A stretch of DNA of 53,697 bases from Nitrospirales bacterium (GTDB taxonomy: Bacteria; Nitrospirota; Nitrospiria; Nitrospirales; UBA8639). The stretch's first letter is position 1. Every line of letters begins with the position of its first letter. Of this stretch, positions 1 through 53,697 are shown piece by piece. The DNA lies in the NCBI GenBank assembly GCA_021603905.1, contig BQIU01000018.1, forward strand, positions 1 to 53,697. Direction: 5' to 3'. Both the position numbers and the translations under genes were made by a program. The notes below the pieces were generated by a model. That model saw only the letters and a list, made by a program, of their open reading frames with translations. It was not told the DNA's origin and ran no database searches.

Positions 1-2
1 AA

Positions 3-107
3 ACTTGGCGACGGTTGCGAGGATTTAGAGAGTTACCCAAAGTCATCGCAGGTATTCAATTTACTGATGGCATGGAAGACACAAGCCCAAACTCAGTCGC
101 CGCGTGA
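3..107 (+). mobile_element. 3' fragment of a probable IS256-type transposase
   Basis: An open frame enters from the left edge and stops with TGA at 105-107. The 34 visible residues begin TWRRLRGFRELPKVI and continue into GIQFTDG. From memory this resembles the C-terminal tail of mutator-type (IS256-family) transposases, where a W-R-L-x-G...L-P-K-x-I...G-x-x-F-x-D-G pattern is common. The following bases (about 119-143, containing atttgacaataactcc) could be the right terminal inverted repeat. The rest of the element lies outside the window, so completeness cannot be judged. A second frame is also open from base 1 to the stop at 124-126, but its product looks unlike a protein end. Confidence 0.5.
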
Positions 108-237
108 GCAACGTTTCGTGCACTAGATTTGACAATAACTCCTGAATATTCCATGTGAAGTCCTAGTTAGACGAAGTATGGTCTAGAGAAAAATAGACGG
201 AGGTACATGGTGGTCAAAACATGATTAACGTCGGGGC

Positions 238-1314
238 CTAAAACCGATAGCTGATGCCAAACGTGGCGCCATGTCGGAAGGTACGGAATTCATTGAGATT
301 GGCGGTAGAGCCTCCGCCTGAAGCCGGAAAGTTTTCCCAATCACCATCTTGAACGGTGAGCCACCAGTAACGATAGCCGCCATGAATGAAGAATTGATCG
401 AATATCCGCAATCTCACCCCGCCTTCTAAGTTAAAACCATATCCGAGACCACTCATCTTAAAACTTGGACTGCCTCGGAGATCCGTTCGTAAATGATGAA
501 TATCTTCGTTCTTCAGCCAGGCAAGCGGGAGTGCAATCGCCTCCCCTTCGAGCGTCAGACGATCCCAAAATGTTATTGCTCCTTCGCCACCGACCCGTAA
601 TGACGTCCATAGAACGGTGTTCGTAATGGCCTTCGTTCCCACAAATGATTCCGTTCCAGCCGCACGACAAAATGTTCCAACCGACGTACATTCAAGCTGC
701 CTGACGCTCCGAGCCACATACTTTTCCCGCCAATATTGAAACCCCAAAACCGCGTTCAGTAAGCCTTTGTTGCCCGCAAAACGATAAAACAGGAGCCCAA
801 CATCGCCGTTCAGGTAGAAGACATAGCTGTCACTGACGTCACTTTCTGTACGTGATATGCGGTGTGGGCCATTCACCGATGTTCCATAGAATGTGGCACC
901 GCTCGCACTCACAAAATCGTCATCGATTAACGTCCCGTCAGTGATGGCCCCATACCCGATTTGTCCCTTAAGCGAAAATCCTTTTTTATGAACGAGTTGA
1001 GCGTTCAACTCCACAATATTGCTCCACATGTCTTTATAATCCAATGCTGAAGTAGGATTTCCCAACAACGAACTCAACGTTGAGGCATCGTGGCTGAAGT
1101 TGGAACGACCCTGGCTCAGCCAGCTAGCCAGTCCGACATCAATATTGGCCTTGCCTCCCATACTGCGATAGACAATTTTTTCATTTCGATTCAAAGATTC
1201 GTTCGCCATCACCGCATCCACCAAGACAAGCGAACGGCACACGAACATGAGACCAACAAGACTTATGACCCCAGCCACGACAAAGCCATTTACATTGTTT
1301 CTGGAGCAATCCAT
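238..1314 (-). CDS. Outer-membrane beta-barrel protein
   Basis: The product is about 358 residues. It has an N-terminal hydrophobic segment (VVAGVISLVGLMFVC) that looks like a signal sequence. It then alternates short hydrophobic and aromatic stretches typical of beta strands and ends in ...SYRF, the C-terminal Phe expected for BAM-inserted barrels. A segment around DYKDMWSNIVELNAQ and the downstream acidic DGTLIDDDF resembles omptin-like barrels, but I see no convincing protease catalytic set. The ATG at 1314 was preferred to the longer GTG start at 1401, which adds a poor leader before the signal sequence. Substrate and function are unknown. The gene stands alone, 210 bp from its upstream neighbour. 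Confidence 0.6.
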   Translation of the reverse strand: MDCSRNNVNGFVVAGVISLVGLMFVCRSLVLVDAVMANESLNRNEKIVYRSMGGKANIDVGLASWLSQGRSNFSHDASTLSSLLGNPTSALDYKDMWSNIVELNAQLVHKKGFSLKGQIGYGAITDGTLIDDDFVSASGATFYGTSVNGPHRISRTESDVSDSYVFYLNGDVGLLFYRFAGNKGLLNAVLGFQYWREKYVARSVRQLECTSVGTFCRAAGTESFVGTKAITNTVLWTSLRVGGEGAITFWDRLTLEGEAIALPLAWLKNEDIHHLRTDLRGSPSFKMSGLGYGFNLEGGVRLRIFDQFFIHGGYRYWWLTVQDGDWENFPASGGGSTANLNEFRTFRHGATFGISYRF

Positions 1315-1524
1315 GGCTATCCTCAGTTTATAGATTTGAACGAAACCTACGCCGTTCGTATTTTTTCGGAAAATGTTTAGAGGAACTGTAAAAATCCACA
1401 CCCTAGCACGAGTGACGCGAATACGATTGTCGTAATCATCGCCTAAGGCTAAAGGCTAAACAGTGCAGTCTGGGGAATTTAGGAAGGAAAGATGAATGAA
1501 GTAGATTAATAAGAAAATGAGACA

Positions 1525-1956
1525 TTATTCGGGCATAGTGATGTCCCCGCCTTCGAGATCCATGTCTATTCCATTAAGCTCTAATTTATTACCGACGCGC
1601 CACCACTCTGGACTCACTTCAGACAAGGTGCCTTTTGATGTATAAAACTTTGCCTGCCCCACCGTGAGACGTGTGTCTTCTTCAGCTTTAAGCTCAATTA
1701 CTACATTTTTTAAGGTATTATCGACAATTTTCAGACTCTGCGGTTCAGCCGTGAGTTCAAATCGCTCTCCATCATTGGATATCCACACATTGCGCTCAAG
1801 TTTGGCTACCTGAGTCCCTGTAGGCATGTACATATCCATGGTAAGAAATATTTGACTATTGTCTTCATGAATCTCTAGACATAATTGTTGCTGCCCATGC
1901 GCGGTCACCACGCCAGTTGTATTTCTCAACACATTTGACCCAATCACAATATCCAC
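1525..1956 (-). CDS. Hypothetical protein, beta-rich, 143 residues
   Basis: I do not recognise this family. The product is acidic and soluble, with no signal peptide or membrane segment. It is made of short alternating strands (for example FELTAEPQSLKI and NVVIELKAEEDTRL), suggesting a small beta-sandwich. It contains a WW pair near residue 119 and one cysteine near residue 27. The start is a GTG at 1954-1956, supported by a good ribosome-binding site (AAAGGAG, 8 nt upstream) on the minus strand. It lies downstream of the lipid-type genes at 2085-7704 in the same direction, but 128 bp away, so membership in that operon is uncertain. Confidence 0.6.
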   Translation of the reverse strand: MDIVIGSNVLRNTTGVVTAHGQQQLCLEIHEDNSQIFLTMDMYMPTGTQVAKLERNVWISNDGERFELTAEPQSLKIVDNTLKNVVIELKAEEDTRLTVGQAKFYTSKGTLSEVSPEWWRVGNKLELNGIDMDLEGGDITMPE

Positions 1957-2084
1957 GACTCTGTCTCCTTTAACTCACATTTATCAGTAAGATGATAATA
2001 TGTCATGATTTTGCCAGCATTCGACACATCAATCAACTCTCAACACCAGTCTTCTCATAGTCGAAACGACCAACTGGAACCCAA

Positions 2085-3086
2085 TCATCTCTTCGAAGCC
2101 ACGACTCCGTGGGGATGAAGCGGCTCACGTCCTTTGAGCATCAGCAGACACACTAACCCCACAAGAATCCAGAGTATTTCCCGAAGACGACGAATGAGCG
2201 CGAAGGTAATGCCAGTCACATCAGGATACCCATACGCCAGCAGAAGTAACACATATCCGCCTTCTTGCGCACCTAAACTGCCAGGAATAAAAAATGTACT
2301 TCCTTTAATAAACACGGTTAAGGCCGCAATCGATAGCGAGGTCAGCATATCCACATGAACATCTAAATAGTACAAAATGGCATAGACTTCTAGCGTCTCC
2401 AATATCCAGGCAAAGAAAAATGTGAGCAAGGCCACATAAAAGGTTCGCCGGTGCTGTGTGTAAAACGTTCTGATCGTAGAATCTAGTTCTTCAAGTGAGG
2501 CTTTCCGTTCTTCCAGAAACTTCAATCGGATTCGGCATGCCTGTAATACGCGCAGACAACCCATGGCCAACCCATATCGCTGAACCATCACAAACAACAG
2601 CATCCCAAACGCCAATAATCCAACACTGATTAACGCCGCGGTCAGATAATGGTCAGATGCACCGAGAATCCAAAATGACAGACCTATTCCCAGTAGAATA
2701 AATAAGACCTGCGCAATGGTCATGGTCGTTTTAGCCGTAATCACAGAAGCCAACCCTTCGACCAATGGGACGCCATAGGGCTTGAGAAGATAGGCCTTGA
2801 GCGGCTCGCCTCCGACATAGGCAGCCGGAGTGGTGACGTTGACAGACTCTCCCGCCATTCGGATTGCAAACAACTGAGCAAACCCGATTCGTTGGGCATG
2901 AGAACCAAGAGTCAGACGCCACCCAAGTGCCTCCAGGGTATACACCAGCAGCATGGGAAAAAGAATAACCCCAAGCGCCACGGGCCCTAATTGAGAGGCC
3001 GTATTCATGATGGAAGTTGGGCCGATGTGCCAGACAATCCCAGCCAAGGCCAAAGAGCCAAAGACCAGGAAAATGAGCTTAAGCAC
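2085..3086 (-). CDS. UPF0104 / lysylphosphatidylglycerol-synthase-type membrane protein (possible flippase)
   Basis: This is an integral membrane protein of about 333 residues with roughly seven or eight hydrophobic helices, matching the membrane domain of the UPF0104/LPG_synthase_TM family. That family is often found beside lipid-head-group genes and may move or modify lipids. The segment FIPGSLGAQEGGYVLL is the family signature. I chose the GTG at 3084-3086, which starts the protein directly at the first helix (LKLIFLVFGSLALAG) and overlaps the upstream gene by 8 bp. The longer TTG start at 3206 adds 40 residues inside the upstream gene. Neither start has a good ribosome-binding site. It is the last gene of the proposed phosphonolipid operon, so transport of the product lipid is a reasonable but unproven role. 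Confidence 0.75.
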   Translation of the reverse strand: MLKLIFLVFGSLALAGIVWHIGPTSIMNTASQLGPVALGVILFPMLLVYTLEALGWRLTLGSHAQRIGFAQLFAIRMAGESVNVTTPAAYVGGEPLKAYLLKPYGVPLVEGLASVITAKTTMTIAQVLFILLGIGLSFWILGASDHYLTAALISVGLLAFGMLLFVMVQRYGLAMGCLRVLQACRIRLKFLEERKASLEELDSTIRTFYTQHRRTFYVALLTFFFAWILETLEVYAILYYLDVHVDMLTSLSIAALTVFIKGSTFFIPGSLGAQEGGYVLLLLAYGYPDVTGITFALIRRLREILWILVGLVCLLMLKGREPLHPHGVVASKR

Positions 3087-4548
3087 GAGAGAGAAGGGAA
3101 TGGCGGAGAATCCACCCCATTGAGGCGATAAAAACCCATGAACCGATTGCCGCAATCCACAGAAACCAACCAAGGATATCCATACAGGCAAACAGCAGCA
3201 CAACAACGGAAAAATCTCGATTGGTCACATTGCCAAGCATAAACTCCATCCGCGTTCGAGTGGCTTCACCCAGACGACGCAATTCACGAGGACGGGAGCG
3301 AAGAAAGCGTGCTCGATTCACAAGCCAAAGTGAAATCATATTGGCAACAACCGCACAGGTTCCAAGAATCAGCGGCAAATTCATACCTTCCCACGACCCG
3401 TGTAGATAGGCTCCAGAAGCAATCCCCGCAAAGATCGACATATGGACGACATTATCAGCCCAAATATCTAATTCTTGACCAAAGCGTGACTCAGAAAATG
3501 TTAATCGTGCCACCTCTCCATCACAACAATCAATCACGACGGATAATTGAAAGAGTAACGCGCCAATAATACCGAATTGATAGGAGCCCAACGCAAAAAA
3601 CCCAGCCGCCATAAGTCCAATGACCATTGATGCCATGGTAATCATGTTTGGCGACACGCCAAATTTTAAAAACACGTGCGTGAAAATGCCTGATAATTTC
3701 CGATTCACATATCGATCAACGATACCGTCCATCCCTCCCTTCAAAGACTGAAGGGACTGATACAAACTGCGTTCAGCTAACTGAAGCCCATTGGGCCCTC
3801 GAATATCCTTAAATTGAGTTGTCGAACTGGGAATGGGCTGAATGATACCCTCGATCGCGGCTTGCTCTAACGCTAAACGGATCGGGTTGCCTCCACCGGC
3901 TTGTAATACGCCAGACACTCCCAACAAGCGTGACGGCAACACGACGAGATCTTCAGCAATAAACGATGCAGGCAAGGAAGGTGAGGTTGATTGCGCAGGG
4001 ATAACGTCACTATGGTCATGAAAGACGACAGTCGTCCCCAACGTACTCGGCTCAACATCTTCTTGGAAGACGACCCCAGGATTGCCCGTGTGCCGGCTTT
4101 CTTCTGACTGGCCCACAACAACCAAGACACGACCATCTGAACCAACCATTCGTAACGATTGAATCAATGAAGACGAGAACACGACATGACAACCGATAAT
4201 CAAACAGGAACCTTTGACTTCACCTGACAAGGCTTCCCAAGTTTGAGGATCCGTCGGGGGAAACTCTCGAACAGGCAACCAACGAATGGCCGCTTCAATA
4301 CGGTCATCCCCCTGGATCATCGCTCGCAACGTTTTTTCTTCTTGACCGGCTAACACCCAAATTTGCGAAATTCCAGCCCGCTGCAGCGTCAAGACCGCCC
4401 GCTGAAACAAGGTCAACCCACTGACCTTCGTTAAGATGCCAGTTCCACGTTCTCCCTGGTTCGTGCCTAACGTAAAGACGCCGGAAGAAGCCAGAAGAAT
4501 GGCTGTATCGATAACACTCGTAACAGGTTTAGGTAATGTTCCATCCAT
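3079..4548 (-). CDS. CDP-alcohol phosphatidyltransferase with an N-terminal degenerate nucleotidyltransferase-like domain
   Basis: The product has 489 residues in two parts. Residues about 275-489 are a CDP-alcohol phosphatidyltransferase with a complete DGxxAR(x8)GxxxDxxxD motif: D343, G344, A347, R348, G357, D361 and D365, followed by several membrane helices. This family displaces CMP from a CDP- or CMP-activated group to build phospholipids or phosphonolipids. Residues about 10-260 have the length and pattern of a sugar-nucleotidyltransferase Rossmann domain. The expected LAAGxGxR...PKxL loop is replaced by LLASSGVFTLG and no PKxL is visible, so it may be inactive. The architecture recalls the archaeal bifunctional inositol-phosphate cytidylyltransferase/DIPP synthase. 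Here an intact nucleotidyltransferase is encoded just upstream (102 bp), and probably supplies the CMP-activated substrate. Confidence 0.8.
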   Translation of the reverse strand: MDGTLPKPVTSVIDTAILLASSGVFTLGTNQGERGTGILTKVSGLTLFQRAVLTLQRAGISQIWVLAGQEEKTLRAMIQGDDRIEAAIRWLPVREFPPTDPQTWEALSGEVKGSCLIIGCHVVFSSSLIQSLRMVGSDGRVLVVVGQSEESRHTGNPGVVFQEDVEPSTLGTTVVFHDHSDVIPAQSTSPSLPASFIAEDLVVLPSRLLGVSGVLQAGGGNPIRLALEQAAIEGIIQPIPSSTTQFKDIRGPNGLQLAERSLYQSLQSLKGGMDGIVDRYVNRKLSGIFTHVFLKFGVSPNMITMASMVIGLMAAGFFALGSYQFGIIGALLFQLSVVIDCCDGEVARLTFSESRFGQELDIWADNVVHMSIFAGIASGAYLHGSWEGMNLPLILGTCAVVANMISLWLVNRARFLRSRPRELRRLGEATRTRMEFMLGNVTNRDFSVVVLLFACMDILGWFLWIAAIGSWVFIASMGWILRHSLLSRA

Positions 4549-4650
4549 GATGACACAAAGTTTGAGGGTTGGGCCCTATACGATGAACTTCATTATTATC
4601 GAGAACGAGGGTGTACACGCACCATCATCAAGCATAATCACGTTTCGATT

Positions 4651-5394
4651 CTAGACAACTTCCTTCCCATGACATGACAACATCGGGAGAATGTCACGTT
4701 CGGCTCTCTGCACATCTTCAGGAAAATCAATTTCGATCCAGGGCAATCCACCAATCCGCTCATATCCGACGTTCACCTTCTCAAAAAATCCTTTGAGTGC
4801 ATCTTCATATTCCATATCGAGATGCCCAGCTTCGATAGGTTCTAGCACCGATTGGAAAAGAACGGCGCTATCCGATTTGGCCACCTTTAAAAATCCCACG
4901 CCTTCTCCGGTGAAATCATACCGTGCGGGAAGCGTTTTACTGAGACTCGTCACTCGCTCATCCTGAATCGCTACCATACATTCTTCTGTTTCTTGTGACA
5001 CGGATTCATCAACGAGCAGTGCATTCGGGAACCTGGACTCGACGAGACGACGAAGAATGTCCGGATGATACAACACATCCGCATCCATAATAATGACATC
5101 GTCATCAACTTCCTTTCGCGCTTCCCACAATGAAGTAATACTTCCTCGGATGTATTGATCGTTCGTCACAAACTGAACAATACCAGGAAACGACGACGAA
5201 GCCACGGCCTCCCGAATCAGATGTTGCTGATATCCAACAACAAGCACGACGGTCTGAATACCAAGACTTGAAAGTTGCTCCAAATGTCGTGACAGGAGCG
5301 ATTGGCCGCCAACTTGGACAAGACACTTGGGACGCCCTTCAGCGACAACACCCAATCGCTTGCCAACCCCAGCCGCTAAAATGACAGCCTTCAT
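4651..5394 (-). CDS. Nucleotidyltransferase, probable phosphonate (2-aminoethylphosphonate) cytidylyltransferase
   Basis: The product is a 247-residue NTP_transferase-fold enzyme. It opens with the nucleotide-binding loop MKAVILAAGVGKRLG and then RPKCL, both intact. An acidic metal site follows (IIMDADVLYHPDIL), and a late WIEIDFPEDVQRAE segment is typical of LicC- and PntC-like cytidylyltransferases. In phosphonate pathways such enzymes make CMP-aminoethylphosphonate from CTP. That substrate is inferred from the neighbours and not from the sequence alone; phosphocholine or a sugar phosphate remain possible. The ATG overlaps the stop of the PhnW-like gene by 4 bp (ATGA), a strong sign of translational coupling. 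The CDP-alcohol phosphatidyltransferase is the next gene. Confidence 0.75.
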   Translation of the reverse strand: MKAVILAAGVGKRLGVVAEGRPKCLVQVGGQSLLSRHLEQLSSLGIQTVVLVVGYQQHLIREAVASSSFPGIVQFVTNDQYIRGSITSLWEARKEVDDDVIIMDADVLYHPDILRRLVESRFPNALLVDESVSQETEECMVAIQDERVTSLSKTLPARYDFTGEGVGFLKVAKSDSAVLFQSVLEPIEAGHLDMEYEDALKGFFEKVNVGYERIGGLPWIEIDFPEDVQRAERDILPMLSCHGKEVV

Positions 5395-6488
5395 CCGGGT
5401 TCGCCACGTTTCTTGATAATCTGTTCAAAGGCATCAAGAAATCCTGAAATATCTTTGTCTGTGAGGGCGCCAATGTTGGCCACTCGAAAAATCTTGGATT
5501 CCATATGCCCCTGCCCCGCATATATGACATACCCCTCCTGCTTCAACTGATCATGCAGCCACTCATACGACATCTGTTCTGGAAGATAAAAAGCTGTTAA
5601 GGTATTCGACTGATGTTCCGGTTCGAGAACGGCCTTAATACCAAGCGATGACATTCTCTTTCGAATAGTCGTTGCATACCCTCGAAATCGTGCACAACGC
5701 TTCGTGACACCTTCTTCCAGTAACTCGTTGAGGGCTTCCCGAAATGCATAATAGACTTGTACGGCTGGCGTAAAGGGAATACTTCCTCGCTCCTGTTCCT
5801 CGTAATAATTAGCTAGATTCAGGTACCAACTACGCTTAGGATAGGTCTTGACGCTCTTTTCCATGAATCCCTTGCGAATAATAACAAACGCTAAACCAGG
5901 AAATCCTTGGATACATTTCTGAGAAGCACTCGCCACCATATATATATGCGGGGTCGCAATATCCAATGCTTCACCTCCGAGTCCGCTAACGGAATCGACG
6001 AGAAATACACGATTGAGCCCATCAACGACTTCCGCAACTTTCTCAACCGGGTTCATGAAACCGAGTGTGGTTTCATGGTGAACCATGGCCACGGTATGAA
6101 TTTCTCGATGTTGCCGAAGCGCCAACTTGATCTTATCAAAATCAGGAGCCTGTCCCCAGTCCAGGCGCATCTCCACTCCACCAAGTCGTTGCGTTAAGGC
6201 CATGTTCCACAAACGTTGGCCATACACCCCATTGATAATCACCATGATGCGTTTACCCTGCGGTAAACTTGATAACAGAGCCGCTTCAACGGCTGCAGTC
6301 CCTGAACCGGTCAACAAAATCGCTGTATACTCAGATTCCTTGCCGGGGACAAAGGCCTGAAGCAACTTTTGTCGGATATCAGCTAAGAGCTCTGAACATT
6401 CAGACTCACGATGACAAATATCCGGTTCAAGCAGTGCTCGTCGTACTCTTTCTGAAACATTCACAGGACCAGGATTTAAGAGAATCAT
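5391..6488 (-). CDS. phnW: Class V aminotransferase, 2-aminoethylphosphonate:pyruvate aminotransferase-like
   Basis: The product is a 365-residue PLP enzyme of the PhnW branch. The N-terminus (LLNPGPVNVSERVR...) and the PLP-lysine segment SQKCIQGFPG (K191) match the NKCIQGVPG segment of known AEP transaminases in position and wording. D165 (LVDSVSG) fits the residue that contacts the PLP ring nitrogen. The family interconverts phosphonoacetaldehyde and 2-aminoethylphosphonate, using alanine or pyruvate as partner. Next to a decarboxylase and a cytidylyltransferase, the biosynthetic direction (making AEP) is more likely than catabolism, and no phosphonatase gene is nearby. It lies 96 bp downstream of the decarboxylase subunit, and in this gap a 7-mer (taacgtg) is repeated in tandem at 6502-6515. 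The length is normal for the family. Confidence 0.82.
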   Translation of the reverse strand: MILLNPGPVNVSERVRRALLEPDICHRESECSELLADIRQKLLQAFVPGKESEYTAILLTGSGTAAVEAALLSSLPQGKRIMVIINGVYGQRLWNMALTQRLGGVEMRLDWGQAPDFDKIKLALRQHREIHTVAMVHHETTLGFMNPVEKVAEVVDGLNRVFLVDSVSGLGGEALDIATPHIYMVASASQKCIQGFPGLAFVIIRKGFMEKSVKTYPKRSWYLNLANYYEEQERGSIPFTPAVQVYYAFREALNELLEEGVTKRCARFRGYATTIRKRMSSLGIKAVLEPEHQSNTLTAFYLPEQMSYEWLHDQLKQEGYVIYAGQGHMESKIFRVANIGALTDKDISGFLDAFEQIIKKRGEPG

Positions 6489-6584
6489 AGTACAACTTTC
6501 ATAACGTGTAACGTGTTGAGGGTGGGAAGTACAAAATGAAAGAAACGAATATACTTTGTCTATTCACGCCGTCGGCCTCACCGG

Positions 6585-7175
6585 TTACGGATTAGAAGAA
6601 TTGGCGGCTTTAAACCGTCGAGTCATCTCAGCAGGTTCAATCGCAACTCGATCGGCATCTTCGATTTGTTCATTGACCTTAATTAACAGAAAACTTGGGC
6701 CTTCGCTCGCCAGCATATCTTTAAACTCATACACAATGTCTTCACGTTCACGAACTCGCTCGACGTTCACATACCCAGCCGCTTTTGCCACTTTGTCAAG
6801 ATTGACTAATCGGGAATAGGTTGGTTGATTTCCAGTCGTCCCATACACCTCATTATCAAAGACGACATGCACCAAGTTCTTCGGCTTCAAGGCTCCAATG
6901 GTCGCAAGGGTTCCCATACTCATGAGCACATTGCCATCTCCATCAAAGACGACTATTGTTTTTTCTGGTTGACTCAAGGCCAATCCCAGACCGATGCCCG
7001 CCGTCGCCCCCATGGACCCAATCATGTAAAAATTGCCGTCACGGTCTCGCAATTTCTGAGCTTCGCGCGAAGGAAATCCATTGCAGATAATCAACGGTTG
7101 GTCAGTGATCAGCTCTAACAGCGCACCCATAGCCTGAGCACGGCTCTGCATCACGCCTTCTTCAGGACCAATCAT
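6585..7175 (-). CDS. Phosphonopyruvate/sulfopyruvate decarboxylase, TPP-binding (beta, ComE-like) subunit
   Basis: The product is 196 residues and equals the C-terminal half of phosphonopyruvate decarboxylase, or the ComE subunit of sulfopyruvate decarboxylase. The thiamine-diphosphate/Mg motif is clear: G79-D80-G81 followed by N108 in FDNEVYG. An upstream MIGSMGATAGIGLGLAL stretch is also typical. NGFPSRE near residue 32 matches the start of this domain in Ppd. The reaction would be decarboxylation of phosphonopyruvate to phosphonoacetaldehyde, the substrate of the PhnW-like enzyme encoded next. The sequence alone cannot separate phosphono- from sulfopyruvate specificity. The ATG at 7175 has an AAGGA element about 9 nt upstream, and the gene begins 31 bp after the partner subunit. 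Confidence 0.8.
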   Translation of the reverse strand: MIGPEEGVMQSRAQAMGALLELITDQPLIICNGFPSREAQKLRDRDGNFYMIGSMGATAGIGLGLALSQPEKTIVVFDGDGNVLMSMGTLATIGALKPKNLVHVVFDNEVYGTTGNQPTYSRLVNLDKVAKAAGYVNVERVREREDIVYEFKDMLASEGPSFLLIKVNEQIEDADRVAIEPAEMTRRFKAANSSNP

Positions 7176-7206
7176 GTGTTAAGTCCTTCTGTTTTCAACA
7201 TTTCCA

Positions 7207-7704
7207 TCATGGCTGTACGGTTTTGACAATGCCTTTTTTCAACAACAAAGCAAGCGGAATTCGTTGCTCCATGAACGTGGTGGCCGTCCATTTCAGGTCA
7301 TCCACCATGGTTTCAGCCGATAACGTTCGGTGGGGAACTTTGACGGTATCTAACAACTGCGTCATGGTCTCTCCCATGACCAGATGCTCTGGAGCATCTT
7401 TCCCCTCGAAACCACGCCAGGAAATGAGGAGGACACAAGGAATTCGGTAAATCAGATTGAGTGATTCAAGGATATTGAGAGAATTGCCTAATCCGGAATT
7501 TTGCATGAGGACCGCGGGAATTTTCCCCCCAAGATAGGCTCCGGCCGCCATTGCCACCGCTTCATCTTCACGAACGGCAGGGACATACAAGCGCGCTTCA
7601 GTCAGCGCCGCAATGATACCGCCCAAAATGGTATCGGGAACTCCCGTGAAAAAATCTATACCGATATCTTGTAACGCTCGAACAAAGTCGTCGCTGTCAA
7701 TCAT
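7207..7704 (-). CDS. Phosphonopyruvate/sulfopyruvate decarboxylase, PYR-domain (alpha, ComD-like) subunit
   Basis: The product is 165 residues and corresponds to the N-terminal pyrimidine-binding (PYR) half of the TPP-dependent decarboxylase. It contains FTGVPDTIL near residue 19, an EDEAVAMAAGAYLGG stretch with the conserved Glu that activates TPP, and MQNSGLGNSLN, a hallmark of Ppd and ComD proteins. In most phosphonate producers Ppd is one chain of about 380 residues. Here the two halves are separate genes 31 bp apart, as in archaeal ComD/ComE. It is the first gene of the proposed phosphonolipid operon. The weak A-rich sequence upstream of the ATG does not form a strong ribosome-binding site. 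Confidence 0.8.
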   Translation of the reverse strand: MIDSDDFVRALQDIGIDFFTGVPDTILGGIIAALTEARLYVPAVREDEAVAMAAGAYLGGKIPAVLMQNSGLGNSLNILESLNLIYRIPCVLLISWRGFEGKDAPEHLVMGETMTQLLDTVKVPHRTLSAETMVDDLKWTATTFMEQRIPLALLLKKGIVKTVQP

Positions 7705-7814
7705 GGTTCAATTTCTTTAAACACAATTCATACTCACAGGCTTCAACACACAACGGCACACATCTCAAACAAGGCCAAAGACAGCGAGCAGACACTCTTC
7801 AATTGTTAATCGGA

Positions 7815-7848
7815 AAAACAAATGGCTGGCCTGTAAAAGCCAGCCATT
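7815..7848 (-). terminator. Hairpin with T-run on the minus strand
   Basis: A perfect 10-bp inverted repeat (aatggctggc at 7821-7830 and gccagccatt at 7839-7848) encloses an 8-base loop. Read on the minus strand it is followed by tgttttt, the layout of an intrinsic terminator. It lies 111 bp upstream of the ComD-like start and 128 bp upstream of queF on the opposite strand. It could stop minus-strand transcription coming through queF, or act as an attenuator in the leader of the phosphonate operon. Confidence 0.55.
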
Positions 7849-7938
7849 AGATGAGCGGATTATAGCGGAGGGGAACAAACATTCTCAACAAAGAGGGCAA
7901 TCATATTGATAGGCTTTAGTCGAAGACGTTACACTCAC

Positions 7939-7950
7939 AACACATGTGTT
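7939..7950. promoter_or_regulatory. 12-bp palindrome upstream of queF
   Basis: The sequence aacacatgtgtt is a perfect palindrome about 27 bp before the queF ATG. It could be a repressor site overlapping the promoter or leader. No matching regulator gene is seen nearby and the site might be coincidental. Confidence 0.25.
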
Positions 7951-7976
7951 ATTCTACTAAATCAGGGAGTTAGGTC

Positions 7977-8378
7977 ATGAAATCCACACGTCGCAAAGCC
8001 GCGGCCCGTTACACTGCAGAACATGCGAAAAGTGGCTTACGAACTAAGCTACCATCAATTGAAACATGGCCGAATCAGTACCAAGGCTATGAAATTACCA
8101 TTGAAATTCCTGAGTACACCGCCATTTGTCCCAAAACGGGATTACCAGATTTCGGCATGATCCGACTGAGTTATACTCCAGATCAATCCTGTCTCGAGTT
8201 AAAATCTCTCAAAGAGTATATTCATGCCTATCGAAATCTTGGTATTTTCTACGAAAATGCCGTGAATCGCATTCTGGAGGACCTCGTGAAAGCCTGCCAT
8301 CCCATCTCTGCCACCGTCACAGGTGAATTTACCGCCCGTGGAGGACTCAGCAGCACCATTCACGCCTCGTACCCGTAA
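7977..8378 (+). CDS. queF: NADPH-dependent 7-cyano-7-deazaguanine reductase
   Basis: QueF reduces preQ0 to preQ1 in the synthesis of queuosine, a modified base of tRNA anticodons. The 133-residue product is the short, single-domain form of the enzyme. C51 in AICPKTGLPDFG is the catalytic cysteine that forms the thioimide, and D58 is the conserved acid. The segment ELKSLKEYIHAYRNLGIFYEN carries the QueF NADPH-binding signature. The ATG at 7977 follows a modest GGGAG element at 7965-7969. The gene stands alone on the plus strand between two minus-strand units, and no other queuosine genes are in the window. I looked for a preQ1 riboswitch in its leader and did not find a convincing one. Confidence 0.93.
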   Translation: MKSTRRKAAARYTAEHAKSGLRTKLPSIETWPNQYQGYEITIEIPEYTAICPKTGLPDFGMIRLSYTPDQSCLELKSLKEYIHAYRNLGIFYENAVNRILEDLVKACHPISATVTGEFTARGGLSSTIHASYP

Positions 8379-8400
8379 CTTCTCCCAGTATTTCAGACGA

Positions 8401-8436
8401 AAGGATCGGTGAGTCGAGAAGGATCGGTGAGTCGAG
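8401..8436. repeat. Tandem 18-bp repeat, two copies
   Basis: The 18-mer aaggatcggtgagtcgag occurs twice back to back, at 8401-8418 and 8419-8436. It lies in the short space between the ends of two convergent genes (queF and the DegT-type gene). Its role is unknown and replication slippage is the simplest origin. Confidence 0.9.
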
Positions 8437-8449
8437 AACGAACAACCTC

Positions 8450-9577
8450 TCACGCAGGTGAAGAAACCACAAAAAACTGCTTAATGGTCTGCACAACATA
8501 TTCGATCTGTTCTGTTGTCAGTTCTGAATATATGGGAAGGGAGAGGACCTCTTGAGCGGCCTGCTCAGAAACTGGAAGTTGCCCTTTTTGATAACCCAAG
8601 ACTTGGTAACATTCTTGAAGATGGAGCGGGACGGGATAATAAATTTTATTGCCAATGCCCTGTTCGGTCAGGTAAGCGCTGAGTTGATCGCGTTTCGGGG
8701 TTCGAATCGTATATTGGTTATAAACATGATAATTGGCCGGGTCAGTCACGGGCAGGGTGATCACGTCTAAGAGACCAGCCTCACCAAAGAGACGCTCATA
8801 GGCTTGAGCATTGGCGCGACGTTTTTCGGTCCATTGCTCAAGATAGGCGAGTTTGACCTGAAGAACGGCCGCCTGCAAGGCATCAAGCCGGCTGTTCATG
8901 CCAATGGTATGATGATGATAGTCAGATCGACTTCCATGAACACGGAGAGCTCGTAACCGATCGGCGATGTTAGCATCATGGGTGGTCACCAATCCGCCAT
9001 CCCCAAACCCACCAAGGTTTTTCGAGGGGAAAAAGCTGAAACAGCCCGTTGTTCCCAATCCACCAGCCCGCACACCATTTCGCGTAGCCCCAATCGCCTG
9101 ACACGCATCTTCGATAACCGGCACGCCACGCTCAGCTGCCAGGTAGGAGATTTTTTCCATTTCGGCACATTGGCCAAACAAATGGACAGGAAGAATTGCT
9201 TTGGTCCGCTCAGTGAGACGATCGGCCAATTGCTCAGGATCCATATTCAATGAACCTGCTTGAATATCAACAAATACCGGAATGGCTTGTAGTCGTGAAA
9301 TCACTCCTGCTGTGGAAAAAAAGGTAAACGGCACCGTAAGAATTTCGTCCCCGGGCGTAACGCCTAAAGCCATCAGCGAGAGGAGTAACGCATCACTGCC
9401 AGAAGCGACACCCACAGCGTGACCAGTCCCGACGTACTTCCCAAGGTCTTGCTCTAGACGCTCCACTCGTGGCCCAAGGACAAACCCTTGCTCGTCACAC
9501 ACGTCTTCTATTGAAGCAAGCACCTCGTGGCGAATCGATTGAAATTGAGCTTTCAAATCGAGAAGTGGAACGTTCAT
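8450..9577 (-). CDS. DegT/DnrJ/EryC1/StrS family sugar aminotransferase
   Basis: This is a 375-residue PLP aminotransferase of the fold-type I DegT/StrS group, which transfers an amino group to a nucleotide-linked keto-sugar for surface polysaccharides. Visible features are the N-terminal MNVPLLDLKAQ, the VASGSDALLLSL phosphate-binding loop near residue 60, D157 in VIEDACQAIGA, and the PLP lysine K186 in FFPSKNLGG. The ending is also typical, with a YYPVPLHLQ segment. It most resembles WbpE-like enzymes that aminate UDP-3-keto sugars, but no other nucleotide-sugar genes flank it, so the exact sugar is unknown. The ATG at 9577 has an AAAGG element upstream. Confidence 0.88.
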   Translation of the reverse strand: MNVPLLDLKAQFQSIRHEVLASIEDVCDEQGFVLGPRVERLEQDLGKYVGTGHAVGVASGSDALLLSLMALGVTPGDEILTVPFTFFSTAGVISRLQAIPVFVDIQAGSLNMDPEQLADRLTERTKAILPVHLFGQCAEMEKISYLAAERGVPVIEDACQAIGATRNGVRAGGLGTTGCFSFFPSKNLGGFGDGGLVTTHDANIADRLRALRVHGSRSDYHHHTIGMNSRLDALQAAVLQVKLAYLEQWTEKRRANAQAYERLFGEAGLLDVITLPVTDPANYHVYNQYTIRTPKRDQLSAYLTEQGIGNKIYYPVPLHLQECYQVLGYQKGQLPVSEQAAQEVLSLPIYSELTTEQIEYVVQTIKQFFVVSSPA

Positions 9578-9699
9578 AAAAGCCTTTCTTATTTGCCTAT
9601 CACAACAATAATTTCAATAATATCGGTCATGCCTATCGAAAAGCTGTCAGACCAACAAAAACGATCCACATAATCTTTCATCAATTTTTGCCCCTGCAA

Positions 9700-10122
9700 C
9701 TACATCACGGCGATAATCACAGCGTATCGAAGAGCTTTTCCAATTCCGATAAACAGCAGTGCAATCAACCCATTCACACGCAACCACCCGGCAGCCACAC
9801 ACAGCGGATCTCCAATCACCGGCACCCATGACAGGAGCAACAGGGGACTGCCCCACTGCTGCACTCTTTCTACAGCCTGCTGATGACGCACCTTCGTTAA
9901 ACGGGAAACCGGGAAACGCCAACTCATCACGAATCCAAGCCCCCAAGAAGTCATTCCTCCTAACGTATTACCAGCGGTAGCCACCCCCCACAACATCCAT
10001 GGGTCATAGGTTCGTTGTGAAACCAAGACGGCCAGAACGACTTCAGATCCTCCTGGAAACAGGGTGGATGAGAGAAATGCACTGAGAAAGAGTCCGCCAA
10101 GGGTATATTCCTCAGCAGACAT
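9700..10122 (-). CDS. YqaA/DedA-family (SNARE-associated) membrane protein
   Basis: The product is 140 residues with three to four hydrophobic helices. The early FLSSTLFPGGSEVVLAVLV segment and later SWVPVIGDPLCVAAGWLR segment are characteristic of the YqaA subgroup of the DedA superfamily. Members are inner-membrane proteins linked to envelope integrity and lipid movement; the substrate of this one is unknown. The gene follows the DUF2835 gene by 5 bp, so the two are probably co-transcribed. It ends about 120 bp before the DegT-type gene on the same strand. The length is normal for the short YqaA form. Confidence 0.82.
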   Translation of the reverse strand: MSAEEYTLGGLFLSAFLSSTLFPGGSEVVLAVLVSQRTYDPWMLWGVATAGNTLGGMTSWGLGFVMSWRFPVSRLTKVRHQQAVERVQQWGSPLLLLSWVPVIGDPLCVAAGWLRVNGLIALLFIGIGKALRYAVIIAVM

Positions 10123-10127
10123 CAGCC

Positions 10128-10364
10128 TCAGGTCGCAGACCCAACAGGAGCACGCTCAATGGACACAAACTTCTGTTTACTATCATATGTAATTAAAAAC
10201 GACCCGACGACTCCATGGTGAGTCATGAATGGCCGCAAAACTCGAGCGGGAAACCGTATTTTCCGTCCATCCGAAGCACTCGCCACCACTTCATCGACCG
10301 CCCCTTCATAATAGGCCAAAAACCGATGAGGTGGGAGGTTGAGAGAAACACGGATTTTGGGCAT
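10128..10364 (-). CDS. DUF2835 family protein
   Basis: This small basic protein of about 78 residues is built of beta strands: IRVSLNLPPHRFLAYYEGAVDEV, then KIRFPARVLRPFMTHHGVVGSFLITYD, ending KFVSIERAP. This wording matches DUF2835 proteins, which are widespread in proteobacteria and of unknown function. The fold may bind nucleic acid, but that is speculation. The start at 10364 gives the usual N-terminus (MPKIRVSLNL); an ATG or GTG a few codons upstream is also possible. It precedes the YqaA-like gene with a gap of only 5 bp. Confidence 0.75.
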   Translation of the reverse strand: MPKIRVSLNLPPHRFLAYYEGAVDEVVASASDGRKIRFPARVLRPFMTHHGVVGSFLITYDSKQKFVSIERAPVGSAT

Positions 10365-10376
10365 GGCAACACACAA

Positions 10377-10684
10377 TCACACGCCACAATGGATGAATAT
10401 GGTGTGGTCATGATGTACAAAAAAAATTATCACAAACACCGACAAGATTCTGGTAAAAAAACAAAGCCACGTTTCATGAATAGTCAAAACCTGTTATTCA
10501 TAGAAGAAGCAGGCACGAGATGATCAAAAGATGCATGCTACATCTCAACAGCATGTCGACATATAAAATCTTACCTTTTTCAAGGCATTAGGACAATCCT
10601 AGAAAATGTGAACGACTTTGACTCATTTTCGATTCAAGACTATAGTGAAAGAAAGGAAAGCCAACAACACCATGACGAGAGACC
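10377..10684. other. Divergent intergenic region
   Basis: This 308-bp gap lies between the DUF2835 gene and the CysQ-like gene. It holds a strong plus-strand promoter at 10618-10646. It also holds a 7-bp inverted repeat (atgaata at 10476-10482, tattcat at 10495-10501) that could form a small hairpin or operator. No gene is supported here. Confidence 0.5.
10618..10646 (+). promoter_or_regulatory. Sigma-70-type promoter of the CysQ-like gene
   Basis: TTGACT (10618-10623) and TATAGT (10641-10646) are separated by exactly 17 bp. Both hexamers match the consensus at five of six positions. Transcription would start near 10653, leaving a leader of about 32 nt before the ATG at 10685. Confidence 0.65.
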
Positions 10685-11500
10685 ATGAAAACAGATAGAT
10701 CAACAACTAACACCACACACGATCACACGACTTCCACATTCCTTCAAATGGCCGTTCGAGAAGCTGGAGCACGAGCCTTGGAGCTTGCCGAAAAGGGCTT
10801 CGAGATTTCTATCAAATCCGATTTGTCTCAGGTCACAACGGCTGACTTAGAAGTCGATCGAATGTTGCAAGATCGATTACTCACCAGATATCCAGAAGAT
10901 GGATGGCTGTCAGAAGAAACGCCAGATGATCGGAAGCGGTTAGACAAAAAACGTGTCTGGATTCTTGACCCCATTGACGGCACACGAAACTTCATTTCCA
11001 AAATTCCACAATATGCCATCTCCATCGCACTGGTCGAAAACCACGAACCTATTCTTGGGGTGATTTACAATCCAGCAACGAATGAGATGTTTTTCGCTGA
11101 AAAAAATGCTGGGGCCTATCTCAACGACATGCCAATTCACGTCAATGCCACGCACGATGAGCGACTCATATGCTTGGCGAATATTTCAGCACAGACTCAA
11201 GCAGAACTCGAATTAATCGAACCTAATGTCGAGTATACCGGATTTGGCTCGATTGCCTATGCACTTGCACTTCAAGCCGTTGGCCGCGTCGACATCACGC
11301 TCAACCCTGGCAGTCAAAATGAATGGGACATTGCGGCCGGAATTCTCTTGGTTCAGGAGGCAGGAGGTACAGCCAAAGACCGATATTGGCAACCCATCCC
11401 ATTGAATCAATCCAATACCACGACACAGGGAGTGATTGCGACTCGTCCAGACAAAACAGAAACCGTTCAAAAACTACTCGAATCCCTAAGAATCCCATAA
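10685..11500 (+). CDS. Inositol monophosphatase / 3'(2'),5'-bisphosphate nucleotidase (CysQ-like)
   Basis: This is a 271-residue Mg2+-dependent phosphatase of the inositol-monophosphatase superfamily. The metal-binding set is complete: the GWLSEETP acidic pair at E77/E78, D95-P-I-D98-G-T100 in WILDPIDGT, and W214-D215 in NEWDIAAGIL. These hydrolyse either inositol phosphates or the sulfate-assimilation by-product PAP. The SEE and DPIDGT(R/K)NF context is shared by both groups, so the substrate is not settled; CysQ-like is my best guess. It is driven by a good promoter at 10618-10646 and is followed at 150 bp by a TauE/SafE permease, a family often linked to sulfur anions, which mildly favours a sulfur role. 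Confidence 0.85.
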   Translation: MKTDRSTTNTTHDHTTSTFLQMAVREAGARALELAEKGFEISIKSDLSQVTTADLEVDRMLQDRLLTRYPEDGWLSEETPDDRKRLDKKRVWILDPIDGTRNFISKIPQYAISIALVENHEPILGVIYNPATNEMFFAEKNAGAYLNDMPIHVNATHDERLICLANISAQTQAELELIEPNVEYTGFGSIAYALALQAVGRVDITLNPGSQNEWDIAAGILLVQEAGGTAKDRYWQPIPLNQSNTTTQGVIATRPDKTETVQKLLESLRIP

Positions 11501-11651
11501 TCTCCCATCATCTTCCTAAGCGGAACAACGCAGAATCAACACTTCCTTCCTTCGCGTTGACAACCATGACGCCATTAGGCCAGGTCAGTTCAATGTCTAA
11601 CCCGTATTCCCGCTTGTGCCCTCAGGAAACCAGAATGATCAGGTCCGACCA

Positions 11652-12401
11652 ATGACGAGTATCCTCTCTGACTTCAACGCTACCCAGCTACTCCTTGTGG
11701 GACTCCTGTTTATCTGGACAGGGTTTGTTCGCAGCGGACTGGGGTTTGGCGGAGCCGCACTTGGCTTGCCACTCATGCTGTTTCTGTATGATCAACCTCT
11801 CTTCTGGCTCCCGATTATTGGAACCCATCTCCTCATTTTTTCTGCCCTCACCTTACGAACCAGGCTTCACCATGTCGATTGGAAGTATTTGCGGCACGCT
11901 TGCCTTTTAATCATTCCCACCACATTGATTGGCGTCTTTGGTCTGATCACCCTACCCAATGAATGGCTCCTCATCTTCATCTATTCCGTCGCACTCGGAT
12001 ACGGACTGATGTGGCTTCTCAACCTTTCCATAACCAGCAAAAAAAACTGGAGCGATACACTATTGCTTGCCTTCGGTGGGTATGTCGCGGGAACGTCACT
12101 GACCGGTGCGCCGCTGATGGTCGCCGTGTTCATGAAAAATGTGTCGGCCGATCAACTACGGAATACGTTGTTCGTCCTCTGGTTTACCATTGTCACCATC
12201 AAAATGAGTACCTTCGCGATGCTAGGAGTGGAGCTGCATCTGCTTGCAGCCATGGCTCTTCTTCCCATAGCCGCAATTGGACACCTCACAGGCCTCAAAT
12301 TTCATGATGCGATTCTGGAAAATGATCAGTTGTTCAAGCAGGTCATCGGCGGAGTCCTGGTGCTCATAAGTGGACTCGGATTGGCGAACATCTTGGTTTA
12401 A
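11652..12401 (+). CDS. TauE/SafE family permease (sulfite/anion exporter)
   Basis: This integral membrane protein has about 249 residues and about eight hydrophobic helices in two related halves. The segment GFVRSGLGFGGAALGLPLM near the N-terminus is the TSUP signature, and the second half carries GGYVAGTSLTGAPLMV, a matching repeat. The family moves sulfite, sulfoacetate, taurine-related or other organic anions across the inner membrane. The ATG at 11652 starts just before the first helix; an upstream TTG/ATG region from 11616 adds a polar leader with no support. The substrate is unknown. It may be co-transcribed with the phosphatase gene that ends 151 bp upstream. Confidence 0.82.
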   Translation: MTSILSDFNATQLLLVGLLFIWTGFVRSGLGFGGAALGLPLMLFLYDQPLFWLPIIGTHLLIFSALTLRTRLHHVDWKYLRHACLLIIPTTLIGVFGLITLPNEWLLIFIYSVALGYGLMWLLNLSITSKKNWSDTLLLAFGGYVAGTSLTGAPLMVAVFMKNVSADQLRNTLFVLWFTIVTIKMSTFAMLGVELHLLAAMALLPIAAIGHLTGLKFHDAILENDQLFKQVIGGVLVLISGLGLANILV

Positions 12402-12621
12402 CTCAGCTGTTTATTGCAATCACATACAAAGAGGAAATAATAGAAAAGGGAATATGAATCCATGGCATTGATTCCACAAATGAACAGAGTGAGGCACCGC
12501 AACCTCTTATCAGTTTTTTGAATACAAAGAATACCCTCAGACTATTCAGTGTGCAGAGTATGATAGTATAATCTTCAAACTCCCTTCTCGCACCATACGC
12601 ACAAATCCGTTATCATTGCCC

Positions 12622-14499
12622 ATGCCATGCGTCTTTCATGCAAAACGCCCCACTCCATACAACCATCTTGATCCAAGCTGTCAGTTTGATGTGCCGGATG
12701 ATGATCTAATAATCGTTGATGAGCAAACGTGGTGTCTCTATCACTGTCCGTTAACGGACAAGGAGAGAAAACCAACAGCAAAGGCAATGTGGAAATCTTG
12801 TGAAAATCAGAATTTTCAGAACAAAATAGAGCAAAAGCTCAAGGATGCCTTGCAACAGAAGTCTATCCTCGATATGACAGGCGTAGTCTTTTTCCACGAA
12901 GCAATGTTTGAGAAAGCCACATTTCCCGCAGTATTGTTCTATCGAACATCGTTTGGGTACGCCAAATTTCGAAAAGCAACGTTCAACGATACCGCCGTGT
13001 TTTACAGAGTGACGTTCGACGGAATTGCTGAGTTTCAGGAAGCTACATTCAACGGAACTGCTGATTTTCAAGACTCGATGTTCAGCGAACTTGCCGACTT
13101 TCAGAGGGCCACATTCAACAACGATGCCGATTTCAGGAAGGTAACGTTTAACGAAACCATTGTGTTTCATCGAACGGTTTTCAACGGAATCGCCGACTTC
13201 AGGAAAGCAAAGTTCAACTCAAGCACTTTTTTTTCAGAGACAACGTTCAGAAAAGGCTGTGGATTTGAGAAAACGATATTCGCTCTATCCGTCGAGTTTC
13301 AGAATGCAACATTCACTCTAGGCGGCGCCTTTCGGGGAGCGGCGTTCAAATACGCCGACTTTAAAGGGACAAGGTTCAGTAAAAATACTGAATTTCGGGA
13401 AGCAACGTTCAGTGAACTTGCTGATTTCAGTGAGGTGACATTCTGTGAAATCACCGATTTTCGAATGACGATCTTCTGCGGAACAGCTCTGTTTAGAGAA
13501 ACAACATTTACACACCCCGTATTTCACAAAGCAAGGTTTGGGTATGCCGTGTTTCATGATGCGACGCTTAATGGAGATTCCGATTTTCGGGAGACGTCGT
13601 TTACCAAAAAAACTTCTTTTCGGGGTGCGACGTTTGGTGGGAACGTCGATTTCCAGGAAGCAACGCTCGAAAACGTTGATTTTCAAGGGGCGACTGTTAA
13701 GGGAAACGCCATTTTTCATAGGGCGGTATTCAGGGGAACCGTCATGTTTCAGAAGGCAACATTTCAGGGAAACGCTGATTTTCAGGCATATGGTCAGAGT
13801 GTGACAGTACAAGAAGCGAGGGCGAACTTATTTTTTGATGTGTTTTTTACTAATGCTTTTTTTGGTGGTGAGGTCTCTTTTGAAAACCGTCAATTCTGCA
13901 AATGTGCATCGTTCAAGGGCTGCACTTTTGCGAAAGCACCAGTTTTTCACGGGTGCAGATTGCATCAAGGAACAACATTCCCTCCACGTGAGAACTTTCA
14001 TGATGTCACGAGCGACCATGCAGCGCAAGCCTATCGAACGCTCAAATTGGCGACGGGACAGTTTGGAGCGCGCCATGAGGAGGCGAGGTTTTATGCATTA
14101 GAGCAGGAAAGTTTACGTGCTCTTCCAGCCACGCCACGCTCTCAAAAATTGATGTCGTGGATGTATAAATGGACGGCAGATTACGGGGAGAATTTTCTAA
14201 AACCATTTGTATGGCTCACTGTCACGACCGCTGTTTTCTGGTTGCTCTATGTTACTCTATTATACTTCTCGACTGATGCAGTGAGTCACCCAATGGAATG
14301 TCTTCAGTTTACCATAGAACAACTCGTACGGCCCTTTAGTGTGTGGGTTCCGAACGGAGGAATGACCCTCAAAATACCCTTTGAAGCTAATTTCCAACTT
14401 ATTCTGATCCTGCAAATCGCCGCCACTTTTCAATCCATCGCGAGTTTAAGTTTCATCACTCTTGCAATTCTTGCTATCCGGAGACGGTTCAAGTTGTGA
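12622..14499 (+). CDS. Pentapeptide-repeat membrane protein
   Basis: The product has about 625 residues. Residues about 85-430 contain many repeats of the type A(T)F-x-x-x-A-x-F-x-x spaced by ten residues (for example ATFNGTADFQDSMF, ATFNNDADFRKV), which fold as a right-handed quadrilateral beta-helix (Pentapeptide_3 group). The N-terminus has cysteines and histidines in CVFH...C...CLYHCPL, which could bind a metal. After the repeats comes a linker (YRTLKLATGQFGARHEEARFYALE) found in related proteins, then two hydrophobic helices near the C-terminus separated by a short loop. The form suggests an inner-membrane protein with a long cytoplasmic beta-helix. The function is unknown. The ATG at 12622 was preferred to the TTG two codons upstream. 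Confidence 0.8.
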   Translation: MPCVFHAKRPTPYNHLDPSCQFDVPDDDLIIVDEQTWCLYHCPLTDKERKPTAKAMWKSCENQNFQNKIEQKLKDALQQKSILDMTGVVFFHEAMFEKATFPAVLFYRTSFGYAKFRKATFNDTAVFYRVTFDGIAEFQEATFNGTADFQDSMFSELADFQRATFNNDADFRKVTFNETIVFHRTVFNGIADFRKAKFNSSTFFSETTFRKGCGFEKTIFALSVEFQNATFTLGGAFRGAAFKYADFKGTRFSKNTEFREATFSELADFSEVTFCEITDFRMTIFCGTALFRETTFTHPVFHKARFGYAVFHDATLNGDSDFRETSFTKKTSFRGATFGGNVDFQEATLENVDFQGATVKGNAIFHRAVFRGTVMFQKATFQGNADFQAYGQSVTVQEARANLFFDVFFTNAFFGGEVSFENRQFCKCASFKGCTFAKAPVFHGCRLHQGTTFPPRENFHDVTSDHAAQAYRTLKLATGQFGARHEEARFYALEQESLRALPATPRSQKLMSWMYKWTADYGENFLKPFVWLTVTTAVFWLLYVTLLYFSTDAVSHPMECLQFTIEQLVRPFSVWVPNGGMTLKIPFEANFQLILILQIAATFQSIASLSFITLAILAIRRRFKL

Positions 14500-15102
14500 T
14501 GATTTCGGCTAGCCAATTATAAAAGTAGTAAAGTCTGTTTCTATTAAATAATACCTTTGATTCAAGGTGGTAAAGTATTTCTTTTCTGACATTCGCTTGG
14601 CTAGGGCCTAAACATATTCCACCCTCCTAGTAAGAACAGGCGATTCGCAGAAGTAAAACGCCTTGCCGAGGATCACCAATTCACCAAGAACACTAAATAA
14701 CAGACTTGACCTATTTGAGACTTGGATAGCCTATGATGAGGAAAGAGCGAGGGCTTATGCTTCAAGAGGATTTGTTCAAACTGTAGTTCAAAAATGCATT
14801 TTGAGGAACGAGTAGGACTAGAGCAATTGCAGAGGTGCCCAATTTGCGATGTGCGAAAAACCTTCCTCGGGTGTGAGGAGATGGCAATTATGGTTGATGG
14901 CGGGGCAGAAAACTGTTGCTGGTCATAATTGACAGCCCCCAGCTTCTTTGATACTTTTTTCTCATCTCCAAAAGGCCATACAACATCTGTCTTTTTGGTT
15001 TCTTAAGTTTGAGATAACGACTTTTATACAGAGAATCATATACTATATGTTGGAAGCGGATATTTGCAGGCAGATTTAGGTTACGATTTAAAAGGAGCAC
15101 GT
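14500..15102. other. 603-bp region without a recognisable gene
   Basis: This AT-rich stretch lies between the pentapeptide-repeat gene and the parvulin gene. Short open frames exist on both strands but none shows protein-like composition or a good start. An AAAGGAG ribosome-binding site for the parvulin begins at 15091. I see no terminator, tRNA or repeat of note. Confidence 0.4.
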
Positions 15103-15381
15103 ATGGAGTGGAGAGCCAGTCATATATTAGTGAAAGAAAAAGGGTTAGCCGACGATCTGAGAAAACGTCTGAAAAGCGGTGGGAAGTTTGGAGACTTGGC
15201 GAAAGAATTTTCGACCTGTCCCAGCAAATCCAAAAGCGGTGACCTTGGGTGGTTTGGTCCGGGAAAAATGGTGAAAGCCTTTGAAGATGCGGTCAAAAAA
15301 ATGGGGCATGGCAGTCTGAGCAATGTGGTGAAAACTCAATTCGGGTATCACATTATTAAAAAAACTGGGCAGAAGGATTAA
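15103..15381 (+). CDS. ppiC: Parvulin-type peptidyl-prolyl isomerase
   Basis: This is a single-domain parvulin of about 92 residues that catalyses cis-trans isomerisation of prolyl bonds. The protein starts MEWRASHILVKEK, with the conserved HIL segment. It continues with FGDLAKEFSTCPS, GDLGWFGPGKMVKAFEDA and TQFGYHIIKKTG, all hallmarks of PpiC/parvulin; the small cytoplasmic form has no signal peptide. The ATG at 15103 has a strong AAAGGAG element eight bases upstream. An upstream alternative start at 15064 would add an unrelated leader and was rejected. It stands alone, with a minus-strand neighbour downstream. Confidence 0.93.
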   Translation: MEWRASHILVKEKGLADDLRKRLKSGGKFGDLAKEFSTCPSKSKSGDLGWFGPGKMVKAFEDAVKKMGHGSLSNVVKTQFGYHIIKKTGQKD

Positions 15382-15464
15382 TTGATCTTTCCCTTGCCCT
15401 GGATTCGTGGAATTCTGAAGTCACACAGCTTTCATGAATTGAAAACCATCCCAGAGTCATACCA

Positions 15465-15902
15465 CTACAATCTCCCCTCATCACACTCGATCACATCAAC
15501 CCAGGTTGATAATTTAGGTAATTGGTCTATCGCGACACCTCGACTTTTCGCCAAGGTCTCAACTAGCCCATTAAATCGTTGCTGGGCTTGTTCGTTTTGA
15601 GGGCTGCCAGTCAGGACCATCGTATTCCATTGCTCGCGTTCCTCATCGGTCAGCACCTTTCCATTCCCCTTAATCCATTCCAAGAGTTTATCGTCCGTAC
15701 CTTCTTCCAGAACTCGTGTTTCTAATTCTTCGCCGTTGATCTGTAAGGTCTCAAGAAGATACTTATCAAATCCGGTCGTCAGGTAATGATAGTCCTGGAT
15801 CAATCCCTCGTTGCGCATACGAATTTTGTCGAATAATCTGCCAAGGTGACAAAGTCCGCCGACCTGAATTTTGGGACTCCGTGGATACTGCTGCATCGTC
15901 AT
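15465..15902 (-). CDS. DUF5069 family protein
   Basis: This soluble protein of 145 residues begins MTMQQYPRSPKIQVGGLCHLGRLFDKIRMRN, then GLIQDYHYLTTGFDKYLLETLQI. These patterns match DUF5069, a family seen in Nitrospirae, Verrucomicrobia and planctomycetes, with unknown function. There is no signal peptide or obvious catalytic motif. It lies 44 bp downstream of the radical SAM gene on the same strand, so the two probably share a transcript. Two ATG codons (15902 and 15896) are possible starts; an AAAGG element precedes the first. Function in the pair is unknown. Confidence 0.78.
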   Translation of the reverse strand: MTMQQYPRSPKIQVGGLCHLGRLFDKIRMRNEGLIQDYHYLTTGFDKYLLETLQINGEELETRVLEEGTDDKLLEWIKGNGKVLTDEEREQWNTMVLTGSPQNEQAQQRFNGLVETLAKSRGVAIDQLPKLSTWVDVIECDEGRL

Positions 15903-15946
15903 ATCGTTTTTCCTTTCATCTTCACAAAAAGAACTACGTTACCTCG

Positions 15947-18157
15947 CTATACCTGTAACAATCCTATATTTCGAGCCATGAGAAACCCTCGTGTTTGCGA
16001 AAATGCGTCAAACCCTTCGGCTTCACCAAACGGAAAGGTTGAACGGACATCTTTGTACGAAGGATAGCCTTGTTGAACCTTTTCGCTACCGGGAGTGGCA
16101 GATTGAATGAGATTCATCAGCCAGTCAGCATGCTCACGTGACAATGTCACTTGGCCATCAGCAGATCGACTGGGAAAAATAACCCGGCACCGCTTGGCCC
16201 CATTAGATTCGTTCACCGGTGTTCCTCCAATCCAGACAAACTTTCTCTCCAAGAGAGACGGATCTTGGGGAGGACCGGATGCGAGCAATCGCTTCACCCA
16301 ATCTCGTCGAACACCTGGCCGTGGGACATGTTCAGAGAACCAAGTCCGAACATCCTGGTCCATCCCTTCACCTTCCTTAAAATGACGCAAAGCATCATGA
16401 AGCCCATGACCGAGCCACTCGGGCACCTCACCAACAGGATCGTCATGCTTGAGATCATTCTCTGCAAATCCACTAAAAGTTGTTTTGATAAGACGTATTC
16501 CGTAGTGAGCTGGCTGAAGCCCGATCGGACTATGTGCTGTGGCCGTAAATCGATGCCAGAAAGCTGATTGAATCAAGTTGTGTGCAAATAATTGACGCAC
16601 ACGTTCTAAGCTTTCCACCGTTTCCCGTATCGTCTCACTGGGCAACCCATACATCAAATACGCATGAACCAGAATTCCTGCCTGCTGAAACGCGGCAACC
16701 ACTTCAGCGGTCTGATCGACCGTGATGCCTTTTTTAACTAACTCTAAGAGTCGATCCGAGGCTGCCTCTAAGCCAGCGCTCACGGCAATACATCCGGATG
16801 CCACCAATAACCTGCAGAGGTCCGGCGTAAAGGCCTTTTCAAAACGAATATTTCCCCACCATGAAATCACGACCCCTCGTTCCAACAACGACAAGGCCAT
16901 AGCTTTCAGTCCTGCGGGGGGAGCAGCTTCGTCCACAAAGTGAAACCCTCGTCGGCCGGTTTCTGCAATCAGCGCTTCTATTCGATTCACTAACATCTCG
17001 GTCGGCGAGGCCTCATATCGACCGATATAGTCAAGCCCGACATCACAAAAGGTACATTGCTTCCAATAACAACCATGGGCCACCGTGAGTTTGTTCCAAT
17101 GACCGTCAGACCACAAGCGATGCATCGGGTTCAATGTATCCAACACCGTCAAATATCGATCTAAGGGTAAGCCGTCGTATGTCGGCGTGCCAACGCCTGC
17201 TTGTGGAATATCGCCCTCCTTGGAGTCGTTACACCACTTGACCTTTCCCTCTGATCGAACCAACGTTCGGCATAACGGCGATTTCTGCTCCGCGTCAGCC
17301 AGATATTTCAAAAGACAGAGAAGAGGCCGTTCGCCGTCATCCAACGTCATATAGTCAATCAGATCAAAGACTCTTGGATCGTTCAACTGCCGCAATTCTG
17401 TATTGGTATACCCACCACCAAGCATAACTTTGATGTCGGGTCTCTTGGTTTTCAGATCACGAGCCATTCGAAATGCTCCATACACATTTCCTGGAAACGG
17501 TATCGTAAATCCCACAATCGATGGTGAGACTCTGTCTATATGTCCCCAAAACCTCTCCAACATCAGTTCATCTGTCAAACTTGGTGCCTCATCCACTGCC
17601 AGACGAATGCCTTCAAATGACGTGGCATTTCTCACAACTGATTCAGCATAACGGCTCAAGGCAAAATGTGGACTCACGGTCGCCTGAACCAGATCTGCCA
17701 GGTCTTCCAAGTACAACGTGGCTAAATGCTTCGCATGATCGGTTTGATTGTTTGGTCTGTGTTGTCCCTCATCATCACTCTGCATTGCAGACGAGACAAA
17801 ACGTGGGCCCTGAGGAAGAAACTCACCTTGACAGATACGCGGGGCAAGACTGGCGTCATGTCCCTGTAAAAAACTAATCACCGAGTCAATGGTATCGATA
17901 TATGCCTGCTCGAAACTCAACATTTGAAGCGCTTCACCTGGAAGCTCTTGCTTATCAAGCCGAAGTTGGGCAAAGACTCTCTGAAGACCGGCACGCGAAA
18001 AGAGTTGCAAGACCATTTCGATCCCGACGTCTGCCTGCTGAACTCGATAGCCGTGAGATCGAAGAAATCCTGTCAGGTAAGCGGTTGAAGGATACGGCGT
18101 ATTCAGTTGTGTCAACGGAGGGATCACTAAGAGAAGGGAAGGAGGAGGCGTCACCAC
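15947..18157 (-). CDS. B12-binding-type radical SAM protein
   Basis: The product has 736 residues. The N-terminus (LLLVIPPLTQLNTPYPSTAYLTGFLRSHG) and the region near residue 213 (IVGFTIPFPGNVYG...VMLGGGYTN) resemble the B12-binding-like domain that precedes many radical SAM cores. The cluster cysteines are C363, C368 and C371 in HGCYWKQCTFCDVG, giving CX4CX2C spacing instead of the usual CX3CX2C. Downstream WWGNIRFEKAF and the GL(E)AASDRLLELVKKG segment are normal for the fold. A C-terminal extension of about 150 residues ends in a poorly recognised region. The start is a GTG at 18157. The substrate is unknown. It is followed closely by the DUF5069 gene. Confidence 0.82.
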   Translation of the reverse strand: MVTPPPSLLLVIPPLTQLNTPYPSTAYLTGFLRSHGYRVQQADVGIEMVLQLFSRAGLQRVFAQLRLDKQELPGEALQMLSFEQAYIDTIDSVISFLQGHDASLAPRICQGEFLPQGPRFVSSAMQSDDEGQHRPNNQTDHAKHLATLYLEDLADLVQATVSPHFALSRYAESVVRNATSFEGIRLAVDEAPSLTDELMLERFWGHIDRVSPSIVGFTIPFPGNVYGAFRMARDLKTKRPDIKVMLGGGYTNTELRQLNDPRVFDLIDYMTLDDGERPLLCLLKYLADAEQKSPLCRTLVRSEGKVKWCNDSKEGDIPQAGVGTPTYDGLPLDRYLTVLDTLNPMHRLWSDGHWNKLTVAHGCYWKQCTFCDVGLDYIGRYEASPTEMLVNRIEALIAETGRRGFHFVDEAAPPAGLKAMALSLLERGVVISWWGNIRFEKAFTPDLCRLLVASGCIAVSAGLEAASDRLLELVKKGITVDQTAEVVAAFQQAGILVHAYLMYGLPSETIRETVESLERVRQLFAHNLIQSAFWHRFTATAHSPIGLQPAHYGIRLIKTTFSGFAENDLKHDDPVGEVPEWLGHGLHDALRHFKEGEGMDQDVRTWFSEHVPRPGVRRDWVKRLLASGPPQDPSLLERKFVWIGGTPVNESNGAKRCRVIFPSRSADGQVTLSREHADWLMNLIQSATPGSEKVQQGYPSYKDVRSTFPFGEAEGFDAFSQTRGFLMARNIGLLQV

Positions 18158-18604
18158 AAGAACCTACCAATCTTTTTCTTGACTCATCACAGGATCCGGC
18201 ATCACAACACAATATCGAATAGCAATGAACGGGAATCGAACCATACATTTCTTATCCCAGATATTCCCATCGTCACAATGATCAAGTTGAAAGACCCTTC
18301 ATCAACGTGACATGAATTCCTGAGAAATCTTTCTGAATTCCATGAACACACACCACTGCAATCGTTCATGCTTCTTCATCGATCAATGCTCGTGTTCCTG
18401 TACGTTCCCGGAACTTTCGACACTTTTACAACTCCTGGTTGGCATCTCAACGGATATTCATTTTGAGCCGATACTATAGCGAACCCCAATAACAACCAGC
18501 AGACTTTCGTCACAAGAGTTGGTGATACCGAAATTGTATCTATAGACACTCATTGGTTAGGGTCGCGCCTCATTTGAAATACCTAACAACAGGCTTAGCT
18601 CGCG
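18158..18604. other. 447-bp divergent intergenic region
   Basis: The region lies between the radical SAM gene (minus strand) and the receiver-domain gene (plus strand). I see no gene or RNA. The sequence tgaattcc occurs twice about 20 bp apart near 18310-18345, which may be chance. Promoters for both flanking genes should be here but no clear pair of hexamers stood out. Confidence 0.35.
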
Positions 18605-19054
18605 ATGACGAGTCACACGATAAAAGTCTTATTCATTGAAAGCGATCACGATGAGATCCATTCCTTACAGGAAGCCTTAAGCGTTGCTCAAATTGTGAGT
18701 GTCGAAATTCAGGAAGTGGAAGATGGCGAACACGCCCTCGCCTACCTTCGCCAAGAACATCCATTTCTCGACGCTCCTCGCCCTGACCTCATTTTCCTCA
18801 GACTGAAGTTGCCTGGCATGAGCGGATTTGAGGTGCTGGAAGAAATTTATCAAGACCCACAAATCAGAAGCATTCCAATTGCGGTGTTAACACATGCTAC
18901 GAATCCACGAATACTCGCCAAAGTTCATAAACCTTCGCTTCCTCGTTATGTCTTTAAGAAACCCACCAATTGTAATGAATGGATCTATATCCTTCGTTGC
19001 GTCGAAGACGTCTGGCTCACCATTACCAGCATTCCTGGGAAACAGGATTCTTAG
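18605..19054 (+). CDS. Response-regulator receiver domain protein lacking the phospho-acceptor Asp
   Basis: This 149-residue single-domain protein is of the Rcp1-like receiver group. The fold markers are present: the acidic start IESDHDEI, the LIFLRLKLPGMSGFEVLEEI stretch, T96 in AVLTHA, and K118/K119-P120 in FKKPTN. In related proteins the sequence is LLDLNLPG, where the D is the phosphorylated residue. Here that position is R66 (FLRLKLPG). The second acidic-pocket residue is S13 (IES) instead of D. The protein is therefore probably not phosphorylated in the usual way and may work as an adaptor. No kinase gene is nearby. Its stop overlaps the end of the convergent RlmL-like gene by 4 bp. Confidence 0.85.
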   Translation: MTSHTIKVLFIESDHDEIHSLQEALSVAQIVSVEIQEVEDGEHALAYLRQEHPFLDAPRPDLIFLRLKLPGMSGFEVLEEIYQDPQIRSIPIAVLTHATNPRILAKVHKPSLPRYVFKKPTNCNEWIYILRCVEDVWLTITSIPGKQDS

Positions 19055-20250
19055 TTCACTGACTCTTCAATCCGGTTGATCGAGCCCCCGACTCGACGAC
19101 TTTTTCGATGGCCTCCCTGAACCAGTTTAAATTCATACAACCGGCACTCAAGATCACCGTTGAATAACGGCACTTTTCGTGTTGGCAACAAACGAATCAT
19201 TTTCGGAACTCGTCGGTCAGCGGTGAAAATATATGCACGCCATCCGAAAAACTTTTTCTTGAGCACATCCCCAAATTTCGGATAAAACGTGGCCAACTCA
19301 GCATATTCACCAAGTCGCACCCCATACGGAGGATTGGTGAGTAAGATACCTTCACCTCGTGGAGCATCAAGCATCAGGACATCAGATTGTCGTAAGGTGA
19401 CCAACTCCGATAGGCCCATTGTTTGACAGTTCTTTTCAGCAATTTGTAAGACTTTCGCATTTCGATCCGATCCAAACAGAGAGACCGAGGGCGCGGCATG
19501 TTGCTTCGCCACACTCGCAAAACAGATTTTCTCCCAAAGTTTTGCATCAAACCCGCGAAATTTCTGGAACGCAAAACGTCGCCCAAGTCCTGGAGCAACT
19601 CGCTTCGCCATTTGTGCTGCTTCAATAAGAATTGTGCCACCGCCACACATGGGATCTAACAACACCTGCGCCTCAGTCCAACCTGCCAACGCAAGAAGTC
19701 CGGCAGCAAGGTTTTCTCGAATCGGCGCTTCAGTCCTGATCTGAGACCACCCGCGCTTAAAGAGTGGCTCTCCAGAAGTATCCAAATAGACGGTCACCGT
19801 ACGTTCGTCTAGAAACCCAACAATTTGTATATCAGGAGTACGAGTATCGACATGAGGACGAGCCTTTTTCCTCTTCATAAAGGCATCGCACACCGCATCT
19901 TTGATTCGTAAGGTCACAAAATCGAGACTGGGAAGAGGACAGCGCTTGGCTTGCACTTTCACTTTTATCGTCTGCTGAACAGTGAACCATTCCCACCAGG
20001 GTAGATGAAGCACGATGTGATAAATGTCTTGTTCATTGACGTATTCTCGTTTCGCAAGTTGCAACAACACACGGCTCGCAATTCGGCTTTCTAGATTGAT
20101 GTGATAGCCAAACGTAAACGACCCCTGAAATTCAACGCCTCCCTGCGTAACCTCAATGGCCGATGCTCCTAAATGTTCCAACTCGTCAACTAAGGCAGAT
20201 TCCAAACCTGTTGGACAAGAAGCAAAGAAGGTATGGTGTTGCGCACTCAT
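19051..20250 (-). CDS. THUMP-domain 23S rRNA methyltransferase, RlmL N-domain-like
   Basis: This 399-residue SAM-dependent RNA N2-guanine methyltransferase has a THUMP/ferredoxin-like N-terminal region (residues about 1-150), then a Rossmann methyltransferase. The domain-joining region carries SGEPLFKRGW and TEAPIRENLAAGLL, and the catalytic motif is TNPPYG (in ILLTNPPYGVRLGE). An LLDPMCGGGTILIEAA segment is motif I, which binds SAM. The domain order matches the RlmL N-terminal half, which modifies G2445 of 23S rRNA; E. coli RlmKL has an extra C-terminal methyltransferase that is missing here. The start ATG at 20250 lacks a good ribosome-binding site. Confidence 0.88.
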   Translation of the reverse strand: MSAQHHTFFASCPTGLESALVDELEHLGASAIEVTQGGVEFQGSFTFGYHINLESRIASRVLLQLAKREYVNEQDIYHIVLHLPWWEWFTVQQTIKVKVQAKRCPLPSLDFVTLRIKDAVCDAFMKRKKARPHVDTRTPDIQIVGFLDERTVTVYLDTSGEPLFKRGWSQIRTEAPIRENLAAGLLALAGWTEAQVLLDPMCGGGTILIEAAQMAKRVAPGLGRRFAFQKFRGFDAKLWEKICFASVAKQHAAPSVSLFGSDRNAKVLQIAEKNCQTMGLSELVTLRQSDVLMLDAPRGEGILLTNPPYGVRLGEYAELATFYPKFGDVLKKKFFGWRAYIFTADRRVPKMIRLLPTRKVPLFNGDLECRLYEFKLVQGGHRKSRRVGGSINRIEESVN

Positions 20251-20302
20251 AAGGAAAAGAGGTAGGCAGAATTAATTATGTTCATAAAATGACCCGATCG
20301 CG

Positions 20303-20623
20303 TTAATTGAGATTAATGATATTCAAAGGAAAATCATCGTGATGGCCAGGTGTTTCTGGGTGTTCAAACGAAAAGCCTTGACCTTCTTGATAGTCGAGGA
20401 CGACCCCCTTCATGCGTGGGGCACTGTTCGCTTCGACAGCAATCATGAGTTGATCAATTTCTTGCACCTCATCGTCAGGCTGGACCTTGTCTTCCAATGT
20501 AATGCTGAACGTGATTTTCTGTTCATCTTGATCCTGAACTTTAATGCGGACGATAGGATCTTCAGGATGCTCGACAACTAAGTCTTTGAGCTTGGTGATC
20601 GCTGATTGAGTCACTTTAACCAT
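20303..20623 (-). CDS. IscA/HesB-like protein without cysteines
   Basis: The product has about 106 residues and follows the HesB/IscA (A-type Fe-S carrier) pattern through most of its length: a VKVTQSAITKLKDLV start, RIKVQDQD...ITFSITLED strands, an ID(Q)LMIAV segment and an MKGVVLDYQEGQGFSFEHPE end. Normal members have three cysteines that bind Fe-S or iron, one in the middle and a CxC near the C-terminus. This protein has no cysteine at all, and the end reads TPGHHDDF in place of CGCGxSF. It is unlikely to carry a cluster in the usual way. The ATG at 20623 was chosen over the one at 20629 because AAGGA then lies about 8 nt upstream. Confidence 0.72.
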   Translation of the reverse strand: MVKVTQSAITKLKDLVVEHPEDPIVRIKVQDQDEQKITFSITLEDKVQPDDEVQEIDQLMIAVEANSAPRMKGVVLDYQEGQGFSFEHPETPGHHDDFPLNIINLN

Positions 20624-20766
20624 AATCATATCCTTGTCGTTCAGAGTTGAAGCGTTGTGTTTTCATTCCTCATCTTCTCAATTCATGGAATTGACACGTC
20701 ATTGTCTCATTCTACCTATATACGGAACCGTGTGCACGAGCAACCGCGTACATTAATGACACGGCC

Positions 20767-21750
20767 TCAGGCATAGACTTCAGGATTCACAACAAACGGC
20801 AATCGTTTTCCATGCAGCCCCGCGAGAAGATTTTCCGCAGCCATGACAGACATTTTCCCCCGCGTCGCAAACGAAGCACTGGCGATGTGCGGAACAATCA
20901 AACAATGAGGCTCATGAAACAGTGGGTGCTCCAAAGGAACTGGTTCAGGGTCAGTCACGTCTAACGCCGCATAGGTAATGTCACCTACCGCAAGAGCCAA
21001 GGCCAGAGCCTGTGAATCAATGACACTTCCTCGTGATGTATTCACAAGAATCGCACTGTTTTTCATCCGTGCAAGTTCAGATTTTCCAATTAAATGATGA
21101 GTCTCTTGAGTCAATGGAACATGAAGACTCACAAAGTCCGACTCAGTCAAGACCGTCGGAAAATCGACAAACTCCACATCATCATGTGCTTCACCCTGAG
21201 TTGGCGCTTGAGTCGTCGAACGACAGGCCAACACTCGCATTCCAAAACCTTTGGCTCGCCTGGCGACCGCCTGCCCAATACGGCCAAAGCCCACAATACC
21301 CAATGTCGCGCCAGACATGTCCTGACCAAGGAATAATGTGGGACTCCACGTCTTCCAATGGCCTTCTTTGACGTACCTCGCACCATCCACGATTCGGCGA
21401 GCGGCTGCCATGAGAAGGGCAAACGAAAAATCAGCCGTGGTTTCTGTCAGGACGCCTGGGGTGTGTCCAACAGGAATTCCACGTTTAGAGCATTCATTGA
21501 CAGCAATATTGTCAAAACCCACAGCCATGGTACTCACGACTTTCAGAGATGGTGCCGCATCAAGAACTCCTCGATCAATGGTATCGGTCAGAAGACAGAG
21601 CACCCCCGATGCCTCTCGAATATGCTCAAGCACCCAGTCGCGGGGAACAACGGAATCCTCCTCCCATAGGGCAACATGACATTGGCCTCTCAAGAGATCA
21701 AGTCCTGCATCCGGGATTTGCCGGGTCACCAATACGAGGGGCTTCGACAT
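20767..21750 (-). CDS. D-2-hydroxyacid dehydrogenase (glyoxylate/hydroxypyruvate reductase-like)
   Basis: This 327-residue NAD(P)-dependent enzyme belongs to the D-isomer-specific 2-hydroxyacid dehydrogenase family. The nucleotide-binding motif is GIVGFGRIGQAVARRAKGFG (GxGxxG). The catalytic set is present: Arg in NTSRGSVID, Glu in DVTDPEPVP and His in VPHIASAS. The N-terminal DTIDRGVLDAAPSLKVVSTMAVGFDNI fits GyaR/GhrB enzymes that reduce glyoxylate or hydroxypyruvate. The true substrate is not settled; phosphite, phosphoglycerate and other acids use the same scaffold. It lies 7 bp after the Na+/Ca2+ exchanger gene on the same strand. Confidence 0.87.
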   Translation of the reverse strand: MSKPLVLVTRQIPDAGLDLLRGQCHVALWEEDSVVPRDWVLEHIREASGVLCLLTDTIDRGVLDAAPSLKVVSTMAVGFDNIAVNECSKRGIPVGHTPGVLTETTADFSFALLMAAARRIVDGARYVKEGHWKTWSPTLFLGQDMSGATLGIVGFGRIGQAVARRAKGFGMRVLACRSTTQAPTQGEAHDDVEFVDFPTVLTESDFVSLHVPLTQETHHLIGKSELARMKNSAILVNTSRGSVIDSQALALALAVGDITYAALDVTDPEPVPLEHPLFHEPHCLIVPHIASASFATRGKMSVMAAENLLAGLHGKRLPFVVNPEVYA

Positions 21751-21757
21751 AACAAAG

Positions 21758-22765
21758 CTACGCTACGCGTAAGACCGAAACGAGAAAAATCAGATAGCAC
21801 AATCCATTGAAGAGCAAGTGATAGGGTTTGACTGTACCAGACCTGACGACCATGGACAGGTACGTAGCAGCAAGCATGGTGATTGCCATACCAATAATAG
21901 TCTCCGGTTTAGGGCTCCAAGGGGTGAGGAAAATGCCTAATGCCGGCAAGAGACTTCCTTGAAAGACCATGGCACCGGTAATGTTCCCAAATGCCAGGGT
22001 ATCGCGGCCTCGCCTGATCCACAGGACACTATTTACTTTTTCCGGCAATTCTGTCGCAAGGGGGATGACCAATAATGAAAGGGCTAAAGCCGATATTCCC
22101 AACAGTGGAGCCAGATGTTCCACTCCATACACAAATCCCTTTGCCCCTAACATAATCAGAATAAAGCCAAAACCCAATTGAAAAAGAATAACCAACATGT
22201 GATTCGGCAACCCGATTTTCGTCACGTAGAGAGGATGATCGGCCTCCGTTCCATGCCCGTCGTCAACAAGATTCGCCGATGCACGAATGGTGACTAACAA
22301 ATACAATCCATATGACATGACTAGCATCAAACTGATACTGCCTCTTACCATGGTCCAATCTTGCGGCACCAGAGCCGCGATCACTCCCAGTGCAAAGACA
22401 TAGTTAAACCATGTTAAGTCCCGCGTGAGCCCAGACAATTCAGGCTGCAATGTCCCCTGCCAACCCCGCTTCTTCGCAGCAAACCCAGCCATAAGAACAA
22501 AAGCCAACGTCGAAAGCATGAGTGGAGCCCCTAAAATAGCCCCGACCCCGACTTCGTGTCGCACTTCCAACGAGCCCGAACTCGACAAGATGGCAAAAAT
22601 CGGCACCATGGTTTCAGGCAACGCGGTCCCCACTGCCGCAAAAATTGACCCAGTCACTCCTTCAGAAATTCCCAGCCGCTCACCCAAATGCTCTAACGCA
22701 TTGGTAAAGACCTCCGCCCCTAAAAGAATGACCACCAACGCAATGCAAAGTATAATAATTTCCAT
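21758..22765 (-). CDS. Sodium/calcium exchanger family (NCX/YrbG-type) membrane protein
   Basis: This 335-residue integral membrane protein has about ten hydrophobic helices in two inverted halves. Each half holds an alpha-repeat: GSIFAAVGTALPETMVPI near residue 40 and VIPLATELPEKVNSV with GNITGAMVFQGSLLPA later. Both carry the acidic Glu that coordinates the ion. The family exchanges Na+ or H+ for Ca2+ at the inner membrane. The ion of this one cannot be read from the sequence. In the window it precedes the hydroxyacid dehydrogenase on the same strand with a 7-bp gap, probably one transcript. Its presence fits a cell that also uses Na+ energetics via Nqr. Confidence 0.85.
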   Translation of the reverse strand: MEIIILCIALVVILLGAEVFTNALEHLGERLGISEGVTGSIFAAVGTALPETMVPIFAILSSSGSLEVRHEVGVGAILGAPLMLSTLAFVLMAGFAAKKRGWQGTLQPELSGLTRDLTWFNYVFALGVIAALVPQDWTMVRGSISLMLVMSYGLYLLVTIRASANLVDDGHGTEADHPLYVTKIGLPNHMLVILFQLGFGFILIMLGAKGFVYGVEHLAPLLGISALALSLLVIPLATELPEKVNSVLWIRRGRDTLAFGNITGAMVFQGSLLPALGIFLTPWSPKPETIIGMAITMLAATYLSMVVRSGTVKPYHLLFNGLCYLIFLVSVLRVA

Positions 22766-22976
22766 GGTTTAGACTAGAATACTTCTCATGCAAAGGTTCA
22801 ATATGGATTGGGGAAAACCAACGAAAATAATCAATCGACTATGGAATTCAGAACGACCGTGCTCTAGAATACCGTTACGACAAAGATGACGTACTGATTG
22901 CTCAAGACCAAGTGAAAGAAATACCTCAAGCAACCACGGCCTTCAGCACCACCATATTTTAGGATATCGCCCCGTG

Positions 22977-23126
22977 ATGGACCTCTCTGAAATCCTTATT
23001 GTGGCATTTATCGTGTCCGTCATTTATTTCCTCACTCACCGATGGTGGCGCCACCGGCAAGCGGCCAAGCTGGCCGACAAGCTCCTTCAGGAAGTGGTGA
23101 AGGGAAAAGATTCATTTCGTCGTTAA
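22977..23126 (+). CDS. Small single-helix membrane protein, 49 residues (hypothetical)
   Basis: A short open frame from ATG at 22977 to TAA at 23124-23126. Residues 5-19 (EILIVAFIVSVIYFL) form one hydrophobic helix, followed by a basic, partly amphipathic tail (HRWWRHRQAAKLADKLL). An AGGA element lies about 12 nt upstream and a GTG start is also possible one codon earlier. The composition is protein-like and typical of small membrane proteins. No homologue is recognised; ribosome profiling or conservation in relatives would be needed to confirm it. Confidence 0.5.
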   Translation: MDLSEILIVAFIVSVIYFLTHRWWRHRQAAKLADKLLQEVVKGKDSFRR

Positions 23127-23407
23127 CAGTTCATCTTATAGCACGTCGCACGACCCTCACTCACGTGTTCTCCCAACATAACACAACAATTCTGCTCTTC
23201 TAGCGAAACTGACAAGCCTCTTTCTCGCATCACCGGCCAGACTTATTCATATACCCACGAGTGTTTGAAGGGGTATCATAGGTCAAAGGCTTAGTCTTTT
23301 TGGTATAGAGGATTATGTTTGCCCGACCTCCAGCGGGAGGACACGACATCTAGCTTCGACATATCTCAGAACACGTCTAGAAACGGTAGTCGATAAGGAG
23401 ACCCAGA

Positions 23408-24178
23408 ATGTCCGACAACGCAGCTCGCCTAGGAGAAATATACTTACATCGCGGCAATCTGCCCAAAGCCCGGGAGTGTTATCAGCAGGCCGTCCAGGAA
23501 GCACGGCAAAGCGGATCACCAGAAGAAATATCACATGCTCTGGGAAATCTCGGCAACATCTATGCGTTACTCGACGACCTTGAGACCGCAGAACGTCACT
23601 ACCAAGAGGTGCTCACAATACAACGTTCTCAACAAGCCGGAAATGCCATTGGCACGACTCTCGCCAATCTTGGCAATTTACAAGCTGATGCCGGCCGACC
23701 AGAACAAGCGCTCGCCTATTATCTCGAAGCCATCGACCTTCTTATTCCTCTCAGCAATGAGCAAGCCTTGGGAATTCTATATACCAATCTGGCACTCCAA
23801 GAACTGCAATTACATCAGTCAGAACAAGCCATCAATCACTTTCAATTAGCCCTGGACTATCATCGAAAAGTGGGAAATGAGGATGGACTTGCCACGACCT
23901 ACGGGCAACTTGGGAAAACCTTTATCTCAGTTGGTCACTTCAAAAAAGCTGAAGCCTGCCTGAATAATGCCTCAGAACACTTCATCAAACTCGCCAATAA
24001 ACCTGGTGAAGCTGGTGCCCTTCGCCTCCTCGTAAATATCTACCAAGCACGAAACGACACCACATCGGCCCTTCGATGCATCGAACAAGTGGTTCAGATT
24101 GATCAACAATATTCCTTGCCTCAATACGAAGACGATCTTCAGCTACTTCGCCAACTTCGTGATGCACTCACGAGTTAG
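23408..24178 (+). CDS. Tetratricopeptide-repeat protein
   Basis: The product has 256 residues made of about six TPR units, with the typical A-x-x-x-Y/F-x-x-A-L-x-x pattern (for example HALGNLGNIYALLDDLETAERHYQEVL and TLANLGNLQADAGRPEQALAYYLEAI). TPR proteins bind other proteins. There is no signal peptide or other domain, so this is a cytoplasmic scaffold without a known partner. The repeats are of the Tetratricopeptide_12-like form seen in many environmental bacteria. The ATG at 23408 has a strong AAGGAG element upstream. About 280 bp of non-coding sequence precedes it. The function is not assigned. Confidence 0.85.
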   Translation: MSDNAARLGEIYLHRGNLPKARECYQQAVQEARQSGSPEEISHALGNLGNIYALLDDLETAERHYQEVLTIQRSQQAGNAIGTTLANLGNLQADAGRPEQALAYYLEAIDLLIPLSNEQALGILYTNLALQELQLHQSEQAINHFQLALDYHRKVGNEDGLATTYGQLGKTFISVGHFKKAEACLNNASEHFIKLANKPGEAGALRLLVNIYQARNDTTSALRCIEQVVQIDQQYSLPQYEDDLQLLRQLRDALTS

Positions 24179-24330
24179 AAAAAACCTATTTAAGACAAGG
24201 TGTCCTGTCTCTCACGAAATCGAATTGAAGCATAGGAGGAATACAGAATATGAGTTGTCCATTCATTGCATGACGCACGGGATAGGAAAGAACACAACAA
24301 AAACCAACAGCCTGTAATCGCGGGTAATGA

Positions 24331-25008
24331 TTAAAAATCAAAGACCAGCTGTTGAGGTTTCACATACTCTAAGTTTTGTGGTGTCTGCTGGCGGGAAGAT
24401 GGGGTGAAAAAACAAACAGAATCCGATGAACGTTTTGGCTCTGCCACCGATACGTTCAGCAAGACCTCCTCTAATCGTCCGTAACATTGTCCACAGCGAT
24501 GACGACGAGAAGAAATTGTTCGCCGTTGCCGACGATACGACGTGCCACAGGTACAACATCGCCACAAATATTTACTAAGTTTTTCCACTTCGTGGTCAAG
24601 CGTATGGCGAACCGTAATACCCAATCCATCCTGATTCATCCGTGCCATCACCTCATAAAAATCCTGCCCATGATTTGGGTATCGCTTTTTAATATCGTAT
24701 TGCCACTGATGTATCATTTCATGGGCCAAGGTTCGGACGATTTCAGATTCAGGCTGATCACGTAGGAGTGGAGCCGAGAGACGAATTCGACGAGCTGCGC
24801 CATGCCGTTCTTCTTTGCTCACACATTGACTTCGTGGCCCAACTTGACTGATAAACATCCCCGTCGAGGCAGTCAATCGAGTACTCCACTCGATAATGAT
24901 AGGAGGTAATTTTCCGTTAAAATATCGATGTGCCACACGAGCCCACTGAGCTTGGAGGTATTCAACCGAAACTGGACCGGTTCGCAAAGAGGATATCGTA
25001 GATTTCAC
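24331..25008 (-). CDS. SprT-like zinc metalloprotease domain protein
   Basis: This 225-residue protein carries the SprT catalytic motif H96-E97-M-I-H100 in LAHEMIHQWQYD, with the downstream NHGQDFYEVM supplying a third histidine at H113. The C-terminal part has a zinc ribbon (WRCCTCGT...HRCGQCYG). The family includes Spartan-type proteases that act on protein-DNA crosslinks; the bacterial role of this short form is not established. The start is a GTG at 25008 and the Met shown at the N-terminus is that codon. The protein then runs into a low-complexity end with VCFFTPSSR. It is divergent from the tadA gene. Confidence 0.82.
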   Translation of the reverse strand: MKSTISSLRTGPVSVEYLQAQWARVAHRYFNGKLPPIIIEWSTRLTASTGMFISQVGPRSQCVSKEERHGAARRIRLSAPLLRDQPESEIVRTLAHEMIHQWQYDIKKRYPNHGQDFYEVMARMNQDGLGITVRHTLDHEVEKLSKYLWRCCTCGTSYRRQRRTISSRRHRCGQCYGRLEEVLLNVSVAEPKRSSDSVCFFTPSSRQQTPQNLEYVKPQQLVFDF

Positions 25009-25199
25009 AAAGACTCGTTGAATGAGGTTCTATACAAGACGAGAATGCCCATGATAGCATTTTTTCCTCCATTATATCCAAAATACCCTTCATTATTTGA
25101 CGTCACCATCCGAAAAGATGGGGAAGCGTATAGGATGCTTCCCTCATCGACGATGAGGCGGTCGAATGACTTCTGAGAGTACTCTCAACCACACATCCT

Positions 25200-25694
25200 A
25201 TGAATAACGCTGACACCACGTATCACGATGAGCACTATATGCGGATAGCTCTAGAACAAGCGAATCAGGCCTTTGAACGAGGGGATGTGCCCGTGGGAGC
25301 CATTATGGTCAAGGACGAACAAGTCATTAGCCATGGGTATAACACTAGAGAACTCGATCAAGACCCAACAGCCCATGCAGAAATGGCCGCGATTCGTGCG
25401 GCTGCCTCACATTTGGGAACTTGGCGGCTCAATGACACCACCCTCTACGTCACGTTAGAACCCTGTGCCATGTGCGCAGGCGCGTTAGTCCAAGCCAGAG
25501 TGGGTAGAGTCGTCTTTGGCACATCAGACCCCAAGAGCCGAGCCCATGGATCAATCGCTGATTTTCTTAAAGAACCACACTTCAATCATCTTGTTGATGT
25601 ACAAGGCGGAATATTGGCTAACGAGTGCAAGGCCATACTCCAATCATTTTTCCAACAATTGCGGGATCATCATGCAACAAACACAGACTCATAA
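25200..25694 (+). CDS. tadA: tRNA adenosine(34) deaminase
   Basis: TadA deaminates A34 of tRNA-Arg(ACG) to inosine for wobble decoding. The 164-residue product has the complete zinc cytidine-deaminase-fold site: H59-A-E61 in TAHAEMAAIRAA and C89-A-M-C92 in LEPCAMCAGAL, with the VFGTSDPKSRAHGS and GGILANECKAIL segments found in TadA. The ATG at 25200 begins the normal N-terminus. The next gene overlaps its last 23 bp, so the two may be co-translated. The length and content are ordinary. Confidence 0.95.
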   Translation: MNNADTTYHDEHYMRIALEQANQAFERGDVPVGAIMVKDEQVISHGYNTRELDQDPTAHAEMAAIRAAASHLGTWRLNDTTLYVTLEPCAMCAGALVQARVGRVVFGTSDPKSRAHGSIADFLKEPHFNHLVDVQGGILANECKAILQSFFQQLRDHHATNTDS

Positions 25695-26040
25695 AAGCTG
25701 GAGAACCAGATTTTTGGAATGGCGGTGCATCAGTGAGATAAACCCATTTTTAGCTATTATTTGGCTTGTCATTGGCGGGATGGGACTCACTGGCTGTTTC
25801 GGCACGAATTCGGCACTTCAATCATGGGTTGGCAAATCTGAGATCGAACTCATTAAACAGTGGGGCAAACCCGACAGCATTAACACCTTCGACACCGGCG
25901 AAAAGATCTATACGTGGATAGACCTGAATATCAATACTGATGGTCCTCATACCTGCCAAAAATCAGTCACGATCAGCGTCAAACATACGATCACCAAAAG
26001 CATATCGCGTGGTTGCCCTTCCGTCGTGTCCTACCATTAA
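25672..26040 (+). CDS. Small lipoprotein (hypothetical)
   Basis: The product has about 122 residues. A hydrophobic helix (PFLAIIWLVIGGMGL) ends in a lipobox LTGC (C42), followed by FGTNSALQSWVGKSEIELIKQWGKPDSI. The GKSEIELIKQWGKPD segment is the kind of pattern seen in small SmpA/OmlA-like lipoproteins, but I do not see the whole fold. The mature protein is therefore a lipid-anchored protein of the cell envelope with unknown role. Start: the ATG at 25672 overlaps tadA by 23 bp. The longer frame from 25516 overlaps tadA heavily and was rejected. Confidence 0.65.
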   Translation: MQQTQTHKSWRTRFLEWRCISEINPFLAIIWLVIGGMGLTGCFGTNSALQSWVGKSEIELIKQWGKPDSINTFDTGEKIYTWIDLNINTDGPHTCQKSVTISVKHTITKSISRGCPSVVSYH

Positions 26041-26277
26041 TCACTCAGACTTTGCGCGAACCCCTGGAGATAGGGTAGTATCTCGACCGTTGAACGTCAG
26101 CATGTGAATGTGATATTTATAGCGAATCCAAATAAGTTCCAGCTAAGGCACATCAACTAACCCCGCGCGATTACTTGCTTCAAACATGCGGAAGTTATTT
26201 GAAACGGCTATAAAAGATACGTCCCTTGCCCAACAACCCTTCAACGACATACGACGAATAACTATCCCTTCATAGAC

Positions 26278-26368
<91 letters not shown>

Positions 26369-26565
26369 CCTTCGCCAAGGCTTCGGCTGGCATGCCAGCT
26401 TTGGGAATAGCAAAGACGTCATTAAGCCTACCAACATGAGGACAGGAAGTGAAGGCTGTCCGCCGAAGTCTTGCGACACACAAACGATAGCTATGATGAC
26501 TGGTAACCAAGAATTAGGTGTCATTGCACACAGGAAGTTCTGACGAAGGAGGACTCTTCTCCCTC

Positions 26566-26808
26566 ATGAAATATGTCTACCTCATCAAAAGCACATCGCA
26601 CCCTCAACAAACCTATATCGGCATCACTTCTGACTTAGAAAAAAGACTGGCTGTTCATAACAGCGGAGGCTCTATCCACACATCAAAGTTCAAACCTTGG
26701 GAACTCATAACCTCTATCACCTTTTCAGATACCGCAAAAGCCATTGCGTTTGAGCAATATCTCAAAAGTGGATCAGGAAGGGCCTTCGCCAATAAAAGGC
26801 TTTGGTAA
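26566..26808 (+). CDS. GIY-YIG nuclease-domain protein
   Basis: This small protein of about 80 residues has the GIY-YIG signature: YVYLIKS and TYIGITSDLEKRLAVHN, with the conserved Arg in the KRL stretch and Glu in FEQYLKSG. It ends YLKSGSGRAFANKRLW, a C-terminus shared by many tRNA-adjacent GIY-YIG proteins. Small stand-alone GIY-YIG proteins are often mobile. The ATG at 26566 was chosen; the upstream GTG/ATG at 26518 adds a polar leader. It begins about 200 bp after the tRNA-Ser gene. The biological role is unknown. Confidence 0.85.
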   Translation: MKYVYLIKSTSHPQQTYIGITSDLEKRLAVHNSGGSIHTSKFKPWELITSITFSDTAKAIAFEQYLKSGSGRAFANKRLW

Positions 26809-26915
26809 TCAGGGTATCCCCCTTTCATGGGGTGACCGGAGCGCAGCGCAAAGACACAAGAGGAATAAGACGAAAACGAGCCCTAACTGGAAACCGTTTA
26901 TCCTATCAAGTTCCC

Positions 26916-27329
26916 TTACCACACACCCTGCTGATGAAGTTTAACGAATCCCTTCATCACATCACGCCGACTGAGCTGGCCCACCAACCGATTCTCTTGT
27001 AAGACGGGATATCTCCGATAGGGTGTTTTTGTGAATAACTCCGCAATTTCGACGATACTGGAATCGGCCTCGATGGTTTTGACCTCTCGTGTCATATAAT
27101 CGCCAACGGTCCCCCCCCATTCATCATGGTAAGCAGCATTGAGGCCGACTCGTAAACAGTCTGTTTCCGAAAGCAACCCCACAAGGTTTCCCCGCAAATC
27201 GATGACCGCTGCTCCAGAAATCCACTGTTCAACCAGAACTTTCATGGCTTTGTGAATATCCATATCTGGGGTAAAGGTCACCGGATTGGCCTTCATAAAG
27301 TCTTTGACGAGGACCGAATGTAATTGCAT
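26916..27329 (-). CDS. CBS-domain pair protein
   Basis: The product has 137 residues with two CBS domains: residues about 8-60 (VKDFMKANPVTFTPDMDIHKAM...GAAVIDLRGNLVGLLSETDCL) and about 77-133 (VGDYMTREVKTIEADSSIVEIAELF...RYPVLQENRLVGQLSRRDVM). CBS pairs bind adenosine nucleotides and regulate partners. The start ATG has a strong GGAGGA element. It follows nqrM by 27 bp on the same strand and may be part of the Nqr operon, a hint that it senses energy state, but this is inference. A run of eight C bases (27111-27118) lies in the coding sequence. Confidence 0.87.
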   Translation of the reverse strand: MQLHSVLVKDFMKANPVTFTPDMDIHKAMKVLVEQWISGAAVIDLRGNLVGLLSETDCLRVGLNAAYHDEWGGTVGDYMTREVKTIEADSSIVEIAELFTKTPYRRYPVLQENRLVGQLSRRDVMKGFVKLHQQGVW

Positions 27330-27356
27330 ACGCTTCCTCCTATGACCACGAGATTC

Positions 27357-27629
27357 TTATGAAAGAATCGTTTTCTTTGGAAACGGTATAATGTGATCAG
27401 AAACTCCACGAGAACTCACTGAAACCAAATGGCTGTTGGTATGGGGACAGGGGCCTTCTTGTTGTTGCTGTGTTTCACAAGGGGTTGGGCAGACCATACA
27501 ATCAATTCCCTGGATTGTCTTGAGACCACCGCAACTTCCCTCTAAACTGTTTCGCCCCGTAAGCACACCGACGGCCATGGCAAGAACCGTGAGGACCATC
27601 AACACAAATACAATTGTAAATATCATCAT
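27357..27629 (-). CDS. nqrM: Nqr assembly factor NqrM (DUF539-type)
   Basis: NqrM is a small membrane protein that delivers iron for the cluster at the NqrD/NqrE interface. The 90-residue product has an N-terminal helix (FTIVFVLMVLTVLAMAVGVLTGR), the family signature GSCGGL, and later C residues in IDCMVCPTPCE. The cysteine arrangement fits DUF539/NqrM, but the C-terminal half beyond residue 60 is longer and unrecognised. It lies 11 bp from apbE, downstream of the nqr genes on the same strand. Context makes this call solid. Confidence 0.88.
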   Translation of the reverse strand: MMIFTIVFVLMVLTVLAMAVGVLTGRNSLEGSCGGLKTIQGIDCMVCPTPCETQQQQEGPCPHTNSHLVSVSSRGVSDHIIPFPKKTILS

Positions 27630-27640
27630 ATTGACCTCGA

Positions 27641-28696
27641 TTATGATTCCGAATATTGAGTAAATGTTGTCGTGGCTTTTTCACGAAACCCTTCGTCGTC
27701 CATAATCAAAAACAATGAAGCGACCTGCTCTTGCTCGGCAAGTTCAAAGCCTTCCTCCGGACCAAGCACGAGAAGCGCCGTGGCCAAAGCATCGGCGTTC
27801 ATTGACGATTCGGCAATGACGGTCACGGAAGATAGGTTGTGCGTTACCGGTTTGCCAGTTGTCGGATTTATCGTATGTGAAAATCGTGTGCCGTCTCGTT
27901 CGAAAAAATTCCGGTAGTCTCCAGATGTCGCCACACTGTGATTATCTAATCGAACCAGCCGATGAATAGTTCTTTTCGTCGACATAGGTTGTTCAATGGC
28001 CACATTCCAAGGAACACCGTGAGCATTCCGTCCGTGCGCTCGAAGCTCGCCGCCTATTTCAACCAGGTAATTCGTCAGATCAAGCGACGCTAAATATTCA
28101 GCCACTTGATCAACAGCATACCCTTTTGCAATCGCCGAGAGATCCACGGAAAGTGCCGGGATCTCTTTTCGGATAGCGGGAGGATCATCCTGAACGTGAA
28201 GGTGATCATAGCCAATGATCTGTAATCGTGAATGGATTGTCTCTTCAGAAGGAATCGTATTGTGACGAGGAGTTGGGCCGAATCCCCAAAGATCCACAAT
28301 CGGACCGACAGAAACGTCAAAGGCACCGTCAGATAACGTCCCAACCCGCAAGGCTTCCTTCACCACTCTGTGCAAATCTGGAGAAACGGATACCCACTGA
28401 GTCGTCTGATTTCGGTTGAACTGCGAGAGTTCAGAATCGACCTGGTAGGTCGACATGCTCGAATTAATTCGAGCAAGAATCTGCTCAGTCTTTGCTTGAA
28501 TCGTGCTCAGTGAAGTCTGAGATGAAGGATGAACAATGGTGACCTGATAGGTCGTCCCCATTGTTGGTCCGGAAAATTGAAGAGGAGCTTGATCTCGTAC
28601 AGAGGAACTACACGACACCAAACTGAATAAGACTCCACTAGCCAAAAGAAAACATGTGAGGATACGGTCCTGAGTTATGAGAAGATGTTGTTTCAT
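27641..28696 (-). CDS. apbE: FAD:protein FMN transferase ApbE
   Basis: ApbE attaches FMN to threonines in NqrB and NqrC. The product has 351 residues. It starts with a lipoprotein signal (LLASGVLFSLVSC, C29) and the family's GPTMGTTYQVTI segment. The core contains SVGPIVDLWGFGP, SVDLSAIAKGYAVD and HTINPTTGKPVTH, all expected for ApbE. It sits between the nqr genes and nqrM, consistent with a dedicated Nqr maturation role in the periplasm. The length and motif order are normal. Confidence 0.93.
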   Translation of the reverse strand: MKQHLLITQDRILTCFLLASGVLFSLVSCSSSVRDQAPLQFSGPTMGTTYQVTIVHPSSQTSLSTIQAKTEQILARINSSMSTYQVDSELSQFNRNQTTQWVSVSPDLHRVVKEALRVGTLSDGAFDVSVGPIVDLWGFGPTPRHNTIPSEETIHSRLQIIGYDHLHVQDDPPAIRKEIPALSVDLSAIAKGYAVDQVAEYLASLDLTNYLVEIGGELRAHGRNAHGVPWNVAIEQPMSTKRTIHRLVRLDNHSVATSGDYRNFFERDGTRFSHTINPTTGKPVTHNLSSVTVIAESSMNADALATALLVLGPEEGFELAEQEQVASLFLIMDDEGFREKATTTFTQYSES

Positions 28697-28812
28697 GTAG
28701 TGTAGTGTTTCAAAAGTTCGTGAAATTGGCTAAGTAACGAGCCTATGGCATGCGAAAGGGTCGTGAGCAAAACATCCCATCCTATTTGTTACGATATTTA
28801 AGATTCACTACA

Positions 28813-30036
28813 CTAGCCTCCAAAATCATCCAGAAATATCTGAGATCGTTCAACACCCAAATCCTCGAGCATTTTGATGACCGCGGCATTCATGACCGGA
28901 GGACCACACATGTAATATTCACAATCTTCCGGAGCCGAATGCCGTTTAAGATACTGCTCGTATAACACTTGATGAATAAATCCCGTGTACCCGGTCCAGC
29001 GATCGACCTCTTTCGGGTCAGACAGGGCCACATGCCATTGAAAGTTGTCGTTTTCTTCCTGTAGCTGATCAAAGTCTTCCTGATAGAAGATTTCTCGCTT
29101 GCTTCGCGCTCCATACCAAAATGAAATTTTACGCTTAGAATGCAGTCGTCGTAATTGATCGAAGATGTGGGACCGCATCGGGGCCATCCCCGCTCCTCCA
29201 CCAATAAAGACCATTTCATTATCCGTTTCTTTGGCAAAGAACTCCCCAAATGGTCCAGAAATCATTACCTTATCGCCAGGCTTGAGATTAAAGATGTAGG
29301 ACGACATTTTCCCTGGAGGAATAGAGTCCTGGGCCCCAAAGGGCGGGGTGGCAATACGGACATTGAGCATGATGAGGCCTTGTTCTTCTGGATAGTTTGC
29401 CATAGAGTAGGCACGCATCACCGATTCGGTTACATGAGACTCATAACGCCAAAGGTCGGCACCATCCCACTCTTCTCGATATTCTGGCTCGACATCAATA
29501 TCAGCGAATTTGGTCTCGTAGGCAGGACATTCAATTTGAATATATCCCCCGGCTCGAAAATTTACATGCTCACCTTCAGGTAAGACAAGAACCAGTTCCT
29601 TGATAAAAGTCGCAACATTGGAGTTTGACCGAACCGTGCATTCCCACTTCTTGACGCCAAAAACTTCTTCGGGAATTTGAATCGACATGTTCTGCTTGAC
29701 CGTGACCTGGCAGGAAAGACGGTCGCCTTCAGCCGCTTCACGTTTGGAAATGTGAGAGGTCTCAGTCGGAAGAATGGAACCTCCACCCTCAAAAATCTTC
29801 ACTTTGCATTGCGCGCATGTTCCACCACCGCCACAGGCTGACGAGACAAACAACTTGGCATCCGCAAGAGACCCGAGTAATTTTCCACCGACAGGGGCAT
29901 GAATCTCTTTTACACCATTGACTCGAATCGTCACATTCCCTGACGGGACGAGTTGAGCTTTTGCTCCAATAATCATCATGACCAACGAGAGGACAATGAC
30001 CGTAAAGAGGGTAACCCCTAATGCGATTTCTATCAT
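28813..30036 (-). CDS. nqrF: Na+-translocating NADH:quinone oxidoreductase subunit F
   Basis: NqrF oxidises NADH and passes electrons through FAD and a [2Fe-2S] cluster. The 407-residue product has an N-terminal membrane helix, then a ferredoxin domain with cluster cysteines C68, C74, C77 and C109 ([15 protein letters not shown] ... RLSCQ). The FAD domain contains [11 protein letters not shown] and the NADH domain [19 protein letters not shown], with the C-terminal [16 protein letters not shown]. All are the expected NqrF features. It is the last of the six nqr structural genes. Confidence 0.96.
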
Positions 30037-30066
30037 GCGTAAGCCTCAAGAAAAATCATCATGATG

Positions 30067-30675
30067 TCACAATTGAATGCCTGAAAACGCCATGAACCCC
30101 AACGACATAAGACCGACGGTAATAAAAGTGATGCCTAGCCCTTGCAGGCCTTCAGGCACATCACTGTATTTGAGTTTTTCACGAACTCCAGCTAACGCCG
30201 TTATGGCCAAGGCCCAACCGAGGCCACTGCCAATGCCATAGACCACACTTTCGCCAAAGTTATAGTCACGCTCCACCATAAACAGTGTGCCGCCAAGAAT
30301 CGCGCAGTTGACGGTGATCAGTGGAAGAAAAATTCCGAGCGCGTGATACAGCACTGGGAAGAAACGATCTAACAACATTTCAAGAATTTGGACCATGGCG
30401 GCAATCACACCGATATAACAAATTAAGCCTAAGAAACTGAGGTCAACCTCAGGCAATCCCGCCCAGGCCAATGCTCCATCCTTTAATAAGAATTGATACA
30501 GAAGGTTATTGGCCGGAACGGTAATGATTTGAACCACCACCACTGCAATACCCAACCCCAAAGCCGTTTCAATTTTCTTCGAGACCGCTAAAAACGTGCA
30601 CATACCTAGAAAAAAAGCTAAAGCTAAATTTTCAACAAATACGGATTTGATTAATAAATTGATATAGATGTCCAT
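30067..30675 (-). CDS. nqrE: Na+-translocating NADH:quinone oxidoreductase subunit E
   Basis: NqrE is a membrane subunit of the Na+ pump. The 202-residue product has about six helices. The half-site cysteines that bind the membrane [2Fe-2S] cluster with NqrD are present in [11 protein letters not shown] and TVNCAILGG. The start ATG overlaps the nqrD stop by one base (TAATG). It is homologous to NqrD and RnfA/E. Gene order D-E-F is conserved. Confidence 0.95.
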
Positions 30676-31337
30676 TACAACACCTCAGTTCGGTGGACTT
30701 GATGAATCCGATACTCAGATTTTTCGACCTGCTCGGTTTTCCAGGCTCGCAATCCCCAAATAAATAGCCCAATAAGAAAAAATGCACTCGGCGGAAGCAG
30801 CATGATCCCGATTGGTGTAAACCAGCCTCCCTCAGATACCAGTGGGAAGATTGTATACCCTAAGAGTGTTCCCGCTCCGAACAGTTCACGAAATGTCCCC
30901 ACAAAAATCAGTATCACGCTGTAGCCAAGACCGTTTCCTATCCCATCAAGAAAACTGAGACCAACCTCATTTTTCATGGCATAGGCTTCCGCACGTCCGA
31001 GCACAATACAATTCGTGATGATCAATCCCACGAATACGGAGAGTTGCTTGCTGGTCTCAAATGCGAACGCTTTCAAGAGTTGGTCAACCACAATGACGAG
31101 AGACGCAATGATGGTCATTTGCACAATGATACGAATACTGCTGGGAATATGATTTCTGATCAGACTGATTGAGGCATTGGAACAGGCCGTCACCGCGGTG
31201 AGGGCAATACACATAATCAAGGCTGTGGCCAGCGAGGTCGTGACCGCAAGTGCCGAACACACCCCCAAGACTTGAAGAGCAATAGGATTATTATCGAACA
31301 GTGGATCTTTGACGACTTTTTGTACTTCCCGACTCAT
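30675..31337 (-). CDS. nqrD: Na+-translocating NADH:quinone oxidoreductase subunit D
   Basis: NqrD is an integral membrane subunit homologous to RnfE. The 220-residue product starts with the nqr-type [20 protein letters not shown] and holds the conserved cysteines in [11 protein letters not shown] and [16 protein letters not shown], which supply half of the interface [2Fe-2S] site with NqrE. The start overlaps the nqrC stop by 4 bp (ATGA). The length and helices are normal. Confidence 0.95.
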
Positions 31338-32206
31338 AGTTCACCCGTTGTCTGGCTTCGGATTTTTTGTAAATACGGACCAAATCCGTCCTGACTTAAC
31401 CAATAACGCAAAAGATATGTGACGCCACGACTTGTCAAAGTCGCTCCAGCCAACCCATCAACCTGGTGAATCGATTCACGCTTGCTCGGATCAACCGTTC
31501 CTCGTACGACTTCGATGTTTGGTGTCCCCTGCGCATCGTAGGCCAGCTTACCTGACCATTTGGCACGCCAATTGGGATTATCAACTTCCCCTCCGAGGCC
31601 AGGAGTTTCGGCATGTTCATAAAATTGAAGACCATGAATGGTATTGGCATCTTCCTGAAGCACGACAAAACCATAGAGCGTCGACCACAACCCATAGCCA
31701 TGAACTGGAAGAATGAGGAATTTAATGTCTTCGTGCTCTTTGACCAGATAGACCGTGGCATACTTGGCCCGTTGCTTAATGTGCGCGATATCGTGGTCGG
31801 ATGGGATGCGCACGTTTCGTAACGGATCTTTAGCCGCTTGCCGTTGGTCGAATTCCTCCGGAAGAATATCATCCGCATACTCTCCAGTGGCCAAATCCAC
31901 AACCTTCGGCTCGACCTGCTGAAAGAGCGTTTCAATACTTTGACCTTCTTGATACAGCCCCGCGACTTGAAGAATATTGCGTTTCTTGTCGAGGCTTTTA
32001 TTCTTGAGCTGAAACGGTTTAAGCGCCACCGCAGCGCTTGAGACAATGATTGAGCAAACGAAGCAGAGCAAAAGGGCCACAAGAATAGTCTTCGCCGTAC
32101 TATCATTGGGTAAACGCAAGATATTTAAGATTTTTGAGACCACAGAATTTCCCTTCTGGGAACACATCGTGTTGTTAGGTATTTCGTAAGACTCTTTTCC
32201 GGACAT
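31334..32206 (-). CDS. nqrC: Na+-translocating NADH:quinone oxidoreductase subunit C
   Basis: NqrC carries a covalent FMN. The 290-residue product has a long N-terminal leader, then a membrane helix ([20 protein letters not shown]) and a periplasmic domain that ends [18 protein letters not shown]. The Thr in AGATLTS is the FMN-attachment residue (the usual motif is SGATLTS, here with Ala for Ser). [23 protein letters not shown] and [12 protein letters not shown] are further family features. The start at 32206 overlaps nqrB by 32 bp; in-frame later ATG codons (such as 32167) could be real, which would shorten the cytoplasmic leader. Confidence 0.93.
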
Positions 32207-33386
32207 TCGTTTGAATCACCATGTAATCAATGAGCGGCGCAAAAATGTTGGCAAACAGAATGGCCAACATCATCCCTTCTGGAAACGCCGGATTGGCCAC
32301 ACGAATCACAATCGTCATACATCCGATGAGCAGACCAAACATCCACCGCCCAACGGTCGTCATCGATGCCGAAACAGGATCCGTGGCCATAAACACCATG
32401 CCAAATGCCGATCCTCCAACGACCAGATGCCAGTACCACGGAATGCTCACCATCGGGTTTGAGTTCCCCCCAAACACATTGAACAGTAGGGTCGTTCCGA
32501 TCATACCCAAGGCGACCCCAGCCATGATCCGCCAAGAAGCAACCCGCGTATAAATTAAAAACACTGCGCCAAGAAGGCAGGCCAACGTCGAGGTCTCGCC
32601 CATGGAACCTTGAACGGTTCCTAAAAACGATTGTGTCCAGGTCAGACCCATTTCTTGTATTGCGGCCAACCCGCCGATTGCACCAACGCCCAACGCCGTG
32701 GCTCCGCTAAACCCGTCTACGGCGGTCCACACGGTGTCGCCTGACATTTCTGCAGGGAAGGCAAAGAACAGAAACGCGCGGGCGGTCAACGCCGGGTTAA
32801 AAAAATTCTTTCCTGTTCCCCCAAATACCTCTTTGCCAAAGACGACGCCAAATGAAATACCCATTGCCACCTGCCACAATGGAATATCAGGCGGAAGGGT
32901 CAAGACAAAGAGAATGGAAGTGACCAAGAATCCTTCATTGACTTCATGATTACGAACAGCCGCAAACAGCACTTCCCACAGTCCGCCGGCAACTAGCGTC
33001 ATCAGATAGACAGGGAAAAAATATAAAAATCCATGCCATACACACGCAAAAACATTACCTGGGTCATAACCAATCCCTAAACTTTCAAGAATCGTCCCTC
33101 TCCACCCCTCAATCGACGACAACCCTGATTGCGCCATCCCGAGATTGGCTTGATAACCAGTGTTGTACATCGCCATTGCGATACAGGGTGTCACCGCAAC
33201 GAAGACATACATCATGACTCGTTTGAGATCGGCTCCATCACGAACATGCGGCGCCGAGTGCGTCACCGTCGAAGGGGTAAAGAGAAATCCATCGACCATC
33301 TCGTAGACAACAAAATATTTTTCGTACCGTCCTCCTTTTTGAAACAGAGGATGCCAATGATCCAAGAGTCGACGGAGCCACGACAT
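32175..33386 (-). CDS. nqrB: Na+-translocating NADH:quinone oxidoreductase subunit B
   Basis: NqrB is the main membrane subunit and binds covalent FMN and riboflavin. The 403-residue product has about ten helices, a conserved LFTPSTVTHSAPHVRDGADLKRVM start, and the FMN site Thr in GFSGATALGVGAIGG. GGTGKNFFNPALTARAFLFFA and the late FMATDPVSASMT segment are also characteristic. The ATG overlaps the nqrA stop by one base, as is common in nqr operons. Confidence 0.96.
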   Translation of the reverse strand: MSWLRRLLDHWHPLFQKGGRYEKYFVVYEMVDGFLFTPSTVTHSAPHVRDGADLKRVMMYVFVAVTPCIAMAMYNTGYQANLGMAQSGLSSIEGWRGTILESLGIGYDPGNVFACVWHGFLYFFPVYLMTLVAGGLWEVLFAAVRNHEVNEGFLVTSILFVLTLPPDIPLWQVAMGISFGVVFGKEVFGGTGKNFFNPALTARAFLFFAFPAEMSGDTVWTAVDGFSGATALGVGAIGGLAAIQEMGLTWTQSFLGTVQGSMGETSTLACLLGAVFLIYTRVASWRIMAGVALGMIGTTLLFNVFGGNSNPMVSIPWYWHLVVGGSAFGMVFMATDPVSASMTTVGRWMFGLLIGCMTIVIRVANPAFPEGMMLAILFANIFAPLIDYMVIQTNVRKRVLRNT

Positions 33387-34741
33387 CAGCCTTCCCTCTC
33401 AATGTGTTCAAGACTGGCTCGAAGAAACGGACCGAAATTATATTTGCTCGGACAGACAAATGAACACAACGCGACGTCCTCTTCATCCAGTTCAAGACAT
33501 CCGAGCGCTTGTGCAGAATCCGTATCCTTAACCACTAACGCTCGCAGTAAGGGCGTGGGAAGAATATCCAACGGCATGACATCTTCATACACACCCACCG
33601 GCACCATCGCACGGGGGCTGCCTTGTTCAAGGGAATTCAGTCGGAATATTTTGTTTCGGAAGAAACTGGAGATAAACACATTCAAGGTCGAAAACTTATC
33701 CGGCCCTGGGGACAGCCATCCCAAGAACGTTCGTTCCCCTCCCTCCGGCAACACCGTCAATTGAGAATGATATCGACCGAGAAAGGTCGCCCATCCAATG
33801 GCCCAATGGCCAGACAGTAACGATCCCGATATGACACGACACCGAACCGGTTCAAGCTGTTCCTCAACAAGATCTTCTGTTCTGGCTCCGAGTCTTGTCC
33901 TGATTAATCTAGGCGCTATCACGACTGGCCCGGCAAACGCGACAATACGTTCCGTCCAAATCCTTCCCGTTGTAAATAATTTTCCAAACGCGATCACATC
34001 CTGATACCCAAGATGCCATACCGTTTTTTTCGGACCGACAGGATCAAGAAAGTGAATGTGAGTCCCGACCAACCCTGAGGGATGAGGGCCAGAAAATTCA
34101 GCGACAGTCAATCGTTTTGCGGAAATAGTTGGAATATCTTCGCCAAGTGCCTTACAGAGAAAGACGTGTCCGTCGGTTAAATGACTGATAAGACTGAGGC
34201 CATAGAAGAAGTCATCTTTATGTTCTCGAATCACCCGTGAGGCTTGAGGGGCCAGAGGATTCGAATCCATGGCTGTGACAAAAATAGAATGTGGGGACGT
34301 GTCTGGTGATGGCACTTTGCTATACGGTCGTGTTCGCAAAGCCGTCCATAGTCCTGAGTCCACAAGATTATCTCTGACTTGGTCACGAGTTAACCGAGAA
34401 AGCTCCTCGTGACGGTATGACGTAAAGATCTCTTCGTCGTTTCCTTCAAGCTGAATCACCACCGACTGAAGCGCACGCTTCGCACCACGATTAATTGCCG
34501 TGACCACACCACTTCCCGGAGAGGTATAGACGACCCCAGGATTGGCTTTATCTAAAACAATGGGCTGCCCCAGTTTGACCCGAGCGCCTTGCTCAACTAA
34601 TACACTTGGCTTCATGCCAATATAATCCTGACCAAGCAAGGCCACGGACTGCACCGGCGGCCCATCATAAATCAATTGCTCAGGTTCCCCAGATATGGGA
34701 ATGCGCAATCCATGTGTTATTGATATGTGCACAGATTTCAT
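33386..34741 (-). CDS. nqrA: Na+-translocating NADH:quinone oxidoreductase subunit A
   Basis: NqrA is the soluble quinone-interacting subunit. The 451-residue product has the barrel-sandwich-like N-terminal part ([29 protein letters not shown]...[20 protein letters not shown]) and the region [19 protein letters not shown]. The C-terminal part ends [31 protein letters not shown]. It is the first gene of the operon; the 279 bp upstream hold no gene, and I did not find a convincing promoter in it. Confidence 0.94.
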
Positions 34742-35020
34742 ACGTTAAAACACCTAGGCTATAAGGCAAGGTCAAGAGTAGATCTCTTTATCTCTTTTTC
34801 GGTCATGTTCGTTTCATTCTTTAGGCAATGACATTTAGGAAGAGAGATCGGGGGAAGGGCGGGAATTCTTACTTTTTCTGAACTAATGATGGCGGTGAAT
34901 GATGAGATTACGTTCAAACATTGAGCTTGTGCGTAAGATCAATCATGAAGAGAATACCGATGGATAACGAACGAAGCCAAGGATTCCGGCCATATCGGTG
35001 AACGGAAAACCAACGAGGTG
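34742..35020. other. Intergenic region between coaBC and nqrA
   Basis: This 279-bp stretch lies downstream of coaBC and upstream of nqrA, both on the minus strand. No gene or RNA is recognised. Its pyrimidine-rich part (ctctttatctctttttc near 34780-34797) may be the nqr leader. No terminator for coaBC was seen. Confidence 0.35.
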
Positions 35021-36262
35021 TTAGCGTTTTGAAAGGGACGGCGAAGGAAGAACTGATGAGGGCATAGGGAAGTTCTGTAGTTCATCTAATATTCGAGCAG
35101 CAACCATGTGTTTTGACATTCGAGGCAAGGGCGTCACGCTTCCATTTCGAGTCAAAAGAATGACTTCGTTGGTATCATTATCAAAAGCAGACTCAGATCC
35201 CCCAACTTGATTCACCACAACCATATCTAAGCTTTTCTTGTGTAATTTTTCACGTCCGTTTTCTAGAAGATCGTCTGTTTCAGCAGCAAATCCGATTAAC
35301 AACTGATGGGTTCGCTGGGCAGATAAGGCCGCCAAGATGTCAGTCGTCTGTTCAAGCTGAATGGGTTCGCCTTTCCAATCGCGCTTTTTAAATTTCTCTT
35401 CGCGACAATGTTGTGGTCGAAAGTCACCGACTGCTGCCGTCATGATTAACACATCGACAGTGCTAAACCGGGACCGTAAAGCATGATACATGTCCTCAGC
35501 CGTTTGAATCGAAACACACTCAACACCAAATGGCGGCTCGAGACTTGTTGGACCACTGACTAAAATGACCTCGGCTCCCCGTAATTGCGCGGCCCGCGCC
35601 AGAGCATAGCCCATTTTCCCGGATGATCCATTTGAAATAAAGCGAACGGCATCAATCGGCTCTCGCGTGGGACCCGCTGAGATGAGGATTCGACGTCCAA
35701 CCAGCTCCTTCGATGCATGGACTTTTTCAACAACTGCCTCGACGATAGCCTCTTCACTTGGAAGACGTCCACGGCCCACTTTCCCAGATGCCAGCTCTCC
35801 AATTTCAGGCTCCAACACGATCACCCCGCGTGCGCGCAAGGTCTGTACATGCTGTTTAATTTGGGTTTGCTCCCACATGTCTCCATCCATCGCCGGCGCG
35901 ATAATGACAGGACATTGCGTGGTGAGTAACAGGGTACTTAAAAGATTATCCGCTAATCCTAATGCATAGGCAGCAATCGTATTGGCAGTACACGGAGCAA
36001 GAAGAATCACATCTGCCGATTCGGGTAACGAGAGATGTGGCATGTCCTGATGGCCAGAAAACGTATCAGTGGCAACCGGATGGTTCGATAACACTTCAAA
36101 TGTAAGTGGCGTCATAAATCGTGTCGCCGAATCCGTCATGACCACCGAAACGTCTGCCCCATGACTCATGAGCGTCCGAAGTAATCCCACAGCCTTATAT
36201 GCCGCGATACTTCCCGTGATTCCAAGAAGCAGACGTGTCCCCTGTAATTTCAATGCAGCCAT
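35021..36262 (-). CDS. coaBC: Bifunctional phosphopantothenoylcysteine decarboxylase / phosphopantothenate-cysteine ligase
   Basis: CoaBC makes 4'-phosphopantetheine precursors of coenzyme A. The N-terminal flavoprotein domain (residues about 8-180) contains the RLLLGITGSIAAYK start and a His loop in SGHQDMPHLSLPES. It also contains APAMDGDMW, where the canonical motif is PAMN and here the residue is Asp, a variant seen in some phyla. The C-terminal ligase domain has ISAGPTREPIDAVRFISNGSSGKMGYALA and the later LIGFAAETDDLLENGREKLHKK segment. The ATG at 36262 begins 11 bp after the rpoZ stop. Confidence 0.93.
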   Translation of the reverse strand: MAALKLQGTRLLLGITGSIAAYKAVGLLRTLMSHGADVSVVMTDSATRFMTPLTFEVLSNHPVATDTFSGHQDMPHLSLPESADVILLAPCTANTIAAYALGLADNLLSTLLLTTQCPVIIAPAMDGDMWEQTQIKQHVQTLRARGVIVLEPEIGELASGKVGRGRLPSEEAIVEAVVEKVHASKELVGRRILISAGPTREPIDAVRFISNGSSGKMGYALARAAQLRGAEVILVSGPTSLEPPFGVECVSIQTAEDMYHALRSRFSTVDVLIMTAAVGDFRPQHCREEKFKKRDWKGEPIQLEQTTDILAALSAQRTHQLLIGFAAETDDLLENGREKLHKKSLDMVVVNQVGGSESAFDNDTNEVILLTRNGSVTPLPRMSKHMVAARILDELQNFPMPSSVLPSPSLSKR

Positions 36263-36273
36263 CGGTGAGTTCC

Positions 36274-36642
36274 CTAGGATTCTTCTTCCGCAACCGGTTC
36301 CTCAGTTTTTGGACTATCATCGATATAGACGCTTAATTCTTTCTGAATTTCCTGAGCATTTGCATCAGTTTGCGCTAAGAGTGCTGGATCAAACTCACGC
36401 TCATTTGTCCCCTTTGCTTTTTTGATCGCCTCACGAGCATCTTCTCCTTTTAAATAGTTGACCTCGCCATTCAAGACTTCTTCCAATGCTGTTGAAGTTT
36501 CTTTGATATACTTGACCGACCCGGAGGTCGGCGCACCACGCATAATTTGCTTCGCCCGTTGCGCTGCAATCAAGACAATACGAAAACGAGAATCAAATTG
36601 CGTTTGATGATGTTCGGGCAGTAATGATAACGCATCCATCAT
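36274..36642 (-). CDS. rpoZ: RNA polymerase omega subunit
   Basis: The 122-residue product helps assemble RNA polymerase. DSRFRIVLIAAQRAKQIMRGAP is the conserved omega core, followed by KETSTALEEVLNGEV. A longer acidic, glutamate-rich tail (TEEPVAEEES) follows. Its ATG overlaps the gmk stop by 4 bp. Position between gmk and coaBC is typical, as in many bacteria where gmk-rpoZ-coaBC are neighbours. Confidence 0.92.
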   Translation of the reverse strand: MMDALSLLPEHHQTQFDSRFRIVLIAAQRAKQIMRGAPTSGSVKYIKETSTALEEVLNGEVNYLKGEDAREAIKKAKGTNEREFDPALLAQTDANAQEIQKELSVYIDDSPKTEEPVAEEES

Positions 36643-37307
36643 GAGATCACATTCCTTTCTCTTTCAGTTCGTGAAGACACAGGGTTACTCTCTTGACGAG
36701 CCAAGCCATGACGAGACATCCACGCGTGATCAAGACGTTTTGTTCGAACATGTTCGGCCACAATAATAGACTCAAATTCCTTGATGGCTTGATCAAGGCA
36801 ACCATTTCGAATGGTATAATCATACTCAACATAGTGCGCCATTTCTGCTTGAGCTTTCTGGAACCGACGATCAACCACATCGGACTTGTCAGTTCCGCGC
36901 GACTCCAGTCTGGCCTTCAAGACCTCAAGCGACGGAGGCAGGAGAAACACGGATACAGCATCCGGCATATTTTTCATGACATTTCTTGCACCCTGAACAT
37001 CGACATCCAAAATGACATCAATTCCTTGATCAATTCGTGTCACGAGTTCTTGACGTGGGGTCCCATAAAAGTTCTCGTACACTTCTGCCCATTCAAGAAA
37101 GGCATCCTGCTCAATCATTCGACGAAATTCGGATTGATCAACAAACCAATATTCAATCCCGTGCGTTTCGCCGTCTCGAATCGGCCGCGTTGTATACGAG
37201 ACTGAAAGCTGAACATCTGGAATCGAAGTCATGATCCGTTTGCATAACGTCGACTTCCCCACTCCCGAAGATCCCGACAAGATAAACAACATCCCGCTAT
37301 GCGACAT
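36639..37307 (-). CDS. gmk: Guanylate kinase
   Basis: Gmk phosphorylates GMP to GDP. The 222-residue product has the P-loop GSSGVGKSTLC, the guanylate-binding VSYTTRPIRDGETHGIEYWFV segment, and the lid region of DVDVQGARNVM with RLESRGTDKSDVVDRRF. The C-terminal tail is about 20 residues longer than usual, with a basic end. It starts 41 bp after the yicC stop. Part of the packed tsaD-to-coaBC gene group. Confidence 0.94.
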   Translation of the reverse strand: MSHSGMLFILSGSSGVGKSTLCKRIMTSIPDVQLSVSYTTRPIRDGETHGIEYWFVDQSEFRRMIEQDAFLEWAEVYENFYGTPRQELVTRIDQGIDVILDVDVQGARNVMKNMPDAVSVFLLPPSLEVLKARLESRGTDKSDVVDRRFQKAQAEMAHYVEYDYTIRNGCLDQAIKEFESIIVAEHVRTKRLDHAWMSRHGLARQESNPVSSRTERERNVIS

Positions 37308-37348
37308 CCGTCATAACTTTCATCATTGAGAAACCGTTAGAGCCGTCA

Positions 37349-38224
37349 TCATTCAACATTCTGGACCTGTTCACGGATTTTTTCCAGTTCACTCTTCACA
37401 TCAATTACATGCAGGGCGATCTTCGCGTCATTCGCTTTCGATCCAATGGTATTAATTTCTCTTCCCATTTCTTGAAGCAGGAAGTCCAGTCGTCGGCCAA
37501 TGGCGCCTTTGGTCTTACTTGATTTTTGAAATTGCCCAAGATGGCTCTCAAGCCGTGTTAATTCCTCTGTTATATCACAACGATCAGCATAGGTCGCTAA
37601 TTCTTGATTGAGTCGATCAGGATTAGAGGGATTGTCACCGAGTAATTTCATGACTCGTTTCTGCATTCGCTCAAAATGTTCTTGAACACTTGAAGGCACT
37701 CGTCTTGCTATGGTTTTTAAGGCTACTCGAACTTTTTGAAGGCGCGTCGCCATATCGTCGTGCAACGCTTTTCCCTCCCGTGTCCGCATCTTATCCAGAT
37801 CGGCCAGTGCCCCTTTCGTAAGACGGCGGACGACGCTTTGCGTATCTTTTCCATCAAAGCTCTGCTCTGCAACTGTAAACACGTCTCGAAGGCCGGCAAT
37901 TAAACCAATATCGATTGGGCCATTAATACCAAGCTCTCGCTGAAGCTCTTTCAACAACTGGTGATAGTCACGTGCAGCCGATCGGTCAAGCACTAAGGAC
38001 TTCTGACGATTTCCCGAAATATTAAGCGAGACGGTGAACTCAATCCGCCCGCGTTCACATTGCTTGTGAATCAGTTGCTTGAGCTCTTCTTCTAATCCAA
38101 CCATGCTTCGAGGAATCCTCGAAACCACTTCACAGAACCGATGGTTGACGGATCGAAGTTCGACCCCTACGGCCAGGCCCTTCCACTCCGTTTCGCGTTT
38201 ACCAAATCCAGTCATACTTTTCAT
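37349..38224 (-). CDS. yicC: YicC family protein (endoribonuclease)
   Basis: The product has about 291 residues starting MKSMTGFGKRE, the normal YicC beginning, with the later LRSVNHRF motif and a C-terminal LDFLLQEMGREINTIGSKANDA signature. YicC is reported as an endoribonuclease in E. coli. The start at 38224 overlaps the nth stop by 4 bp (ATGA), which supports it over the upstream in-frame start at 38248. Transcribed in the same direction as nth and gmk. Confidence 0.92.
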   Translation of the reverse strand: MKSMTGFGKRETEWKGLAVGVELRSVNHRFCEVVSRIPRSMVGLEEELKQLIHKQCERGRIEFTVSLNISGNRQKSLVLDRSAARDYHQLLKELQRELGINGPIDIGLIAGLRDVFTVAEQSFDGKDTQSVVRRLTKGALADLDKMRTREGKALHDDMATRLQKVRVALKTIARRVPSSVQEHFERMQKRVMKLLGDNPSNPDRLNQELATYADRCDITEELTRLESHLGQFQKSSKTKGAIGRRLDFLLQEMGREINTIGSKANDAKIALHVIDVKSELEKIREQVQNVE

Positions 38225-38919
38225 GCGATCGATAACTTTCCGTCCCAAGCACAGGTTTCATAAATGGCACACTGTTCACATTTCGGTAATCGCGCTTGGC
38301 ACACATACCGGCCATGCAAGAGCAAACGCTGAGTACCCACAGTCCATTGCGCTTTCGGTAAGATCTTTTGAATGTCATACTCAATAGTTGTTGGATCATC
38401 GCTTTCGGTCAAATGCAAGCGATTCGCGACTCGCTTGACATGGGTATCCACTACCACGGATGGCTTCCCATAGTAGCTCCCCAATAACACATTTGCGGTT
38501 TTTCGTCCTACCCCAGGCAACGTCGTCAAGTCATCCATGTTATTGGGCATGGTGCCATTGAAATGACCAGCAATACGCTTGCCGCATGCAATAATATTCT
38601 TTGCCTTACTTTTGTAGAACCCCGTCGATCGAATCAGCGCTTCTAATTCAAGCGGCTCAGCTCCAGCATATTCTTTCGCCGTATGATAGCGTGCAAATAA
38701 TGCCGGAGTCACTTTATTCACCCGTTCATCCGTACATTGCGCTGAAAGAATCGTGGCAATTAATAACTCTAGAGGATTGGAAGACGCAAGCTCAACCTCA
38801 GGTTTCGGAGTAACCTTGGCCAATGTCGAAAATATCTTTCGGACCCTGGCTTTGGAGAATGGGAGACTTTTAGTTCTCGTTCTTCGAATCCTATGAGCAA
38901 TCGTTTGAGAACCTTTCAT
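38221..38919 (-). CDS. nth: Endonuclease III
   Basis: Nth is a base-excision-repair glycosylase/lyase for oxidised pyrimidines. The 232-residue product carries the helix-hairpin-helix LPGVGRKTANVLLG with catalytic Lys, the catalytic Asp in VDTHVKRVANRL, and the cluster cysteines C-x6-C-x2-C-x5-C in VCQARLPKCEQCAIYETC, which hold a [4Fe-4S]. It has a basic N-terminal extension of about 20 residues. It is overlapped by hflX and yicC, each by 4 bp. Confidence 0.95.
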   Translation of the reverse strand: MKGSQTIAHRIRRTRTKSLPFSKARVRKIFSTLAKVTPKPEVELASSNPLELLIATILSAQCTDERVNKVTPALFARYHTAKEYAGAEPLELEALIRSTGFYKSKAKNIIACGKRIAGHFNGTMPNNMDDLTTLPGVGRKTANVLLGSYYGKPSVVVDTHVKRVANRLHLTESDDPTTIEYDIQKILPKAQWTVGTQRLLLHGRYVCQARLPKCEQCAIYETCAWDGKLSIA

Positions 38920-40568
38920 GATACTCTCATAATAGGCGTCTTCGCCATATGACCGTCAGAAGATTCGCTCCATGCCCCCTTCAATTCCCCATCACGACCT
39001 AAACGATTCAGCATGTGCCCCAACGCTTCTCGGACCTCTCCAACGGTTTCGTATTGTGTCGCCGTAATTCCAACTGCTCGATACCGGTGACACAATTGTT
39101 CAACATGACCAACTGGAAGTAAGTCACATTTATTCAACACCATCAGGCGGGGAATAGTATCAAAGCCTAATTGTGTGAGAATATTCTCAACCGTATCGAT
39201 ATGTCGATCTGGGTCAGGCGTCGCGGCATCCACGACATGGACTAATAAATCGGCATATTTTAATTCCTGTAAAGTGGTGTGGAATGCCGTCACAAGGTCT
39301 TCAGGTAAATGCCGAATAAATCCGACGGTATCGGTCAGAATAACTTCACCACGATCCGGGATAAAGAGCCGACGACTCACCGTATCTAGCGTTTCAAACA
39401 CCCGGTCCTTTGCTGGCTGCACACTTCCCGTTAAGGCGTTCAGTAATGTTGACTTTCCTGCATTGGTGTACCCCACCAATGAGACCACCGGTATCGCTTG
39501 GCGAGAACGCATGTTTCGTTGTTGCTGACGACTGCGAGATACCGCATCCAACTCTTTTTCAAGACGTCGAATCCGATCTCGTGCTCGCCGACGATCTGTT
39601 TCCAATTTCGTTTCGCCTGGTCCTCTTGAACCAATTCCGCCAGCTAAGCGGGAAAAGGCCGTATTGGATTGGGATAAACGTGGAAGCCGATACCGTAATT
39701 GAGCCAATTCAACCTGGACCTTTCCAATTCTTGAATGCGCCCGTTGAGCAAAGATATCCAAAATGACTTGCGTTCGATCCAGGACTCGTAGTTCCGTCAT
39801 CTCAGAAATCCCATGAACTTGCGCCGGGGTCAGATCTCGATCGAAGATCAACCAATCAGCACCAGTTTGTAAAGCCTGGATAATCACTTCCTTCAATTTT
39901 CCAAGACCGAGAACATACTTTGGATGAAGCGCATGGGGTCGTTGAATAACCGAATCGACAACATGAATATTGCTGGCTCGAACCAGTTCACGTAACTCGT
40001 CTAAATGTTCTTGTCGGCGCGAAGCCCGTTCTGTCGACACACTCACTAAGATGGCGCGTGAAGATTCCTTCCCCTTCCGTAACCCAACATTGGTCCGTGT
40101 ACATTCGTTTTCCAGCGAGAGAATAAAGTCTTGGCAATCAAGTTCAAACCCATGCCAGGGATAGGGCTTCCATTCTTGATATGACTTCCCATTAATCGAC
40201 TGCGGCAGCACATGTGCGAGATACACGTCTCGCACACCTCCTTCTTTACCGACACCAATCGCCATCATCAGGTCTAACCGGAGCAGCGCCAGGTCGGTTA
40301 AATCATCACGGGTTAGCGGTTGATTATTCAGGTGGGTATGCACCAACCGCACACCTCGTAACAACCTGAGCCCTGAGCGACTGCGTGCTAAATTTGGAAT
40401 AACAAGCTCATGATCATTACCAATAATGACCGATTGAACATGTCCTTGCCGGTCAATGAGTAATCCGATTTGCCGCCGTGTTTCAAATGAAAGCTCTGCA
40501 CAGATTCGAGCTAGGTCGTTCGTGATAACCTTTTCAGTCGGAACCCGTCGTCGGTACAGTCGTTCCAT
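38916..40568 (-). CDS. hflX: GTPase HflX with an N-terminal JAMM-like extension
   Basis: HflX is a ribosome-associated GTPase that rescues stalled ribosomes. The C-terminal GTPase has G1 GYTNAGKST, the DTVGFIRHLPEDLV G3 motif and NKCD (G4), in a 550-residue chain. The standard glycine-rich linker (GGIGSRGPGETKLE) precedes it. Residues about 1-165 are an extension that E. coli HflX lacks. It has GLLIDRQGHVQSVIIG and VHTHLNNQPLTRDDLTDLAL, in which H77 and H79 with D88 or D89 recall the HxH...D metal site of JAMM/MPN domains. The ATG at 40568 starts this extension. It overlaps nth by 4 bp. Confidence 0.92.
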   Translation of the reverse strand: MERLYRRRVPTEKVITNDLARICAELSFETRRQIGLLIDRQGHVQSVIIGNDHELVIPNLARSRSGLRLLRGVRLVHTHLNNQPLTRDDLTDLALLRLDLMMAIGVGKEGGVRDVYLAHVLPQSINGKSYQEWKPYPWHGFELDCQDFILSLENECTRTNVGLRKGKESSRAILVSVSTERASRRQEHLDELRELVRASNIHVVDSVIQRPHALHPKYVLGLGKLKEVIIQALQTGADWLIFDRDLTPAQVHGISEMTELRVLDRTQVILDIFAQRAHSRIGKVQVELAQLRYRLPRLSQSNTAFSRLAGGIGSRGPGETKLETDRRRARDRIRRLEKELDAVSRSRQQQRNMRSRQAIPVVSLVGYTNAGKSTLLNALTGSVQPAKDRVFETLDTVSRRLFIPDRGEVILTDTVGFIRHLPEDLVTAFHTTLQELKYADLLVHVVDAATPDPDRHIDTVENILTQLGFDTIPRLMVLNKCDLLPVGHVEQLCHRYRAVGITATQYETVGEVREALGHMLNRLGRDGELKGAWSESSDGHMAKTPIMRVS

Positions 40569-40652
40569 TCGACTGATCTGATTGGCTTTCAGTCCATGAA
40601 GATTTCCAAAAACGACAGGAATCGTTACACCTCCGTTGGCAGTAGCTTAACC

Positions 40653-41723
40653 CTACGCAATGGTCTGCACTGAATGCGTCTGTAAGTTTGTCACAGCTGC
40701 TTGCCCGACCTCAGTATCTAAGTCCCAAGTGGCGATCACTCCTGATCGAAATTGCTCCCAACCCGCAGCCGCAATCATCACCGCATTATCAGTGCAAAGC
40801 GACAACGCTGGCATTGCGACGAAAATTCCCAGTTTTTGGGCGCGCTCAATGATCCGCTCTCGAAGCCGACTATTAGCCGCTACACCCCCAACGACGGCAA
40901 TCCCTTTGGCTCCATATTTCCGAACGGCTCGAAAAGATTTCTCGACTAAGACATCGACAATGGCTTCCTGATAGCTAGCAGCAACATCTTCGATGGCTGG
41001 CATGACATGGTCATTTTTTTTGAGGTCTCTTAAGTAGTACAACAACGACGTTTTGAGCCCACTAAAACTAAAATCTAGCCCTCCTCGATTCAGGTATGGT
41101 CGGGGAAAATGAACGGCCTTGGCTGAACCTGTCCTGGATAAACGATCAATGAGTGGGCCTCCTGGATAGGTCAACCCCAACATTTTCGCTCCCTTGTCAA
41201 ACGCTTCACCAGCAGCATCATCAATGGTTTTGCCTATCAATTGATACTGTCCCGTACGTGTTGCAAAAAATAAATGCGTATGTCCTCCCGAGACCACTAA
41301 CATAATCGACGATCGAGGAAAGTCCGGTTGTTCAACCCATGTTGACGCTAAATGTCCTTTGAGATGATTGACCGCCAGCAACGGAATCTGCAACGCATAA
41401 GCAAGAGCTTTTCCAAAATTCACTCCAACAAGCAATGCTCCAGCAAGACCAGGACCATGAGTCACAGCAATAGCTTGTAATGCTTGATACGGAACCTGAG
41501 CCTCAGTCATGGCCAATCGGACAATTGATTCAATCGTTTCAATATGACGACGGGAGGCTAATTCTGGAACCACGCCACCATACATTGCATGAACATCAAT
41601 CTGGGAATCCAGAACATTGGCCAGAACTGTCCCTTTATCTGTCACGACAGCCGCCGCCGTCTCGTCACAGGAAGTTTCAATGCCTAGGATTGGCCCCATG
41701 TTCATCATCGAAATTTTACTCAT
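40653..41723 (-). CDS. tsaD: tRNA N6-threonylcarbamoyladenosine (t6A) synthase TsaD
   Basis: TsaD transfers the threonylcarbamoyl group to A37 of ANN-reading tRNAs. The family motifs are present: ILGIETSCDETAAAVV, the metal HxxxH in AVNHLKGHLAS, the GHTHLFF region, and KTIDDAAGEAFDKGAKMLGL. The C-terminal AVVGGVAANSRLRERI segment is normal. The start could be the ATG at 41723 (chosen, about 356 residues) or one of several ATGs up to 41699; none has a strong ribosome-binding site. It precedes hflX by 84 bp. Confidence 0.94.
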   Translation of the reverse strand: MSKISMMNMGPILGIETSCDETAAAVVTDKGTVLANVLDSQIDVHAMYGGVVPELASRRHIETIESIVRLAMTEAQVPYQALQAIAVTHGPGLAGALLVGVNFGKALAYALQIPLLAVNHLKGHLASTWVEQPDFPRSSIMLVVSGGHTHLFFATRTGQYQLIGKTIDDAAGEAFDKGAKMLGLTYPGGPLIDRLSRTGSAKAVHFPRPYLNRGGLDFSFSGLKTSLLYYLRDLKKNDHVMPAIEDVAASYQEAIVDVLVEKSFRAVRKYGAKGIAVVGGVAANSRLRERIIERAQKLGIFVAMPALSLCTDNAVMIAAAGWEQFRSGVIATWDLDTEVGQAAVTNLQTHSVQTIA

Positions 41724-41820
41724 CAACGTGAAAGTTTTTAACAGAAAACCAATACATGATAGCTGCGTTGTCCTGCTCAAATGAAAAAAACGAGTGAGGA
41801 ATTTTGGGCCTTATCCTTAT

Positions 41821-41863
41821 GAAAAACACAACGACCCTCAGGACCAAGGATCCTGAGGGTCGT
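41821..41863 (-). terminator. Intrinsic terminator of clpC
   Basis: A perfect 13-bp inverted repeat (acgaccctcagga at 41831-41843 and tcctgagggtcgt at 41851-41863) with a 7-base loop. Read on the minus strand, it is followed by tgtgtttttc, a T-rich tract. It lies about 40 bp after the clpC stop and is a typical rho-independent terminator. Confidence 0.88.
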
Positions 41864-41902
41864 CTATGTCTTTATACTCAGTCAGTGTGTTCTACTTAAA
41901 TT

Positions 41903-44332
41903 TTATACGCCGGCCATTGCCTCTTCTTCCACAAAAGCAGGCTCTTGCTCGTTTAAGACAACCTTAATCTTTCGAGCGTCTTTAAATCTTCCTCTGATCA
42001 GTTCTTCAGAAAGAGGGTCTCCTAACCGTTTTTGTATAGTACGCCTCATCGGCCTTGCACCATACTGCGGATCATACCCTTCCTTAATGAGCCACTGCTT
42101 AACCTCGTCACTGACATCCAATTCAATGCCTCGCTCGGCCAAACGGACGTTCAGTTCCTTAATGAGAATATCGACAATTGTCACAAGATGACTCTTGTCC
42201 AATTGATGGAATACGACAAAATCATCGATACGATTTAAAAACTCAGGGCTGAAGTTTCGTTTCAATTCACTCATGACTTCCCCTTGAAGCCGACTTGTTT
42301 GCGCCGACTCTTCCTCTTTTTGAAATCCGAGGGATACACCTTTTTGAATCAATTTCGTCCCAAGATTAGAAGTCATCACCAATATAGTATTTTTAAAGTC
42401 AACTTTTCGCCCTAAACTGTCTGTTAAGACTCCATCGTCCAATACTTGGAGCAGCACATTAAAGATATCTGGGTGAGCTTTTTCAATTTCATCAAACAGA
42501 ACAACTGAATAGGGACGTCGCCGAACTTTTTCTGTCAGCTGTCCACCTTCTTCATAACCTACATAACCTGGAGGAGCCCCGAAAAGGCGGGAGCTTGTAA
42601 ACTTTTCTTGATATTCTGACATATCAATACGAACTAAGGAGTCTTCGGTGTTAAATAAAAATTCGGATAGAGCTCTTGCCAATTCCGTTTTCCCAACACC
42701 TGTAGGCCCGAGGAAGATGAAAGACCCAATAGGCTTCTTCGCCTCTTTCAGGCCAGCTCGAGAACGCCGAATGGCCCGAGAAATCGCTGAAATAGCTTCC
42801 TCTTGTCCCACGATACGTTTATGAAGAAACTCTTCCATATGCAAGAGTTTCTCAGACTCTTCTTCTTCCAGCTTAAAGAGAGGAATACCCGTAATTTTGG
42901 ATACAACAAATCCAACATCATCACCCGTTATCACAGGTTTATTTTGTTCTTGATTCTTTTTCCAATCCCGTTTGGCGTCTTCAAGCAACTTCCTAAGCCG
43001 TTCTTCCTCTTCTCTGAACTTCACGGCATCTTCAAAGTTTTGGACACCGATGGCAACTTCCTTTTCTCGAGCAACACGTTTGAGCTCTTGTTCCAATGAT
43101 TTCAATTCAGGAGGCAAGACATACGATTGCAGTTTGGCTCGTGATCCCGTTTCATCAATCAGGTCAATAGCCTTGTCAGGTAAGAATCGATCTGTGATAT
43201 AGCGATCCGTCAGCTTTACAGCCTCGGTCACCGCTTCATCAGTGATTTCGACCCCATGATGTTCTTCATATCGATCACGAAGTCCTTGAATAATACTAAT
43301 CGTTTCTTCCACAGATGGTGGTTGGACATAGATGGGCTGGAAACGCCGCTTCAGCGCCCCATCCTTTTCAATATGCTTTCGATATTCATCCAATGTTGTG
43401 GCGCCAATACATTGAATTTCACCTCGAGAAAGAGCAGGCTTGAGCATATTGGCAGCATCAATAGAGCCTTCTGCAGCTCCTGCACCAACCAAGGTGTGCA
43501 ACTCATCGATAAACAAAATAATATTACCAGCTTGGGCAATTTCCTTCATCACGACTTTGAGTCGCTCTTCAAATTGGCCGCGATATTTTGTTCCCGCAAC
43601 CAGAGAACCCAAGTCTAACGCAATCACCCGACGATTCAACAAATTGTCAGGAACGTCCATGGAGACAATCCGCTGAGCTAATCCCTCAACGATCGCTGTT
43701 TTCCCAACGCCTGATTCTCCGATCAATGCAGGATTATTTTTAGTTCGCCGGCTCAGGATTTGGAGCACTCGCTCGATCTCATCCTGACGTCCGATGACTG
43801 GATCTAACGATGCTTCTTGAGCCAATTGCGTCAGATCTCGACCAAACTCATCGAGAGCCGGAGTACTGCTCTTCTTATCTCGCTCTCGAGACCCAGACTT
43901 GCGTAGAAATGTGACGGTGAGCTGGCGCGCAGTCAACAGATTAGCGCCCAGACTCCGAAGCACTTTTCCACCGATGCCTTCTTCCTCACGAAGTAGTCCC
44001 AACAGAAGATGTTCACTTCCAATGTGATTATGTCCAAGAAGTCTGGCTTCTTCGACTCCGTATTCAATGACTTTTTTTACGCGTGGACTAAACGGAATTT
44101 CACCAAATGTAACCGTCGTCCCACCCCCAGGCAAATTCCGTTCGATCTCTAATCGAATTTGCTCAGGTGATAGTCCCATCTTCTTAATGATCATCAAGGC
44201 AATGCCATCAGATTCACGAAGAATCGCCAAGACTAAATGTTCTGTTCCTAAATAATCATTCTGATGACGCTCGGCTTCTTCTCGAGCTAGAATGATAATT
44301 TTTCGACCTCGGTCCGTGAATCGTTCGAACAT
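41903..44332 (-). CDS. clpC: AAA+ protease subunit ClpC
   Basis: ClpC unfolds proteins for degradation by ClpP. The 809-residue product has the N-terminal repeat domain ([23 protein letters not shown]), two AAA+ modules with Walker A sequences GESGVGKT and GPTGVGKT, a UVR motif in the middle domain ([17 protein letters not shown]), and the second Walker [14 protein letters not shown]. It ends with a short acidic tail. The start ATG at 44332 has a strong GGGAGGA element and a clear promoter upstream; a terminator follows. This is a single-gene transcript. Confidence 0.97.
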
Positions 44333-44730
44333 TTTTCCTCCCTTCTCTCACATCCACAAACATAATAGATGTGCTGGAAGAGCCCGGTTAAACTACAAAC
44401 CACTTCTTATAACTGCTTATAAAGTAAGTCTATCCATGGAATAGTAAAACTGTCAAGACGAAAGTGCATAACCAACAAGTCATAAACACGAACATGAGAT
44501 AGAACTCTTGACAAATCAGATTTTATAGCATTTGGAGTATTTGTGTGAAAAGCCTGGGACTTCGGTTCAATCTTTCGTCTTAGATAATTGGATAGAAGAC
44601 ATTCAGCCAACATGAAATTGTGCCTGAGCATCGTTATAGGCTATTTTTCTTCGTTCCATTCCGCTTGCCTTCTCTCAACACAAATTACTACCATCACCGT
44701 CGATAGCACACCGACTATCAAATCATCTAT
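44333..44730. other. Divergent region between clpC and nadK
   Basis: This 398-bp stretch holds the clpC promoter and leader. A TTGACA also occurs on the plus strand at 44508-44513, with TATAGC too close (10 bp) to be a good -10. No gene is supported here; a 74-codon minus-strand frame at 44407-44631 has no protein-like features. Confidence 0.4.
44427..44456 (-). promoter_or_regulatory. Sigma-70-type promoter of clpC
   Basis: On the minus strand a perfect TTGACA (44451-44456) is followed after 18 bp by TAGACT (44427-44432). Transcription would start near 44420, giving a leader of about 88 nt to the clpC ATG at 44332. Confidence 0.55.
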
Positions 44731-45600
44731 ATGTCAGGAAAATCTGTGAAGACAATCGGAATCCTCACGAAACCTCAATCGGACAATATCCAACCGGTCT
44801 TAAAAGATATTGTTGAATGGCTCAAAACTCACGACAAAAATGTCATACTTGATACACCCACCACAATAGAACTTCGGACCAACACACGAAACGCTCAACG
44901 AACTCAAATCGCCAATGAAGCCGACCTCTTAATCGTATTGGGAGGCGATGGCACGATGCTCCATGCCGCTCGCTTAGTCGAAAAGCGTTCTGTGCCCATT
45001 CTCGGCGTCAACATGGGCGGATTAGGGTTTCTAACGGAAACGACTGTCGATCATATTTATGACGCCCTGACCAAAATCTTTGCAGACGACTTCCTTATTG
45101 AAAAACGGGTCATGCTTCGGGCAAAGATCCATCGTGGACAACACGTGATAGGCGAAGGCCCAGCGTTAAATGATGTTGTAGTAAATAAAGGCCATCTCGC
45201 GAGAATGATCGCGATCAAAGTCTGCATCAACGGATCCTTTATGACCAATTTACGAGGCGATGGACTCATCATCGCCACACCGACTGGCTCGACAGGCTAT
45301 TCGCTCTCAGCCAATGGTCCAATCCTTGATCCTTCGCTTGATGTGTTCACGCTAAATCCAATCTGCCCTCATACGCTCTCCCATCGTCCCTTTATTGTTC
45401 CAAGTCACGCTTCTATCTCTGTGACCCTGACCAGCCAAGAAAATGCCATGGCCACTCTGGATGGCCAAATTGGGTTTGAACTAACAGTTGATGACACCAT
45501 CCAAATTTGTACCTCCAAACACCAAGCACACCTTATACGGTTTCCCGGAGGAAGCTATTACGATGTCCTTCGAAACAAGCTCAAATGGGGGGATGGGTGA
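44731..45600 (+). CDS. nadK: NAD kinase
   Basis: NadK makes NADP from NAD. The 289-residue product has the ATP-binding GGDGTMLHAARLV motif, the GFLTETTVD segment, and RGDGLIIATPTGSTGYSLSANGP, which are the family signature blocks. The start could be the ATG at 44731 or the GTG at 44746. The GTG gives the usual N-terminus (KTIGILTKP) and has AGGA six bases upstream, so it may be the real start. It is convergent with fumC. Confidence 0.95.
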   Translation: MSGKSVKTIGILTKPQSDNIQPVLKDIVEWLKTHDKNVILDTPTTIELRTNTRNAQRTQIANEADLLIVLGGDGTMLHAARLVEKRSVPILGVNMGGLGFLTETTVDHIYDALTKIFADDFLIEKRVMLRAKIHRGQHVIGEGPALNDVVVNKGHLARMIAIKVCINGSFMTNLRGDGLIIATPTGSTGYSLSANGPILDPSLDVFTLNPICPHTLSHRPFIVPSHASISVTLTSQENAMATLDGQIGFELTVDDTIQICTSKHQAHLIRFPGGSYYDVLRNKLKWGDG

Positions 45601-45652
45601 CGCATTGACCTCCCCTATATTCACGCCTTCGCCTCAATACCTACCTCCCCGC

Positions 45653-47158
45653 CTACTTCACTAACGTCGACGGTCCCGTCATACTCAATGAATCCAATGA
45701 CTTTTGTAGTTGCTTGTCGGACAAGACTTGTCGTTGACGCGCAATCTCACGTACAGTTTTACCCGTTCGGGACGACTCTTTCGCAATGGCTGCTGCAGCT
45801 TCATACCCAATCATCGGCGCTAATGCCGTACACATTGCAAGACTATCCTCAATGTGTCGTTCACACGTCTTTTTATTGGCAACAATCCCCTCAATACAAC
45901 GCACCGAAAAGTTTTTCGCTGCAGTACTCAAAAGTTCAATTGACTGTAAAAGGTTATAAGCCATAACCGGCAGCATCGCATTGAGTTCAAAATTTCCGGT
46001 TTGCCCAGCAATGGCAATCGTGGCATCATTGCCCATCACCTGTACCGCAACCATCGCGACCGATTCCGCAATCACCGGGTTGACCTTCCCAGGCATCATA
46101 CTCGATCCAGGTTGAGTTTCTGGCAATGTAATTTCACCGAGTCCGCATCGTGGACCAGATCCCATCCACCGAATATCGTTCGCCACTTTCAGGAGACTCA
46201 CTGCAATCGTCCGCAAACACCCGCTGGCCTCCAGTAATGAATCTTGAGCCGACTGCGCTTCAAAATGATTGACGGTCTCTCGTAGCGGACATCGAATTGT
46301 TTTGGAAACTTCCCGAATCACACGTTTAGCAAAAACGGGATGTGTATTGAGCCCAGTCCCTACGGCCGTCCCCCCCAACGCCAATTCAGTCAATACCTCT
46401 TGAGCCCGCTTGGCACGTGTAATACCCAACTCAATCTGCCTCGCATATCCCCCAAACTCCTGACCTAATCGAATAGGGGTCGCATCCTGTAGATGAGTGC
46501 GACCTATTTTGACTATCTTGTCAAATTGACGAGTTTTGTTCAGAAGTGAACGCTGGAGACGAATGAGTGCAGGAAGCAATTCTCGATGAATCTGTTCTAT
46601 GGCCGCAATATGAATAGCTGAAGGGATCACATCATTACTCGATTGCCCGAGATTGACATGATCATGAGGATGAACCAGGTGACTTTCACGTGTGCCACCC
46701 AACAACTCTGACGCTCGACTCGCAAGCACTTCGTTGATATTCATGTTCGTTGAAGTCCCCGACCCTGTCTGGAAGATGTCAACCGGAAATTCGGAGTCCC
46801 ATTTCCCTTGAATGACTTCTTCTGCTGCGTCTCGTATTGTAGATGCTAGCTTGCGGTCGAGCAGTCCTAACGAATGATTAATTTTGGCAGACGCCTGCTT
46901 AATGAGCCCGAGCGCACGAATAAATGATCGAGAAAACCGAAGTCCACTGATAGGAAAGTTTTGCATCGCTCGAGCAGTTTGCGCACCATAATAGACTTGA
47001 GCTGGCACCATGATCTCACCCAAGGAATCTCGCTCAACCCTGGTAAGCGTAGACTTCGCATAAGTTAAGCTCGCCTTTCGCTCAAGTGAAGAAGACTGAT
47101 TCCTTTTAACACGTTGTTTCTTAATTGATTTATTTTTACTGGAGATAGACATCGGCAT
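45653..47158 (-). CDS. fumC: Class II fumarate hydratase
   Basis: FumC interconverts fumarate and malate in the TCA cycle. The 501-residue product has the family blocks TGSGTSTNMNINEVLASRASELLGG, GRTHLQDATPIRLGQEF and the catalytic loop GSSMMPGKVNPV. It has a lysine-rich N-terminal extension of about 38 residues before the usual start (VERDSLGEIMVPA), so the annotated start could be too far upstream. Later segments (GQTGNFELNAMLPVMAYNLLQSI) are normal. It is not an aspartase by these motifs, but that distinction is by eye. Confidence 0.92.
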   Translation of the reverse strand: MPMSISSKNKSIKKQRVKRNQSSSLERKASLTYAKSTLTRVERDSLGEIMVPAQVYYGAQTARAMQNFPISGLRFSRSFIRALGLIKQASAKINHSLGLLDRKLASTIRDAAEEVIQGKWDSEFPVDIFQTGSGTSTNMNINEVLASRASELLGGTRESHLVHPHDHVNLGQSSNDVIPSAIHIAAIEQIHRELLPALIRLQRSLLNKTRQFDKIVKIGRTHLQDATPIRLGQEFGGYARQIELGITRAKRAQEVLTELALGGTAVGTGLNTHPVFAKRVIREVSKTIRCPLRETVNHFEAQSAQDSLLEASGCLRTIAVSLLKVANDIRWMGSGPRCGLGEITLPETQPGSSMMPGKVNPVIAESVAMVAVQVMGNDATIAIAGQTGNFELNAMLPVMAYNLLQSIELLSTAAKNFSVRCIEGIVANKKTCERHIEDSLAMCTALAPMIGYEAAAAIAKESSRTGKTVREIARQRQVLSDKQLQKSLDSLSMTGPSTLVK

Positions 47159-47422
47159 ATTCGATTACCCCCATATTACAGATTAAACGAAGAAACCTTA
47201 GCACAGTGCCTTTAACAAGGATTGAAGAATGACCAAAGGAGAAATGAGCGGGATGGTAAGGAGAAAGACCGTGGACTCTTGCTAAGCTTTGGAGGGAAAT
47301 CCAGAAATGGTTACGACTAACTTCTAGCGAAGAGACAGCCACGACCTGACAACAACGAAACGGCCGTTTATCATAAATTCGGAATTACAGGATGACGACC
47401 ATTATTGATTAATAGACCACGA

Positions 47423-47791
47423 TTACAGCGCGCATTCCGGACAAGTTGTGGGTTCCTGTTCAGCCCAGAATTCCTTGGCAGTAAGAGGAAATACCTGGTC
47501 GCATTGTTCGCAATAACGAATTTCAAAGTACGCTTCACCATTTTCATGGATCTCACAGGGAAGCAGAAGATCCAATGGATCAAATCCTACAGACTTCCCA
47601 TTAGCAAACTTGACGACCGCCAATCGGACATTAAAGGATTCGAAGACCCCTTCTTGCCCCTTGAACTGCTCATCATGCCCCAAAACATAGACCGGCTGCC
47701 CTTTACGTTTAACGCGTAAGTCTTTTAATGTACGCTGAGTTTCAGACGTACGGCCAAACTCACTATCTGAAACTGTTTCCGCAGTCGTCAT
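47423..47791 (-). CDS. Hypothetical protein with C-terminal zinc ribbon
   Basis: A soluble 122-residue protein. The C-terminal part has two CxxC pairs (YCEQCDQVF and TTCPECAL), a zinc-ribbon arrangement. Residues about 25-85 contain a beta-rich segment (QPVYVLGHDEQFKGQEGVFESFNVRLAVVKF) resembling a KOW/SH3-like fold. I do not recognise the family. It could bind RNA or a protein partner. About 264 bp separate it from fumC. Confidence 0.65.
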   Translation of the reverse strand: MTTAETVSDSEFGRTSETQRTLKDLRVKRKGQPVYVLGHDEQFKGQEGVFESFNVRLAVVKFANGKSVGFDPLDLLLPCEIHENGEAYFEIRYCEQCDQVFPLTAKEFWAEQEPTTCPECAL

Positions 47792-47937
47792 AAATTACGC
47801 CAATGTATGAAGTTGATAATAAAGAACGAAAACACGTCATGCCTAAGTTTTGCTTGTAGCACGGTCTTTGAAAAGAGGTCAAGATTGATACCGGCTCATA
47901 AAGTGGTGAGAGTTTAACCCCTTAGTAAGGAGAAATA

Positions 47938-48288
47938 ATGGAAAAAGTGATCATTTACCAAAAACCCACCTGTTCAACGTGTCGTCAAGTCATCAAACTT
48001 GCCGACGCAAGCGGCAAACCCTATGAAGCCATCAATTATTATGAAAAGCCGTTTTCCAAAACGAGGCTGAAAGAACTGTTAAAAAAGGGAGGAATCAAAG
48101 CCGCTGACATCCTGAGAACGAAAGAAGACGTCTACAGAACCCATAAGTCCAAAATTGCCAACATGAACAACGACGAGATTATCGACCTGATGATTCAACA
48201 CCCTGACCTTATTCAACGGCCTCTCGTGGAAAAAGGCAAAACGGTCATACTCGCAAGACCACCAGAAACGGTGAATACGCTCCTTTAA
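47938..48288 (+). CDS. ArsC/Spx-family protein
   Basis: This is a 116-residue thioredoxin-fold protein of the ArsC/Spx group. It starts with VIIYQKPTCSTCRQVIKL, with the active-site cysteine in the CSTC pair, and has the expected QRPLVEKGK near the end, with the conserved Arg-Pro. Members include arsenate reductases and unrelated reductase-like proteins (YfgD). The true activity is not settled, because no arsenic genes are near. The ATG at 47938 has AAGGAG upstream. Its stop is 5 bp from the end of the convergent J-domain gene. Confidence 0.87.
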   Translation: MEKVIIYQKPTCSTCRQVIKLADASGKPYEAINYYEKPFSKTRLKELLKKGGIKAADILRTKEDVYRTHKSKIANMNNDEIIDLMIQHPDLIQRPLVEKGKTVILARPPETVNTLL

Positions 48289-48293
48289 GAAGA

Positions 48294-48905
48294 CTACCCG
48301 CCCGACGTCGAAGGCTCTGATGGAAAAGCAGCATGGTCGTCTTTTAAAAACTGGTACGCCTCAATAATCTTACGCAGCTCAGGTTCAGAGCTGCGATCGC
48401 CCTTGCGCACATCAGGATGGATTTTCTTGATCTGCTGACGAAAAGCTCGTGTTACGGCTGACATAGGGCTCCCAAATTCTAAGCCTAAGGCCGAGTACGC
48501 TTCTCCGGCAGAGTTAATCTCGCCCTTTGCAGCCGTTGGATCCCCTCCCCCCCCTCCTGCCGCTTTAAAGAAATTAAAGAGATTGATTTTCTTGCGACGT
48601 CGACGGGGCCGCTGTCGAATTTCACTATCAAATTCATCAAACCGGTCTTCGATAAACTCCAAACGCGACTCCAAGCGTTCAGCCGCATGGAGTTCACGAG
48701 TTTCATCAATATCTTCCTCCACGACGTTTAACATTCGATCGACTTCGGCCAACCCTTCTTCTAACCGAAGATACGCCTCCACTCGTTCCTGAAACATCGT
48801 GTCGATCGCAAAATCCAAACTTTCCTCAGTTTTTACACGAAGTTCGGCTATCCGTCGATTCATGCCCGCTACAAACTTTTGACGATTTCTCTCATTTAAG
48901 GCCAT
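48294..48905 (-). CDS. J-domain protein with N-terminal coiled coil
   Basis: The product has 203 residues. Residues about 15-95 are charged and heptad-rich (EESLDFAIDTMFQERVEAYLRLEEGLAEVDRML), likely a coiled coil, followed by a basic RQRPRRRRKK stretch and a glycine run. The C-terminal part (AYSALGLEFGSPMSAVTRAFRQQIKKIHPD...EAYQFLKDD) is a J-domain with an intact HPD tripeptide. It would recruit a DnaK-type Hsp70 to an unknown client. No dnaK is in the window. The gene carries an eight-base C run on the plus strand (48547-48554) in the glycine-rich linker. It is not a standard DnaJ. Confidence 0.8.
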   Translation of the reverse strand: MALNERNRQKFVAGMNRRIAELRVKTEESLDFAIDTMFQERVEAYLRLEEGLAEVDRMLNVVEEDIDETRELHAAERLESRLEFIEDRFDEFDSEIRQRPRRRRKKINLFNFFKAAGGGGGDPTAAKGEINSAGEAYSALGLEFGSPMSAVTRAFRQQIKKIHPDVRKGDRSSEPELRKIIEAYQFLKDDHAAFPSEPSTSGG

Positions 48906-49135
48906 ACCGTGTTCACAGTCCCCAAGCTTTGAACAGCTGAGATTTAGATTTGTTCAGCATCTTAACACATTCAATTTACGGCATTCTGCTTCAGGACAAA
49001 GAATCTTCCAGTATGTCAAGCCTTCAATTGCCCACGATCACATCACATGGTATTCTGCCGCGTCATAAAACAGCAGAGACATTCCTAAGTGATATTACCG
49101 TGATTTTTCTACACATGTGCTAAAAGGAGGGCTTC

Positions 49136-49639
49136 ATGAAGACGGTCTTACTACTCTTTGGACTATGTGTTACAACTTCATTGATCAGCACTGATTTAGT
49201 CTTAGCCGTCAATCCAACTGGATACGGTCAAGCCGGAGGGGAATTTGATATTCGCGTGAAGCGTGTGCCAAAACCTGAACTCGCCGCAGCCAAAAAGATG
49301 AAATCACCCTTTGAGGCCACTCAAGAGATTCTCGATGAAGGGAAACAAATCTTCCTTGGCCGTGGAGGCTGCATTAGTTGCCATGGCGCAGAAGGAAAAG
49401 GTGATGGCGGAGCCGCAAATAATCTCCCCATCCAACCAAGAAATTTCACCAATCCCAAGTTCAAGAAGTATCGCACTGTGGGCGAACTCATGTGGGTGCT
49501 AAAGAATGGAAGCATGGGGCAGTCTGGGAAAGTTCCAGGAACTGGCATGCTCCCTGTCGTCCAACCCAAGGGATTCATTTCTGAAACAGATGGATGGAAA
49601 GTCCTCTTGTATGAACGAAGTTTAGGAGAGAAAAAATAA
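49136..49639 (+). CDS. c-type cytochrome, periplasmic
   Basis: The 167-residue product has an N-terminal signal peptide (MKTVLLLFGLCVTTSLISTDLVLA) and one haem site C79-I-S-C82-H83 in GGCISCHGAEGKGDGGA. The likely axial Met lies in the later GTGMLP segment. The family is a small mono-haem cytochrome c. It would shuttle electrons in the periplasm. The partner is not in the window. A strong AAAGGAGG element precedes the ATG at 49136. Confidence 0.88.
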   Translation: MKTVLLLFGLCVTTSLISTDLVLAVNPTGYGQAGGEFDIRVKRVPKPELAAAKKMKSPFEATQEILDEGKQIFLGRGGCISCHGAEGKGDGGAANNLPIQPRNFTNPKFKKYRTVGELMWVLKNGSMGQSGKVPGTGMLPVVQPKGFISETDGWKVLLYERSLGEKK

Positions 49640-49776
49640 TCACCCTAATGCTGTCGGCGACGCTCCCTCTCCACTACATGAAGGGGAAGCAAACACAACG
49701 CAAGCTGTTATTTCTCACCGCCTATTGAACATCATGTCTTGTCTATCGTACTTTTTACAAAAGAAAGTCATTCCAC

Positions 49777-52700
49777 ATGAGTAATCCAACGTCAGAACGC
49801 AAGTCCAATCAGTTAATCCACGAAACCAGCCCCTATCTACTCCAACATGCGTATAACCCTGTCGACTGGTACCCATGGAATCCAGAGGCCTTGACTCGAT
49901 CAAAGCAAGAAAACAAACCAATTCTTCTCTCCGTTGGCTATTCAGCATGCCATTGGTGTCATGTCATGGAGCATGAGTCGTTTGAAAACCATGACATCGC
50001 TAAACTCATGAATGACCACTTTATCAATATCAAGGTCGATCGCGAGGAACGACCCGACATCGATGAAATCTATATGCAAGCCACCGTGGCCATGAATCAG
50101 GGACATGGGGGATGGCCGATGACCGTCTTTTTGACCCCTGATCAAGAGCCAATCTTTGCGGGAACCTATTTCCCGCCAACCGACAAATGGGGTCGCCCTG
50201 GCTTTTCGACCGTACTCCAAAACATTGCGGCTGCTTGGGAAAAAGATCGTGAAAGCATTGTCAAACAAGCCACGCAGTTTACCAGTCGACTCCGTGAATC
50301 TATTAAAGTGACCTCTCCCATGGCCATTGGTCTATCAGAAATTCAGACGGCTGTTGAACAATATACTCAAGACTTTGACCCCACACACGGCGGGTTTGGG
50401 CAGGCTCCAAAATTTCCCCCGGCAACAGGACTCTCGTTTCTGCTCCGCCAGTATCATCAGACAAAAGATGACCCCACGCTCCGCATCGTTCGAAAAACCT
50501 TGGATGCCATGGCAGCCGGAGGAATCTACGATCACATCGGAGGAGGCTTCGCTCGCTATTCAACTGACGAGCGATGGCTCGTCCCGCATTTTGAGAAAAT
50601 GCTGTACGACAACGCACTGTTAGCCCGAACCTATGTTGAAGCCTATCAAGTTACTCAGGATGAACACTATCGGCACATCGCCACAGAAACGCTCGATTAC
50701 GTCATACGTGAAATGACCTCGGCAGAGGGAGGTTTCTACTCAGCCACCGATGCTGACTCCGAAGGGGTTGAGGGAAAATTCTTTGTCTGGACACCGCAAC
50801 AGATTCGAACCATTGTTACTGACCAAGAAGAGGCCAAACGGTTTTGTGCATACTACGATATTACCGACGAAGGAAATTGGGAACATCACAGCATTCCCAA
50901 TACTCCGAAAACATTAGAACAGGTCGCCGAAGACGTCGGCTGTTCCTCGGAAGAACTGTGGGCAACAATTGAACGAGTTCGCCCCCTCGTTTACCAAGCT
51001 CGCCTACAGCGCGTTCCGCCCAGCTTAGATGACAAAGTCATCACGGCATGGAATGGCATGATGATCGGGACGATGGCCGAAGCGGCACGCGTACTCGGAA
51101 ACCAGCGGTATCTTGACGCAGCCCAGAGAGCGGCCGATTTCTTATTGACCACCCTTGCCCAGCCCGGCAATCGATTACTTCGAACGTATCGAGAAGGGAA
51201 AGCTCATCTTCAAGCTTGCCTAGAAGACTATGCGTACCTCGCTGAAGCCCTTATTGACTTGTATGAGGCTGGAGCATCAGAACGATACCTTCACGAAGCC
51301 GTGTCTCTGGCTGAACGGATTCTGGAAGATTTTTCAGATCGCGAGCACGGAGGATTTTTCACCACCGCCACCGACCACGAATCGCTCATTCTACGCAGTC
51401 GGGAAGGGCCAGATGGCGCAACACCTAGCGGGAATGCCGTAGCTTCGTCGGTACTGGCTCGACTATCATTCCATTTCAATCGTGATGATTTTCGGGAGGC
51501 CGCCACCAACGCCATTCGCGCCTATGGCCACCAAATTTCCCAAATTCCTCGTGGGTACGCCAAAAGCTTGATGGCCGTTGACCTCTTACTCAATGGCCCA
51601 ATTGAACTGGCACTGGTCGGCCAAGTTGGAGAATCACAGTATGAAGAGCTGCGCACAGAAGTTCATCAGCACTTCATTCCCAATCGAATCATCGCCCATC
51701 AGAATGACGAAGACGCCGAGATCACACATCCACTGCTCAGGGGGAAAACTCTGGTAGATGGGAAAGCGGCGCTGTATCTCTGCCGCAACTTTGCCTGTGA
51801 AGCTCCGATCACCTCCCCTCAATCTGTTGCTTCGGCCATCAATCAACAACTCACACCAGTAAAAAATGACGATGCTGAGACACTGCACACGCTCAAGTCT
51901 CGTGGGCTTTCCGGTCATGCAACTCCCGGTGGAACAGCCACCTATGTAGCCAGAATCCTGGCCAGTCCTTCTGCAACCCGCCCTATCGGCCAAGCCTACA
52001 CCACCATGGGATCAACTGGACTGACCACCTCCCGGATCGGGTTTGGAGGATATCGTATAGATATCGCCGTTGATGAACATCGTCAGGCCTTAACCAAAGC
52101 CCTACGTGAAGGCTGCAACCTCATCGACACATCAACCAATTATGCCGATGGAGGCAGCGAACGGTTAGTGGGAAGCGTGCTTGGCGGATTAATCAACATG
52201 AACGAGCTGACGCGTGAAGAAGTCATCGTCGTTTCAAAAATTGGGTACGTGCAAGGCCAGAATCTGAAACGTGCCGAAGCCAGGGAGAAAGCCGGCCACC
52301 CATTTCCGGACATGGTGAAATACGGTGAAGGGATTTGGCACTGCCTACACCCTGAATTTCTTGAAGAGCAACTGACTCTCTCTCTCGATCGCTTAGGCTT
52401 AGCCACGCTGGATGTGTGTCTGCTGCACAATCCGGAATACTTCCTCTCAGATGTCAAAAATCGAAAGCTGTCCGTTGATGTCTCAGCCTTAAAAGACTTA
52501 CGAATAACGTTTTACCAACGTCTTCAAGAGGCTTTTATTTACCTGGAAAAACAAGTGATGACAGGGAAGCTGCAATACTACGGGGTATCATCGAATACGT
52601 GTACCGCTCAAGCTGACGATCCTGAATCCACGTCTCTTTCACACATGCTTGAAGCCGCTCAAGCAGCAGCGAAAGCGCTTGGACAGTCCAATCATCATTT

Positions 52701-53472
52701 CCAAGTTCTGCAATTGCCAATGAATCTCTTTGAATCCGGCGCTCTGCTCACGCCCAATACCGGAGCAGATGGCAAACACACAGTGCTGGAAGTTGCCCAA
52801 GAACACAACATGACCGTATTCATCAATCGGCCACTCAATGCCTTACCAGCCAAACACGGGGGGATGATTCGCCTGGCAGATCCACAAGCCGAACCACCAG
52901 GGACGACATTTGACGAGCAACGACCAAAAGTCCGTGCCTTGGAAGAAGAATACGTGAAAGAGATCGCTCCACTCGTTCCTCATTCAAACAAAGGCATCTC
53001 CGCTCATGAGTTTTTCCAATGGGCTGATGAACTCGCACGACTTCGGCCTGATCTACAAAACCTGGAACATTGGGACCAAATCGAACATCAAATGATCGCT
53101 CCGCATGCCAATCAAGTCTTCCAAGTCCTGACCCGTCAATTGACGGGAGAAAAAGAAGCGGCTTGGGACGAATGGCGTCGACGGTATGTTCCAGAATTTC
53201 TGACGTTGTTACGTGTACTGAGAATGGAAGCAGCCGAAAAGAGTGCGAAAAAGATTCACGAATTGAAAGGAATCATCGACTCACTCCTCCCAGAAGCCCA
53301 ACGCAGCGAACACTTTTCTCGCAAAGCCCTGTGGATTCCTGCCAGCACTCCGGGTGTCACCAGCGTGCTTACTGGCATGCGAAAACCCCAGTATGTCGAA
53401 GATTCTATGACCATCATGAGATGGGAACCGGCACCTGACCCTCGAAAGATCTTTGAGACGTTGTCGAATTAG
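49777..53472 (+). CDS. Fusion of DUF255 thioredoxin-like protein and aldo/keto reductase
   Basis: The product has 1231 residues in one open frame with no internal stop. Residues 1 to about 690 are a DUF255 (YyaL/SSP411) protein: [20 protein letters not shown], then a thioredoxin-like C58-H-W-C61 in [16 protein letters not shown], and a C-terminal alpha/alpha-barrel part. Residues about 741-1231 are an aldo/keto reductase-like domain with the full catalytic tetrad D784, Y789, K821 and H884 ([25 protein letters not shown]). DUF255 proteins and AKRs are normally separate. The chain has no signal peptide, so it should be cytoplasmic. The substrate is unknown. The ATG at 49777 lacks a strong ribosome-binding site. 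Confidence 0.87.
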
Positions 53473-53581
53473 ATACGACAGAATAAGAGAGTTGATTCGC
53501 CCTGAAACTCAACTTCTTTGCTCGAGAATGACAATCAACCTATTACAGGATTCTCGCGAGTTATATTTAAAAGTAGTGTTT

Positions 53582-53666
53582 GGGTGAGTTGAAAAGACGC
53601 GGCGTCTCGGGTTGAAATGGGTGTTGCGAAACATCCTCAACTCAACCACAAAATAGGAGAGACGCC
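53582..53666. repeat. Interleaved inverted repeats
   Basis: Two 8-bp inverted repeats cross each other: tgagttga at 53585-53592 with tcaactca at 53637-53644, and ggcgtctc at 53601-53608 with gagacgcc at 53659-53666. This order (A, B, A', B') could fold as a pseudoknot in RNA. A near-palindrome, agacgcggcgtct, lies at 53595-53607. It sits directly before the partial gene at 53670 and could be a translational control or the end of a mobile element. Confidence 0.5.
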
Positions 53667-53669
53667 ACG

Positions 53670-53697
53670 ATGCAAAAGGATAGCAAACCACAAGTCG
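53670..53697 (+). CDS. Start of a gene that runs off the right edge
   Basis: An ATG at 53670, preceded by an AGGAGA ribosome-binding site about 8 nt upstream, begins a frame MQKDSKPQV that is cut by the end of the window. Nothing about the product can be inferred from nine residues. The structured leader makes a mobile-element gene possible. Confidence 0.45.

Follow-up and report, generated by a model that had tools for sequence, protein, structure and literature searches.

We identified a six-gene operon in a Nitrospirales bacterium (a relative of Nitrospira) that is likely to encode the later steps of a phosphonate pathway divided between two loci, one that would run from PEP through 2-aminoethylphosphonate (AEP) and CMP-AEP to a lipid headgroup. 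The system is a split-locus variant, in which the PEP mutase is encoded in the same genome but on another contig. Synthesis of AEP by this gene set is well supported, and transfer of AEP to a lipid is a step that we infer.

Gene content of the operon

The window (the whole stretch of DNA analysed, 53,697 nucleotides; contig C18 of the assembly) had been predicted to hold six co-directional genes of phosphonolipid synthesis. All six open reading frames were found, running from 7704 to 2085 on the minus strand, and Pfam and NCBIfam returned the domains originally named:

7207..7704, minus strand: ppdA, predicted alpha part (TPP-binding N-terminal half) of a two-part phosphonopyruvate decarboxylase, 165 aa (PF02776)
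6585..7175, minus strand: ppdB, predicted beta part (TPP-binding C-terminal half), 196 aa (PF02775)
5391..6488, minus strand: aepZ, predicted AEP aminotransferase, 365 aa (TIGR03301; PDB match 1m32)
4651..5394, minus strand: PntC-like AEP cytidylyltransferase, 247 aa (PF12804; GxGxR and PK motifs intact in the alignment)
3079..4548, minus strand: CDP-alcohol phosphotransferase, 489 aa (PF01066 at 299-427)
2085..3206 (furthest-upstream start), minus strand: LPG-synthase-TM / HpnL-like flippase-like membrane protein (PF03706, 1.6e-37)
1525..1956, minus strand: conserved hypothetical protein, 143 aa, a possible seventh gene in this family of loci

The aepZ and cytidylyltransferase genes overlap by 4 bases. 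Across 80 loci, the neighbours of the operon transferase were kept as follows: ppdA in 69, ppdB in 71, aepZ in 73, the cytidylyltransferase in 75 and the flippase in 79, counts that are minima for those loci that end at a contig edge. Since these neighbours recur, the gene order is not due to chance. Cultured Nitrospira with the operon include N. defluvii. The 1525..1956 protein has no Pfam or NCBIfam match, and a homologue lies 3' of the flippase gene in 19 of the 80 loci.

PpdA scored 129.8 bits against TIGR03297 (model positions 1-156) and 120.8 bits against TIGR03845, and the Glu of its REDEA motif is retained in 102 of 103 loci. PpdB scored 180.7 bits against TIGR03846 (sulfopyruvate decarboxylase beta) and 171.1 bits against TIGR03297, the one-piece phosphonopyruvate model. 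Both parts fall below the curated equivalog cut-offs, that of TIGR03297 (312.5) being set for a one-piece protein, and the HMM scores gave a near tie that did not separate phosphonopyruvate from sulfopyruvate (ComDE) decarboxylases. The top PDB match of PpdB, and its nearest solved relative, is the beta part of RhiEF (9iz3, E 7.3e-29), described as a heterodimer that decarboxylates phosphonopyruvate in rhizocticin biosynthesis (PDB 9iz3/9iz4, PMC12141560). Both are two-part TPP enzymes, but RhiEF serves an antifungal peptide, whereas PpdAB, with a predicted substrate, would serve a surface pathway.

AepZ scored 349.8 bits against TIGR03301 (cut-off 360.8), and its top PDB match is PhnW (1m32, E 9e-55). 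Lys191, which we take to be the residue holding PLP, aligns with SANKCIQG of PhnW. This lysine is retained in 103 and lost in 9 of the 112 loci read, in locus sets that overlap (some contigs are counted twice, and some PEP-mutase loci are one gene counted twice). All nine losses fall in genomes in which no class I or class II PEP-mutase fusion (see below) was found. The lysine is retained in 22/22 genomes read with a fusion, and lost in 9 and retained in 7 of the 16 without a detected one (Fisher comparison, kinship ignored); PEP-mutase status is known for a minority of the 80 named loci. We also observed orphan trios, consisting of the decarboxylase parts and a dead aminotransferase, in the shrunken loci of the nine fusion-less genomes.

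The cytidylyltransferase is of the LicC/PntC-like kind with intact motifs that is expected of a Pnt-type pathway, and its preference for AEP is predicted. Its profile matched the Treponema denticola PntC-AEPT structure best (6pd1, E 1e-28), followed by LicC (1jyk, 3.1e-19). According to PMC6697681, T. denticola PntC prefers AEP in vitro. In our reading of the alignment, Glu196 of that enzyme, which contacts the AEP amine, falls on an invariant Glu197, whereas LicC has Asp192 there; the second amine-contact position is Asp104, the same as in LicC. One genome, G005, has an operon without the cytidylyltransferase gene and a PntC-like gene adjoining pepM on another contig.

The 3079..4548 protein carries its transferase domain at the C-terminus (about residues 282-489), with the pattern DxxDGxxAR(x8)GxxxDxxxD, which we take to be the CDP-alcohol phosphotransferase motif; D340-D343-G344-A347-R348-G357-D361-D365 are invariant in 14/14 aligned rows. 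It also has a degenerate N-terminal domain of nucleotidyltransferase fold, absent from the original prediction, in which the catalytic GxGxR is missing (LLASSGVF in place of LAAGVGKRL). The nearest solved CDP-alcohol enzymes include inositol-phosphate enzymes, and the AlphaFold model matches Archaeoglobus IPCT-DIPPS (4mnd, TMt 0.76) and AF2299 (4o6m) over the whole chain, with a nucleotidyltransferase-fold domain before the CDP-alcohol domain. In contrast to these proteins, the operon transferase lacks GxGxR and PK in that domain, and an intact cytidylyltransferase is encoded next door.

The flippase-like protein scored 153.1 bits against TIGR03476 (cut-off 195.65) and 89.3 bits against TIGR00374 (cut-off 43.2). 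As listed, its reading frame has a TTG start inside the preceding gene; the true start is probably further in, near 3080, because residue 43 is the first to align with the NCBIfam model.

PEP mutase is encoded elsewhere in the genome

The original prediction had noted that PEP mutase is absent from the window, and had proposed either that it is encoded elsewhere or that the precursor has another source. A search with PF13714 over the whole assembly gave two matches, on contigs C14 and C36, which confirms the absence from C18. The C36 match is panB (ketopantoate hydroxymethyltransferase) and was rejected. The other, at C14:29145-30749, is a canonical PEP mutase: it has both marks of the family, with the loop EDKLFPKTNS and 384 bits against TIGR02320 (cut-off 319.55), and it matches the Mytilus enzyme 1m1b with an E-value of 5.7e-126. 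It is fused to a degenerate PntC-like domain without GxGxR. The gene was thus found where the first proposal placed it, a true absence from the genome is rejected, and another precursor source is superfluous.

Clustering with pepM, typical of Pnt-type pathways though not strictly required, is not seen here, with pepM on C14 and the operon on C18. None of the 15 same-contig cases checked had canonical (class I) pepM less than 10 kb from the operon. The assembly is a draft of 203 contigs with a contamination estimate of 7.5%, and it might be argued that the C14 gene is a contaminant of a composite genome whose organism has no PEP mutase. We regard this as extremely improbable, and rejected it on the matching relatives: three same-genus genomes have both loci, with comparable identities for the two (operon transferase/PEP mutase: G004 96%/95%, G003 85%/93%, G002 81%/89%), and a secA-like gene adjoins pepM in G002 and G003, as in the source genome.

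Distribution across Nitrospirales and a second class of PEP-mutase-like fusion

Among 235 Nitrospirales genomes, 199 had both the transferase and a strong PEP-mutase match and 12 had neither (Fisher 6.4e-8, kinship ignored); among the 153 better genomes the counts were 138 and 8 (Fisher 8.8e-9, kinship ignored). These counts use the best E-value per genome and cut-offs of our own choosing, 1e-45 for PEP mutase and 1e-40 for the transferase. PEP mutase without the transferase was seen in 9/235 genomes, and the transferase without a strong PEP-mutase match in 15/235, of which five belong to the better genomes; G044 and G222 were counted as match-less by elimination, and G036 as transferase-bearing although its locus gene consists of the N-terminal domain only. 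AepZ was read in eight of the 15, and its lysine was kept in seven and lost in G036. The seven lysine-keeping genomes may have a missing contig or another precursor. The PEP-mutase-family matches in G036, G045, G071 and G072 were rejected as mutases, being of the methylisocitrate-lyase type (EDQxxPK[RK]CGH), and the 208 genomes with a PEP-mutase-family match include at least one such protein (G036).

About 63 genomes carry a second class (class II) of fusion, with the loop EDNVxPKRCSF instead of EDKxxxxxNS; the set is delimited by a gap in scores, and some of its members are fragments or intermediates (G050, G054, G214). The class II loop was present in 14/14 sequences read, none of which has EDKxxxxxNS, and three class II fusions scored 269.4, 287.1 and 275.7 bits against TIGR02320, below its cut-off. 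This loop combines features of the mutase loop (EDKxFPKTNS) with those of the methylisocitrate-lyase loop (EDQxxPKRCGH). Distances were available for genomes among the matches listed (50 class II, 41 class I): in 36 of the 50 listed, of about 63, the operon has the class II gene no more than 10 kb away, and among those checked such closeness is seen only in class II relatives. From one genome to the next, one class stands in for the other, a pattern that suggests a shared function. We tentatively propose, as a possibility somewhat short of an even chance, that phosphonolipid synthesis is a core Nitrospirales trait and that an unrecognised second PEP-mutase class founds the C-P bond in these approximately 63 genomes. 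If this is true, motif surveys requiring EDKxxxxxNS would miss class II, and class II would make the question of which residues define a PEP mutase directly testable.

Proposed pathway and alternative explanations

In the proposed pathway, the C14 PEP mutase would convert PEP to phosphonopyruvate, PpdA/PpdB would decarboxylate this to phosphonoacetaldehyde, AepZ would form AEP by amination and the PntC-like enzyme would activate it to CMP-AEP. The CDP-alcohol phosphotransferase would then place AEP on a lipid hydroxyl, most likely of diacylglycerol, and the flippase-like protein would move or expose the product. The sequences themselves show which families the proteins belong to, that the genome has a canonical PEP mutase, that the genes are conserved and lost jointly over the order, and that catalytic motifs are kept. 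What each enzyme acts on, which lipid accepts AEP and what the membrane protein does are predictions. Support for the original reading from phosphonopyruvate to AEP, CMP-AEP and a membrane acceptor comes from the protein families, from relatives of solved structure, from co-occurrence over the whole order and from the pattern of losses, while its lipid product stays at the level of prediction.

AEP could be made and activated as proposed and passed to a glycan, polyprenol or hopanoid-type lipid rather than diacylglycerol, giving something other than a simple phosphonolipid, which we consider unlikely. The membrane protein has HpnL, a hopanoid-associated subfamily, as its closest match, though it scores below the HpnL cut-off. 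For the characterised PntC enzymes, glycans or lipids are the proposed recipients (PMC6697681). Against this, the CDP-alcohol phosphotransferase of the operon has a complete catalytic motif, and there is no glycosyltransferase or LicD-like gene among the six.

PpdAB and AepZ might act on sulfur analogues, from sulfopyruvate through sulfoacetaldehyde to taurine, giving a taurine lipid or free taurine. ComDE shares the two-part build and similar HMM scores, PpdB scores slightly better on the sulfopyruvate beta model, and PpdA/PpdB, with the aminotransferase as a trio, persist in genomes without PEP mutase. However, we disfavour this route as very improbable: PpdAB lies among phosphonate genes, the operon shows both linkage and a shared distribution with PEP-mutase-like fusions, and ComA was found in 0/13 genomes, the source genome included, while the control search was positive in B. 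subtilis and M. jannaschii. ComA-based supply of sulfopyruvate is therefore rejected, a result that bears on the ComA route and not on cysteate. In addition, the aminotransferases of the nine shrunken, fusion-less loci lack the PLP lysine, so no taurine by transamination is expected there. It is similarly improbable that the product of the cytidylyltransferase/CDP-alcohol pair is an inositol or phosphocholine compound and that the pair sits beside the AEP genes by coincidence. Against NF041135, the IPCT-DIPPS model with a cut-off of 580, the two proteins reach weak scores of 98.2 and 79.3 bits, and the transferase model shares that fold, but the top solved match of the cytidylyltransferase profile is a fusion of PntC with an AEP aminotransferase, the invariant Glu197 sits where LicC has Asp, and loss of the transferase tends to go with loss of PEP mutase.

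Relation to known systems and significance

The proposed AEP-lipid pathway works like the Kennedy (CDP-ethanolamine) pathway, in which CTP activates a small amino-phospho headgroup that a CDP-alcohol phosphotransferase then transfers; the comparison is one of scheme, and the headgroup here would be a phosphonate. Pnt (phosphonyl tailoring) clusters are described in Treponema denticola, Atopobium rimae and Olsenella uli (PMC6697681). These likewise combine a PEP mutase fused to a nucleotidyltransferase domain with separate PntC, Ppd and AEP aminotransferase, and activate AEP with CMP. The Nitrospirales genes differ in being spread over two loci, in their two-part decarboxylase and in the fused PntC domain without GxGxR. 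The Pnt transfer step is assigned to LicD-like phosphotransferases or glycosyltransferases (PMC6697681), whereas the Nitrospirales operon has a CDP-alcohol phosphotransferase. In the open-licence literature searched, nothing was found that joins 'Nitrospira' with 'phosphonopyruvate' or, judged by title, that concerns an aminoethylphosphonate pathway of Nitrospira.

In conclusion, Nitrospira-type bacteria are major nitrite oxidisers, and an order-wide C-P lipid pathway, if true, would make them a large unnoticed source of phosphonate in soils, sediments, wastewater and the sea. Such lipids might save on phosphate esters or withstand phosphatases on the outside of the cell, and would provide a lipid marker for the group.

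The operon and its distribution

The original prediction of six co-directional genes agreed exactly in position and strand with the ORFs found here:

7704 to 2085, minus strand: six-gene operon (ORF positions, Pfam and NCBIfam)

Pfam and NCBIfam also named the gene families that had been predicted. The first two ORFs (ppdA and ppdB) are halves of one TPP decarboxylase, and the others encode a class V aminotransferase of the AepZ/PhnW kind, a MobA/LicC-like nucleotidyltransferase, a CDP-alcohol phosphatidyltransferase and an LPG-synthase-TM/HpnL-like membrane protein. The six-gene finding is real and, judged from sequence, the pathway reading stands up: the steps follow an order that would turn phosphonopyruvate into a CMP-activated headgroup for onward transfer, with a lipid as the putative final product.

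Alignment of the transferase confirmed 206 loci, of which the best 80 were kept (the named loci). Among these 80, 78 were labelled Nitrospira, Nitrospiraceae, Nitrospirales, Nitrospirae or Nitrospirota, the remaining two carried the labels Nitrospinota (L121) and Nitrosospira (L138), and the nearest was that of Nitrospirales bacterium NPIRA04 (96%). In a scan of the phylum, 153 of 395 genomes matched the transferase alignment at 1e-30, including 136 within Nitrospirales; the 17 outside the order, where the search covered the transferase alone, scored only 2.3e-32 to 3.6e-69. Conserved neighbours in the named loci were:

1525-1956: 143-aa protein matching no Pfam or NCBIfam family, immediately downstream (19/80)
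7977-9577, upstream: queF, plus strand (22/80), and a DegT-type aminotransferase gene, minus strand (19/80)

In a search against solved structures, PpdB was closest to the beta subunit of RhiEF, which passages of PMC12141560 describe as a heterodimeric phosphonopyruvate decarboxylase. The cytidylyltransferase has intact GxGxR and PK motifs, as have the nine other aligned rows, and its profile best matched 6pd1, the T. denticola PntC-AEPT fusion (E 1e-28; LicC, 3.1e-19). According to the excerpted text of PMC6697681, Glu196 and Glu104 of T. denticola PntC are positioned to contact the amine of 2-aminoethylphosphonate (AEP), the LicC equivalents being Asp192 and Asp105. At these positions the window enzyme has an invariant Glu197 but Asp104, so half of the contact signature appears PntC-like. 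The CDP-alcohol protein has a complete catalytic motif, and its predicted model (pLDDT 78, pTM 0.72) fits IPCT-DIPPS (4mnd, TMt 0.76) and AF2299; it shares their fold, but its N-terminal domain has lost the catalytic motif.

The PEP mutase of the genome

As the window holds no PEP mutase, the original prediction allowed that one is encoded elsewhere and proposed a whole-genome search for EDKxxxxxNS. Searching the whole assembly with PF13714 gave two matches, on contigs C14 and C36, the latter being rejected as its gene is panB. The C14 match is a 535-aa protein with the loop EDKLFPKTNS; residues 7-277 fit PEP mutase TIGR02320 at 384 bits (cut-off 319.55), and its best solved relative is the Mytilus PEP mutase (E 5.7e-126). 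The C-terminal half is a nucleotidyltransferase domain of the PntC type. One locus listed for this kind of fusion is:

L001:646-2253: PEP mutase/PntC-like fusion, PntC-like domain without the GxGxR motif

By eye, the C14 pepM adjoins genes resembling secA and complex I genes, and no second phosphonate gene came to light near it when the window proteins were compared with the equivalent regions of the relatives G002 and G003. The assembly is rated 7.5% contaminated, but contamination is an unlikely source of the gene, since in close relatives the two loci are both present and about equally conserved (transferase/PEP mutase: G004, 96/95%; G003, 85/93%; G002, 81/89%). Given these relatives and a canonical pepM, the puzzle of the missing enzyme is solved in the plainest way, by a gene located elsewhere in the genome, the first of the two alternatives originally offered.

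Beside pepM, a one-piece phosphonopyruvate decarboxylase over the family cut-off was seen in six of 59 genomes (ours counted), one of which, G053, has the two-part enzyme too. Examples are:

L092:6829-7995
L103:9741-10919
L088:1245-2393

Association of the two loci

Across 235 Nitrospirales genomes, the transferase accompanied a strong PEP-mutase match in 199; 12 genomes had neither, 15 the transferase only and nine the PEP mutase only (Fisher, 6.4e-8, uncorrected for relatedness); for the 153 better genomes the counts were 138, eight, five and two (8.8e-9, likewise uncorrected). In G005 the cytidylyltransferase gene is absent from the operon, and a PntC-like gene with 53% identity to that of the window lies beside pepM on another contig.

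The PLP lysine of AepZ was kept in 103 of 112 loci read, the window included, and replaced in nine by Asp (4), Gly (2), Glu, Val or Ala. The 112 include 73 named loci, every one of them with the lysine; PEP-mutase status is known for a minority of these, and some duplicate loci of the compared genomes. All nine lysine-less genes belong to genomes where no PEP-mutase fusion of either class was found (the family matches in two, G036 and G072, are of the methylisocitrate-lyase type), whereas the lysine is retained in 22/22 other compared genomes read with a PEP-mutase match. In G036 the cytidylyltransferase is missing, and the transferase gene consists of the N-terminal domain alone. The other eight loci keep the ppdA, ppdB and aepZ frames, with cytidylyltransferase, transferase and flippase absent at the locus, which in L196 stops 0.6 kb past aepZ:

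L184:6903-9334 and L192-L198: orphan ppdA-ppdB-aepZ trio, no PEP-mutase fusion in the genome (eight genomes)

The trio's aminotransferase has lost the lysine within an intact frame (60-64% identity). A long ORF beside the trio resembles, by eye, a CstA-type transporter.

Against this pattern, the lysine is retained in all of another seven genomes that were read, which have the operon but in which PEP mutase was not detected; with their completeness at 66 to 95%, the simplest explanation would be a contig absent from the assembly. PpdAB and AepZ might instead act on sulfur analogues by a sulfopyruvate route, and the two kinds of decarboxylase, for phosphonopyruvate and for sulfopyruvate, could not be told apart by HMM score. 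We consider this very improbable: for the supply route searched, that by ComA, the enzyme was found in 0/13 genomes, and linkage, co-loss and the lysine pattern favour the phosphonate pathway originally proposed.

Two classes of PEP-mutase-like fusion

The fusion occurs in two classes. Class I, to which our genome belongs, had the loop EDKxFPKTNSF in 46/46 loci read (some genes counted twice). Class II, found in about 63 of 208 genomes with a match, had EDNVxPKRCSF in 14/14 fusions read, with a lyase-like Cys aligned to the mutase Asn, and the three scored reached 269.4 to 287.1 bits, under the PEP mutase cut-off. Three class II fusions (PEP-mutase-like/nucleotidyltransferase), each divergent from ppdA, are:

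L076:11807-13516
L199:10798-12507
L133:1837-3519

GxGxR was absent from the fused PntC-like domain in 13/13 aligned fusions of both classes, so that of the two PntC domains only that of the window gene looks intact, and the fused one might have a regulatory or structural role.

Multiple matches at 1e-60 were seen in 5/208 genomes; in one of them (G050) the gene is split, and in the other four the additional matches were seen incompletely. The two classes thus seldom, if ever, share a genome. In 36 of the 50 genomes listed, less than 10 kb separates the class II start from the transferase gene; in two the distance on the same contig is greater, and in 12 the genes are on different contigs. For class I, none of the 15 pairs on one contig came within 10 kb, and in 26 of the genomes listed the two genes were on separate contigs. 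This distribution suggests that an unlinked gene has replaced a linked founder gene, and both classes may thus have the same function, despite the lyase-like Cys of class II.

Passages of PMC6697681 already describe nucleotidyltransferases, fused or free-standing, in the neighbourhood of PEP mutase and mention predicted phosphonolipid clusters; its survey demanded EDKxxxxxNS and set aside sequences without the motif, 22 of them fused to other domains. Among the matches listed from open-licence literature, no title concerned phosphonate synthesis in Nitrospira. Of wider note are the conservation of the pathway genes across the order and the class II enzymes that relatives carry.
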